A stretch of DNA of 64,000 nt from Globodera rostochiensis (Eukaryota; Nematoda; Chromadorea; Rhabditida; Heteroderidae): assembly GCA_018350325.1 (NCBI GenBank), contig JAEVLN010000024.1, positions 341,248 to 405,247 of the forward strand, in the 5' to 3' direction. The position numbers and the translations under genes were made by a program. Under the pieces are notes generated by a model, which was not told where the DNA came from, searched no databases, and saw only the letters and a list, made by a program, of their open reading frames with translations. Shown in pieces: positions 1 through 64,000 of this stretch. Within the stretch, counting starts at the first letter, position 1; each line of letters opens with the position of its first letter.

Positions 1-1020
1 AAAATTTTTTAATATTCAAATTTCCAAACGCTGTGTAAGTTAAATGTTTTAACTTTTATTAAAACATTTGATAAATTTTTATAATTTGCAAAATTTAAGC
101 AAAAAAATGAAATGCTTGTTAAAAGATATTACTTGCGTCCGCGATGAATTGCTCCATTTTTGTTAATGAAATCCATGGGCGTTGGTCAAGCACAGCAACG
201 TGAGCAACGAGGGCGCACCCCGTTCCCTGTATTTGGCGAAAATTCCATATTTTTCATTGTTTGAATAGCATTATTCTTTAACTTGCAAGGGGCTTGTGAA
301 ATTATATTTTCTGTATTTAAATATAAAATTTACAATACGTTGGAATCATTATTTTCTTTTAAAGCATTAATTTTTTATCTAATTGATCACTTGATATAAT
401 AGGTGTTTTTTATGAGGAAATTTTTGGTTTCTTACGTTCTGTTTTATCTTTTGTGTTTTTTTTTTGTAAAACAATAATATTTACAAAAATTATTGCTGTC
501 ACCTCGGATAATAAATATCTATTTTATGATTATTAAACATTAATAATCTTTTTTTATTATACATGTTTAAGGTTTGATAGCTTTGGTTAATATTAATTTT
601 AAAAAACTTTAAATTGTTTAAATACATAAATACTAATTTTCAAAAGAAATGAAGATTTAATTGAAAAAATAAATTTTTATTAATGATTTGTGTTTTTTAC
701 ACTTTAAAGGGCATAAATAAACATAATCAACCGCGTATAATACAACTTAAATTAAAATATATGTTTAAATTTTCAGGATTAATGAACAAATAAATTTGAA
801 TCAAGACCGTCCCTGTTAGGGAATTTGTTTGCAAAATATGAATTTTTATAATTTGTTAAAGTAGCAGTATTACTGTTATTAAATATTTTGATAAATGATT
901 TTATTTTAGTTTTTGATAGAAACAATACTTAAATATGTAAATTGGCCATGTCGAGGGACGGGGACTACCCAATTTTGGAGCTCGGGGAGCAGTCCTAATT
1001 CAAAAATTAAATAATCTTTT
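1..1020. other. AT-rich host sequence, no gene seen
   Basis: No open frame with convincing composition or motif. A short GC-richer patch at about 941-1000 (GGCCATGTCGAGGGACGGGG) resembles the one at 52860-52880 and may be repeat-derived. Confidence 0.5.
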
Positions 1021-1528
1021 GAGAATTCTGCTTTACATCAGGGGGGGTCGGCGGTGCCGATAGGCGCCGCCGAGAAAATTTTGAATTTTTTACTTAATTT
1101 GTTAAGGGATTTTGCAACCATTTTTTGAAGCTTTTCAGAAATGGGAGGGGTGCGGGGAATTTTTTGAAGATTTTGATGGAATTGTTAAAAAAATTGGTCT
1201 TGATTTTTAAAAATTACAAAACAAAAGGGTCACCCTATGATTTATTTCTTATAATGAAACAAATAAAAAAATTTGTATGCCTTCAAAAAATATTAAAACC
1301 GAAATATTTTTAAAAATTGTTTCTTTTACCATCGAAGAGTTCATAGGGAAAAAATAATTTACAAAGTCGGGGGTTCGAACCCGCAGCCCCAGGCATTACT
1401 CACCATTTTACAAAAAAAATTTAATAAAAAGAATAAAAAAGAATTTCACGAGGAAAAGTTGAACCTTAGATAAAATTGAATCACTTCACTCAGTTTAACC
1501 ACTGCGCCCGTGAGATCACAATGAATCA
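1021..1528 (-). repeat. tRNA-derived SINE-like repeat, copy 1, with GC-rich hairpin
   Basis: Read on the minus strand, the head near 1525-1440 has box A-like GGCGCAGTGGTTAAACTG, box B-like GGTTCAACTTT and complementary ends TCACG / CGTGA. The body extends to 1021 and contains the hairpin at 1048-1073: arms TCGGCGGTGCC and GGCGCCGCCGA around GATA. The same hairpin plus flank and a similar tRNA-like head recur at 53556-53790. A second box B-like GGGTTCGAACCC occurs at about 1370. Confidence 0.6.
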
Positions 1529-1583
1529 TTGGAAAATTTCCAATATATTACTCAATCAAGTTCAATTCTTCAATTTTTACCCT

Positions 1584-1712
1584 GTTCTAGCTTGGCCTGT
1601 TCTGTTCCTGTTCCAAGGATTTTGAATCTGCTCCTGTTCCTGTGCTGTTCTGAATTCTAGAATAGAACAGGAACAGAACAGGAACAGAACAGGCCAAGAT
1701 GGAACAGGAAAA
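1584..1712. repeat. Foldback of GGAACAGAACA units
   Basis: CTTGGCCTGTTCTGTTCC on the left is the reverse complement of GGAACAGAACAGGCCAAG on the right, with repeated CCTGTTC / GAACAGG units and a short spacer containing TTCTAGAA. It can form a long hairpin, perhaps a MITE-like element. Confidence 0.7.
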
Positions 1713-1730
1713 CACTGGTCTAAACTAATT

Positions 1731-4058
1731 GTAAAATATATTTCTTGCTGTTGAAATTAATTAAATAAATCAACTTTAACGAGAACGGAGATTATGTGAT
1801 CAATATGTTGGAGTCGTGGAACACAAGCAACGAAGAATCAGAAAATCGATCTTGAGTAATCAATTTAAAAATATTGTTAAATATGAATAAACCTATACAT
1901 AAAATATTAAAAAACCATGGCCCTTTAAAAAATAAAAAGAAGTTCCAAGTCTGTAAGTTACAAAATCAAATCTATTTCTAATTTAAATATTTTAAACTGC
2001 CGATAAAACTAATTAAATAATTCAAATTTTTAATCTTATGTATAAATTTTCATTCTTTTAAGAATAGCATTTAAATACAGTAAATTAATCTAATTCACCG
2101 GCTGTCATTATACTTACACTTGGCTTTTGCAACGGTTTAAAAAATAACAATTTTTTCACTAAAATTCTTGATTTAAACATTGTTTTGATTAAAAGTGATG
2201 TATTTTATTTTTTGACTATTAATAACGTTAACAATGTGTATAGATGGCGATCGTCCCCATTGTAAAATTATTTTTAATAGGTAAATTTACTTAAATTCTT
2301 AGATATTTATGTGTAATGCTATAACACAAAAGAAACTATTTTTTATTTTAAAGTTGTTATAATCCCTCCGGCTGGCCAAATACTGGCTTTTAATATTTTT
2401 AATAACGTTTTGAATTTTATTTATTTTTGCTTAATAAGAAGTAAATTCTATATTTGCTTTAAAAAATTTTAAGTTGTTTTTTTGCATCACTGACACGTAC
2501 TGCTTGTTTTCCCTCATCTCTTTGATCCACTCTGCCAACATATTTGTGGTTTATTTATTTTAATAATTTGATATTTATATTTTGGCTAAAGCTATAAATA
2601 ATATTTTTAAAATGTAAGAAACAATCTTATTAACTTGTTAATTTTTTGTTTTGTTGGGTAATATTATTCTATTAAACAAAATTTTTGAGTTGTACTATTA
2701 TATTTATCAATAAATTGTTTGATTACTTATTAATAAAAATCGATTTAAAAAAACCCGAAAACACCAGTTCTTCAACCTTTGATGAGTTTGTGTGATTTGT
2801 TAAATAACATATCATGATTGCTTAGAATATATTGAAATTTAAATATATGCAAATTTAAATTAGTAAAGATTTCAACTTTAAAAAAAAAAATTGGATTACC
2901 TATTGAAATAATTATATTTAAAACACTCCAATATTGATTGACTGATGAGAATGCACATATACGGATATGTCATCAGAACTTCGAAAAATAAGACTGCAAA
3001 TGCATGTTGAATACCTATATGCCAAAGTAAAGAAAAAACGACAATTTAAAATTTCAAAGTAATTATGCAAGGCCCATTTAAAATGTACTATATTTAAAAA
3101 AAAAGTTAAATTAAAAATTTATTAAAAGCTGAGAATAAAGATTTTAATAAATAAATTTATCATTCTAATATTTTTCTAACTAATCAATTTGACAAATTTT
3201 ACGCAAAAAACTTGCAAAAGATGACGAACATTAAATGATAAAAATATAGTTTTTTACTTTGACATTTGATAAAGCTAAGAAATTACAAAATTTTTTAAAA
3301 ATTAAATTTTATATGTTTAAATTAAACAATATATTATAAAGTTGTATACCTAGTAGTATAGAGAAGCAGGCATAATCGTCGCAGAATTATTAATTGTTAG
3401 ATTTATCAACAAATTTCATTCTTAACCTATGTATAGGTTGGTAGTGCCATCGGCACGGCAGCCGAGCGAGCCCTCAGTGAGACAGAACAAAGAGATTTTG
3501 AGAAACCACTCAACGACTGCGCAGTGCGCACCGATTCCGAAGAAGAAAAAGCGTTTTCGTAATAAGAAAACTCATTACGATTGATAATAAATTAGGCCAG
3601 ATTAAATTATTTATTAAGCAAATAAATAATATTATTAAAAGAAAAATCGAAGCAAATCAATAAAAAAAAACTCAATTGTTTTGTGTATAACATTAATGTG
3701 AATAAAAAAAATAAAAATGTAAATAATTTAAAAAATCTTAAATTTTGTAAAGGAACTGATCCAATTTGAATATGTATTTAGTACTTAAGGCGTAGATATC
3801 TGGATCGTTGCATATATAATGGCTAGTAATAAATAATTTGGGACAAAAAATCAAAAAAGGTGCGTATGGTTGCCAAATCTCCAAATCTAATTAAATATAA
3901 TTAAGCAAACACAAATTTGACAAACAATATCACTGTCTTATTTTTAAATTAAGAATAAAGGAATAATCCAGATAAAGAGCGATAACATTGAAATTATCTT
4001 TATTCATAACATAAAGATTAAATTGATCAGAAAAATCTAAAAATATAACTATATATAT

Positions 4059-4103
<45 letters not shown>

Positions 4104-5784
4104 TAAGATACAAAAAATGCCTAATAAGAATTACGGTTAAATGGGCAAATTACAATTGTGACCAGAACCCATTAAATATTGGGCATAAGAATAATTAAAT
4201 TGATAAAATGATTTTAGTGATTATATCTAATAGAAATAAATTATTTATTGTTTTAGAGTTCGTTCCGAAAAAGGCAAATGTTGTTTATCCGCCAGTAATT
4301 AAATATTACTGGCACTAAACGTACATGGGCATTGAAATAATGTTTGATGATCTATTAGAGATTTTTAATTCGGTAACGATAAAAATGTTTACCAAATATT
4401 TAAATATCGTGTCTTTATGTCAAAAATTTAAAATTACCCATGCAAATGCTAAAATTTAAAAAATTTCTCAGTGCAAAAGCGTCTTATTTCTTCTCATCAG
4501 CGGAGCTTAATAAGTTGCAAAATAAAAATTAATTAAAAGCATTTTTAGATTTACAAAATTAAAAGGCATTACTAAAAAATATTTTTGGTTGCACCCGGAA
4601 CTTGACTTTCTAAATAAAAAACATTTAAATTTTTAATTAATAATGCTAAAAATTAAGAAATCAAAAAATTTGTTAATCAAATAAAGGTATGTTGTAAATA
4701 ACTAAAATTCAGAAATTTGTAAAACTTCTCTTCCATTTTGCATTGTAAAACAATAATTGTTATTTAATAAATAATTAATTACAAAGATTTAAACACAAAA
4801 TGACTACCTGTTGTTGCACACTCTACTGATCAAAAATCAATTAGAACATTTAAGTTAAATTAATTTTGTTCCGTCATCGAATTACCGTCGGGTATAAATC
4901 GGGATGTCTATTTTATACCTTCTATTTCTTAACAGTATAATAAAAACAACAAGCTGGTAAACAAATTCAGGCACGATGGCACTTCGCAAATGTTAAATAA
5001 AATTTTTAATAAATAAAAAAAAGTTGGAAAATTTGTAGGCAATAAATAACAATCGAGTGTTTATCCTTTTAATTTTTTTTTGTGGTCGTATAATCATTAT
5101 TTAGAACATTTTTATTTAACGTCGCGAAGGCGAATATATCATTAACCTTTTATAATAAAAATTTATAAAACTAAAAACCTAAAAAATAAAAATATAAAAA
5201 CCAACAAGAATTGATTAATCAAATATGCTAAAATAAAATGATTGATAAAGACATACTGACGCTGGCGGGTTGCCAACCACTGCGTTACAATTGTGATGGT
5301 GTTGTTCGACTTCGTGGCCAAAAGGTAGAAGGGAGGCTCATTATTCTAAGGTTGAAATATTTTGGGCACCATTTACCAAATATGAGAGACCCTACTGGTC
5401 GAGGGGTTTTAAACAAATTTAAGGTTAAAAATTCATTATAATTTTTTGACTAAATAAGCAAAGAATTTTAAAAGGTAAAATGCGTATACTTCTATTCATG
5501 CGTTGCTATGAATGAAATACAATCAAAACACGCGTAGTGATTATGGAATACACATACTGCACTGTGACCCGTGTATAATAGGAAAACAACAAAGAGATTG
5601 TAGTTAATCAATTAAAAATACCAAAAAAAAAATTAATCTTTATAATGAAATAATTACTGAAAACCACAATGATAAAATAACGTAATAAATTAGGCGGCAC
5701 AAGTCTTCTTGCCAATACTGGTCCTGTGTACATATAATCCGTATGATAAACAAAGAATAATTGGGGGGGGGCATCTTCTGGATC
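1731..5784. other. AT-rich host flank, no confident gene
   Basis: Mostly AT-rich. A TA microsatellite lies at 4044-4098. The patch at 3446-3562 is GC-richer and open in two plus frames: one ends SEEEKAFS, the other contains PIPKKKKRFRNKK. It may be an exon remnant. The 67-codon frame at 5238-5441 has no recognisable family. Confidence 0.4.
4044..4098. repeat. (TA)n microsatellite
   Basis: Two runs of TA dinucleotides separated by AAATATAA. Confidence 0.9.
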
Positions 5785-5836
5785 AGTAGATATTGCCCGC
5801 ACACTTTGCGTCCCCTACTTGACTTTTTTTTGCTGG
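5785..5836 (+). repeat. Left terminal inverted repeat of the Maverick
   Basis: Starts AGTAGATATTG and ends TTTTTTTTGCTGG. It matches the reverse complement of 28060-28111 over 52 positions without gaps, with four mismatches. Degenerate TTGACTTTTTT motifs recur just inside at about 5990-6025. Confidence 0.88.
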
Positions 5837-6368
5837 ACTTTTGCGTTTAGTTTTTTCTGGTGGACTTTATCGATGCATATGGTGGTTGGAGGCGTATGGA
5901 TGGGTGGAAGAAGGGTCCGGGAGGGTGAGGTGGGGGACGTGCAGGGTCCAACGGGGAGCGGTGTGGGGAGAGGGTGGCCATACCTCCCTATTTGACTTTT
6001 TTCAGCTTGACTTTTGCGTTTGAATGCTCCTAACGAAATTTTTACGACGCATTTGAGGCTGCAGTGGAGGGGAGGGGGGGGGCAAAGGTTGTTGGTGGAA
6101 GAATGCAAAAATTTGACAAAACAAATAGCGTTGGCAAACGCGTTAGCAATTTGACCGATTTGGGTGTGACAAATTGTGTAACGCTGTGCCAATGTCATTT
6201 GCCCGACAAATATGCGGTACAGGTAGTATCTTTGAACTTGGGCAAAGAATGGTTGATTTGTGAATAATGATGATGTTTATACCACGGCGTCACATGCTGA
6301 TAACAAACATTGCACCATATTGGTGGTCGTATACATACAAATGCCAACTGGTCTGGTTCCCTATCTTT
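5837..6368. other. Left subterminal region, no gene seen
   Basis: G-rich plus-strand low-complexity sequence (GGGTGAGGTGGGG-like) with degenerate copies of the terminal TTGACTTTTTT motif. The short open frames on both strands show no family resemblance and strong base-composition bias, so none is called. Confidence 0.5.
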
Positions 6369-7028
6369 CTAAGCAGAAACATTATCGTCATCATCTCCTC
6401 CGGCATCGGGATGTGGCGTTGCACGTTGTGTCTTGGGCGGCTCACGGTCGGCCACATGGCCGGCTGTTCGCTTCATTGAACTTTCAGCAGACACCATCAT
6501 CGGTATGGCGATTGAAGCGTGCACAGCGGTTCGCATCGGCTCCGGAATGGCGCCACTCATGTAGGAAGACATGCGATTCGCTTCACGCATCGTCGACTGG
6601 CGATGCTCATCAACAATGGTGTTGCCGTTGCGCTCCGAAATGTAGCCCGAGTGGCGTAGCCAACGAACGATGGCCATCCAACACAGAAGGAACATTGGTA
6701 AAACGATGGCATAGTTTGCGAACAGGAGCAGCGCTTGGAGAATGTGCATGTGGTTGACATCGGCACCGTGCGCGGAGGCATCGGTGGAAACTGCGCCTGT
6801 TGTGCCTTGGTCAGCAGTGCCAAACGGGTTGGCGGCGGCACCAACAGCAAACATACCACTCTGTTGCTGCTGTTCAAGGCTGCTTGTTGTAGTTTGGCTC
6901 AAGTTAATTGGGGACACGAAGGGGGCGGAAGCGATGACGCGATCGCGTATTTCTTCACCGCCGAACAGCATCATCGTGTTGTCCCCGGGCTCGTAAACAA
7001 TCATCCAGCTTAAGTTGTTATGCACCAT
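6369..7028 (-). CDS. Small single-pass membrane protein of the Maverick, unknown function
   Basis: The first true ATG is at 7028 and gives about 219 residues. There is one strong hydrophobic segment (around residues 98-122, LLLFANYAIVLPMFLLCW) followed by basic residues, consistent with a single transmembrane helix. The N-terminal half is Gln/Ala/Gly-rich and the C-terminus ends in an acidic DDDD tail. It sits at the left end, downstream of the major capsid gene on the same strand. I do not recognise a family. Location and topology are compatible with a virion membrane or membrane-active protein, but that is inference. It is not a class I/III fusogen: far too short and lacking a large ectodomain. 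Confidence 0.6.
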   Translation of the reverse strand: MVHNNLSWMIVYEPGDNTMMLFGGEEIRDRVIASAPFVSPINLSQTTTSSLEQQQQSGMFAVGAAANPFGTADQGTTGAVSTDASAHGADVNHMHILQALLLFANYAIVLPMFLLCWMAIVRWLRHSGYISERNGNTIVDEHRQSTMREANRMSSYMSGAIPEPMRTAVHASIAIPMMVSAESSMKRTAGHVADREPPKTQRATPHPDAGGDDDDNVSA

Positions 7029-7082
7029 TGGTAACAAACGTGTAGTGTGTTCTTTATCGTGTGAACAAATATGTACATGTAT

Positions 7083-8469
7083 TTATGCAATTTTTGAATC
7101 CGACACAATATGGCGATTATAGTCAATCATGATCAGCTGATCAAACTCTCCGAGCACCAACATTTCAACCCCGCCCGTCGGTATGTCGTTGTTGAACTGC
7201 AGCCGGATGCTGGTCGTGCCGGAGCGCAGCAGTTCAAAGCCGCAACTGTCGTCCAGCGTCGACGTGAGCGGAACGACAAAAAAGGTCCATCCGTCTTGGA
7301 ATTGGTCCAGCGTGATGTCCATGGAGCGTTCCGAGTTTGCCATCCCCAACGCTTCGTACATGTCGACAAACGGTCGAACGTATGCGGCGTCTGCAAAGTT
7401 CATGCGATGCGGCACTGCCGGGTACGTCTGGCCAGCCGCATGCACGCTGATGTCACGGATGGAATAGGGACGGAAGTTGAAAGGCGAGTGCGCCAAATCG
7501 CCGTTGAACGCCCGGTTGAGCACCAGTGCAATGGTGACGCGTCGTGGAATCGCGGCGGAAAAGATGTTGTACTCCATCTCGGTGCGGCCGGCGCTCAGGT
7601 AGACAGACTTCATCTCCGTTTTACGCACAGCATAAGTGGCCGGCTGCCGCTCCAGGGTTTTGTAAATGGACATGTTCAACGACGGCTGCACCTCCACCAT
7701 CTTCACGTAGAGTTTGATGTCGTGCAGGTAAAGGCTGTACTTTGCGCCTTTATTTTGACCGGGTGCCAAGCAGTGCAAAAGGAAGTCGTCCTTTGCGCGG
7801 TAGATGGTGAACAGTACGTCCATGTTGTTCAACAGGTACAACTCCTGGTTGCCGAGGTCAAAGTCCAAACGAGAAATGAAGCGTGCTTTGCGCCCGCCGG
7901 CAAAACGACGACATCGCGCTATGAAGCCCGCATCCGTAGCGACGTCGTGTTTGAATGATGGATAGTAGCCGGAGCTGGCCATGAAATGCCCTTTGACACT
8001 TGCGGGGAAGGACAGCTCATTGGTCATGTACGCTTTGTACGGATACAGGGTGCCGCTGTCATACAACTCGGTGTTTTGCACTTCCACCTGAACAAAGAAA
8101 CAAGTGGTTTAATCCATGCAAACAAAAGTTGGGTCTACGTGCTTTCAATTGTTGAACAAAGGTTTGCCCAATGCACTGAATCGGCGCAACGTGTGGGTCC
8201 GCTTGTGCATCGATGGGGACCCGTTGGCCCCCGTCCTCCTTGACAATGCCCAGCTCCAGGAACAGATAGACGCGTGACATGTCGGACCACAAGCTGTCGT
8301 TGAACATGCGGAACAGATACGGCCCCTCCTGGCTGATTGTTGACAACGGGAGCAGTTCGCGGAAGAAGGAGCGATTCACAGACACGTTTGTGGGCGGCAC
8401 TGCGAACACGTTGAGTGCGCTGTTGAATGCCAGCTCACTCTGCTCGCTGATTTTTTTTGGGCAACTCAT
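7083..8469 (-). CDS. Major capsid protein (double jelly-roll, Polinton MCP; F54H12.2-like)
   Basis: Two exons, 8469-8143 and 8087-7083, give about 443 residues. Exon 1 has the N-terminal Polinton MCP pattern (FAVPPTNVSVNR, then PLSTISQEGPYLFRM, and DMSRVYLFLELGI). Exon 2 has YPYKAYMTNEL early, and near the C-terminus FVVPLTSTLDD, then FNNDIPTGGVEMLVLGEF, typical of the nematode F54H12.2-like capsid family. The phase-0 junction that restores family spacing uses a GC donor (AAA|GCACGT) and the acceptor TTTGTTCAG. A GT donor 3 bases further on would leave the frames out of register. Start at ATG 8469, 49 bp upstream of nothing else on this strand but the stop of the 8519-9193 gene. Forms the icosahedral shell with the penton protein. 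Confidence 0.88.
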
Positions 8470-8518
8470 TGTTCCGAGTGGTGGGGGTCTTGTAGTCGTC
8501 GGCTTGTATGCGCGTTGA

Positions 8519-9193
8519 TCAATAGGAACCCAGTGCGTCAAATCGCACGCGTTTCGCTCCCCTCTTTTGATTTTTATTAACAGCGAAAGGCGCGCGCTTC
8601 GCTCCCGACTTTTTGCGGTATGGCTGATCAGCTGAGATAGGTGCAGGTCCAATTGCTGATTGCAAGTGTTGTTTAGACGGATGACAACCTTTTATACATT
8701 TAGGCGCCGTTGTCTTCTGCTTTGCTTTATTCTCATCGCCGCCCCCCAAGTGTCGACGGTAGCGTTTGAAATAAAAGGTGCCGCCGGATCCGCCGCTTCC
8801 TTTTTGTCTGCCCACATTTTCGGCAGCCTTCTCCAATAGGTTCTTGAGTCCCGCTTTGCTCTCGCTGACCAACGAATCCTTCAGGTCTCGGCCTTCTAGC
8901 ACCTGGGAGAGAACGCGGGAGCCTGTCTCAAGGCCTTGGCGTCCAATCGCGGCTCCCGCCTGCCTTCCAATTGGAAGTAGGACGCGAAGAAAGCTGCGAA
9001 ACATGGAGCCGAGCCCGCCGGCTCCCCGCTGATAGGGCAGCCCCGTGAAGACGGGGTAAGAGGCGCTGCTTGCCGTATTCCCACCACCACCACCACCACC
9101 ACCGCTCATGCCCAAAACCATTGCATCCAGACGATTAATTGGTCCCGCAAAGTGCGACCAGTCTACCTTCAGCGGGTCAAAGTCGACGTGCAT
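8519..9193 (-). CDS. pX/pVI-like internal capsid/core protein of Maverick
   Basis: ATG at 9193 gives 224 residues; the frame extends upstream only through a TTG. A poly-Gly stretch follows residue 30. Then comes the family signature GLPYQRGAGGLGSMFRSFL, an amphipathic segment (VLLPIGRQAGAAIGR, then LETGSRVLSQVLEGRDLKDS), and a strongly basic tail (KKSGAKRAPF, RGAKRVRFDALG). Polinton and adintovirus genomes carry a similar protein related to adenovirus pX/pVI-like minor proteins; it would bind DNA or line the capsid. It lies directly between the major capsid and protease genes. The MSGG|G at residues 29-33 fits the adenain cleavage consensus (M/I/L)XGG|X, so maturation by the neighbouring protease is plausible. 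Family assignment is from pattern, not search. Confidence 0.7.
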   Translation of the reverse strand: MHVDFDPLKVDWSHFAGPINRLDAMVLGMSGGGGGGGGNTASSASYPVFTGLPYQRGAGGLGSMFRSFLRVLLPIGRQAGAAIGRQGLETGSRVLSQVLEGRDLKDSLVSESKAGLKNLLEKAAENVGRQKGSGGSGGTFYFKRYRRHLGGGDENKAKQKTTAPKCIKGCHPSKQHLQSAIGPAPISADQPYRKKSGAKRAPFAVNKNQKRGAKRVRFDALGSY

Positions 9194-9295
9194 GTTATCT
9201 TCTCTTTTCAATGAAGGAAGCAGTACGCGTCCTTCACTTATTTATGATGCTTTTGTAGTTTGTGCATTGCAAAACAAAAACGGCCCCCTCGCCAT

Positions 9296-9766
9296 CTAGA
9301 CGGCATGAGCATCGAAAATGTGTGTTCGAACAAAGGCGGAGACCAGTCGGTCTGGCTCCGTCTTCTGCTCGACAATGTGGGCAACAACGCGTCGCAGGGT
9401 CCACCCATTCCGGCATCGATGGCACAAAAAATAGATGACATGTTTGCCGCAGCTGGCCGACCGATCGGACTGCAGTGCGCGAACGTTACGGTTGACGGTG
9501 TGGAAGCGGCGTAAAAAGTTGTGAATGTACGGCGAGTACGGAGGCCAGTCGCCGAAAGAGTCAAAATAATCCACAGCGTGCACTGACTGCACATAGATGG
9601 CCACCCAGTGGCTGCCCCCTGCTGATGAGCTGTCCATGTTTGCGACCATACAGTGTGGCATCGGTCTGGCGAGCGTTGGAATGCGATCGGCTGGAAAACA
9701 GCCCACATACGCTCCACGTGTCGTGTGATTACGCCGCAAAATTTTGTCAATTTCAATTGAGTCCAT
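9296..9766 (-). CDS. Adenain-like cysteine protease (maturation protease, PRO)
   Basis: ATG at 9766 gives 156 residues, a usual length for Polinton proteases; the frame runs 21 codons further upstream without a good start. The catalytic triad of the adenovirus/Ulp1 (C5/C48) fold is visible in order: His in GSHWVAIYV, acidic residue in DYFDSFG, and Cys in SASCGKHVIYFL. The oxyanion-type Gln is in RALQSD just before the Cys. It would cleave capsid precursors during virion maturation. It lies between the pX-like and penton genes. No break is seen in the frame. Confidence 0.88.
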   Translation of the reverse strand: MDSIEIDKILRRNHTTRGAYVGCFPADRIPTLARPMPHCMVANMDSSSAGGSHWVAIYVQSVHAVDYFDSFGDWPPYSPYIHNFLRRFHTVNRNVRALQSDRSASCGKHVIYFLCHRCRNGWTLRRVVAHIVEQKTEPDRLVSAFVRTHIFDAHAV

Positions 9767-9853
9767 TTTTGTTCTAATTAAAACTTTTATCCATAATAAC
9801 GCATTCCCAAGATATATGAGTTTCCACATGCACGTACGTACACACCAAACACA

Positions 9854-11134
9854 TTAGAAATAAGAGATTTTTTTAAAATGAAGAGTCAATGTACATGTCC
9901 CATATTGGAATGGCATGAGGGCGCCGGAAGAAGTGCGGATTTCAATGAAAATTTCGGCAATCTCCTTTGTGATCAGGTTGTGGTATTGGACAGCGTTGTA
10001 GCACTCCTCAATCATGTCGTCGGCCGGCCCCCGGATGTTGACCATGCGAAGCACGGGTGCCACCACGTCGCCGACAATCACCGGTTCAATTAACCCTGGG
10101 GCGTACACGTAGAAGTTGGACACACCGCCCTTCATATCGGGCTGATAGCGCGCCACATGCAACGCCTCTGCCATATGGCGAGTGCTGAAGCCGAGAATGT
10201 AGGCAAGTTGCTCGGACAGCTCCACGTTTTTGATCCGGCGTTGGTCAAGCTCCAGTTGGAAGCGCTGCCGGTCTGCGTCAAAGCTGAAGCGACAGGACAG
10301 GCGCGCCTTACGATAGGAGTGAATCCATAGTTCCAGTCCGACCGGCAGATGCTTCTGCAGCATTTCCTGGTCTCGTTCACTCATCTGTTCCTTTACAGCT
10401 TGGTTCAGCAGGCCTGCATGAATAGAGTTGAACTGTTCTGCTTCCTGCTGTTTTTGTTGTTGTTGTTGTTGTTGATGCGTGTCATCGCTTGAACTTTCGA
10501 CCGCTGGCTCCACCCCCGTTGCAAAGGTGACGGCGGCTGATGCCTCGTCATCCTTTTTTTGCGTTATTGGCACATCCGCTGTTTGGTTAGTTGCAGCAGC
10601 ATCACCAGCAACGTCACGCTGTTGATCCCTGCTTTCTGGCTCTTTTTTCCTCTTTCGTTTTTCTTTCCCACCCGCAGGCTGTGTTGTTGTTGTTAGTTGT
10701 TGTTTTTTCTCCGGTTGTTGTTGTTGCTGTTGCTGTTCAATGACTCGTTGTGCAAATTCATTTTTTGCGGCCACCTCCGCCTCGGCGGACAAGCGATGAT
10801 ATTCACGTTGAAGGGTGCGCAGTTGGCTGGCCAACTGTTCGCTGCCATCCCCGAGTGCTGTATGCAAAGTGTCCAGCAGTTCATGGGGATTTCGCACGCT
10901 GCCAGCCGGAACGCGAATGAGCACTTCTTCGCCAGTCTGCCACTGGACGCGCACAAACTGCTCCTCCGTTGTGCCGAGAGAGGGCCAAGAGTGCGGGTAC
11001 ACCAACACGGCCAGCCCAACGCTCCATTGTGAGTTGAACTGCAGCTTTCGTGGCAAGCGCACGCGAAACGAGTTGGTCCGATTACCCTCCACGTTGGTGT
11101 TTGATGGCAGAACAATGTAGAAGGAGGAAGTCAT
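9854..11134 (-). CDS. Minor capsid protein / penton (single jelly-roll)
   Basis: ATG at 11134; 426 residues, one exon. The N-terminus SFYIVLPSNTN, then FRVRLPRKLQF and WSVGLAVLVYPHSW, and the C-terminal segment GGVSNFYVYAPGLIEPVIVG, then VAPVLRMVNIRG and PFQYGTCTLTLHF are the conserved Polinton minor-capsid (penton) blocks. The middle (about residues 130-250) is a Gln-, Lys- and Ser-rich insert made largely of CAA repeats, with a basic run KRKRKK, probably disordered. It would occupy the five-fold vertices next to the major capsid protein. Confidence 0.88.
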   Translation of the reverse strand: MTSSFYIVLPSNTNVEGNRTNSFRVRLPRKLQFNSQWSVGLAVLVYPHSWPSLGTTEEQFVRVQWQTGEEVLIRVPAGSVRNPHELLDTLHTALGDGSEQLASQLRTLQREYHRLSAEAEVAAKNEFAQRVIEQQQQQQQPEKKQQLTTTTQPAGGKEKRKRKKEPESRDQQRDVAGDAAATNQTADVPITQKKDDEASAAVTFATGVEPAVESSSDDTHQQQQQQQKQQEAEQFNSIHAGLLNQAVKEQMSERDQEMLQKHLPVGLELWIHSYRKARLSCRFSFDADRQRFQLELDQRRIKNVELSEQLAYILGFSTRHMAEALHVARYQPDMKGGVSNFYVYAPGLIEPVIVGDVVAPVLRMVNIRGPADDMIEECYNAVQYHNLITKEIAEIFIEIRTSSGALMPFQYGTCTLTLHFKKISYF

Positions 11135-11192
11135 CTGACGAGTGGGGTTGACCAGTGCAGCGTTGTAGCAGACTTACCGGCCCGGCCATCAT

Positions 11193-12498
11193 TTATATGA
11201 TAGAGGTGGCAGGAATCCAACTGTTCTGTTTGTCCGAATAACCGGCCCATTTAACAAGGCATTGCTCGACGCCTGCGCGGTTTTTGCGCCGCTTCAGCAC
11301 CCGTTCAATGTCGTAGACGGCGGGCCTTGCTGATCCGTCTTTGTCTTGCATGCCCTCTTTTTCCGGCGCTTCTTTCCCGCCAAGGGGAAGCACCAAGCAC
11401 AGGTCTTGCGCATAGAACCATCCGGTCAGCACCTCCCCATCGTCATCGCGCAGCTTATAGGTCACCGGGCTGCGTGTGGTGCGCACCTCCGCTACTGTGA
11501 ACTGTTCGTCGGTGAAGCGCGGCAAATAGCCCTTTTGAAACACGTGCTTATGCTTCTCAATGCGCACGCGATCGCCCACGCGAAAGCGACGGCCGCCATG
11601 CGTGCTCCCCAAGGTTGCCGATTTAGCCTTATCCACCAGTCGTCGTCTCAGCTGTTCAGCATTCCCAAAGTTAACAGTCGGTCGGTCGCATGCCAAAGAT
11701 GGCACTGTTGGGCGATGCATTTATAGCGCTGACAACACTTTGCACTACACCGGTCCAGCATTTGGTGCCTCGGTGGGTGAAATAGCGGTAGAGTCGCTCC
11801 TGTTTTTGGCAAATGTCTTCTGCAGTAGCAATGTGGGGGGGGGGGGGGGGGGGTAAACATACTTTGATGCTACGATTTGCACGCTCCGCTATGCCGGCAT
11901 GCCATTGCGGGGAGGTGTGCATGCAGTGATGTTGCACCTCCTTTTTGGCCAGGTAGTGCTGCACTGCATTGGCAGTGAACTCTTTGCCCTGGTCGGTCAT
12001 CAGTTTCCAAGGGGTGTAGCCGGCACGACGGAAAATGTGCTCAAAAGCTGTGACAATGTGTGCGGCCTGCTTGCTCAGCACTGGCTCCACAAACAGTTGT
12101 CGGCTCAGCGTGTCCACGCAGACCAACAGATAGGCATGCCCGCGATTGTAGCGCTTAAGCTGAACAAAGTCGGCCAAATCCGCCTGCCAATCCGTGTGCA
12201 GTCCTGATGCAAGGGTGGGCAGTCGTCGGAAGCGACGCACAGCCCGTCTGTGCAACGTGTACACGCGCTGACGTGACAAATAGCGTCGCGTCTCCGCCCT
12301 GGTAATTGCATGTTGGGGATGCGCGCGGGCTGCCTCGCGCAGCAACGGCTCCACACTGGTAAAGGCGGCAGGTGAACGCGTGTCCTTGTACAGCTGGTCC
12401 AGCAAACGCTCCACCAGGCGTTCGCGCCCCTCCCAACTTTTGGAGCCATCAGGTCCAAAGGCGCGGTTTGAACGCTGTAAGGCTCCTGTTCTTCCCAT
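11193..12498 (-). CDS. Maverick integrase (RVE/DDE core plus C-terminal chromodomain), frameshifted
   Basis: Exon 1 is 12498-11863 and exon 2 starts at 11799. The 63-nt intron (GTATGT...AACAG) contains a long C/G homopolymer. The N-terminal zinc-binding-like region has LLDQLYKDTRSPAAF. The DDE catalytic acids are visible as HTDWQADLADF, LMTDQGKEFTA and HAGIAERANRS. After NASPNSAIFGMRPTD the frame stops at 11671, while the rest (FGNAEQLRRRL, the SH3-like GDRVRIEKH, and the chromodomain ending CLVKWAGYSDKQNSWIP) continues in another frame. The shift falls at a CGAC tandem repeat around 11674-11690 and amounts to one base. Either the copy is broken or the assembly is wrong. The 5' end overlaps the upstream gene by 50 bp. 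Confidence 0.9.
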
Positions 12499-13750
12499 TC
12501 CGGTTGATGTTGCTGTTGTTGTTGTTGTTGTAGAGGTTAATGTTTGGAGCAGCCTTTTTAAAACTGCTCAACTTTGATGGGGGTAAACGACTCCGCCGCC
12601 CTTTTCCACCCAGGTTGTGTGGAGGAGGAGCAGCAGCACCACGCAGTTGTCTCTTCCTTGTGGTGCCAGTGAGGTTGCTGCCGCTGCTACTGCTCATGTG
12701 CGGCCGCTGCTGCTCTGTGGTCGTTGAAAACAGTGCAAGTGAGGCCTGCGGATCCTTTTTTGCATTGGTGATGAATGTCTGGTAGCCGGGCGGTGGCTTT
12801 GACTTTGGTGTGCCAGTTGGCGTCGCTGAGTGATGTCTTCCAACAAAATGGTAGGCGAGCACGGTGCGAATGTTGCTGTCCTTGATTGGCCGGTATTCGC
12901 CGTGCATGAGGCGGTACACTTGCAGTCCTTCGTGACCACCCACCCCCAGTGCTGCAGCATTTTGTTGCACATACTCCAGCACCTCTTGTTGCCGACGCGC
13001 AGCCTCTTCCGAATTGAATTTCGGTGCTGCAGCAGCAGCAGCAGTGCCTGTTGCGCCATTTGTTGTCGGTTTCGCTTCTGCGTTTTCTTGTTGTTTCTCC
13101 ATGGGGTAATGCCCCTTATCATCGCCCTCCTCCTCGCGCGCCTCCACCTCCATTTCATCACCAGTAAACGCCGAGGCAAATGAGGACGTGGATGGGTGTA
13201 CAGTGCGACTACCACGCCGCTTCGCCCCCACCACGTGTTCATTTGCTGCAACACTGCTTCTGCTGGCGCCAGTAGAAGCGTCAGATTCTGTAGACGGCGC
13301 CTCTGCCCCAGTTGCGGTCGGAGCATGCATGTGTCGTCTTTTTGTACGCAGGCGCACACGCGGTGGTGTTTCCGTTTGTTGGTGCATAATTGCGCCGGCC
13401 TCTGCCATCGCGTCACGCAGCACTGCTTTTGACGCCGCGTCGCTGGGCAATTGTGTGAGACGTACATTTGTCGGTCGCTCCTGCTCGTCCGCCAGCAGTT
13501 TCTGGTAACGCTTGAACTCCTGTTGATAGTGGATCAAGCGTTCGTCGCTGTTCATCAACTTTGCTGCATCATTGCTGCCCGCCAGGCGTGCCATGCGGGT
13601 CGCCGTATGCGCAATGGGCGTGACGGTGGCTGGTGCAGTTCCGGAAATGGTTGTCGGACCGGCGCTGTCCGACACACTGCCGCTCATCATCATCATCAAT
13701 TTGGCGTACATGTCTTCCGGTATGAGCAGCATACGCGTCGTGTGCTTCAT
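12449..13750 (-). CDS. Conserved Maverick protein of unknown function, Gln/Ala-rich
   Basis: The ATG at 13750 shares bases with the stop of the preceding gene (ATGA). About 433 residues; a longer frame upstream to 14032 belongs to shadow sequence. Recognisable blocks are the start MKHTTRMLLIPEDMYAKLM, then QQEFKRYQKLLADEQERP and VRTVLAYHFVGRH-like text near residue 320 (RTVLAYHFVGRH), then GTPKSKPPPGYQTFI. Similar blocks occur in other Polintons immediately upstream of the integrase, but no function is known. Long low-complexity, basic and acidic stretches separate them, and the C-terminus is Asn-rich then KPRLWT. It overlaps the integrase start. Confidence 0.65.
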   Translation of the reverse strand: MKHTTRMLLIPEDMYAKLMMMMSGSVSDSAGPTTISGTAPATVTPIAHTATRMARLAGSNDAAKLMNSDERLIHYQQEFKRYQKLLADEQERPTNVRLTQLPSDAASKAVLRDAMAEAGAIMHQQTETPPRVRLRTKRRHMHAPTATGAEAPSTESDASTGASRSSVAANEHVVGAKRRGSRTVHPSTSSFASAFTGDEMEVEAREEEGDDKGHYPMEKQQENAEAKPTTNGATGTAAAAAAPKFNSEEAARRQQEVLEYVQQNAAALGVGGHEGLQVYRLMHGEYRPIKDSNIRTVLAYHFVGRHHSATPTGTPKSKPPPGYQTFITNAKKDPQASLALFSTTTEQQRPHMSSSSGSNLTGTTRKRQLRGAAAPPPHNLGGKGRRSRLPPSKLSSFKKAAPNINLYNNNNNSNINRNGKNRSLTAFKPRLWT

Positions 13751-14289
13751 ATTTTTTGGGGTCGCGTCGTTGTTGTCGTTGTCTTTGTTGTCGACAGCGC
13801 GGACACCACTTTGTCTACAAGGAGTGGGAGCACGGTGCTGGCAAGCAGTCCGGCCAAAGCTGGCACCCCGCGACCAGTCTGTTGACGCAGCAGAAGGGTG
13901 CGTGCCCCGCGCGCGCTCCTGGTCTTGCTGAGGGTGCGCACAAGTTGCGCCTGGCCTCGTAGGCGGCGCAAGTGTGTGCTGCTGGTTGGCACCCGAGAGC
14001 GCAGCACGTTCAACGCGCACTCGACCAGGCACAACAATTGTTCAGTGCTTGCACTTCTGACCAACGTACGGTAGGCACGCCCGCGTGCTGAACGACACTT
14101 GGTCAGCCGTTGGATGAAGTCGATGTTCTGTCTGACGTACGGGCTTGGTCCGCCAAGTGTTGGGACAGCAACACTGATGCGCGTTCTTCCTCTCCTGCCC
14201 CGTACTGCTTTGTTTGCTGTTGATGATGTTTGTTTTGATGCCGGTTGGGTTGTTTTATTGTTGTTGTTGTTGTTGTTGTTGTTCTGCAT
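13747..14289 (-). CDS. Conserved small Maverick protein with hydrophobic C-terminal helix
   Basis: ATG at 14289 gives 180 residues; the frame extends eight codons more to a GTG. It starts with an Asn run encoded by the same CAA repeat that encodes the Gln tail of the ATPase in another frame. Conserved features: an arginine-rich region (VRGRRGRTR), LLCLVECALNVLRSRVP, a repeated RTLSKTRSARGARTLL motif, then GRGVPALAGLLASTVLPLL, a hydrophobic segment. Polintons and adintoviruses commonly encode a small protein ending in a GG/hydrophobic LPLL-type segment beside the ATPase. A membrane-active or core role has been suggested for such proteins, but none can be read here. Confidence 0.62.
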   Translation of the reverse strand: MQNNNNNNNNNKTTQPASKQTSSTANKAVRGRRGRTRISVAVPTLGGPSPYVRQNIDFIQRLTKCRSARGRAYRTLVRSASTEQLLCLVECALNVLRSRVPTSSTHLRRLRGQAQLVRTLSKTRSARGARTLLLRQQTGRGVPALAGLLASTVLPLLVDKVVSALSTTKTTTTTTRPQKI

Positions 14290-15016
14290 TGAACATTTCA
14301 GCACCCTGTGCACGTGGCAGGTACACGACGGTCAACTCGCCAGGATATATATGCGTTCTGAGTCGCATCGGTGGCCTTGTGGTGGGGTGCATGTCGATGA
14401 GCAGGTAGCCAAACGGCTCCGCTGTCGCATCCTCGTACGCCTCAATGAAGTGTGCAAGTGCACCGCCCGGGAACAGCTGTGTGCCCAGTGTACGCACTTG
14501 CAACGCGCCCGCCGGATTGCGTAACAGCACCAGATAGTGGGAATTGTTACGCGCAATGCGCAGCTCGCGCGTGAACAGATGCTGTGTCAACAGCACCACG
14601 CTGACTCCCCAGTTGTGAGACCCACGTGTGAACAGCACGTCTAGGAACGGAGCGCGCATGCCGACCATCAGGTCGTCCAGCACCAGCAACAGGCGGCCTT
14701 GCATGTTTCGCGCCTCACGCTGAACATGCGCCTCCTCTGGCACCCCGTGACAGACACGAATTGTAGTGTCCATTTGTTGCAGCCTCAACACCTCCTCATT
14801 CACTTCTCCAAAGCAGTAGAGCACCCCGTAGATGGGCGTGTCGACCATGGCCGCCAAATTGCTCAACATTCGCAATACCCATTGCGATTTTCCGCTTCCC
14901 GTGCAACCGGACACGCACATTGTGAACGGGTGACGGAAGACAGGCGGTGGCGGCGGCGGCGGCGTCGCCTGCGCCATTGTACAATGATGTTTCCATGCGG
15001 TTGTGTGTGCGCTCAT
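14255..15016 (-). CDS. A32-like FtsK/HerA DNA-packaging ATPase
   Basis: ATG at 15016; 253 residues, a second in-frame ATG is at 14977. A Pro run is followed by the Walker A motif SGCTGSGKSQW (about residues 36-46), then the Walker B motif RLLLVLDDLM (about residues 107-116) and SVVLLTQHLF, a sensor-like block as in poxvirus A32 and Polinton ATPases. The C-terminus is a pure Gln tail from a CAA repeat. It would pump the genome into the capsid. It is divergently oriented from the PAZ gene, with a TATA-rich stretch between. It overlaps the next gene downstream by 35 bp. Confidence 0.92.
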   Translation of the reverse strand: MSAHTTAWKHHCTMAQATPPPPPPPVFRHPFTMCVSGCTGSGKSQWVLRMLSNLAAMVDTPIYGVLYCFGEVNEEVLRLQQMDTTIRVCHGVPEEAHVQREARNMQGRLLLVLDDLMVGMRAPFLDVLFTRGSHNWGVSVVLLTQHLFTRELRIARNNSHYLVLLRNPAGALQVRTLGTQLFPGGALAHFIEAYEDATAEPFGYLLIDMHPTTRPPMRLRTHIYPGELTVVYLPRAQGAEMFNAEQQQQQQQQ

Positions 15017-15063
15017 CCATTTGTTTGCCTATCCGGCGACAGCAGCCCACTAAAATTGCACTC

Positions 15064-15079
15064 ATTTATATATATATAA
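15064..15079. promoter_or_regulatory. TATA-rich candidate divergent promoter
   Basis: TTATATATATATAA lies in the gap between the minus-strand ATPase (start 15016) and the plus-strand island that begins at 15124 or 15378. Position and sequence fit a core promoter, but the host is AT-rich so chance is possible. Confidence 0.3.
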
Positions 15080-15123
15080 CATAATTAAGCCTGATTTATT
15101 CATTTCATCTTCGAATCTCATAC

Positions 15124-15309
15124 ATGGACGCGATTCACTATGGCGCGTGGGTGGTTCAACCGGCATCCCAAACACCACCGGCAACAACCGGGGTTGAAAA
15201 GGGGAACAAAATTGGTGATTGTGTGGATGCCATCAACAGCAACAACATCAATAACACAACAACAACAACAATGCCTGCGACGTCGACAAGGCGAAGGCAG
15301 CGTCCGAAG
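15124..15309 (+). CDS. Possible upstream exon of the PAZ gene
   Basis: An open frame from ATG 15124 (MDAIHYGAWVVQPAS) runs into Asn/Thr repeats and a basic RRRQRPK. It meets a good donor (AAG|GTAACT) at 15310. It lies 45 bp after a TATA-rich stretch and upstream of the PAZ frame on the same strand. No strong acceptor in the right phase was found (a weak one precedes 15387), so linkage to the PAZ gene is speculative. It could instead be a short separate ORF or untranslated leader. Confidence 0.25.
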
Positions 15310-15377
15310 GTAACTGTGGGGTGGTGGTCGAAAGGGGTGGCTGTCAATTTAATTTGTTTGAGGTGGCAAAGTGATGA

Positions 15378-16348
15378 ATGAGAAAGATGAGCAGTCTGTT
15401 GGCGAGCTCCTCTACAAAGGTGGAACAAAAAAACCGACTTCTGAGCGAAAAGCAACAGGGTTTGAATCAGAAGAGGAGGAAGACGGGGAATCAGCCGCAT
15501 CCAGCGACGGCCGCAGCTTCATCAACCCGCGAACATGCACCACTCCTCTTCATTGACGATGATGATGATGATGATGATGATGATGAAGACGTTGTTGAAG
15601 ATGGTGGTGAAGAGGAGATGGAATGGGAGAGGGCGAAAACAAAAGTAACTGCCAATAAAAGCGGCACGACCGAAGGCCAAACCAGCGTCAATTTGCCACT
15701 GATTGACTACCTCTGCGCATACAACAACTCGTGCACGTTGAAAGAGCTGGACGCGCTGTTCCGTTGTGCGCCGGCGCGTCGACGCATGCTCGTACAACTA
15801 CAACAACACTGCAACCTGCGCACCGCACACTTACGCCCTTCTGAGCGTAACATTGTGTTGCATGCGCATGACTTTAGCGCGCTGAACGGCGACAAAACGT
15901 TTGCATGCGGCGGCTACCTGGGCTTGACGGTGGCTGCTTTATAGCACTTATGTCAAACAATCTATTTTCATGGTCGCCTTTTTTTACACAGGTGCGTCAA
16001 TACTATTTTGCAAAACACAGCATTCGGCTGAAGCACGCGCACCTGCCCACCCTGATCGAATTTGGCGGTGGCACACACGCGTCATATTACCCGCTCGAGT
16101 GTGTGCACGTGGTGCTAAGTGCATCCGCCGCTGGTGGTGCCGGTGGTAGTGGGGGCTGTGCTAACGCTGCGATTAACGATATAACAAACGGGAGCGGCCA
16201 TCGTTGGCGCGTGGCGCGTCGAACGCACGCACCGCCGAGTGCGGGCGGTTCATTCTGCTGGCCTCCGGGACTGACGTCATCAGCAGCAGCAGCTGCGGCG
16301 ACACCAGACGACGGCCACCGCTGTTGCTGTGCCGCATGTCGAAGATAG
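15378..16348 (+). CDS. Stand-alone PAZ-domain protein (Argonaute-derived), Maverick cargo
   Basis: Exons 15378-15929 and 15992-16348; 62-nt GT-AG intron, phase 0, acceptor TTTTTACACAG; about 302 residues. Residues 1-105 are low complexity, with an acidic Asp run from a GAT microsatellite. Residues 107-225 follow the Argonaute PAZ fold in order: LPLIDYLCAYNN (family: P-V-I-E-F-L-C), a middle block RRRMLVQLQQHCNL then DFSALNGDKTF, and, spanning the splice site, LT / VRQYYFAKHSIRLKHAHLP then YYPLECVHVV (family: V-x-x-Y-F...Y-x-I-x-L-x-Y-P-H-L-P...Y-L-P-L-E-V-C-x-I-V). PAZ binds 3' ends of small RNAs. No PAZ-preceding N domain, MID or PIWI follows; the tail is Gly/Ala/Cys-rich. A role as small-RNA binder or RNAi decoy is inference. 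A Dicer-type PAZ is less likely, given the PLE motif. Confidence 0.78.
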
Positions 16349-16503
16349 GCGCGCGTGTCGCGCGACCCCTGAAAATCACCTTAAAAAATACCCGTTTCCC
16401 CATCCATCACACTTTGTCACACATTTTTCAAATCGCAATATTTGCATGACGTGTGTGTACGCGTGTAAATGTTTCTTACGTACCCTGTTCTGAAGGATTA
16501 AAA

Positions 16504-17369
16504 ATGCAACAACAACAACAACAACAAATTTTGGTGCAAAACAGTACAACAACATTTCAACTCCATCTGTTGTCGTCCGTATGTTTCAGTGCCGACCAGT
16601 TTTTGGCGGTGGCACGTAACGCGTGGTGCACTGAGTACGCTCCGCAGCGCTTCCACGCCATTGTGATGCGTTTGCGTCAGCATGATGGACGCGTTGGAAC
16701 TGATGGCTCTTGCACGCACGACGGTAGCAGCACATCTACCACGTCAACAACAACCGCTCTCATCTTTCGCAGTGGGCGTGTTGTGCTCACCGGCGTCTCG
16801 TGTGGCTCCCTTACGCGCATTCGCAACCGTTGCATGCGTCAGGCACGTCGTGTATGCAAGCGGGTACGCATGGCTCTCGTGCGTGGAGGGCATGCCAGCG
16901 TTGCGGGCACGCTGGCCGTACGACATTTGACGGTGTGCAACCTTGTGTCCACCGTGCGCATGCCCTATCGCATCGACATTGAGAATTGGCACGACATCTA
17001 GGCGGCGTGCAACGATGCGCTGCGACTCGTCAAAATACTCTTGTTGCTGATGGTCAGGTGGGGCAGGCGCCACCATCACACCCGCACCTCATCAGTCATG
17101 TGAGGCGCGTTTGTCTGGATTTGTGCACCTTCCCAGCACTACGCTGCACCTTGGAGCTGGCGCGCGCTGGCGGCACGGGCGCCACGGACGCTCCTCAGCC
17201 TGGCGACGTAGCGAAAGCCGAGGGGGACGATGGGCGTCACGCATGTGCAACACCGTCACTGTTGTTCTTTGTCACTGGGCGTGTGATTGTCACCGGAGTG
17301 CGCGATCCGGTGGAACTGGAGTGTGCAACGCACGCCACGCGATGCCTATGTGCCCAATTTCGAAGATAG
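16504..17369 (+). CDS. TATA-binding protein (TBP) homologue carried by the Maverick, one frameshift
   Basis: ATG 16504 opens a short Gln run, then TBP repeat 1: VARNAWCTEYAPQRFHAIVM, a low-complexity insert (about residues 59-82), then TTALIFRSGRVVLTG and helix RIRNRCMRQARRVCKRV. Repeat 2 begins LTVCNLVSTVRMPYRIDIEN. There the frame stops at 16999, and the remaining repeat continues in the frame running to 17369 (TFPALRCTLE, insert, SLLFFVTGRVIVTGV). The break is one base near 16984-16987, with no splice signals. All four DNA-intercalating Phe positions of TBP are kept (RF, LIF, TF, LFF). Cellular TBP nucleates Pol I/II/III initiation. Here it might drive element promoters. It is downstream of and co-oriented with the PAZ gene. 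Confidence 0.82.
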
Positions 17370-17501
17370 ACTACCCTCCCCTCCCATCACCCCCCCCCCA
17401 CCATGAACATTTCCAAACGCATATTGATTAAGAATCTTTTTTTTGCTATATGTGGACATTTGTAAAATAATAACATGTGTTGTCACTGGTTGGTCGTGTT
17501 G

Positions 17502-20500
17502 TCAACAATTATTTCGCGTCAAATGTACAAGCTGGCGTCGTTCCTGATCCCATGCAGAGCATCCGGGAACAGGCTCAGCCTCCTCCGCCTCCGCCTCCAT
17601 CAGTGGCGCATCAGCAGCAGCAGCAGCGGCAGCAAATGTTTGTTGGCGCTGTGTGTGTGTGTGGCCAATATTTGTAAAATGAATACACACTTGAATGTGA
17701 TGAAAACCAACCGAGACTGCAGGAGATGTACTGCACTGAACACCCATTTGTTCTTGTTGCTCACTGCAGTCGTCGTCGTTATCGTCGTCACTTCCGCCCT
17801 CCTCCTCCTCCTCTTCATCTGGCTGTTCAGTTGCCGGATACCACCCAAAGGGTCGGGTCCGTAAGAACATTGGGCATGGGTTCATTGTGGGTGACTCGTG
17901 TTGATGGGGCTGTTCAGGGTGCATGTCCGGCTGCTCATCTGCTGTCCGGATAACACGCCCCTTGGTGTAGACGGGGCGGTAGATGCGAGTGCTGTGCCTC
18001 GTGAATATGTCGGCACGACAGGAGCGCACAAAGCGGTGACATGGGACAGCGATGGAGCGTTGGCGGGTGTGCGCACCCTGATGCCTGAGTGAACACGAAC
18101 GGGTGGGGTGGGCTAAAAGATAAAGAAAATACCTTCCAAAGTGGTTGATCACCAGCTGACGCATTCGCTCATATTGCAACAAGTTGCTGGCCGCATAGTT
18201 TAGCTCAAAGGAGCGGACTTTGCGCTCCGCTTTTGCATCGCCACCCGTGCGCGCGTCCACGTGCATGAAGCCGTAGTTTTTTGGACCAGCGGCAAAGAAG
18301 TCGACGATGCGACGGTCGGGAAACTCACGCTTCATGTCGCCCAGCGCGCTGCCCTCGCGCACGCCGGCTGCATCGCGCCTTTTCACATACACCACGCTGT
18401 CCGTATCGCAGTACACGGCACGGCCGCCCACTCGACGCACCTCCTCCAACCATTCGTACAGACACAGTCGGGCATGCGACGTGACGAAGCATGCGACCGC
18501 CAGGTTGTTGTGCTCCGGCGCCCGGGCGAACGGCTCACGTTTGCGCACCACGCAGCGGTCCATCTGCTCGTTGATGTGCGTGAAGCTGACCACCTCCTGG
18601 CGCGCGTCGGCCAACAGGTCGTGGAATTCACGCGCAGTGGACGTGTACTGCACGTTGTCGCGCTCCGGACGCTCTGCCATCTTGCCCCACAGTGCGTTCA
18701 GCAGGTCTTTGGCCAATTGGCGTAGGCCCGGGTTGTGGCGCACGTTGTCTGCACGTAGGTGCACCCCATGCTCCTCCGCGTACCGCCGCACGTAGTCCGC
18801 GCGCGCTGCTTCCCCGTCACAGCCGGCCGGCCACCCGCTCGACTCCGCCTTCAGCCGCAAAAAGGTGTTCACGTAGCCGGTGAACAGTCCGTTGCCGTGC
18901 TCCGGCGATGCCCACTGGTCGTAGTGCCACACCTCATACACGTCCAGCACGCGGTAGCCAAGCTGAAGTGCGCGGTTCAACTCCACATGCGTGTACGCGT
19001 ATGTCCAGGCACGCTCGCGCTCCTGATGACGGCAGCGGCCCTGCTGGCGCAGTTCGCTGCAGCGCGCGCACAGCCCGAAGATCAGACGCCCGTCCGCACG
19101 TGTGCGGTAGGGCAGCAGCGGTTCGTGCGCACCGAGCGCGCACGCTGTTGGCGCCAACACGCGGCAGAACAGGAAGCCGACAAATGGGTTGTCCTCCGGC
19201 CGGCACCAAGGCAGTTGCGCCGGTAGAAGAGCCGGTGGGGGAGTTGTTGTTGTTGCCATTGTGTTGCCGCTGTCCCACAGCTGATCGCCAGTCCACACGC
19301 GTGGAAGCCCGATGGGAAAGCTGCGTGTTTTCATGCAGTATGGGTACAGGGACACCTGTGTGTGTGTGTGTATTTTTAAGACTGGAACGCTTAACATATG
19401 CATGCATACATACAATGTCAATGTAGACCAGCTCCTCATCCGGTGCGCATGTATACAGCAGGTAGAAGGGCTCCACTCGCCCGCCAAACAGCGCGTGTTG
19501 GCGCAAATCCAGCGGGCCCGGCACTTGGGCGCAGCAGCGCTCGTTGTACAACTTACGCACGTGTGCGTTTGTGCGCAGCATGCGCTTGAACTCGCATTCC
19601 CATACCGAAAGCACCTCCATCCCGTGCCTTTGGCGCAATTCCCAGGCGCGCTGCTCAGTGCGTGCCCACAACAGTTCCGCACTGCGCCCACCCGCCAACA
19701 GCATGCGACGGTCGGGGAAACAGTTGCGACACCCTGCAAATAATTGGCGTGCGTGAACGTGTATAAACGGGCAGATGGTTCAAGCCTCACCCTCCCCTTC
19801 ATCCCTTCTCTCCCACCCCCCTTTTTCTCTTCAACTAGTTACCATGCGCATAGCAGCCGTTGTACTCAATACAAAGTGGGCGCAGCGGCGGGTGCCGATA
19901 GGCCACACAGTCGAGCCGGAAGCCGTCATCCTCCACGCACGCCTCGCCGATGGCCCATTGGGCGGTGTGCAGCGCTCCGAGGTCGGGCCGAAGCGCGTGG
20001 AGCAGTGCAAAAAAGCGACGTGACGCCACAGATGCACGCCGTCCGCGCAGGAAGCCGCCCTCCGGCGTCTGCACCATCGTGTTCGGAGGCAGATGATGTT
20101 GCCGGAACACGGCCATGGCCAGACTGGCAATTGTGGTTGCCGCCAAAAATGGTTCCATGCCGCCCGCACACTCGCCCACCAGCTCACGAAGACGCAGACA
20201 GGCCACACGCAGTATACGCACGTCTCAAATAGTTTTTATGGAGTGCATGTACTCTTGTTCAAATTGCCCCCCCCCCCTCCCCTCTCGGGCGTACCATTCC
20301 AACAGTAGCGCAACAGCTCACGCCGGAGCACAAATGGCTGGCGGCCAGGCCGGTGCAACTCGCGCTCATACCACTCCAAGAACAGGGCACGCTGAGCGGG
20401 GCGCATCCTGTCCGGGTCGTATGCGCGGCGCGGTGGCAACACATTGGCCGGAAGCACCACATCCATGTTTTGCTGATGGATGTAGTGGTAGGGAAAAAAC

Positions 20501-23100
20501 GGCTTGGCCGGCACCCCCTGCAGCCCAAATGTGGCGGGCAACGCTGCCAAGGCACAGTGGAGGAAGTTCAACGAATCTTTGCAGATCAGTTGTCGCTGGT
20601 GGACACCCCTGAGCTCCAACATGTACACGCGCAGTCCATGCTGAACCGCCTTCTTTGGACGCTCACCCCTTCGCTGCAATTCCTCTAGCAACAAATGGAT
20701 GTCATAACGGCCCTGTGGATGGTAAAATGCTGTTAGACCTATATATTAATATTGCTCTCTCCCCCTCGCCCCCCTTTAAACATACGGCATTGTGTGCGAG
20801 CATCACCGTGCAAATGCCTTTGGGGCCGGTATGAAGCAAAAAGTCGACCAGCTGCTCCATTGCCCCACGGCCTGTGCCCGGCTCTCCGTCACAGAAGAAG
20901 CGTAGCCGGCGCGGGTTCAGCCCATCCGGTGGAATTTGTTGATGTAGTTGTTGCTCGCCGATGACACCGTCGTCGTTGTCGTCGTCAAACAGCTCCTCTC
21001 CGATGCGTGCACACCATCGGCGACGGTTTGCCCCGCGCCAGGGGACGCCACAGACGCAGCCGGGCGCTCGGCGCATCGGCTCCGTCTCCAGCTGAACGCC
21101 ATAGACGACGCACCGTTCGCAGATCACTTCAGCACAGACCAGCACCGGCACGTGCTTTAGCAGGGGTGCCGGTTCGTCGTCGTCGCCGCCACTATCATCA
21201 TCATCATAATCATCATCATCAACATTGTCGTCATTTACATTTGCTGCAACAACCACATTGCGACCATCGGGCGTCAGCCGTTCTTGCGCGCACTCAACAT
21301 CCCAAAAGATGAAGCGTACCGGCTTATTCCGCCGGCCGGGCCGCCTTTCATTGGCGCCCAATACATCACCGTCATTGTTGTCGTCGTCGGCGTCATCGTC
21401 GCTTGAAACATCCGCAACAACATTGTCGTTGTCGATCTGTTGTTGTTGTTGTTGTTGTTGTTGTGGTTGTTGCCAGTGGAGCTGGCGTGGATAGTTTTTT
21501 GGTTGAATAAAGTGCGGGGTGGTGACTGGGTCATGTGGGCCGCCACACTTTTTGCACTGTTGAGGTTGTTGTTGTTGTTCAACTGTGCCGCCATGCGCAT
21601 GTATGTGTGACAGGTCGCCGGCGTCCAACGCTGCTGCAGCACCTTCAGTTGGTGCATGCTGGCGCCCGCAATGGTGCGGGCCGTAACGTGCCCACACCAC
21701 CACGTTGCAGCGCTCGCACAACCGCCTCTCCTCGCACATTGAGCGATGCGGGCGCCCTCTGCGTCGGTCAACCAACGCTTCGCGCGTGCCCGGCGGCGGC
21801 GGGTCGACGCGCTGACGGTGCGCCTCGAAACAGTCCATGTTCGGGAACACGAAGCGGCATTGGGCACAATGCAACTGGCGCTGGTCCTCGCCCACCTGCC
21901 GCCTGCACGGGAACTGCAAACCATCATAGCGCAAACACAGCGCGCACACTGCCCGGCATCCCAGAGGATGCGAGTGCCGGTTCACCGGACGTTCGCACTC
22001 GACACAATACTGTTTGGCCTAGATTTTTGGTTATATTACGTTATTATAATATTATTTTTGCTCTTTCGTCGTACCCGAAACAGCTGAGCCGGTCGCTGAA
22101 TGTAGCCAAAGTGGGCGCCCCGTTGGAGTAGAAGGCAAAGGTTGAACGCTGCACGCTGCGCTCCCTTCCACAGCACACGGCAGCCATGCTCACGCTCGAA
22201 CACCACCAGGCGTACCAAATGGGCGCCAAGCTGCGTGTCCAAAGCTTGCTGCAGTCGGTGCGCTTCCGCCATCCCGTAGGCGGGCATGTTGAGCGGAAGT
22301 TCTGCCAGCTGGAGCAACTGCTCGGCCGCCCGCGTGCCGCCCTCCGCCCGTTGGCCGAGACAAAAGGTGCGAAAGTGTGCTGCACATTGCGCGCTCCCCT
22401 CTCCAAAGGTGAGTTGGCAGCGCCGATCGCCCAGGCCGAGCACGACGGCACGTGCCATGCACCAACGGTCCTGCGGGTTCACCACCGGAACGTATGAGCG
22501 GCAGCGGATGGTCCCACGCGCCTCGAATTCGTCAGCAGCGCATGCTCCTGTTGCTCCCCTTTCACCTTTAACACATGACATCATCATACCCATCATTTTC
22601 AGTGATTGTCCCCTGCCCCTTCCCCCGCCACCCCGTCCCTCGCCCCTCCGTCCTCGCTCCTCCGCCCCGGCCCTCCGCCCCCGCCCAATAGCCAACCGCT
22701 TGCGGAGGACAGTGCCCATACGGCGCTGATGCGAAACATGACGGTGCCGGAGAAGAGATCAACACCGCCGGCCGACTGGACTGCCAGTCGTTCCAGTTCG
22801 GCGGCCATTGCCTCAGGCGTGTTCTGCACCGCCGACCGGTGTGGTATATGGTATGGGGTGGCAAATGTTGGTGGCTGGCATGAGAGGCCGATGCGCATCG
22901 GTGCCACTCGGTCCGACAACACGCGCTGCAGTAGATGCGCAATGCACTGTGCCAGCAGCGTGTCGGGCCGACGGGCGCCCTCCCAGCCGCGCAGGGACAC
23001 TTCTACCGCCTCACAACGCGTGTTGCGGCTTCGACACTCCGTGCGCTCCCATACGCCAACAATTTTACAGAAACGCTCAACATGCGCTCCTTCATTGTCT
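17502..23100 (-). CDS. Protein-primed family B DNA polymerase (pPolB), multi-exon
   Basis: In-frame exons: 22018-20786, 20712-20295, 20223-19843, 19733-19414, 19355-18133 and 18084-17502, with preceding exons ending at 22075 and at about 22722. Introns are 48-81 nt with GT-AG ends. Exonuclease motifs: FIFWDVECAQ (I), AHN... split by an intron (II), YCWN then D after an intron (III). Polymerase motifs: A (D-x-x-SLYP, split after YIDI), B (KDLLNALWGK), C (YCDTDSVVYV). Cys/His-rich fingers (CVECERP, CALC, CAQC) precede exo I, as in Polintons. C-terminal TRHSTRIYRPVYTKGR and PFGW end the family region; an acidic and Ala/Glu tail follows. The 5' frame is open to 23351 with no ATG, and the splice joining about 22722 to the 22.5-kb exon could not be phased, so the start is unsure. 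Replicates the element. Confidence 0.9.
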
Positions 23101-23102
23101 TC

Positions 23103-23149
<47 letters not shown>

Positions 23150-23288
23150 GCTGCTGTTGCTGCGCAGTTTCGCTTCTTCCACCATTTATTGCAGTGCCCC
23201 TATCATGGACACCGATTTCAGCACCAAAATTTTGGCTTTCATGTAAATCATCACCTCCTTCATTATCTTCATCATCATCATCATCATT

Positions 23289-23360
23289 TTGAGGCGGGAA
23301 TCTCGATCGTCCAGCACCCCATTGTGTGCAAACTGGTTCGACGCCATTGAGCTAAATCTT
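23289..23360 (-). pseudogene. tRNA-Ala-like (TGC) degenerate tRNA sequence
   Basis: On the minus strand TTAGCTCAATGGCGTCGAAC looks like a D arm with box A. CCAGTTTGCACAC resembles an anticodon arm with TGC, and CGATCGAGATTCCCGCC resembles a damaged T arm/box B followed by an acceptor-like end. The 5' acceptor strand (AAGATT) does not pair with the 3' end, and the T stem is poor. It is therefore at best a tRNA relic or tRNA-like element at the 5' border of the polymerase gene. Confidence 0.3.
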
Positions 23361-23776
23361 ATGAAAAATTGCAACATTACATTTATTTTTAAAGTTCATT
23401 TGAATATTTATTAAAATTATTATTGCTAGGGTTCTAAATTGATGAGAAAAGATGCCGCATTAATACAGAAATTAATTATTTAGTTTAGCTAATTATTATT
23501 TTGTTGTAATTCTATTTAGCAAACACCGACAATGCACACGTTAAAGGAAATAGTTCATTTAAATAATTTTTTAAATCCAATTGGTAACATTAAAGCGAAT
23601 TTTATTTTTATTTGAATATTTTGTTGTAATGGTATTTCGCAAACTATATATTTTTAATTAGCAAGACATAACAATAAAAGAAATCTATATTTGATAAATA
23701 TTTGCGTAAATATAAAAATGTAAATTGGCACTATTAAAAAGGATTGCAACAACACCAACAACAACAATAGAGTGGA
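23361..23776. other. AT-rich spacer inside the Maverick
   Basis: AT-rich, host-like composition in contrast to the GC-richer genes on both sides. No frame or structure could be supported. It separates the polymerase 5' end from the RING frame. Confidence 0.5.
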
Positions 23777-24433
23777 TCAACGGTCCATTGTTTTCCCGGT
23801 CAAAAAGTGGGCAGAACAGAGGGGGCACACGCGGCGGTGACGCGCCTCTTGCTCAAAGCACACCAGATGCAGAATATGGGCGCACAAAAGTCGAACAACA
23901 GACTGGTTTTTGCCCATCAACCAGTCATAACATATCGGGCATGTCAAATTTTGCCTCCCTTCCTCGTCCGTCTCCGGCACCCCCTTCACCGATGAAGGAA
24001 GGCACTGCATCACAAATGCCGTGCTGCACAGCCAATCACGGTCAGCCGCCGGCAGTGGGTGGTGGTCCAGCACCTGGACCACATTTGGCACGCCCTCGAC
24101 CATGCCATGCTGGATGAGGTCCTCGACGGGCCACATCTCTCCAGCGTAAAAGCGCTGGTCGGCGCTCAACAGTGCCTGTTGACCCTCAAGGCCCAGCGGT
24201 GGCGCTTCATCACCATCATCATCTTCATCCGACTCGCCAATCGTGATGAGCGGAATTTGGCGATTGCGACGCCGGCGCTGTCGTTCGCGCGCATTGCGCT
24301 CATCTCTCGCAACCTGTTGTTCAAGCAGGTTGATTTGCCCGACAACGTGGTGAAGGCGTTGTTGCGCGCAGACGGCGCTGGCCCGAGATGGAGGCCGCTC
24401 TCGAGCCGGAGGGCGATTGGCACAAAGCCAGCC
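23777..24433 (-). CDS. RING-H2 finger protein (probable E3 ubiquitin ligase), or terminal exon of the OB-fold gene
   Basis: The frame is open from 24433 to the stop at 23777 (218 codons) with no ATG in its first 110 codons. That implies an upstream exon. The N-terminal part is a basic coiled-coil-like region (INLLEQQVARDERNARERQR) and then an acidic patch (GESDEDDDGDEAPP). A C-terminal RING follows: CPIC, then LLCAHILHLVCF (C-x-H-x2-H-x2-C), then CPLC. RING domains recruit E2 enzymes to ubiquitinate targets. An acceptor-like AG precedes 24433, and a strong phase-0 donor (ACG|GTGAGC at 24725/24724) lies in the last exon of the upstream OB-fold gene. The two may therefore be one protein of about 690 residues. 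The acceptor lacks a pyrimidine tract, so this is unproven. Confidence 0.72.
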   Translation of the reverse strand, partial: GWLCANRPPARERPPSRASAVCAQQRLHHVVGQINLLEQQVARDERNARERQRRRRNRQIPLITIGESDEDDDGDEAPPLGLEGQQALLSADQRFYAGEMWPVEDLIQHGMVEGVPNVVQVLDHHPLPAADRDWLCSTAFVMQCLPSSVKGVPETDEEGRQNLTCPICYDWLMGKNQSVVRLLCAHILHLVCFEQEARHRRVCPLCSAHFLTGKTMDR

Positions 24434-24715
24434 CTTTTATTTTAATCACATTTAAATTTTAAATATCATTGTTTTTGAATATTAAATTATAATTAAACAA
24501 ATATTTATAAACCTTTTACAATTAGAAGTTTTCTTACCCCCCCCCCTCCCCAAATTGTTAAAAAACTATTATTATTGTTGCACGATTTACTAAGGACTTT
24601 GTGTATTTTAAAAACAAAATGATCGATTATTTAAAAAACATTTATTTTTAACACGTCAAGTTCAGTGAATTTTTTTTTTCAATTTCAACATCGCCATCTT
24701 TTCCCATCATTCCGC

Positions 24716-27238
24716 TTAGCTCACCGTTGTGCCGGCGCCGTTTTGGTCACTGTCATTTGCGCTCTCCTCCTCCTCTTCCTCTTCCTCCTCCTCTTCGGCA
24801 TTCTGACTGATGCCAACATGCGCAACATTTGTCGGCGACTCGGCACTGCACTCTCCTCCAAGCAATGGTTCAGCAACAGCACCGCTCCACTCAATTGATT
24901 CGACAACAATTGGTGCACCATTCCCCTCGCAAGCTGCTGAAATCAATATTGTAGATCAAATTAAAAACAGAAATTTTTGCATGCGCAAAAATAAATTTAA
25001 AAATTTAGATTTAATAATTTAGAATTATTATTACTTAATAACAAATGAAAGATTATTATAAACAATTAATTTCTCATTTTTTTTTAATACTTTAATACTG
25101 GCAATATTATAAAAAATTTAAAATATTTTGCCATATCTTATGACTGGAAAATTGAGTCCAAAAATAATCAAACTTACAAATCGCTGTGATGACACTGCTG
25201 CCGGCTCGGGAAAGCAGCTGCCATCGAGATTCGCCGTTGAATAGCAGGACATATGGGAAAGACCCTTTCGGGTATTTGCACTGTCCCCGGACCTTCAGAC
25301 GAAAAAATTCGACCACATCGTTGACCTTCAGTGCGCTCAGCCGTCCCGACAGTTCGCCCCATGCGTGAAGCGCCAACTCTTGCCCATCCTGCCCGTTGAA
25401 CACCAGTCGCACGTCAAATCCCTCCAAATTGCCCTGCGTTCGAAATGGCCCTGCTGCTGCCACAATGCCCACCACGCGTCTGAAAAAATTGGCATAACCA
25501 TTAAAAATGTTGTCAATGGCAAAACAAAAAATTTTACGCCATGGTCATCTCCTCCACCCAGTCCAACAATAGCCATGCAAGATTTGACAGGCCATTCTCG
25601 CCAGTCGACGGCACATCAGCAGCGTATGGCGGATGCACATCCACCATACGTTGTAGTTGACGAGCATTTACGCGGCACACCGCATCCCTGATATGGTCGG
25701 GCACACCCTGTACAAATGATCAATAAACAGAATTTATTAAAAGCAAAAAAGGTAAAAAAGATTTAAATATGATTTTTAAAATAATTTTAAAATCTATTAT
25801 TTTGCAAGAAAAATTCAAGAATTGATAAAAAATTATTGAAATTCAACCTGAAGACCGACGGCATTGGTGCTGGCCAAAAGCTGGCTGCCATTGCCAACGC
25901 TTGCGCTGTTCATTGAAGACATTGGACGAGTGCAAATGGGCGAGACAAATTCCTGAGCAAAAATTAAATTATTAAAAATATCTGAAAAGTTTTAAGATTA
26001 AATATGATTTTTAAAATAATTAAAATCTATTATTTGGCAAGAAAATTTTAAAAAATTGATAAGTAATTATTGAGATTCTACCTGAACTCCGACGGCACTG
26101 GTGCTGGCCAAAAGCTGACCATTGCCAACGCTTGAGCTGTTCATTGTAGGCATTTGACGAGTGCAAATGGTCGAGGCAAATTCCTAAGCATAAATAAAAT
26201 TAAATTATTAAAATATTTGAAAAGTTTTAAGACTATCTTGAATATTTAAATTCAAAAAAAATTCCAAAATTGTTCGGCAAACATAAAATGGCCCACCTGA
26301 AAGCCGGCAGCAGCAGCTTGACCAATGTCGGACACAATGTCTCCATCAATGTTCGTGCAAAACTCCTGAAACCAATTCAAAAAATTATTGCTTAAGCAAT
26401 GGATTTAAAAATCAATTTTGAAAAATTTTATATTTTACATTTAAAATAATATTTAAATTTCACATTTTTTGAAAATTTTGACAAAAAATTCGCTCACCAT
26501 TTCGCACCCATTGGGGGTGAACGTTTCGCCGTTGTTGTTGGCACTGCCGCTGCTGCTGCTGCTGCATCCGGCACCAAAATTTTGCTGGTTCAATGCGCTG
26601 TGAGGGCGCTTTCTTCCGTTGCGAGCCTGAAATGAAATTTAGAAGTCTCCATCAATGTTCGTGCAAAACTCCTAAAACCAATTCAAAAATTTATTTCTTA
26701 GCAATGTATTTAAAAATCAATTTTGAAAAAATTTTATATTTTGCATTTAAAATAATATTTAAATTTCACATTTTTTGAAAATTTTACAAAAAATTCGCTC
26801 ACCATTTCGCTGTTGTTGTTGCCACTGCCGCTGCTGCTGCTGCATCCGGCACCAAAATTTTGCTGGTCCAATGCGCTGTGAGGGCGCTTTCTCCCGTTGC
26901 GAACCTGAAATGAAATTTAGAATTGTCCAAAACATTTTAATAAACAATGAAAATCCCCCCCCCCCTTCCTCCCTCCTTTTGTATGATTCAAATTTCATTT
27001 TTGTTTTCACGTTGTTTGCCTCCGTCAGTGTTCCTCCAGGCACGAACGCTGGCTGCAGCAGCTGCGCCAAGTCGTTCTGTTCGATCAATGCGGGAACGTT
27101 CCGTCCTGCCGCCGCTCTCGACCGGCGCGGCTTGTTCGCATTGTTCGGCTTTGCATTTCCCCCACTACTGCTGTTGCCATTCGGGGTGCCATTCTGAATG
27201 TCGCTGATATTGTTGTTGTTGCTTTCACCGTTGTTCAT
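24716..27238 (-). CDS. Nine-exon gene with RPA-like OB fold (candidate ssDNA-binding accessory protein)
   Basis: Exons: 27238-27011, 26904-26803, 26626-26498, 26365-26297, 26183-26082, 25952-25848, 25707-25538, 25479-25178, 24936-24716. Every junction has GT-AG (acceptors mostly TTTCAG-like) and consistent phase, giving 475 residues from ATG 27238. Residues 1-245 are Asn/Gly/Ser-rich with Arg-rich NGRKRPHSAL repeats. The OB-fold-like part is in exons 7-8: RVVGIVAAAGPFRTQ, then DVRLVFNGQDGQELALHAWG, then LKVNDVVEFFRLKVRGQ, similar in pattern to RPA70 DNA-binding domains. The C-terminus is an acidic Glu run. Exons 2/3 and 5/6 are paralogous duplications. A ssDNA-binding role beside the polymerase is inference. 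The exon structure is host-like, so recent capture is possible. Confidence 0.75.
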
Positions 27239-27846
27239 TCTGCGCGGTTGATAAATGCTTCTTTATCTGTAAAAATTGAAAATTCTATTAAATATTTTAT
27301 GTAAAAATTGGCGAAGGGGAAGAAGGAGGTCGGAGAGCTAAGAATGACTGAAGGGCAAGAAAAGTTGGCAAATGAGCTGAGAAGTCCGGACGGACTGGTC
27401 GTTCGCCGTGTTTTATCGGCTGGACGATCTCTATCAAAATGGTTAGGCCAGCTCTTCTGCCCGCCTCCAGATGCCATTTAACTGTCCCCCCCCCCCCCCC
27501 ACGGCCCCTAAGACTGCAACATTTGAATTTACCATTTTTTTAACGGAGAATTGGCTCGCTTGGGTCAGCACTGGACAGCAAAGCAGCAGCAGCAGCAGCG
27601 GCAGAACAACTGTAAAAACCCTTCCCCGCCACCTCTAACATTTCCACAAATTTTTGCTTCCCACAGCCCCCTCCCCCAACATCTCCGATAAATGGCCTTC
27701 AAATTTGCACATCCATTGTCCCGGAAAAACGACGCCCCCCCCCCCCTCCTCGCAAAGCGAACGGACTCGCTTCCACCAATCAGCGATAAAGCGCTGACGG
27801 CCATCGCAACAACGAACTCTCCCCCCCCCCATCCCCCCCCCCCCCC
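27239..27846. other. Right subterminal region with ambiguous short frames
   Basis: At 27303-27481 both strands are open. The plus strand has a 45-codon frame from ATG 27344 (MTEGQEKLANELRSPDGL) and the minus strand an 81-codon frame from 27477 (MASGGGQKSWPNHFDRD). The minus frame could be a 5' exon or leader of the OB-fold gene, since an acceptor-like TTTTTACAG lies just before 27268. Neither has a recognisable family. From 27480 on, C-rich low-complexity sequence dominates. Confidence 0.35.
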
Positions 27847-28091
27847 GCTTGAGCGCCTCCGGGGGTGCATTGCAATGGCCAGCAAAAAAAAGTCAAGTAG
27901 GGCACGCAGATAATGCCAAACCACAACATCATTCTCCCATTCCACCACCCCCCACAGCCCCTGAACACGTTCTCCCCCTCCACCACAGCCCCTGAACACG
28001 TTCTCCCCCTCCACCGTCCCCCGCTAGAGCGCCTCCGGGGGGGGGGGGCATTGCAATGGCCAGCAAAAAAAAGTCAAGTAGGGCACGCAAA
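27847..28091. repeat. Internal duplication of the right subterminal region
   Basis: The stretch from GAGCGCCTCCGGGGG through GGCCAGCAAAAAAAAGTC to AGTAGGGCACGC occurs at about 27850-27912 and again at about 28026-28088. Between the copies a smaller unit (CCCCTGAACACGTTCTCCCC) is itself repeated. The inner copy therefore contains part of the terminal repeat but not its outer 20 or so bases. Long C runs make lengths uncertain. Confidence 0.8.
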
Positions 28092-28111
28092 CAGTGCGGC
28101 CAATATCTACT
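28060..28111 (-). repeat. Right terminal inverted repeat of the Maverick
   Basis: Reverse complement of the left terminal repeat (48/52 identical). The outermost bases read CAATATCTACT on the plus strand and are followed by gatatttttt of the host. Confidence 0.88.
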
Positions 28112-29514
28112 GATATTTTTTTTTGTTTTCTATTTATCATATTATTTTTTTTAATTCAAAATTTTTTAATGAACTGTTAGACCAATCGAAAAAGGTAGTG
28201 ATTTGATAAATTTAAATTGTCGTATATAAAAAATTAAAATTATGGGTATTTTATTTCAATTAAAAATAAAGCGTGTGTCTTAGTTTTGGTTTAACCATTT
28301 TGTAGATCTATATAATATCTAAATACATAAAAGAATGAACATAAAATATAACTTAGATTTAATTTTGAAATAATCTTATTAACTTTATTTCACAAACATG
28401 AAAAAAAATCACAGGTTTTTGATTTGAATTATTTTAATTTGCCTTAATTTATCAATCATCGTTTCTCATATTTTGCCTTTCAATAATGTATTAAATTTAC
28501 ATTTTTGGTCACATGTTATAATTTAAATGAATTTTCGTTCTTATTTATTTTATCTATGGCATTGTTTGAACTTTTTATTAAAAAGCTAACTTAAATTTAT
28601 TTGGTTGTTCTTGATATTTTCAATAATTAAAAATGGGAGCTTTTCAGTCAACTTTGGTTATGATGATGTGTTATATTATTATAGAACAGTGTATAATTGA
28701 TATATTCATAATTTTTGATTTATCATTTGCAGTTTTTGATATTGGTATGAATTATTTTGTAACTTAAAATGTCGGGTTTGGATATTCATTTTTCTCCCCC
28801 TCGCACAATCCACCCAAATCTGCTTTTCTCGAGAACAGCTTTGGGAGTGAGTTTATGGACGACTTCTTATAATGTTTACTTTTTTTTAACATTAATTCAT
28901 CAATTTCTTGAATCAATCACACTATATACCAAAATATGGTCCATTTATTTAGATATAATTTGGCTTTACATTTTATGCGCTGATTGGGTTTTTGAAATTG
29001 TTTATTTAAATGTTTTAAATGATAATTTTCGTAAACATACGACTTAAACCTTTATAATAAAAGCAATTTAATTCGTGTCTTTAAGTTTACTGTTGGCTTT
29101 TATAACTATTTAGTATTATTTGTATTAATAAAATAAGAAAGAGAATATGTAAGTGTTAACTTGAACGGATGAACTTTTTTTCAGTCAGTAGAATTAAAGA
29201 AAAAATTAGACACATTTAAATAGAGCTAAAATTTTATATGTTATTGTATTTATAATTTTACGACTTTAATTAAACCTTGATTGTGGAATGTTTTCATATT
29301 TGTATAATATAAATTTAAAATATTTTATTGCTAAGATATTCAACTAGTATCTGATAATTAGTTGAAACTATATGTTGGTGATGGCGAACTGTCACTTGCG
29401 CATGAAGTTTCAAGCAGGCGCAACTAAATTTTCTGTTTATCATTATTATAGCAACATTTTATTTTATTTTATTAAAGATTATAATTAAAATGGTTTTTTA
29501 TTCTTATTATCATA

Positions 29515-30075
29515 ATCATCTGTGTCATCGTTTCTTCTTCAAAATTCGCTATAACAAGGTCTGGTCATCGTGGTTTGAAAATAGCCTTTTATTATCTTTT
29601 CTATACAGTAAAATTGCCACACACCTTTGCGCTAAACTTCAAGACGGTTGCTTAACTGAATAAATAAGTTTATTTTTTACTATTGATTTATAATCTTTTT
29701 ATTTTTTTCCTTTTATTTGTGATGTATATACAATCTTTGAGTAAAAATCTAAAATTTTATAAAAGGTATTACTAATTAAATTAAATTCTAGACTTTGGTA
29801 ATTAATAGGGTAGAACTATAAATTTAATATAGTTTACCTACGTTATAAGAAATAAACATTTCAGTGATAAATTAGTTTTTTATATTTTATTTTAATCCTG
29901 TTAATTGTTTTAAAATATGCCATTTTCGTTTTGTAGTTAGTTTGTGGTCGTTTCTCCTTTAAAAACTCGCCAGCACAGCATTTGGCCATCAATGTCTGAA
30001 AATCCGTGTTTTTAAAGTTTTGCCGTTAAAACGATTGATAATCAGTTAAATATTAAAAGTAATTATTTAGTTGCT
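29515..30075. repeat. Local duplication (29515-29690 and 29935-30075)
   Basis: GTCGTTTCTTCTTCAAAA..TCGC..ACA..GG..TGGTCATC in the first copy matches GTCGTTTCTCCTTTAAAA..TCGCC..TTTGGCCATC in the second, followed by similar TTTGAAAAT and AT-rich text. Diverged. Confidence 0.45.
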
Positions 30076-33000
30076 TTGTTTTACTATTAAAGATTTTGAT
30101 ATTTTATTTACTAAATATTATGTTTGGCTATTGCAGTAAGAACATACTACTCAATATTTTTATAAATGAATGATGACAATCATAAACTATTTTGGTTTAC
30201 AATAACCAAATATTTTATATTATCAAAACAGTAAAATTTCGATAATAAACAATGACCGATAAATAAAATAGACAAAACGATGCTTTTGCTAAATTGATTT
30301 TATGAAATGTTGCATTATTTTGGGAATTCCATCCACCATCGGCAGCAATTGACCATTTGCATTTGGGAGGTAAATTTTTCAAATAGTTACATATTTTAAA
30401 TTAAATTATTTATAAATAATTTTTTTTTTGTAATTTTTTGTTTTTTTACACTAAGTGAGTGTTTTTTCAGCACTGGCTGGTAAATCCTTTATCATATCAT
30501 TTCCTTTATTATTCATATTTATTACAATTTTATTAGAGAAACATTTTTATGCAGATTTTTTTGTTAAAATACACTTGAAATTCGGGCAAAGAAGTGAAAG
30601 TCAGACATTTGTCGTTCCAATAAAATACTTATATATTCATGTTTTTAAGGAAAAGCCAACGATGAAAATGTCGACGATTTTCGCAGTGTTGATCGGAAGT
30701 AGTATGTTCATGAACCATGGTATTACAACGCTAAATTTATTTTTTATTTTATATTTATTAATTTATATATTTCCTAGTATTTTGGATTTTATAGTGAACG
30801 TCTGTTTAATAATGAACCATTAATAATTAATATAATAAATTGTTTTATCTTTCAGTTTTATGGTCCAGCAGTTAAAAATTACAAAAATATTAATTAAATT
30901 GAAACTGATGTAAAACGCCTTAAAAGATCTTTAAGTTTTAATAATTGAGCAATATGTAAAGTAAATTTTAAACTAACGTTTCTTATACATTAAATATTTT
31001 TGTCATTCCTTGTTTAAATACTTTTCTTTAATCTTTGTTATGTTGGTAATGTGACTTTCAAAAAATTTCATTTTTGTTTTGCATTTACAAAATACATACA
31101 GTGAATGACCATTGAATTAAATAATTAACAGTTTAGATTTTATATTAGTTGAACGATGGCCTGATGTCATCTTCGATCGTGGGCATTCATCATGTTCTAA
31201 TTTTAAATATATAGCTTGGATTAAACATGAAAATCTCTAAAACACTAAATGACATTTAAATTCATTTTGTAATGGAAATCAGGTGTTTTGTAATCCATTT
31301 TTTAATTTACCGGCGAAATCGACACTTTTTTTATTTTATATGTTTTTAACATGCCTCTAAAAAATACATTTTGATAATTGACTTTTTCATTAGTTATATA
31401 TATATATATTTTTTAGTCCTAAACATTCTTGCTTTATCCGATAATAAATTGATATTTGTTTTAATTGTTTTGAAATTTATATCTATGCACTTATTTTAAT
31501 ATCAAAGATTATAAATAATTTTGTTTAAAAATTGATTACTTTATTTTAGATTTAAAAATTAACTGAGCAGTCGCTTAACCTTTTAAACATTTTATTTTTT
31601 GTAGTGATCGAAGAGGCACGCGCTGTGGCCAGATGTTTCTTAAGTTGAGATGCTAGTTATCATTTTTTAATATTTTGATTTAATTAAATTTATAAATATT
31701 TTACTTTTATGGGTGTTGTTATCCTTTTTAATATTTTGAGTTTTTTGTAAAATCTTTAATTTTTAGATAATATTAATGTAGCCGGGAGCTGAAAATAAAA
31801 TGTTTGTAGCCATTTTCCAGGCCGTAAAGCCTGCACCATGCCTCATATTCCTTGTTTAATCATGTTTTCGCGGATAGGTGAAGATAAACGGGAATATATG
31901 TGGCAAGAGCTGTCACTTCTTTGATATTATAAATTTTAATTTTTGCGCTTTCAATTGGTTTTAATACAAACTTGTCAGAAGAATTTAATGAGGGACAATG
32001 AAATATAAAACCAACTAAGGGGAAATAAGTTTAAAATTAAAAAGAATTATTTAATTATTTCCTTAATCAGGTTTTTGTTTCCATCATATTCATAAATTTT
32101 TTTGTTATTTATTGAATTTTTATATTGACGTTTTTTTTTCATTTAACGGTCTTAAATATTATTTTAAATATTAGTTTCTTCTGGCATCTTAGTGTCAAAC
32201 ATCGTTTTGTTGGAAGAATAAAGAGCAGTGGCTTTTAGTAAAGTGAATTATTTTTTAGTTATTTTATTTTTGGGGTTTCCATAATAATAACATATTATCA
32301 AAGCGGTTGTACTTTTTCAAGATTTATATTTATTATGTTTTTATGATATGTCTTTTATCTATTATTATATTAGTTTAGATTTAATTAGCATATATTTTGT
32401 GCTGAGAGTCTTAGTCCCGATCCTTTCCCAAACCTGACAAATGTTGGAGTAGAGAGCGTCTGATCGCTTCTCACGGGCTCAATCAAAAGCCGAAGGACGG
32501 ATTTTGAATTTGCAAAGAAATAAAGGTCATGCTCATCGCAAGGGCATGCACTTGTTTCCCAATGTATGGTTCTCCCTGATTTTCCATGTATTAATGTTCT
32601 TTGCAACTTAGTAAAAAATAGTATTTATTTTTTGTATTTTCAAGGTTCGTAAATAGTAATGAATTTTACAGTGTTTTAAGTTTGAAGGCAATCATATGTG
32701 TTTAATGTTAATTCTAACAAATAAATTGATTAAGAATCACTAAGTTGGTAGCTACTTATATTTTAACGCAAATAACATCATTTACTAATTTATTATTCTC
32801 AGGCTTTATGAGGATTTTCAACAAGAATTTTATATTTTATTTATTATTTTTATTATGTCATTGTTAGAAATTGAACGGAACATAAAAAATCAGGTTAACA
32901 TTTTATATTATTGTATATACAGCAAAGATATTTTTTTATTTTTTTTATTTGTTATTTAATTTTATTTTTATTCGTTTTTGAAAATTTTTATTGGTTTGTA

Positions 33001-33364
33001 GTTTTGTTTTACTTATGATGGTGAAGTCTTTATTTTCAATTAAGCGATTATCATAATAAGATTTGCATTTTGTAGTTTTTTATATTTTAAAATAGATATT
33101 TTTGCTTCAAAATGTTTCTGATTTAATTAATGTGTTATTATTATTCAATTAATGGAATCTTATATTTTTGTAATTATTTGTGTTTTTATATTTTAATTTC
33201 TTATTGCCTCTTACAATATTCAAATTAGCATTTTACGTATTGTTAGCTTAAAATTTATAAGATAACTTTTTTAACTATTAAGAACAAGTTTTTTCGCGCT
33301 ATATCATATTGGTCAATCAATTTTTAAAACATTTTTAATAAATGTATTGAATTTCTTTCTTTTG

Positions 33365-34560
33365 ATTTAGGGTTATATTGATATGAAATAGATGTGGGTA
33401 ATAAACAACGAACGGTTTTTCATTCTTTACCAAAAATTAATATTAAATTTGTAATAAATTAAGATTTTATAAATATACTATTTTATAGTCAATTTTACGC
33501 ATAAAATTTTTTATGCAAAGGTTATAAAAGTTAATATTTTTTAAACCTCATGTTTTTTATAAACACAAAGGTGCTTAGTTCTTTTTTATTTTATCTAATT
33601 GTCTTAATCACACTAACATTTATACCGTTGATGCTGTAGAGTAAGCGTGGCAAATTTTAATTATGATTTAACTAACAATTAGTCGAGACTGCCGCTGACT
33701 GACTAGTTCCAATGAACTTTTTTTATTTAAATTGATCAAACATTTATGAGTTTTTATTAATTTGTATTTAACTAACAATTAAATAAAAAGTATTATATTA
33801 TCTTATAAGCATTTAATTTGTTGTCATAAATTCTTCGATTAATTGTCCGACTTTGCGATACTTGCCCCTTTTCGGTATTCCTTTTCGTTATAGTTTTGAC
33901 CTTTACATTAACAAAATCATCGTCTATTTTGTTGTTGGGTTATGGTATAGGCACCCGCTGGCAGTCAATTCACACGAATTAATGGATGGGTTTAAAATTT
34001 CTTTGGCACTACTGGCCTCCTCCAACATCGAATGTCTTTCTGTTGGTTTGTCGTTTAATTATTAAAATAACTCAAATGTTTATGTTAAATTTGAGTTAAA
34101 ATTTTTGATATGAAATAGATGTGGGTAAATAAAAACGAACAGTTTTTTCGTTCTTAACCAAAAATTCATATTAACTTTTGTAATAAATTAAGATTTATAA
34201 ATATACTTTTTTTATAGTCAATTTTAGGCATAAAATTTTTTATGCAAAGGTTATAAAAGTTAATATTTTTAAACGTTTTATGTTTTTTTATTAAACACAA
34301 TTAGGTGCTAATTGTCTTAATCACTTTAACATTTTATACCGTTGATGCTGTTGAGAAAGCGTGGCAAATTTTAATTATGACTTAACTAAGAATTGATTGA
34401 AACTGTGCTGACTAGTTCCAATGAACTTTTTTTAATTTATATTGATCAACATTTATGAGTTTTTTAATCTTATTTTTATTTAACTAGCAATTAAATAAAA
34501 CGTATTATATTATCTTAATAAGCATTTAATTTGTTATCATAAATTCTTCGATTAATTGTC
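33365..34560. repeat. Tandem segmental duplication, unit about 740 bp
   Basis: 33370-33850 and 34104-34560 share GATATGAAATAGATGTGGGT, CATAAAATTTTTTATGCAAA, ACCGTTGATGCTGT, GACTAGTTCCAATGAACTTT and CTTCGATTAATTGTC in the same order, with small indels. A partial third copy starts near 35040 (AAATAGATGTGGATAAA). Confidence 0.85.
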
Positions 34561-37500
34561 GGACTTGGCGATGCTTGCCCCGTGTTTAAACAGTGGGTTG
34601 GCTTTCTTTCGTTATAAATATTTTGTTATGCTGAAAATGAAGCAATCACCGCTCTCACTTCATATTCATCGTCCTTTTAACCGAGCGTTTTACATATTCA
34701 ATAAGAATTTAGTAATTATTTGCAATGTTTTAGTTTTTGTTAATTTTATTATTTTGTGTAACTCTGCAATTGTTTTGGCATCTAGCAGGAAGTAGACCTA
34801 AAGAAATATATAATTTTATTTATGAATGAACACTAAATTATTGAAATTAGCATTATTACGTATTGTTTAAATTTATAATTTAATTTTTTATGATTTATTA
34901 AGAACAAATTTGTTTTGTGCTATACTCACAATTGATCATCATGTGATAATATATTTTTACATTTTTAATAATTGTATGGAAATTCGTTCTTTTGATTTAG
35001 TAGGTTAATTATAAATTTAAGTTAAAATTTTAATTTAAAATTTGATATTCAAATAGATGTGGATAAAATAGCTAGGATAAAGTACGAACGGTTTTTCCGC
35101 GTTTTATTAAAATTTAATATTAAATTCACATCGGATTAAGGAAAAGTCAGTAAATTTAATTTTTATCACTTTTTTGGCGTTGCGCCATGTTGTTGTTCTA
35201 TAGTTTGGTCCTTATATAGGCCGTAATTTTGTTATATTCTCTATTCCGTTGGTTGTATTATATACTGAGCAATTTTTATTATAATTTATTTAAATATTAA
35301 TTATAACTTTTTATTTCAAATTTTTTTTTGTTTTTTTGCCATTAATTATCATTTGAACTTTATTTAACTCTTCGTTGTATTATTTTTGTCAAAAATTTAT
35401 TAAAATCGCAAGTTTAGTTCAATAATTAGTTTTACTGTGAGATTTTAAATATTAATGCCTTAATTGCTTTTTCATGTTTTTTAACGCTCTCTCTTTCTCC
35501 AAATCACAACCATTCGTCATCGCGCGGGCAGCCCCATCAATCCAAATTCTTAAATGAATCAAATTTTAAAAGAGCACTTAATTATTCAATTTATTTTTAA
35601 AATTATAAATACAATTTAAAACTGTTGTTTCGCCTTCCGTTACTTGTAATTTACAGGTGCCATGCCTTTTAGGCATTTATGCTTGGGAAACTTTTTTCGC
35701 ATTTCACAAAGGAAAAAAATATTTTTTACAAAATGCTTTTGTAATTAATCTTGGAATGCTAATTTTAAATTTATCATTAAAAGATATTTAATTAAACAGT
35801 TATATTGTTTAAAGAAAGTTAAAAAATACTTTTTTTAAAATAAAAAACGTTATTTTATATTTAGTAATATTCAGGAATCGTAATTATATTAACACGTAAA
35901 ACGTTTATTTTTAGTTGTTTAGTTATTACCGGCAGTTTTGAATTTTTTATTAATTAATAATTTAAATATAATTTTTATTTTGTTTGTTTTTTGATTTACA
36001 TTTTCCAGCCTGTTCCTTTCAATATAGCGCACGATCATTTTTATTCGAAAACTCATATCTCATTAGTGTGCTTCTGACCAATTTCGATTTTTTCGAATGC
36101 TACGACAAAAGTATCTTGTATTGGTCGGACTCTCTGAAAACTTTTCTAGGATTTTATTTTTATTAATAGTAGTTTTTACTTTAATTTTTCACTTTTTTTG
36201 AGCATGATTTGCGATCTTCAGAGATTTAGCAGCGCTTCTTATTATAGTAGATATGCATAAAAAATGCAAGTTTGAAAGAAACCGGCGTTTAATGTCGTTA
36301 ACAAAAAATACATTTCACAAACAATAAAAATGTTGCTAGAATTGTATAAAAAGCAATATTAAAATGAAGAATGTATTATTAAAAAGTAATAAAACATATA
36401 AAGGTTTAATAACTAAAGGTAAAAATAAGCTTCACGACCGGAATGCAATGTGTCATAGGAGTTTTCAGTGGCATTGATGAAATTTCATTATAAAATTCTA
36501 ATAAAAAAAATTCAAATTTATTTCTAAACAATTTTCTTGAAGGTTCAGAAAAATGTCGATCATGTTCCAAAGGCCAATTCGGACGCATCAAAATTCTTTT
36601 ACAACAAATGGTGCCACAACTGTTGTATGAGCGAATCTTTTGCAAAGCTAATAATTTTATAGATATGTTTAATTTTTTAAATTTAGGCTGATTATTGTTT
36701 GAATTAAATAGCTTTATAGATTTCATAATAAAACAATAGATTATAATGTAATAATCGAGGTTAATTCAAGGGAAATTTCATATGATTTTAGCTATTCTAT
36801 TTATTGAAGATGCCAGATTTCTTGACAATTATATTGAAGATGCCACATCCCTTCGCGCGACTAAACTTTTATTTCGTCTAGGCTTGTAATTTTGTTGTCA
36901 ATAATAATTTATTAAAAATAATTTTTATTCTTTATATCACGATTTGCATCGGAATTCATTAATAGAAAGTAATATGATTTTGGTTATTTTATCAATTATA
37001 ACGAACATAATTAATTGAAATTTATTGTTAACAACATTATTAGCCGCCACTTGCTTGTAGCATTCGGTTAAAAAAGTTTTAGATTAAAGAGGTTTTTATA
37101 TTTATTTTTACCAATTATTTTTTCGTCGTTTTAATATTTTGTGCTTAATTCGGATTTCTAACCAGATACACAAAAATATATGGATTATTTCATCAAATAA
37201 GTTGTAAATTTGTACGTTTTATATCGCGAAAACTTATAATCATGAAGGTGCCGCAATGCATTTTATCATTGCGCTTTCCGGACTTTTTGATAAAATTTTG
37301 AATTTTTAGAAATTAGTCAAACTTTTTGTATTTTATAACTTCCAAATTTTCAAGCATTATTATTTTTATTTTTTTAATTTATAAACCGGCATTTTAAAAA
37401 AAATATATAAAATAAGTATTGTGGATGCTGGCTTATATGTTATGTATTTAATATGTTCAGGATGTTCTTTAATTCTGTATGGTTAGGGGTCGACTGTGTC

Positions 37501-39119
37501 AATGTGATTCATGGGTAGGACGTAGGACACTCAACGTTGTTTGGCTGATTAGTAGACGCAATCTTTATTCTGCTTGAATTTTCTTATAGTTTTTTAAAAT
37601 CTTCACATGATCCAACACAAAGTTCATTCAATAATTTATTCCTGAATATTAAAATTAAGCATTTTTGTTGTAAAAAATTGGTTCTAAATTGGTTTGGTTT
37701 AAAACCAATTTGTAAATTAGTTTTTTTTGTGCTTATAATTTTCATGTCGATCTTGTAGATTTCGTCGATTTCATTTTATTTATATATATTTTTGTATTAT
37801 TAAAAAAAATTTTCTTTACACTTTAAGGTATATTTTGTATCAAAAGCATTTTATTGTATATTTATTAATCTTACAATTATGTTGACTTTTTCGCATTAAA
37901 AAATAAAAACTTTATTTAACTTAATTTATATATTGATTCTAATAATTAAATTTACTTACTTTTAATTGTTATTTAAAAATTTCGTCGTGAAATTTGATGC
38001 GCCGGTGATATCAATGCTTCGTACAATAATTCGGTCAGGCTTCCAATTATTTTTTTAAAAGACAATTAAATCAAATTAAATAAAAATCGAATAAAATGTA
38101 TTAAAAAATTAAACAGCATGAAAGGATTGTAACTTAGCCGAGCCTTAATGCTTATAAAAATAATTAAAATTAACCTTTAAATTTGGGAGTTGGAATTTTT
38201 TTGATTAATAATTTTTCAAGAATTTTTTAGAAATCTTTTATTTTGCTGACCTTCTAAGCGTTGTCTGCATGTAACCAATTTGATGTTGTAATTGGCGAAT
38301 ATTGTTTAAAACATTTTCAAATGCTTTTATACACTTTTACTTTTTAACTCTAATATTCCATCAAAATTAAAAAAATTATTGCTATTAAATTTTTTAAATT
38401 AAATCAACCATTTAATTAAATAATATTTATGCAAATATTCAATTATGTTCAATTTTTGGTTAATATAAGTATGTAAATTTCTTTATAAATTGATTCCACT
38501 GAACACTATTGTACGCTTCTCTTATAAAATTTCTTGCCTTCAAAATTTTCATTCTAAATTAAACTGTAATTGGCATTTATTTAATATTTAATTACTTATT
38601 TATCGAATAATTAGAATCACTTTGCGTTTTAATCGTTTTTTATAATACTATGATTTTTTGATCTTTATAATGACGAATCTTCTACATAAAGAATAAAATG
38701 GTAACAATAATATAATTCATAATTGTATTTAAATAATGATTTGATTTTGATTAGCTTTTAATTTTGTTATTAATATTAAAATTTGTGTTAGGTCAACTTG
38801 AACTTCCTCAGCCGACTTTGTCCGGTAGAGACAGCATTATTACTAGATTGTCACCTTGGCCGATCATAGAGATGTCAGAGTTGTGTAAATTTTTGCATGA
38901 AGATTATAAGTTTTACTTTTTAAATTAATAAAAAGAGTACGAGTATAACATAAATAATTAATTAGTTATTTATTTAATTAAATAAGTATTAAGTTACAAC
39001 ATTTTGGGCACAAATGGACCCACAGGGATGTTGCTACGGTTATGGTCAATGTTAATATATAAACTGTTATTTTATTTAAAAGATTTCAATTAGTTGAAGC
39101 ATGATTTTAAAAATTTTTA

Positions 39120-39620
39120 TTACCAAAAACCGCGCTTTGATTATTAGATATTTGGTTTTGGTTTGTTTTTTAGAACTTTAAATTTATCATAAATTTGATG
39201 ACGACATTTTTAATGCCTCAGTTTGGTTTCTGAACTTTTATTATTAATTTTTATGAGCATCATTTTTTTTTGTGTGATCTTTTTGACCAATTCGATCAGT
39301 TATTTTTACAATAAATATTTTCTATAATGAACTAACTACCACCAAATTTAGCAACATTCGACGGGTTTAGTAACATTTTTTCTTGCAACATTGAATCCAT
39401 AATTTCGCAACAGGTTTATATTCTTGGGGATTAATTGACCATTTTTCGCCCCTTGGGCTCTTTCTGGGGATTTGCTTATATACTTTATTCGCGCTTTGAC
39501 TATTAGATATTTGGTTTTGGTTTGTTTTTTAAAACTTTTAATTTAGTATTTCATAAATTTGATAACGATTTTTAATGCCTCAGTTTACTTAATTGGTTTC
39601 TGAACTTTAATTATTAATTT
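39120..39620. repeat. Tandem duplication (39125-39250 and 39488-39620)
   Basis: Both copies contain CGCGCTTTGA, TTATTAGATATTTGGTTTTG or its one-base variant, TTTTTAATGCCTCAGTTT and TGGTTTCTGAACTTT, in order. Confidence 0.85.
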
Positions 39621-40489
39621 TTATTAGCATCTAGCTCAATTTGAATGTTAACATTTTTATTTGGCAGATAAATATTTTTTTGTATTTTTTGGTTTTTTTA
39701 GTTTTATATTTTTATATACGTTCACCCAGCTTATAATCGTATGTTTTAAATATTCAAGTTTGAGCTTTGCCCAGTCGCGTAACAAATAAAAATCGTTAAA
39801 AGCGCTTCAACAATTTTCGTTCTTTATGATTTTATGTTTTTTTAAATTTTAATTTGCTTTTGTTAATGTTATATTGTTTAGAATATTTCAAAATGCATTA
39901 GTAAGATGATGAGGTGTTGTAATTATATACTAAGGCAAACATGAAGCATTATCTTTTTTTTCAGGGCTAAATTATTATCCAATTTTATTTTTGGAACACC
40001 CATAAACTTTTCTGAAGTTTCGGAAAAAAATATCGCATTTTTGACATCATATAATAAGCTTGATTTCTCTTTTTTTTCGTTTTAAGCGTACTTTTGTTAG
40101 AATTATTTTGACAATTTTATTATTTTTTATTAATTTTTGGAAATTCTCCGCTTTCAAAATATCGATTACACTCAATAAATTCTAAATATTACTCCTCTAG
40201 TTTATTATTTTTTGAAATGATTTTCAATAACGCGTCAATTTTTTCGTCAAAAGTGCGCTTTTATTTTAAGATTTTTTAGCCAATACAAACATTATTTAAT
40301 GATAAAGTATTTTAACAACTATAGAATTTACAAATTAGCTTTTTTATCAAGAGCTGCCCATGTTTGTGAAAGTTGTCTGGCAATGCTTTAAAAGTTTTTA
40401 TTGTCTTTTAAGTTTATAATTTTCATGAGTGTTTGTGATAAAACGATTTAAAAATTTGAGGTAATATTGCATCTTTACTAGGGCCGAGA

Positions 40490-40610
40490 TTTTTAGAGGT
40501 CAAAAAGGGACATATAATAGGGACTAAAAACCCCCCAAAATAGGGACTAAAAACCTCCAAAATAGGGACTAAAAACCCCAAAAAGGACATATAATAGGGA
40601 CTAAAAAATG
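40490..40610. repeat. Minisatellite of AATAGGGACTAAAAACC units
   Basis: At least four imperfect units of about 18 bp (AATAGGGACTAAAAACCCCC and variants), with GGACATATAATAGGGACT at both ends. Confidence 0.85.
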
Positions 40611-41489
40611 TGCTAAAACTGATTAAATTCTGCCAATTTTTGCGTAAAACTTCTCTTTTTTTTGCATTTTTCTTAAGAAATTTTCGTAAAAATGCCTAAA
40701 ATTTTGCATTTTTTTTTAATTAAAATTTGGGAAAAAGTGCCAAAATGGAATAAAAACGCAAAAACAGCGAAATTGGGATTTATTCTCAAAAAGGCCGAAA
40801 AAGAGATTTATTGCGCTCTAATTCAAAATTTTCGAAATGTATGCTATTTCTGGGATTCTCTCGTCAAACCCTATCCACAAAAAAGGGTAATCACTGAAAA
40901 GCTCGGCCCTAATCATTACATTCAAAAAATAGCATTATTACAAAACTAACTTAATCAAACTTGCAGTCTTTACATTTTAAAAACTATTGATCAATTGGGC
41001 GGGGGGAATTTGAATGGATTCGTTGGGCTATGAGAGGAACATTATTCACATAATTATGTGGTCAACAGTTTCTGTCAATGTGAGCATTTTCATTGAATTT
41101 TATATTTATAACTGCAAGCCTTTTAAAAGTAAAAATTGAGAATTATTTAATTTTTAATTTTTTTAACAAAATGAGAAATTTTATATATGTTAATTGTATT
41201 ATTGTAACATTTTGATGGTATAAATATGTATTTGGTCAGCCAGAAACCAAACCATCCAAATCATGTGTCAATCGTCGCAGCGCAAAAGAATCCGATAAAT
41301 TTGCGCGGTCACAACTCCGAAAGAAGTAGCAACTTGGAGGCGTAAGGAACAATTTTTATATTTTTATTTATCTCTGTTTAAAATATGCGCTATAAGTTGC
41401 TGTTAGCGCAGGACTGATGGGGACTTGACGAAATTCCATTTGGTACGGAACAGTCGTTCTAGTGTCCGCCGTCGACGCAATTAAGATTT

Positions 41490-42010
41490 CCACCTTTTTT
41501 GCTTTTAATAATTGCATTTTATTTATGTTTGTTATATTCTTGTATTTTTTTGTAATTTTTTAAATTGTAGGCTACGGGTACAACTCGGCTACTTGTATTT
41601 TAGTGAATAAAAATAAGTTTTGGTCTCCACTTTTGAATTCTACCTTGAACGGCAACAAACAAATGATATTAATTTTTTCACTTTTTAATCATACTAAGAA
41701 AGTGATAATTTTTTAATAAAGCTTTTATCATTTATCAATTTTTATCATATAATGTAAACTTTAAACTTTAGAAAATAATTAATATTTATAATACTGCTTT
41801 GTATTTTGTCGAGCTTATTGGATATAGCTTTATAGTTTATTGTAAAAATTTTTATTGATAGGATAGAGAATTAAATTTTATTAGTGTATAATTAATAAAT
41901 TTTATCAAACTCTACATTTTTAAGTTTATTGTTCTATATGATTAAAGGTAATTGATTTGCATAATTTTATTATCAACATATTTTTCACGCCCGTTTTCGC
42001 TACTTGCTTT
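41490..42010 (+). repeat. Segmental duplication A, copy 1
   Basis: Shares ACAACTCGGCTACTTGTATT, TAGTGAATAAAAATAA, CTACCTTGAACGGCAA, TGTCGAGCTTATTGGA and TTTTTCACGCCCGTTTTCG in order with 51460-51945. It spans about 500 bp with small indels. Confidence 0.85.
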
Positions 42011-43549
42011 GATCCCGTAATTCTTAATAAATTCGTCATTCGGCATTTGACATTAGGTTTATTTTAGTCGACAATACTGCTGCTTTTATATTGTATTTTT
42101 TTAATAAAAAATTATTTTAATTATAAAACACTTAACGCGCGTGAAAATAAATATTATTTATTTTTTTAAACAGCTCTTTATTTTGTCAATTGAAAAAAAT
42201 TGTCATTGCTAGTGCGTTTAAACTTGTAAAGATAATTATATTTTTTTATTATTTTTATACAACTTTTGATTTTGTTAATTTTTTTACTTTAGTTTGACCT
42301 TTCTTCTTTTGTTGCTTCTAGCAACATATTATTGTCTTCACGTGTTTTTGCTTAAAACAACTTTTGTCTTCTTAAAAATTTATATGTATTAATTTTTTAT
42401 TTCGATTCCATAAAATCTTTAGAAAAGACAAATGTAGAGATGGAAAAATTTTCAAATTTAAAATTCAGGTAGAATTTGCAATTCTTTACTATTACTTATT
42501 AACAGTGCTAAGATTTTTAGGATGGAAAAATCTCAAAATAGGATCCTAAATAGTTGAGAAAAAGGTGCAAGAATAGGAGTTGTTCTCAACAACTCAAAAA
42601 TTACAAATAAAAATAATGAAAAAAAAAATTCTGTATAATTAGTTAAAAAAAGATAAAAAATTGAAATGAAAGAAGAATATCAATGTAAATCTCAAATAAC
42701 AGAAATTACAGCCGTACTCGGTTTTCTGCACAGCATTAACCTTCTATTTACGAAGAAAATTGTTCTGGAATAGAAAAACCAACAGCCCAATCTTTTGATT
42801 GCAGTTGGGATAAATACGATCAGTGACAACTCACACTTTATGCGATGCATATTTTTTATCAAGTTTTACATTTATATACTTTTTTGATGAATTTTTAAAA
42901 AAAAATTTTCTTTGGAACCCTGGATTTGAAACAATTTTTAAGAAAGTGGGCAGGCACGTATTTAGGTTTTGCCATGGGGTTATCGAAAAAAAATTAATAT
43001 GGATGACATTTTTTAGTATTTTATTGAGAAAATAAAATTGTACTAAACATTTTGCCAAAAAAAATATTCAATTTATAAATTCAGTTTGCAATAACTAGGA
43101 CCACGGTTTATATGGACAAAAATCTCAAAATATGCCATAAAATATGGATAAAAATTGCAAAATATGGACGAAACATGAATATGGACGAAAAATGTAAAAA
43201 ATTTTCAAAATATAGCAAAAAGTAAGATTCCTAATAGAAGTAAAAATTTTTCATTTCTTTGGTGGCAGAATTTTTAGTTGCGAAAATGTCAATTTTTAGG
43301 GGTGCATTTTTTAAATTTTGAAAAAGTCGATGCTTAGGGCGATTCTGCTAAATAATGCAATTAATAATTTAATTTTATACTTCTTTATGAAAATTTTCGT
43401 CATTCTTATTTAGAGTGTACACAATTATTGTATTGTGATTTTTAATGTGACGTGGTATGTTTTTTTTTTCAATTTTTTAAAATTTTCTTTAGCTTTTTCT
43501 CCAAATGGCTTTCAACTTCTTCAAATATTTTTCGTCATTCGTTTCCTTA

Positions 43550-43680
43550 ATTATTCATATTTATTACAATTTTATTAGAACATTTTTATAAAGATTTTTT
43601 GTTAAAATAAACTTGAAATCAGCCAAATAAGCGAAAGAATTTGTGGTACCAATAAAAGAAATTTATGTTATTAAGGCTAA
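43550..43680 (+). repeat. Diverged copy of 30505-30640
   Basis: TATTCATATTTATTACAATT, TTATTAGA, AACATTTTTAT, GATTTTTTGTTAAAATA and CCAATAAAA occur in the same order at 30505-30640. Confidence 0.65.
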
Positions 43681-46627
43681 AAGTTGAATAGGTTAACGAT
43701 TCGTAGTGTTTACTTTTTGTTTCGTTTCTAGTTTTGTAAATACAAATTGTCCCGTGGGCAACATAAATTCTACAAATTATCAAAAAACTCGTCATTGGCC
43801 GTGTTGATACGATAATCTAGTCAAAATTCTTTGCATTCCTTTTAAACTGCGATGGAAGCGCAAGAAGCAATACGCATTCCTTTTTTTAAGAAAGTTCTCA
43901 AAATTTTTGTATTACAATTTCACCCGATTTATATAGTTCAAAAAGTTATTTTTTATATTTTCAAAATTTTTAATTTAATTAAATATTGTTATAAATTATA
44001 CAATTTAATACTTTATTGTTTTATTAATCGAATTTTAATTAATTTAAATTTTGGAATAATGAATTTTAGATATTTGTTTTTCTTAAAATATAACTGTTTC
44101 AAAAAAAATATTAACATTCCAATATCCATAAGATTCTTGAATTAAAGCATAGGGAAAGAAATTTCCATAAATTATTGGTAGCGTATTGTTGATAATTTAA
44201 TTATATTAGCAAATATTCTAACAAAGCATTTGTTACAGGTTGGCCGCTCTTTGAACGAGTGCCCGCTCACATGCTACACGCCGGCCAGCAATTTCTTTTA
44301 TTATATTATAATTGCTGCGCCTTTATTACTTGAGTTACTTGGCCGATGATGTTTTAGTAAAACCGCGTAATCAAACAAGTTTTCATTAAATATTCAATTC
44401 TATTTCTGTTATAGATCAAATTTAATAAAAATGTATATGTTTTTTGTACGATATATTTTGACACCTTAAAATTTTACTATATTCTGTTTCATTGCTATTT
44501 TATTATTGTTTGAGAACTCGGTGTTAATTACAAACCATTCATTTGCCTTTTAATACTCACAGTCTACTTTACCTTTTTTGAATGATTTAATCAATGGGTT
44601 ATTTCGCCCTGCTTTATTTTTGACTCTCATTTTTCATTTTAGTTCAGTAAAAGCAAAAAAAGAACCCCAAAAACTGCAAATATCTAATGAGTTCTAATTA
44701 GTACATATAGACATATAATGTTTTGGTACCGGTAGTTAATTGTTGAGTGACTTGGCACTTCTCCAAGCTTTTTTCACATCAAGATTATAATTTAAGCCTT
44801 TTTGAATTAATTTTATTACAAAATTGTTGGTTAATAATTGCAGTTAAATTTATTTATTTGTTTTACTAATTTTATAAATTTTGATTAAGTTGTTTCTTTA
44901 TTTTTTGTTTTCAGCCATGGAAGAGCGTTGCAACATTATTCGAACTTTTTATTAGTTTATGTTATGACAAATTATATATTAACTTCAAATGAATTATTTA
45001 TCTAATATTTGAGAAAATGCTTTATTATTTTAGGCTTTATCTAGACATTCATCTGAACAACCAAGAAATGTTTTTTTTTAAATGTTTGCTCGTCAATTTT
45101 GGCTTAATAGTTAAAGATTTAATATATATGTAATAATTTTAGTTATTTCTGCTTTCGTAAAGTTTTAATTTTTGAGTAAAAATTTTGAATAAATAAATAT
45201 AATATTAAATATCAATGCTTTGCACACCTTGAGCAAGTCCACGGCAATTTGGATGCATCAAAATTCTTTTCAAGCTTTGCATTACATTCACTGGGAAATT
45301 ACTGCAAATATATAAGAATAAAAGTAGCATTTAGTTGTAAAAATAGATAAGAAATATGGATCATATGTCCGTCCCAAAGCCAAAATCGAAAATTTAAAAT
45401 TTTTGGATCAATTTGTTAAGAAAGTTGCATCGAGTTTTTAAAAAGCATTATTTTTTTGAAGCTTTTTAGGAATGGGAGTGGTCCGGCCACAGGGGTCTAA
45501 AATAAAGGTCAGTCAGCTCAGTGCCAATTCGAGGATTTGAGATGAGGCATTATAGGGATGGGTCCGATTTTGAGTTTTTTAAATAACTTTAAAATTAAAA
45601 TTCTAAATTGATTTTGGATTTGTTGATTTTTTTCAAATCAAATGAACATTTTATTTATCTATTGTTGTGTGTGTGTGTGTTTAGAAGTTTACAAAATTTA
45701 GTGTACCAAAGCGCTAAAGAATGTCCAGATTCGTGTACTGCGGTCTTTGGATTGTTGGCTTTTTGGTTTTTGTAGAATTATTAATTAAATTTTTAATATT
45801 TTTGCTTCAATTTAGACTACTAATTATCTATAAAAGTTGGATTTCCTGGTCCATTGGAAATTGGTTTTTGAACATAAATTGCGCTTGTAGTCAGCCCTAT
45901 ATTTCTTTGTTAATAATTTGTAGTTTTAATCGATGTTATCCATTTACTCTTGTAAACCGCGATCCATGCAAAGCCTTTGTTGTCCCATGACCTGTCACTT
46001 CCTTTTCTATGTTTTGTAAAATTTTATCGGTTTTCATCAAATTGTTATTATTGAATTTAACGTTTTGTTTATCAATTTTATTAGATATAATATTCATTGT
46101 AAGCAAAAACTTGTGCGCTTTTCACCTATTTTATTTATTTGCTGTTGAAACAAATTTTTATTTTTGCGTATTTAAAATATAATTTACAAGGTTGTTCTAA
46201 TATATATTTTTATTTAACCTTATTTTTAGATTTATCTTCAACTGAGTTATTTATTGCTTAAGTATGTTCGGAATCTGGTAAATAAAATATTTTAATAAAT
46301 CATTTACAAGTCAACATGGATAAATGACCTGCCTAGCTAAACAAATGCTTTAGCTTTTGGTTTTTTATATTGTTTTAGAAGCGTTCTTATTCATATTATA
46401 TATGTTGGCACAATAAACATCAAATTGAATTGCTATAAATATTTGATAATTATATAGATGTACGCATATATATTTTAAATAATTTTTTAATATGGCAAAG
46501 ATTCCGGATCCGGAAATTTGATTTCAAGGGTCCCTAATGTAATGTCATTCACTTTTATATTGGCATAACGTATATTTAAAAATTTGAATTATCCAAACAA
46601 GTCCAATTATTAGGAGTGCTTAGGCGG

Positions 46628-46712
46628 TTTGTACCCGGTTATCGATTAACCGGCATTTTGAAGTCCCGGTTTTCGTAACCGGGTTCGTACGTTTAACCGG
46701 TACTGTCCAACC
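46628..46712. repeat. CCGGTT-rich inverted-repeat patch
   Basis: Repeated TACCCGGTTATCG, TTAACCGGCA, TCCCGGTTTTCGTAACCGGG and TTTAACCGGTA motifs, alternately inverted, in AT-rich surroundings. A similar patch is at 60680-60745. Confidence 0.6.
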
Positions 46713-48654
46713 CTAATTATGAAATAGGTACATTAAATTTATAGAGAAAACCTAACATTTTTTTTAAAATTATCCCAGTTACCTATTCTCTATTCAATGG
46801 AAAATAAGGCAGAACCAGCAAAATTTTTTAACATTTTTGTTAATTCAAATTGCGCAATATCCGAATTTTCTGGTTTTCGGATTTTCAAAATACAAGGTTT
46901 GTTCAGGATTTTTTTTGTAAAAGTATGATACAACCTGAACATTTTTATTAAATCACAACGACACACGTTATATTTCCGATGAACAACACTGGGAAAAATT
47001 TGCAGAGCAAGTCGAATTTAATATATTTCCAAGTATTCGTTTCAAAAATGGGAAAATTGTCCTCACTCACTGGACGCGGTCCGTCCGTCGGTGGGCAGAA
47101 AACTGCTCACTGGAGAACTGCATGTGGTTTATCTTTTATCTCCAACAGTCTTTCTTTAAATAATGATTACAACATTAATTTTTTGCGATCAAAAATTTTA
47201 TGATTTATTATACATAAACAGTACATAGACATTTGTTTACAATTTTTAAAATAATAATCCCATTTGTTGTCGTCTTCGATTTTGGGTTTTTAATTATATA
47301 TTTACTTATTTATTTTGTTTTATTCAAATGAATCTGCTTTTAATTCATCTTTTGGTGAGGCAACAATTTACAAATATATAAATGACCAAGTTAACTTTTT
47401 AAATGTAAACCACACTAAATATGGGTAATCTTATTAAAAATTTCATATAAGCTGTGCCTGGAGGCCTAACTTGGGGCATTGTTGACGGTTGCGATGAGTG
47501 TTGTTTGGAGGTTGAATTATACTTTACCTTTTTGTTAAATTGTTCTTTTTTGTTTTCATTAACTTATCAAGATTCGCTTTATTTATTTAATAATTGCTAT
47601 TTAAATTAAGACCTAATTGTTTTTATGAACGCTTCAAATTTGTTTTTTTGATTGAAAATATTATAGTATTTATTAATTTTTAAATTTTTTACATTACAGA
47701 AGTTTCTTATTAAATTTTGTTCTATTTGTATTTACAATTCATTTCATATTTAATTTTTTATTTTTTCATCCGATGAGGTATTTAGAAACAAAATATTAAT
47801 AAAAAATATTTTATAAATGAAGAAGTTGGTTGTAAAATTGATCCCCTTTTTATGAGATATTTTTCGATTATATTACTGTTTTCTTTTATTGTATACATTT
47901 TTGACGAATAAACGCGCTACAAACCTTCTTGTTTATTCCTTTTTATAAAATGTTTACTTTAATACATATATAAATGTACGGATTCGCACATTCTGGTTCT
48001 TCATAATACCATTCCTCGGTGTTGAATCAGATTCCGTCATAATCACAGCATGGCGGCAAGTATAAATTGATATGATAGCGTTTTCATGAGTTTTATTTTA
48101 TTTTTTGTTATGCGAAGCCAATTATAAAAGATATATAAATATAGTGTTTAATAATTTTTACACAAAATATTTTTATTAAAATATGCTAAAGTTTCAAAGC
48201 CTTTAAAGAAAGATTGACCCCTTGGAGCTTTTCGATAAAAAAAAGATACTACCTGTTATTAAATACTTTTAAATAGTAAGTTTTTATTTAAATTTATTGA
48301 TTTATCATTTCCAGTTAAATAGTTAGTCCCAAATTTTTGGAGCAAGTCCTACGATTCTCGCCTATAAGAACAGGCTTTTAATTAATATTCTATTTGAATT
48401 TATGTTTATTTTTATTCTCAATTTTTTTGTTTGATGCATGTATGTGTCTGTTTTAGCTGACAAAACAAAAATTAGATTTCACCTGACGGCGTATGTATGT
48501 TTCGGTGTTCGGCGCAAATCTGATGTTGTTTGCTGCTACTACCAATGTTTTTGGGTTTTGTAGCTTGTGGCGTACTAAAATAAAAAAATGTTAAAAATAA
48601 AGAAATCTACAAAAACCTTTTTCAAATTTACTGTTTTGTTTTATAAACCTTGCT

Positions 48655-49440
48655 TTTTAGTTAGATTTCTATTAAGCTTTAATTGTTTTTCTTTTATTAT
48701 CCAATTATTTGATATTTATTTGAAGAACTTTTTATTGATATTTTTAGTTTTTCATCTTATGCTGTTGTGTCAAAAGGTAGTTAATATTTTTACTACATTT
48801 TTTAAAACTTTCTTGCGCAGTCGTGCTCTTCTTCTTTGCTCTTTCACTGAAAATTATTTTGTCTGTGATAATAAATTATTAGTTATTATGCAAGTTTTTA
48901 ATTATTACGTTACAATAAATTAAGCATGTCTCATAATTCAAGTTTAATTTACCAATAATTTTAAACATAGTTTTTAGCTCTTCAAATGATTTAAAATATT
49001 ATTATGTAAAACATTATTAATAGTTCGTAGTTTATCATTTTTGCTCTATGCATTTGTTTTGAAACAATTAAATTTAAATAATTCAATTGTTCATTTTAAA
49101 TTTGTTTAAATGTTTGGTATGTATGCCTTTTCTTCCACACATTATAAAATTATTAAATCGTTTAAATTTTAAAATTTAAAATTTAATATAAATCTTAAGT
49201 ACCTATGCCAAAGCAGTAATTTTATTAATTTCCAATCATCTTTGTCTCAAGATTAAAAATAATCCAATTTCATATTCATAGTTTGCTGTGTTTTTTTCAT
49301 GAAATTGGTTTCTTTTAGTTTCAAATTTACTATTTAAAAATTTAAATGGATTTAGTTTTTGGTTTTTGGTTTTTTTTAAAATTTAATGAATGTTTTAGAA
49401 ATTAACTTTTTGGAGACGTTGAACCTCGGCTTATAAAGTA
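48655..49440 (+). repeat. Segmental duplication B, copy 1
   Basis: Collinear with 51955-52690. Each copy retains a different short open frame (48588-48923 and 52043-52243) that shares CRSRALL-like residues, hinting at a decayed exon. Confidence 0.8.
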
Positions 49441-50080
49441 ATTCATTTTTGCTTTTTATATAAACCAAGGTCGCTTAGGCCTAAGCCTAAGCCTAACGAA
49501 CCCCAAACCAAGGTGGCTTTCTCAATTTTATTTTCTATTGACGAATTCGTAATCAGCGTATATCAAATAACATATTCAGACTATTTTTTTCGGAGATATC
49601 AATATTTCGAAAATGTTGACTAAAAGGGCCACCCCTATTGATTTTTTTTGTTCACGGTGCGCAATTCTCCAGTGCGCAAATCAAATAGGGGTTACTCTTT
49701 CAATTTTAAATCAACAATCAACATAATATTTTTATTATGACCAGAATTTTTGTTTGTCCAAACTATATTGCTAATATATGATTATTAAGTTTTCGGAAAT
49801 GCCCCTTCTTCGTTATTTTTTAATTTTACAAAGTTTTTGTTTTTAAATTAAATTTTTTTCGTCCAGTTTGAAAAAAGGGGACCTTTGAAACTGCCCGTCC
49901 CAGTGTTCTAAATCTACTGTGGCCCATCCACCTTCGGCTTTGACATGGCACTGGCATTAAATAATAAACTAGCAGTTTAATTCGAATGGATAAGTTGATT
50001 AAGTATTTGTTATAATTAATTTATTTTTTTAGTTTTTATAAAATTTTCAGAGTTCGCCAGAAATTTATCGATCAGCATAA

Positions 50081-50341
50081 ATGAATTTAATTATGGCTCT
50101 TTTAATACTGTATAAATTCAATTTTGCGTGGTATGTTTTTCTATTGAACGTTAACATTTGGGGGTTTCTGTTTGTTTTTCTAATTTTTTTGATTTTTTTA
50201 AACATGGCTAAAAATCAAGCAATTTTTGAATGGATCCGATATAAATATAACATTATTTTTATTTACAAAACGTGGTTCGTCGAACAAGCGGCAGACTTTT
50301 TTGAAGTGCACACATGGTATAATAAATGTAAAAAACGATAG
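50081..50341 (+). repeat. Duplicated short frame with WFVEQAADFFEV motif, copy 1
   Basis: An 86-codon hydrophobic frame ends TWFVEQAADFFEVHTWYNKC. The DNA (AATCAAGCAATTTTTGAATG, then GCAGACTTTTTTGAAGT) recurs at 56203-56490. The motif is preserved at protein level in copy 2, which suggests a real exon or recently active repeat. No family recognised. Confidence 0.45.
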
Positions 50342-51459
50342 CGTAAAAAACCACTATGTCTTTAAAATATTTATCATAAATCCGAACCAAATATGTTTTT
50401 CATTTTGTTTATAAAGTTGAATTATTTCTATTTTTGCAAGTTTATTTGCTTCTATTCAATTAAAATTCTAATTGCATTTTAATGTTTTTTTATTTTTAAA
50501 TGGTATTTAAAACACTATTCAATAATCGTATTTAAATTTAGAAGCTAATTTAGCTATTGCAATGACATAATTTTATTATTTTTGTGCTGTTTATTCAATG
50601 TATTTTTTAATTGATGGTAATATTAAGATTGAAATATTGTTATTATTTGAATATTATAATAATCGGTGGCATTTAGCGTAAAATTAAATTCGATTAACAA
50701 ACTTTTATATTTAAGTTTTAATAAAGTTTAGCAGACAAAAATATTTATTTTAATTTCTTACTGGGTTTCTTTTTTCAGTTTCTTGTTGTACATGTTGGAT
50801 TGTTTATCGACTGTGCTTAAATATTTTAATTTTTTTGCAAAAAATATTTTATTTTATCAAAGCTTAATGAATTTTAATGAAGCTTGATTTGTTTTGAAAC
50901 TTTTTATTTTGGGTTATCCGATAATAAAATTTGAATGTTGTGCTGACATTCTGCATGTACAGCTGCGAAGGTTGCGATTTGTGTGGCTGATAGCTGTGAA
51001 GCAAATTGTTCATGTTGAACTCTCCGAATAATTAGCGTGCGTTATGATTTCGAAAAGTCGTTTTCTAAATTTGTGCGATTTTCATTTTATGGATTTTAAT
51101 AAAATGTGATTTAATTTCACACTTTTTATTCAGTTAAATAATATATACGAAATGTTATAGTTTATCAAAGAACGACGTTCCGTGTAATTTATAATTCTAA
51201 TTTTTTATTCAGGTTTGGGTCAAGTTAAATTACGAAAAATTAGAAGCTGTTCTTTTTTTATTATAATAATTACGTTTATATTTGTTCATAGAAAATAACA
51301 TTTATATTAACAACTTTTTTCACCCATCCTTATTGATAGTGTGATTTTATTCGATTTCCGTTATTATTTAATTTTTTGAATTTGTAATTTGAATTTATTT
51401 GATCCTTTCTCATGTGTCAGAAATAGTTAAATTTTGAGTGAATAAAATTCCCACGTTTT

Positions 51460-52690
51460 TTTGCTTTTAGTTTGTTTATTCTTGTATATTTTTGTAAATT
51501 TTAAATTTTATGCTACGGGGACAACTCGGCTACTTGTATTTTAGTGAATAAAAATAAATTGTTTTGATCTCCACTTTTGTGTTCTACCTTGAACGGCAAA
51601 ACAAAATAAAATTAATTTTTCCCTTTTAATATCATTTAAATAAGTTTTAATTTTTTAATAAACTTTTATCATTTAAATGTAAACTTTAGCAAATGATTAA
51701 TATTTATAATACTGCTTTGTGTTTTGTCGAGCTTATTGGACAGATTTTTATAACCTTAAAGTTTATTGTAAAATTTTTATTGAGGATAGAGAATTAAAAT
51801 TTTATTAGTGTGTAATTAATAAATTTAATCAAATACATTTTTAAGTTTATTGTTCTATATAGATTAAAGGTACTTGATTTGCATTATTTTATTATCAACA
51901 TATTTTTCACGCCCGTTTTCGTTACTTGTTTTGATCCCGTATGTCTCGTTTAAGTTAGATTTTATATTAAGCTTTAATTGTTTTTATTTTTTTTTGATAT
52001 TTATTTGAAGAGCGTTTTATTGATATTTTAGTTTTTCATCTTATGCTGTTGGTTTTTAAATCTTTAATTGAATTCTGCCGCAGTCGTGCTCTTTTGTTCA
52101 CTCTTCCAGTAGAAAATTTTTTGTATGATAATAAATTATTAGTTATTATGCAAGATTTTTTTTTAAATTCTTACTTTACAACATTAAGCATGTATCATAA
52201 TTTCAAGTTTAGTTTTACCAATAAATATAAACATTATTTTTAGCTCATTTTAAATGTAATTTTTTATTAGTTTTTAGTGTAAAACATAATATTAACAATT
52301 GGTAGTTTTATTATTTTTGCTCTATGCATTTGTCTTGAAACAATTAAATTTAAATAATTCAATTTTCATTTAAAATTTGTTAAATGTTTGGTAGGTGCCT
52401 TTTCTTCCGCACATCATAATTTAATTATTAAATCGCTTAAATTTTAAAAATTTAATATTAATTGTATAAATTTACTTTAAATACACATATTTATGAATCA
52501 TATAATCCAATTTCATATTCATAGTTTGCTGTGTTTTTTTCATGAAATTGGTTTCTTTTAGTTTCAAATTTTCTATTTAAAATTTAAATGGACTTAGTTT
52601 TTGTTCTTTTAATTTAATGAATATTTTGGAAATTAATTTTTTAAAATTATTATTTTTTAATTTGACGTTGAACCTCGGCTTATAAAGCAA
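51460..52690 (+). repeat. Mosaic of segmental duplications A and B
   Basis: 51460-51945 matches 41490-42010. 51955-52690 matches 48655-49440 (ATTAAGCTTTAATTGTTTTT, CGCAGTCGTGCTCTT, TAATAAATTATTAGTTATTA, TCATGAAATTGGTTTCTTTT, GACGTTGAACCTCGGCTTAT). Two sequences that lie 7 kb apart elsewhere are adjacent here. Confidence 0.85.
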
Positions 52691-53097
52691 TTCATTTTAC
52701 TGATCAGTTTTCAGATTTCTTACCCTACTTTTTATAGAAATGAATTTTTTCAAACCCCGCACCAGAATTTGAACAATTTTTCGAAAAAACAAAATTTTCC
52801 AAAAATCATGTTGACCTTCCCCGACCCCTCGGGGGGGGGGGGGAAGTCGGGGTCGGTGTTGGCCATGTCGGGGCTTACCCCTAATTTATATGATTGTTAA
52901 AAGATTCGGTGTTGTAAAATGTTTAAAACAGTACGCTCTTCTACATACCTAGTTTTAATTCGACCTTCAACCTGAATTCATTTTATTCGACCTTCGGCTT
53001 AAATTTGTTCTATTCGGCACTCAGACCATTCGGCACTGGGACGTTCGGCACTCGGACTGTATTTGCACTATTCGGTAGTGCTGCACGAGACCCAAAA

Positions 53098-54003
53098 TTT
53101 CTCGATACTCGAGACTCGAGCCCGAGCCCGATACTTTACCTCGAGACTCGAGCCCGAACTTTACCTCGAGACTCGAGCCCGAGCCCGAGACCCAAAAAAC
53201 ACGAGACTTTTCTCGAGTCGATACTCGATATCGAGACTTTTTTCGTAAAATTTTTAATTACTTCAAAAATGTCATAATTTGCAAAGATAACGTCAATTTT
53301 AGACCAAATCTAATGATTTTTATCTTGATTAAAAATAATCGGTTAAAGTAAAGATGGTGTGCCCAGGCACGTATTTAGGATTTTGCTTTGGGGGGGGGCA
53401 CCGAAAAAGCCGATTTTTGGCGTGTATTTTAGGGTTTTATTGCATTTTTCCTAACAGATAAGCAATTTTTTTCGAAAATTTTTGTTTTTAGGGGGTATTT
53501 TTCCCTTTTTATTGCGTTTTTTGATTAAGAAATTTTCCAAGATGCAAATTTTTTTGAGAATTCTGCTTTACTTCTGGGGGGGGGGTCGGCGGTGCCGATA
53601 GGCGCCGCCGAGATTTCGAATTTTTGACTCGATTTGTTAAGAGATTTCAACCAAAAATTTAATTCTGTAAAAAAGAGTAATTAAGTATTTAATTAAAAGA
53701 ATATAAAAAAAGGTGTTCCACTCGGGGATTGAACATCTGTAAGGAGAATAAGAAACAAGAGTTTAACCACTAAGCCACAGGAGATCTAAGGAAAACGTTG
53801 TGCAAAAGATATTAATTATGCATTTTTTAAATATTTAAGCTCATGTCAGAACTCTGTAATGAATTTTCACCAAAAATGCCATCTTCACCAGTGTAAAAAA
53901 GTCCCGAAAAGCGAGACTAAATACGCGAGACTCGAGCCCGAGCCCGAGACCCAAAAAACTCGAGACTTTTCTCGAGTCGATACTCGATATCGAGACTCTC
54001 GTG
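53098..54003. repeat. TCGAG-rich satellite-like blocks
   Basis: Blocks at 53098-53240 and 53928-54003 consist of CGAGACTCGAGCCCGAGCC, ACTTTTCTCGAGTCG and ATACTCGATATCGAGACT units, with many CTCGAG palindromes. Confidence 0.85.
53556..53790 (-). repeat. tRNA-derived SINE-like repeat, copy 2, with GC-rich hairpin
   Basis: On the minus strand TGTGGCTTAGTGGTTAAAC (box A) and TGTTCAATCCCCGAG (box B) form a tRNA-like head at 53785-53713. The body ends with the hairpin at 53586-53611, followed by GAATTCTGCTTTAC in the opposite direction, as in copy 1. The flank around the hairpin matches 1021-1110 closely. Confidence 0.62.
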
Positions 54004-54814
54004 CGCACTACTATTCGGCACTCGGACCATTTGGCACTCGGACCGGTAGCCAAAAACTTCCTCCGAAATCATTTTTGGGCTTAATTTTTATAAATTTTTA
54101 AAATTTTTGTTAAGAAAATTGCGCTAAGTTTAAAAATTTGCGAATTTTTCAAAAAATCCACTTTTCCTAAATTTTCAACACTCATGCCAAATTCTCATTT
54201 TCAAGTGTGCATTATTGGAAATAAGTACGGTTTTAAATTTATAAGTACGAGGGTCCGTTTCCAAGTACTAAAGTACATATCTGTGCCCTATGTTAAGCCA
54301 TTGTTTTAGAAGATTTTGAAAATTATATACATCGTTTGCCGATAATATTTATAAATTATTATTATTTTAAATTATTCACCAATGGAAGATATATTATTTA
54401 TTTTTGTTTTTCATAGCAGTAACAAAATTTTTATATGATAAAATAATGTATTTCAGTCGCAGAATCGCTTTTATTCTATATTATCTTTTAAGTATGAGGA
54501 TTGTCCTTTTCGTATATAAGTTAGTTTTAATTAATAATAATGGCCAGATTCAATGCAGACGTTACCAACAATTTTGTTCTGTCCCTTTAATGAATTTATG
54601 AAAAATTAATTTAATTTATTAATAATTTTAAAGTAATTTAAGATATAAAAATTCATAGGTATTCATTCACCTTTAAAGTAATTAATACATTTCTAAAAAT
54701 TTACTTTTTACAATGAAATTTTATTTTAAAACTTTACGATATCTATTACTACCCATTATCGCTTTACTCATTTTAACTTGAAGATCTACTTCAAAGCGTA
54801 TAAAGTAGAGACCG

Positions 54815-55640
54815 GACTTGAGCTTCGAGCGAGACTCGAGACGAGATTCTCGAAAAAATCTCGGGTCTCGAAAAATCTCGTGAAGCTCATTTTAGTCGAG
54901 ACGGGATGTCGAGACGAGATTCTCGAAAAATCTCGGATCTCGAAAAATCTCGACCCGGAACAGTCGAGATTCGAGATTTTGATGAAAATATAATTTTTTT
55001 TCAAAATTCTCAGAAACTCCACCCAATTTTGTAGGGGTAAGAAGGGAGCAATAGAATCATGTCTGCAAAATTTGGTCACGAAATAGAAGTGTTAGCCTGT
55101 GTTCCAAGGTTTTGAAAATCAAAAGTAAATTCAATGGTGAGGGGATAGATATAGTGACTGACCATATGCTGTCTGCCGAGCTGGGCTTGACCTATTAGTG
55201 GGGTATGAAAGAGCCGGTGAGAAAATTGTTAGAATTTTTTTTTTCAAAAATAGTTTTTGAGGATTTTTATTCACTTTTGGGAGTGAGAGGAGGTTCGGCG
55301 GTGCCGACAGGCGCCGCCGAGAACATTTTGAATTTTTAACTCAATTTGTTAAGAGATTTGCAGCCAAAATGGAGTATGTCCGGCGGTGCCGACAGGCGCC
55401 GCCGGGGGAATTTTTTACAAAAATTGGCAATCTTTGTTAAGAAACGCATTGTTTTCATGAAAAATTTTTGGAGTCGAGATCGAGAATCTCGAGCTTCTTT
55501 CGAGCGAGACTCGAGACGAGATTCTCGAAAAAATCTCGGATCTCGAAAATTCAGTTTAATTCGAGACGAGATGTCGAGACGAGATTTCTCGAGAAGATTT
55601 TTCGAGATTTCGAGACGAGATCTCGTCACGACCGGTCTCT
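54815..55640. repeat. TCTCG/CGAGA satellite-like blocks
   Basis: Blocks at 54815-54975 and 55478-55640 are built from GAGACGAGATTCTCGAAAAA, ATCTCGGATCTCGAAAA and related units. They differ in unit from the 53-54 kb blocks but share CTCGAGA cores, and each contains short inverted arms. Confidence 0.85.
55295..55405. repeat. Two further copies of the GC-rich hairpin
   Basis: CGGCGGTGCCGACAGGCG-type hairpins sit at 55295-55320 and 55380-55405. The first is followed by the same AATTTGTTAAGAGATTT flank as the SINE-like copies. The loop is GACA instead of GATA. Confidence 0.7.
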
Positions 55641-56202
55641 AGTATAAAGTTTTGTAAATTAATTTAATTTTAAAGTCTTTTTTATAAAACTTTTAATATT
55701 TTTATTTTTCTATTTGAGTTAGCTGTTGCAACAAACTGGGACAGGCGAGCAATAGCTGCTCCATGTCTTTGTAATAGTGGTCCATTTGTAGCTTTTTCTT
55801 TTTTACGTATTTATTTTAAGTGTTATATTGTTTTTTATTGTTACGTATTGTTTGTATATTTCTTTATTAAATTTTCATAGTTTACTTCTTTTTGATTGTT
55901 GCAATTCAAAAGTCATGATTCATTAATCAAATAGGGGTTACTCTTTCATTAAGAGATTAATTTTGAATTTATGTTTTATTAATTTTATTGAATATTTGGA
56001 TAGAATAAATTTTTAAAATATTATGTAAATTACCGAATAAAAGTTGGATTTAAAAAGTTTAATAGATTTTTGGGATTAATTATATTTCCATATTTAATTT
56101 AAATCAACAATCAACATATTATTTTTATTTTGACCAGAATTTTTGTATGTTCAAACAATACTGCATATATGATTATTTAAGTTTTCGGTAAAAGCCCCTT
56201 AT

Positions 56203-56490
56203 TCAAAATCAAGCAATTTTTGAATGGATCCAATATATTTAAATATATAACATTTTTTTATATACAAAACATTGTTTTATGAGGGCTGTGCTAGACCTAT
56301 ATTAATTAGCGCGTTAATAAAATGTATTTTTTGTTTATTTCTTTTTAAGCAATATTTCAAATTAAGTCTCGCTCGTACTTGCATCCACGAATGCGGGCAC
56401 GTGTTTGCCTTGTGGTACGTCGAAGAGGCCGCAGACTTTTTTGAAGTACAGTCATGGCATAATAAATGTCAAATACAATATGCGTAAAAA
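56203..56490 (+). repeat. Duplicated short frame with WYVEEAADFFEV motif, copy 2
   Basis: The frame 56272-56487 ends ALWYVEEAADFFEVQSWHNK. It matches the copy at 50081-50341 in both DNA and the encoded motif, with upstream AATCAAGCAATTTTTGAATG shared. The N-terminal part differs and includes CIHECGHVF. Confidence 0.45.
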
Positions 56491-57154
56491 AATAAATCAA
56501 AACCAAATATTTTTTTCATTTAATTTATAAAGTTGAATTTTTTCTATTTTTTAAGTTTATTTGCTTTTATTTACTTAAACGATTCTAATTGCATTTTAAT
56601 GTTTTTTTTTGTTGTTCAAATGGTATTTCATTCTATTAATGTCTAAACGATTTGATCGGACGTGCTGCCATTGTTGAGAGCTTTGGAGCTTAAAATGATT
56701 TTTAAACGTACGAGGAATTATTTAAAACTAATTTATATTTTTCTTGGGTTGTGGTTGCATTTAAGTTAAAAACATTATTTTTTTAATCCTTATGATTATA
56801 AATGAGTGTACATTGGCAACTCTTCTACCAAAAAAATTATAAATTGTTAAATAAGCAATTAATTAATTATTTATAAGATTATTTTTACAAATGAGTCTTG
56901 CTCACTTTGGGTTCATTTTTATTTGAAAAATAATAATTTTTTTTAATCGGATATATCTTTCCTTTTCAATGAATTTTTTTAAATTAAAATATTTAATGAT
57001 TTGTTAATTTATTCTTATTTTTGGGTTAAATTTTTATTTTAATGAAAAAGTTTTAAAATATTAAATAGTTTATTTATATTTTTTGTGATTATTACATTTA
57101 ATCAAACATTTCCCTGTTAGTTTATAAATTTGCGTTTTCGAAACAGTTACAACC

Positions 57155-57936
57155 ATGCAACTCGAGCGACTGACGAGAGAGCTCAATAATGCAGGAGAAG
57201 ACATTGAAGGCCCGCCAACATTCCTTATGCTCGAAAAGAAGCGCCTGGTTTTCTGCGCACAATTCTGATGAAAAAAGGCGAGGATCCGACACACTGGACC
57301 ACAACTAAACTCCGTGACGTCCTGAACGATGCCGTTCGAAGGGAGTCTCAAATTCAAGAAGTACCGGCACAACAATCAATAGCGCAGCCCAGGGAACGCA
57401 CATTCATCCAATCGGCAGTTGAACACGTTCAGAAACGTCTCAACCTCAAGCCCCGCCCGACCAAACCCGGTAAGCCTTTTCCACAACTGGCACGAGCAGT
57501 TTCTCAAGCAGTTCAGCAGCACAACAGACCGCCGTTCAGGCCTACTGAATCAAATCAGCAGCAACAAATCAGAGGGTTCAATCAATCAAAACTGCCCTCA
57601 CCTTGCGCATTCTGTGGCAATGGCCACTGGAACGAAGAATGCAACAAGTTCAGCACGTTTGAGCAACGAAACGCCGTAATCAGAGAGAAACGGCTATGCT
57701 TTAAATGCCTACGGACCAATCACCGATCAAGCGACTGTCCACGCCCAAGGAAATGTTTCCGATGTGGGCAGTTCCACCCAACCGCACTCTGCCGCAGTGG
57801 CAGCAATGGATCAACTCAGATGACAGCAGCAGTCATTGATCCAACTCACTCAAGCGTGAACACTGCAGTTCCCCAAGTCGATCAACCAGTTCAGCCAGTA
57901 GACGCATTTACGAAGTGCTTTGAGGGGGCCAATTGA
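57155..57936 (+). pseudogene. BEL/Pao LTR-retrotransposon gag fragment
   Basis: ATG 57155 opens MQLERLTRELNNAGEDIEGP, the typical BEL/Pao Gag region (LE-x-L-x-R-x-L...GED). The frame stops at 57267, and the next frame continues from within APGFLRTILMKKGEDP to 57936. This indicates a frameshift around 57225-57240. The downstream frame has the conserved TTTKLRDVL and three Cys/His knuckle-like groups (CAFCGNGHWNEEC, CFKCLRTNHRSSDC, CFRCGQFHPTALC), which are characteristic of BEL/Pao Gag. No protease, reverse transcriptase or LTRs are visible nearby, so it is a truncated remnant. Confidence 0.85.
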
Positions 57937-60900
57937 CCGTTATTTTAAATTATTAAAGACATTCCAAATAAATAATGAAAACTAATTTGGCCAGTGGGCA
58001 CTAAACCATATTTTGAAAGTCATAATCAAACATTCAGAAGCTCTTTATTTGGTGAACTTTGATCAAGCGAAAGTTATTTTGTAAGCGATTTGTCTTTTTC
58101 TCAAAAAACTAAATTAAATTGCCGATTTAAATATGATCAGTGACAACTATTGATGCACTTAACATTTTTTGATAATTCCAATCGAGAAAAATCAGAGCCG
58201 AACAGTTTTTAGTGATTCTGATGATCAAGTTGTTACGCTTTTTAGGCTATTTTTTAAATTTAATTCGGCAATTAACATACACATTTTCGATGATGACTGA
58301 TTGTGGTTGTGGGCATAAAATCGTGCAATTAACAGAACGGGGATGAATAGAGCCGCAAATTCTATGTAACCCCCCCCCCCCCGTCGGTACAAAAACGATT
58401 GTTCTCTTTTCAAAAGTTTTTCATTATAACTTCTTTCACATCTAACCAAAACAAACATTTTCGATATCATTCGGAAGCTTACAACTAGAAGAAGCTTTCA
58501 AAAGCAAAAGCTAAGCGATTGGCCTAATTTCAAAAAGTTACAGCCAGAAATGTTTTTTTGCCAAAATTGGCCATAGTAACTTTTTTGAGATTGTGCAAAT
58601 CGCTTAACTTTTGTTTTTGAAAAGTTTTGCTTATTGTTTCGAATCATATCGAACATGTTTGATTTGGTTAGATTTGAAAGAAGTTATAACAAAAATCGGG
58701 GGTGAACGAATCGTCCCCCCCCCCCCCCTCGCCCGCCGTCCCCCCCTTCTCCGCCGCGGTCGCGTCCATTTGGATCAGCGAACAAAAGTATAGAATGGGG
58801 AGAGAGGAAAAAGATAGAGAGAGAGGAAAATGTCTGCTTCTCTATTTCCCACTCTTTTCTCTTCTTTCTCTGATGCGATGTCTGCGCATTCCACGCCGCC
58901 ACTATAAAATGTGATGCTGGGCGTCATTTTAGTTGCCGTTCGCCATGTATTCGTTCATTATTCGTCCTGTTTTTTGGTGCACTTGTGAGCGTTGGTCCAT
59001 CCGTTTTTACATTTTTACTCAATTTAGAATTTGTTTTTGATTTAAATATATAAATTTAAAATGCATATTTGATTGTATGTACATATATGTAGGTTATTAT
59101 TTGATTATTATAACATTTGAAACTATTCAAGTAATACGAGAAGTTAGTATTATTTGAATATCTTCACAAAAAATTGGATTTTTAACTAGTAATCTGAAAT
59201 CCTTTTTTTCAAGAAAAATATAAAAACAATAAAAAAAGGAATTTTCAAATTTTATATTAAAATTACATTTCTGACTAAAAATAATTTTTTCTTTCAATTT
59301 GTTGAATATTTACAAAGTTTAGTAGTAAAATTCGATCAATCCTCGTCTTCATATTGATTATTATTTTAATTAAAAAATTGGTGACCATTTTACACCCCTA
59401 AATCTCCAATTTGTTAGCACATATTTTGCCATTTTAGCACATATTTCGGCATTTTTTAGCTCATATTAAATCTTATCCCCATTTATAACTTAATAAATGC
59501 AATTCAAAAAAATTATTTAAAATCAGAATATTTGTTAGTAAGAAATGGAATTCTAATACACAGACATAAATAATGTTTTTATTCGAGTCACCCATGAATG
59601 AAAAACCATTAAAATTAAATACATTATTATTGGCTTATACATAATTCAATTGTTACATGAAAACATTATAAGGAAAAACAGCAACATTATAAAGTATAAA
59701 CATGTTAATCAAAATTAATATTTACTAATTAAGAAATTAAATGAAATTTGACGTTAAATAATGCAGCTAAACTGTCATCTAATTGTGACGAACTGATTAC
59801 TTTTACAGAATGGTAAAAACCATGATACGATGAAGAAGCGGCCTTCATATTAAAAAAATAATATTTAATGAAGAAATTGCTGATGTTAAAAAAATATAAA
59901 TGATTAAAGAAGTGGTTTGATATTTTCTAAAAATGAAAATTATATTGATAAAAAAGTGACAGTAATTAAAAAAAATTATATATTGATGAAGAGCGATGAA
60001 ATGCAATTGGAGACCAAAGTGGACAAAGTCAAAGTCTCGTGCATTTGGTAAAAATATGTAAAAGATAAAAAATGAATTAATTGGATCAAAGTAAAAAAAT
60101 ACACAACTAACAAAATGCAATTGCTGAAAATAAAGTAAACGTAAATAAATGCAAACTCAGTTTACACCTACGTTTATGCTGTTTAATAAGCCATTAATTT
60201 TGATTCTCAAAGTCAAAATTTATTAAACAAATTAAATACGACACAAAAAATCCTTAATGTAAATAAAAAATTATCATTTAAATTTTTTTATTAATTATTT
60301 GGCTATGCCAAAATAACACCATTTAAGATATTGACTCCAATAGTGATTGGATCGTTGGTCATTGAAGACTGAGCTTAGTAAAAGCTAATTTGATCAAATT
60401 AAGAAAAAAACCAAAAATAAAATAATTATTATAACAGAAATACATAAATTTTTTTTTGCATAATTGCACCGAACGAGTATGCAAACTAAATGGCGCGATT
60501 TAAGATAAAATAAATTGTTCATACGGGTGTATATTTACTATATTTTTAATTAAATTAAAGTTTATTAACATTGCAAAAAATATGCTAACACAAAATAACT
60601 ATAAAAATAAAATATAAAACAGGTTGTTAAAGTATTTTTTAAATATTTAAAACATAAAAAGTAGGGTTGTTCACGATCGGTTTTAAACCGGGGGTCCAGG
60701 TTTTGGTTAGGCCGGTTTTGCGACCCCCGGTTTTTGGTTTCGGATTTTTGTCAGACCATAGGGAGGACCCTTTTGATTTACAAATTTGTAATTTTTGACC
60801 AACATAACAATTTACTTAAATTTTAAAATTTTCCCGGCGGTGCCTACTGGCAATCAACTAAAACATCGATTTCCAAAATAGTGGTATTTGCCACTAAATG

Positions 60901-63900
60901 AAGGCATTTTGAGCGCCCTGTTCCTAATTCCTAAAAGCTACAAAGTCACCGTACAGCATGTTACAATTGAACCAACAATTAAGTTATTTGTAAAAATGTA
61001 AAAAAATAGTGCAAAATTGCCGCGATAATAAACTGATCTTTACTTCGTCAAGCACACATCGCGGACGCTTAGAGGAGGGGCATTTAAATCCTTTTTTGCT
61101 CTTTTAATTTTGCACCGCGGGTGCAGATTTTTAGTCCTCACGCCAGGTACAATGCCAAACCAATAAATGCAAGTAGCGCGGCATAACACCACGAAACGCG
61201 GGAGCTTATCCTCGCCTTGAAAGGAAATTAACGCTTTAAAATAAATATTATAAAGTTGTAAATCGATTTTTTCGGTGTTAGACTTAAACGTAACTTTAAG
61301 TTTGTTTACAAAAAAACGGTTAAACTCATTAATGTAATTCATAAAAATAATACATATACCCAAATAAAAATCATAAGAAATTATTATACACAATAATAGT
61401 GAAAATACTTCTATACAATTAGAACCTATAAATTCCAAGATAAAAATTTATCAACATAAATTTGACATCGTTGGAATAAACTTTAAAGTTTTAATTTAAT
61501 TAAATAGTAAATTTATTACACCGTATAAGGTACCTAAAGTTGTTAACCTAAAGCTTCTTGTTTTTTAAGAGCCGTCTCTAAAAAACTTATCAGATTAAAA
61601 AAAAATCAAAAACAAAATAAATTTATTCATACATTAATTAGTCTGAAATAAAAAAATAATAAATAAAAATTAAAACAGTGTATGCAATTTTCTTATGGAA
61701 ACTTCAGCTAAGATACGTGGATTGGTGTATATCCAATTAAAAAGTAGCAATTTAAAAAGTGTGTCGGAAAGCGTACGCGTAACATTTAGTGAAACGACCG
61801 GTTAATCAAAAATTAAAAAAATCAAAGCGTGCCCAAACTGTTGACGGTCAAGCCTTCTTTCCAGTACAGTAAAGAAATTGTAAGTACAAAATTATTAGTA
61901 GATTAATAACTAATTAACCCAATTGTGTTTGTCCTACGTGACACTCACTTCGGATCAATCAAAAAGGGTGTCGGGCTAATCTAAGTAGCCATAAGCTGGC
62001 AAAAGATCGGAAAATATCTTACTTATAACTATAAAAATAAAATAAATAATGATAATAAAACTTATAAAATAATTAAAGTCAGGAGTTTATTTCGACACAT
62101 TCACATTGAAAATAAAATTTTATATCCAAACAACATTTTGTTTGTATTGCATCTTTTGTAAACAGTACCGCATTTCTACGAGTGACATTAGAATGTATGG
62201 AATATTAAACAATAAAAAATGAAGTGTTTTTAATAAATGAATTCGTTATGTTACAAATATTTTACACAATTGAAAATTACAATGCAAATCCAATTGAAAG
62301 TTGATCCCCTTGAAAAACGTTGTAAAAAATAAACAATTATAAAAATATTTTAAAAATAATTTTAATATTAAAAGTCCAATCAAAAAATTAATTACTGTGC
62401 ACTGACCTTTCTCCGCACAACCGCACCCATTCATCATTGGCGTCCATCCCAAAAGGAACCAAAAAATGGTTTTCGGCAAATGGCATTTTCCGGTAACGGT
62501 AAAAACCGGTAATTCTATTACCGGTTTTTTAATGTTTGTTTCCCAAAACGACTGTAACGGCAAACCGGTAAATTTACCGGAGTTCAGATGTTTGCTGAGA
62601 AATCGTCGTTCTTCCTAATGCAGTTTTGCCAGAAAAGAATGCCAGCATGTTTTATATTAAATTGCTTTAACATTATTATTAAAATTAAATTAATTTGTCA
62701 TGAATTTTTAATGGGGACGGCAACTGCCAATTTTAAAAGTTTTTTGGCGGCGCCTCGGCATCCAATAAAATATTATTTAAAAAAACTGATGCTTAAAAAG
62801 AAAGGTGCTTTTATTGAATTTTTTAAGATTGCGCAACCACATATTTTTATCAAATTTTATAGTTAATGTACTTTTTAGACCCCAAAAATCTTGGCGTTGA
62901 TGTACTTTTTTCTGAATTTTGTTGCCATCCTGTAGTAATCGCACTAAAAAAAATATTTTTGTCACTTATGACCAAAAGCGCTGCCGAGAAAAAGGCGCAA
63001 ACAGCGCGTATGCAATTATCGGTAATTGCATCGACAATTCTACAAAAAATATTTTCTCGTAGACGCAGCCGGGCCGGGCCCTCTAAGCGAGCGCAAAACA
63101 CGTTTTTTTAATTTTGTTTTTAGATAATTTTTATCACATAATACTCAAAATGTATTCACAAAAATCATATTTTTAGTTCCATAATAAAATAAAGAACGAA
63201 AGTTAATCCAAAAATTATTTAGATTTTCATGAAAAATATAATAAATTTGGAAGTATAAAAATGACAAATGTTTTGCGTTGACCAACAAAACAAAAACCAC
63301 AAATGTGGCTAGTGTTCCCCTCAGCCCACCGATTCATTCATCGATTTCACTAACCCCCCTCCCCCAACGCAAAACGACGCCATCCCCAACACAACCCAAA
63401 ATCATTTGACCTTCCCTCCCCTCTCAGTTGAATACCTATCTTTATTTCTGGTAATTGAACAAAATTCCACAAAAAGAAAATTTTTTTAAATTTAAATACG
63501 CTATGTTATATAAGGAAAATAATACACGATGCTACCAAATTAGTTCAAACAAATTAAACTGCTAAAATAAAATTTCCTAAATTAAATGAATTTTTCTAAT
63601 GTCATGTAAAACAATTAAATCCGCAGTTAATAATTACATTGCTGATAATTAACGATAAAGTAAAGCAATAATATTAAAAAACAGCAACAGCTGATTCAAA
63701 CATATCATGACTTCTCATCGACTTAATATTAAATTAAAAAAATCCTTGAGAAATCGAATCAAATTTTTAAAGCTGAAAAAAGCTAAATTTACTACTACTA
63801 ACGTAGTATTGCTAACTTTATTAAAAAAGTTTAAAATTACAAAAAAGATTATTTCAACAATAAACGATATCGATTTTAGGACTAACGATTGAATTCGTAC

Positions 63901-64000
63901 ATAGCGATAAAATCTGAGAAATGCAGTGAGTCAGAGATGCCGATAAGTCATTCAATAAATGCAATTATAAATATATATTATGAAACTAATTATTTTAGCA
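57937..64000. other. AT-rich host region without a confident gene
   Basis: C homopolymer runs occur at 58370-58382 and 58716-58730. CCGGTTT patches lie at 60680-60745 and 62490-62585. The open frames (for example 61040-61438 minus and 62866-63111 plus) have no recognisable motif. The 58150-58470 and 58490-58760 stretches share AAAAACGATTGTT..CTTTTCAAAAGTTTT-like text in opposite orientation near C runs, suggesting a repeat with inverted ends. Confidence 0.4.
62501..62529. repeat. Perfect 13-bp inverted repeat AAAAACCGGTAAT
   Basis: AAAAACCGGTAAT, a 3-base loop TCT, then ATTACCGGTTTTT. Further CGGTAA/TTACCGG motifs lie at 62490-62500 and 62560-62580. Confidence 0.9.

What the first reader, a model, noticed from the sequence alone, without database searches (positions are those of the whole stretch)
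15378..16348. A Maverick carrying a free-standing Argonaute PAZ domain
Sequence shows a two-exon gene inside the terminal repeats whose residues 107-225 follow the Argonaute PAZ pattern. A clean phase-0 splice joins the two halves of the PAZ core. No MID or PIWI domain follows. Established: PAZ binds small-RNA 3' ends; Argonautes mediate antiviral RNAi in nematodes. Inference: the element captured part of a host Argonaute and uses it as a small-RNA sponge or dominant-negative suppressor of silencing. I know of no described Polinton with a PAZ-only protein.
Basis: partly seen in the sequence, partly recalled or inferred. Interest (0 to 1): 0.93.

Follow-up and report, generated by a model that had tools for sequence, protein, structure and literature searches.

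The report
Nematode Mavericks encode stand-alone PAZ proteins
A virus-like mobile element in a roundworm genome carries a small protein made of just the part of Argonaute that grips the tail end of small RNAs, and many related elements in the same genome carry it too, which suggests a long-kept tool for interfering with the host's RNA-based defence.

The parts
5782..5841 (+). left terminal inverted repeat
   Evidence: 60 nt, 90% complementary to 28055-28114
28055..28114 (-). right terminal inverted repeat
15378..15929 (+). PAZ gene, exon 1 (acidic low-complexity N-terminus, then first part of PAZ from about 15696)
   Evidence: relatives
15930..15991 (+). 62-nt phase-0 GT-AG intron
   Evidence: same position in three relatives
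15992..16348 (+). PAZ gene, exon 2 (rest of PAZ to about 16117, then Gly/Ala-rich tail and stop)
16504..17369 (+). TBP-like gene next to PAZ (neighbour; second lobe is in another frame and seen by eye only)
   Evidence: Pfam TBP E 4.6e-9 on 16450-17001; frames; neighbours in relatives
7083..8108 (-). putative major capsid gene used as Maverick marker (label recalled from motifs, not confirmed by a database)
   Evidence: for relatives; no labelled match
9296..9853 (-). adenovirus-type cysteine protease
   Evidence: Pfam Peptidase_C5 E 2.3e-4
11671..12567 (-). integrase core
   Evidence: Pfam rve E 2.6e-13
14255..15028 (-). packaging ATPase (A32-like)
   Evidence: Pfam Pox_A32 E 2.9e-5
17502..20745 (-). 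DNA polymerase B, in more than one frame
   Evidence: Pfam DNA_pol_B_2 E 8.1e-9 on 17502-19838, weak 0.023 on 20236-20745; PHROG DNA polymerase 9.9e-22

Best explanation
The gene encodes a free-standing PAZ domain of Argonaute ancestry (shown by profile, and by predicted fold of close relatives). Mavericks of this nematode keep it as a regular gene (shown: several divergent groups, co-divergence, purifying selection). Most likely it suppresses the host's RNA silencing: the small protein occupies the 3' ends of small RNAs (siRNA overhangs or single-stranded secondary siRNAs). Lacking MID and PIWI it can neither anchor the 5' end nor slice, so it keeps these RNAs from working Argonautes and the element's transcripts escape silencing (inferred). 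The disordered tails and the faster evolution of PAZ relative to the putative capsid gene fit a protein that faces the host rather than the virion (inferred). Identity about 0.97; this mechanism about 0.5.
For: PAZ profile and fold. Stand-alone: no PIWI within 10 kb of any of the 40 PAZ loci near Maverick genes; in a clade-B protein the confident fold is residues 1-126 and the rest is disordered. Kept and used: 20 of 21 full-length putative capsid genes have PAZ within 10 kb; Mantel r 0.934 over 16 elements; dN/dS 0.04-0.18 in 13 of 14 pairs with a finite ratio. 3'-end grip: at the hAgo2 positions that a passage of PMC5896489 names as contacts of the 3' overhang, 24 Maverick rows have H/Y at 271, H/Y at 311, R/K at 315 and H at 316 in 24 of 24, and Y/F at 338 in 23 of 24. 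Virus proteins that sequester small RNAs are known (abstract naming P19 in the listing).
Against: No binding, expression or silencing experiment. The window protein alone is below Pfam's cut-off. Y311 is H in 19 of 24 rows; R277 (K in 11 of 24), Y279 (0 of 24), F294 (9 of 24) and K335 (0 of 24) of hAgo2 are not generally kept. An isolated PAZ may bind RNA only weakly (recalled). 14 of 52 merged capsid-gene loci have no PAZ hit within 20 kb, 9 of 59 PAZ loci have neither Maverick nor PIWI gene near, and several PAZ copies are interrupted. One near-identical pair gives dN/dS 0.52. No other species was searchable.
Confidence: 0.5

Rival explanations
1. The PAZ protein serves the element's own cycle: it binds 3' ends of single-stranded DNA or of transcripts during protein-primed replication or packaging, not host small RNAs.
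For: PAZ lies near PolB in many copies (at least 24 of 59 PAZ loci within 6 kb of one of 29 PolB intervals) and co-diverges with the putative capsid gene. A review passage says DNA can bind the PAZ domain of AGO2 (PMC6361761).
Against: PAZ evolves faster than the putative capsid gene (one pair 39% against 87% identity), unlike what one expects of a core replication part. BFVD shows no viral relative at E<=0.001.
Confidence: 0.2
2. A protein decoy: the PAZ fold competes for a protein partner of Argonaute or for its assembly, without using the RNA pocket.
For: Stand-alone Argonaute domain with part of the pocket changed; fast evolution.
Against: H316 and basic 315 are kept in 24 of 24 rows, and positions 271 and 311 keep H or Y in 24 of 24, which a pocket-free decoy would not need.
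Confidence: 0.13
3. A functionless fragment of a host Argonaute that happened to be captured.
For: Nematode Mavericks are reported to acquire host genes as cargo (passage in PMC10680173). Some copies are interrupted.
Against: dN/dS well below 1, presence with 20 of 21 full-length putative capsid genes, co-divergence, conserved intron position.
Confidence: 0.02

Closest known systems
PAZ domain of eukaryotic Argonautes (human Ago1-4, fly Ago1/2)
   Same: Profile match over nearly the whole domain, same predicted fold, several 3'-end-contact residue types kept
   Different: About 20% identity to hAgo2 PAZ in the structural alignments; no MID or PIWI; domain stands alone with low-complexity tails
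Nematode Mavericks/Polintons with acquired genes (Widen and colleagues, seen only as a passage of the meeting report PMC10680173)
   Same: Virus-like element of a nematode with integrase, PolB, protease and ATPase plus accessory genes
   Different: That passage names a fusogen, wosp proteases and krma kinases, not a PAZ protein
Small-RNA-sequestering viral suppressors such as P19 (abstract in the listing; details recalled)
   Same: Proposed logic: bind small RNAs so that Argonaute cannot use them
   Different: Different fold and origin; here the binder would be a captured Argonaute domain that holds 3' ends, and activity is not shown

Membership tests
PAZ domain (Pfam PF02170) | profile match above the curated cut-off | tested here: met
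   Met by relatives (17 of 18 at E<=0.01, best 3.7e-11, L012 30.6 bits; several relatives over the cut-off). The window protein itself does not reach it (19.3 against 28.8 bits)
PAZ domain (Pfam PF02170) | PAZ fold | tested here: met
PAZ domain (Pfam PF02170) | binding of nucleic-acid 3' ends | not testable with these tools
   Contact residue types partly kept
Argonaute protein | PIWI domain (with MID) after PAZ | tested here: not met
   No PIWI hit in the window and none within 10 kb of the 40 PAZ loci near Maverick genes
Dicer PAZ | closer to Dicer than to Argonaute PAZ | tested here: inconclusive
   Only Argonaute-family chains are listed, but the lists are capped and Dicer was not placed in the tree
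Maverick/Polinton | terminal inverted repeats around integrase, PolB, protease and ATPase | tested here: met
Maverick/Polinton | capsid genes | tested here: inconclusive
   7083-8108 has recalled capsid motifs; no labelled match
Maverick/Polinton | target-site duplication | tested here: inconclusive
   none found for repeats of 5-9 bases at offsets tried
Viral suppressor of RNA silencing | demonstrated suppression of silencing | not testable with these tools
   needs an experiment

The most novel reading that the evidence does not exclude
Nematode Mavericks carry, as a core gene acquired in one old event, a PAZ-only protein that turns the host's own small-RNA grip into a silencing suppressor: an RNAi suppressor that is itself a captured piece of the RNAi machinery, kept because worms rely on small RNAs against mobile DNA.
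Probability: 0.45. Interest if true: 0.92.

Novelty: new variant of a known kind. Interest (0 to 1): 0.83.

Why it matters
How virus-like DNA transposons persist in animals with strong small-RNA defences is open. A PAZ-only protein kept by divergent Mavericks of one nematode would be a direct and testable counter-defence made from Argonaute's own domain. It also gives a marker gene to look for in other nematode Mavericks, which are reported to carry genes between species.

Tried and rejected
Host Argonaute fragment inserted after the element: rejected (TBP-like neighbour in the window and two relatives, co-divergence, no PIWI near). Chance splice: rejected. Intron inherited from a host Argonaute: not supported; in five host loci (C8, C34:4018k, C34:1198k, C12:4249k, C4:1647k) the exon seen runs through that position. 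Same intron in clade C (C16:921k): I could not place a GT-AG intron there that keeps the frame; about 17 extra codons read through in that copy, while some other clade-C copies have a stop there; left open.

Number of captures: with the long-branch row C5:2617k in the tree the Maverick rows were not on one side; with it left out they were, support 94/85, just under the star threshold. Five near-duplicate Maverick rows were dropped before both trees. The topology test answered that no test was needed. One capture is favoured, not shown. C5:2617k has neither PIWI nor Maverick gene near and is unidentified.

Selection of rows: one search used the 80 capsid-gene rows and part of the 100 PolB rows; one search used part of both. 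I looked through the PolB rows left out of these lists and saw none near the 9 PAZ loci that have neither neighbour. The PAZ loci are the union of three searches with limits E 0.001 and 0.01, so some are weak; copies of one element family are not independent.

Other collections: the 125-residue window PAZ against phages by tblastn, no match; viral contigs with A1, 56 pattern stretches, none confirmed; viral contigs with the capsid-gene alignment A3, 27 stretches, none confirmed; BFVD, 216 matches at E<=10, none at E<=0.001. Papers: Jeong 2023 on nematode polintons is not held; Widen 2023 was seen only through a meeting-report passage. That no PAZ protein of a Polinton is in print rests on searches (listings) and on passages: PAZ has 0 occurrences in PMC11071308, PMC11071296 and PMC13419823, and the two papers holding both 'PAZ domain' and 'Polinton' use them in unrelated passages.

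Full report
What is there. The window lies in an unnamed 92.6-Mb genome in 80 contigs with 122 exact copies of a 22-mer that I recall as the nematode spliced leader SL1, against 0 for the reversed control, so the host is a nematode. Positions 5782-28114 are bounded by 60-nt inverted repeats and are far richer in GC (0.529) than the flanks (0.263 and 0.274). Inside are Pfam matches to rve integrase, DNA_pol_B_2, adenovirus protease and A32 ATPase: a Maverick/Polinton. On the plus strand 15378-15929 and 15992-16348 join over a 62-nt phase-0 GT-AG intron to a 302-residue frame, the only open combination among those scanned.

One element or many? Hits of three PAZ searches were merged into 59 loci and compared with PIWI hits and Maverick hits (putative capsid gene; PolB). 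Result: 40 of 59 have a Maverick gene within 20 kb and no PIWI within 10 kb; 10 of 59 have PIWI and no Maverick gene; 9 of 59 have neither; 0 have both. The 10 are presumably the host Argonautes. From the other side, 38 of 52 merged capsid-gene loci have a PAZ hit within 20 kb, all of these within 8 kb; 14 of 52 have none, several of them fragments. Of the 21 loci with a full-length match to the capsid gene, 20 have PAZ within 10 kb. The exception, C65, lies on a contig of 71,218 bases, and by the arrangement of its nearest relative (C45:1590k) the PAZ gene would start at the contig's end. About 1.04 of 92.6 Mb lies within 10 kb of a capsid-gene locus, so the association is not chance, although many copies are near-identical and not independent. 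The label 'capsid' rests on motifs that I recall; Pfam, PHROGs and PDB sequence searches do not confirm it. The conclusion does not hang on it: the Pfam-labelled PolB also lies near many PAZ loci (at least 24 of 59 within 6 kb, using 29 PolB intervals).

How old, and is it used? For 16 elements with both genes, pairwise PAZ and capsid-gene distances correlate at r 0.934 (permutation p 0.0001), down to capsid-gene identities of 31%. NG86 dN/dS for PAZ is 0.04-0.18 in 13 of 14 pairs with a finite ratio and 0.52 in one nearly identical pair; 2 of 16 pairs were saturated. For the capsid gene it is 0.02-0.12 in 10 pairs. PAZ is thus constrained but faster: in one pair the capsid gene is 87% and PAZ 39% identical. 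A tree of 19 Maverick and 5 Argonaute rows puts the Mavericks on one side at 94/85 once an unidentified long-branch row is left out; with it the picture is unresolved. One old capture is the simplest reading, not proven. The intron sits at the same place and phase in the window and three relatives, is absent from the intron-free clade-A copies and clade B, and is not at that place in five host Argonaute loci.

Can it hold an RNA end? A passage of PMC5896489 names H271, R315, H316 and Y311 of hAgo2 as contacts of the overhang's phosphodiester and Y338 of the 3' hydroxyl. In 24 Maverick rows positions 271 (H/Y), 311 (H/Y), 315 (R/K) and 316 (H) keep these types in 24 of 24, and 338 is Y/F in 23 of 24. 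The window has H271, Y311, K315, H316 and Y338. Against this, R277 is K in 11 of 24 and otherwise changed or absent, Y279 is kept in none, F294 in 9 and K335 in none. A 3'-end grip is plausible but altered, and nothing here measures it.

How it most likely works. Shown: a constrained, fast-evolving, stand-alone Argonaute-type PAZ protein encoded by nearly all elements here whose putative capsid gene is full length. Established, from general knowledge: PAZ binds small-RNA 3' ends, and nematodes silence mobile DNA by small RNAs. Inferred: the protein masks small-RNA 3' ends and weakens silencing of the element. I give this about 0.5. The strongest rival is a role in the element's own replication or packaging (0.2), then a protein decoy that does not use the pocket (0.13).

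Known or new? The searches of open papers gave no report of a PAZ protein in a Polinton or Maverick; two key papers on nematode Mavericks could not be read, so absence from print is not proven. I class it as a new variant of a known kind: a known type of element with an apparently undescribed putative silencing suppressor made from a host silencing domain. Beside it lies a TBP-like gene that is also repeated near this genome's Mavericks and deserves its own study.

Noticed in passing
window 16504-17369 (+); also C14:1251295-1251816, C1:3139826-3140296, C24:640614-641129 and others: A TATA-binding-protein-like gene lies directly downstream of PAZ on the same strand in the window and in two relatives; 58 TBP hits in the genome, a number of them near PAZ or PolB hits. 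In the window the second lobe is in another frame (by eye).
   Followed up: partly
L085 (C31:391800-401700); similar inverted pairs on C14, C33, C13, C24, C59, C28, C16, C56: TBP-like genes occur as inverted pairs about 5-7 kb apart; the C31 stretch is a long, nearly complete palindrome with 100% complementary arms of 1826, 850, 777, 580 and 385 nt. It may be a Maverick-derived palindromic element or an assembly fold-back.
   Followed up: partly
window 23777-24436 (-): RING-finger protein (Pfam zf-RING_2 E 6.1e-7) inside the Maverick, a possible ubiquitin-ligase-type accessory protein.
   Followed up: no
C5:2617651-2617854 (L008): PAZ hit with neither PIWI within 10 kb nor a Maverick gene within 20 kb, long branch in the tree; unidentified, perhaps a divergent Argonaute or Dicer.
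   Followed up: no
clade-C Mavericks, e.g. C16:916000-923000 (L069): In the copies listed, the putative capsid gene is split at about the same place and the PAZ frame has about 17 extra codons at the clade-A intron position, with a stop in some copies: a shared intron that I could not define, or a shared damaged ancestor.
   Followed up: partly
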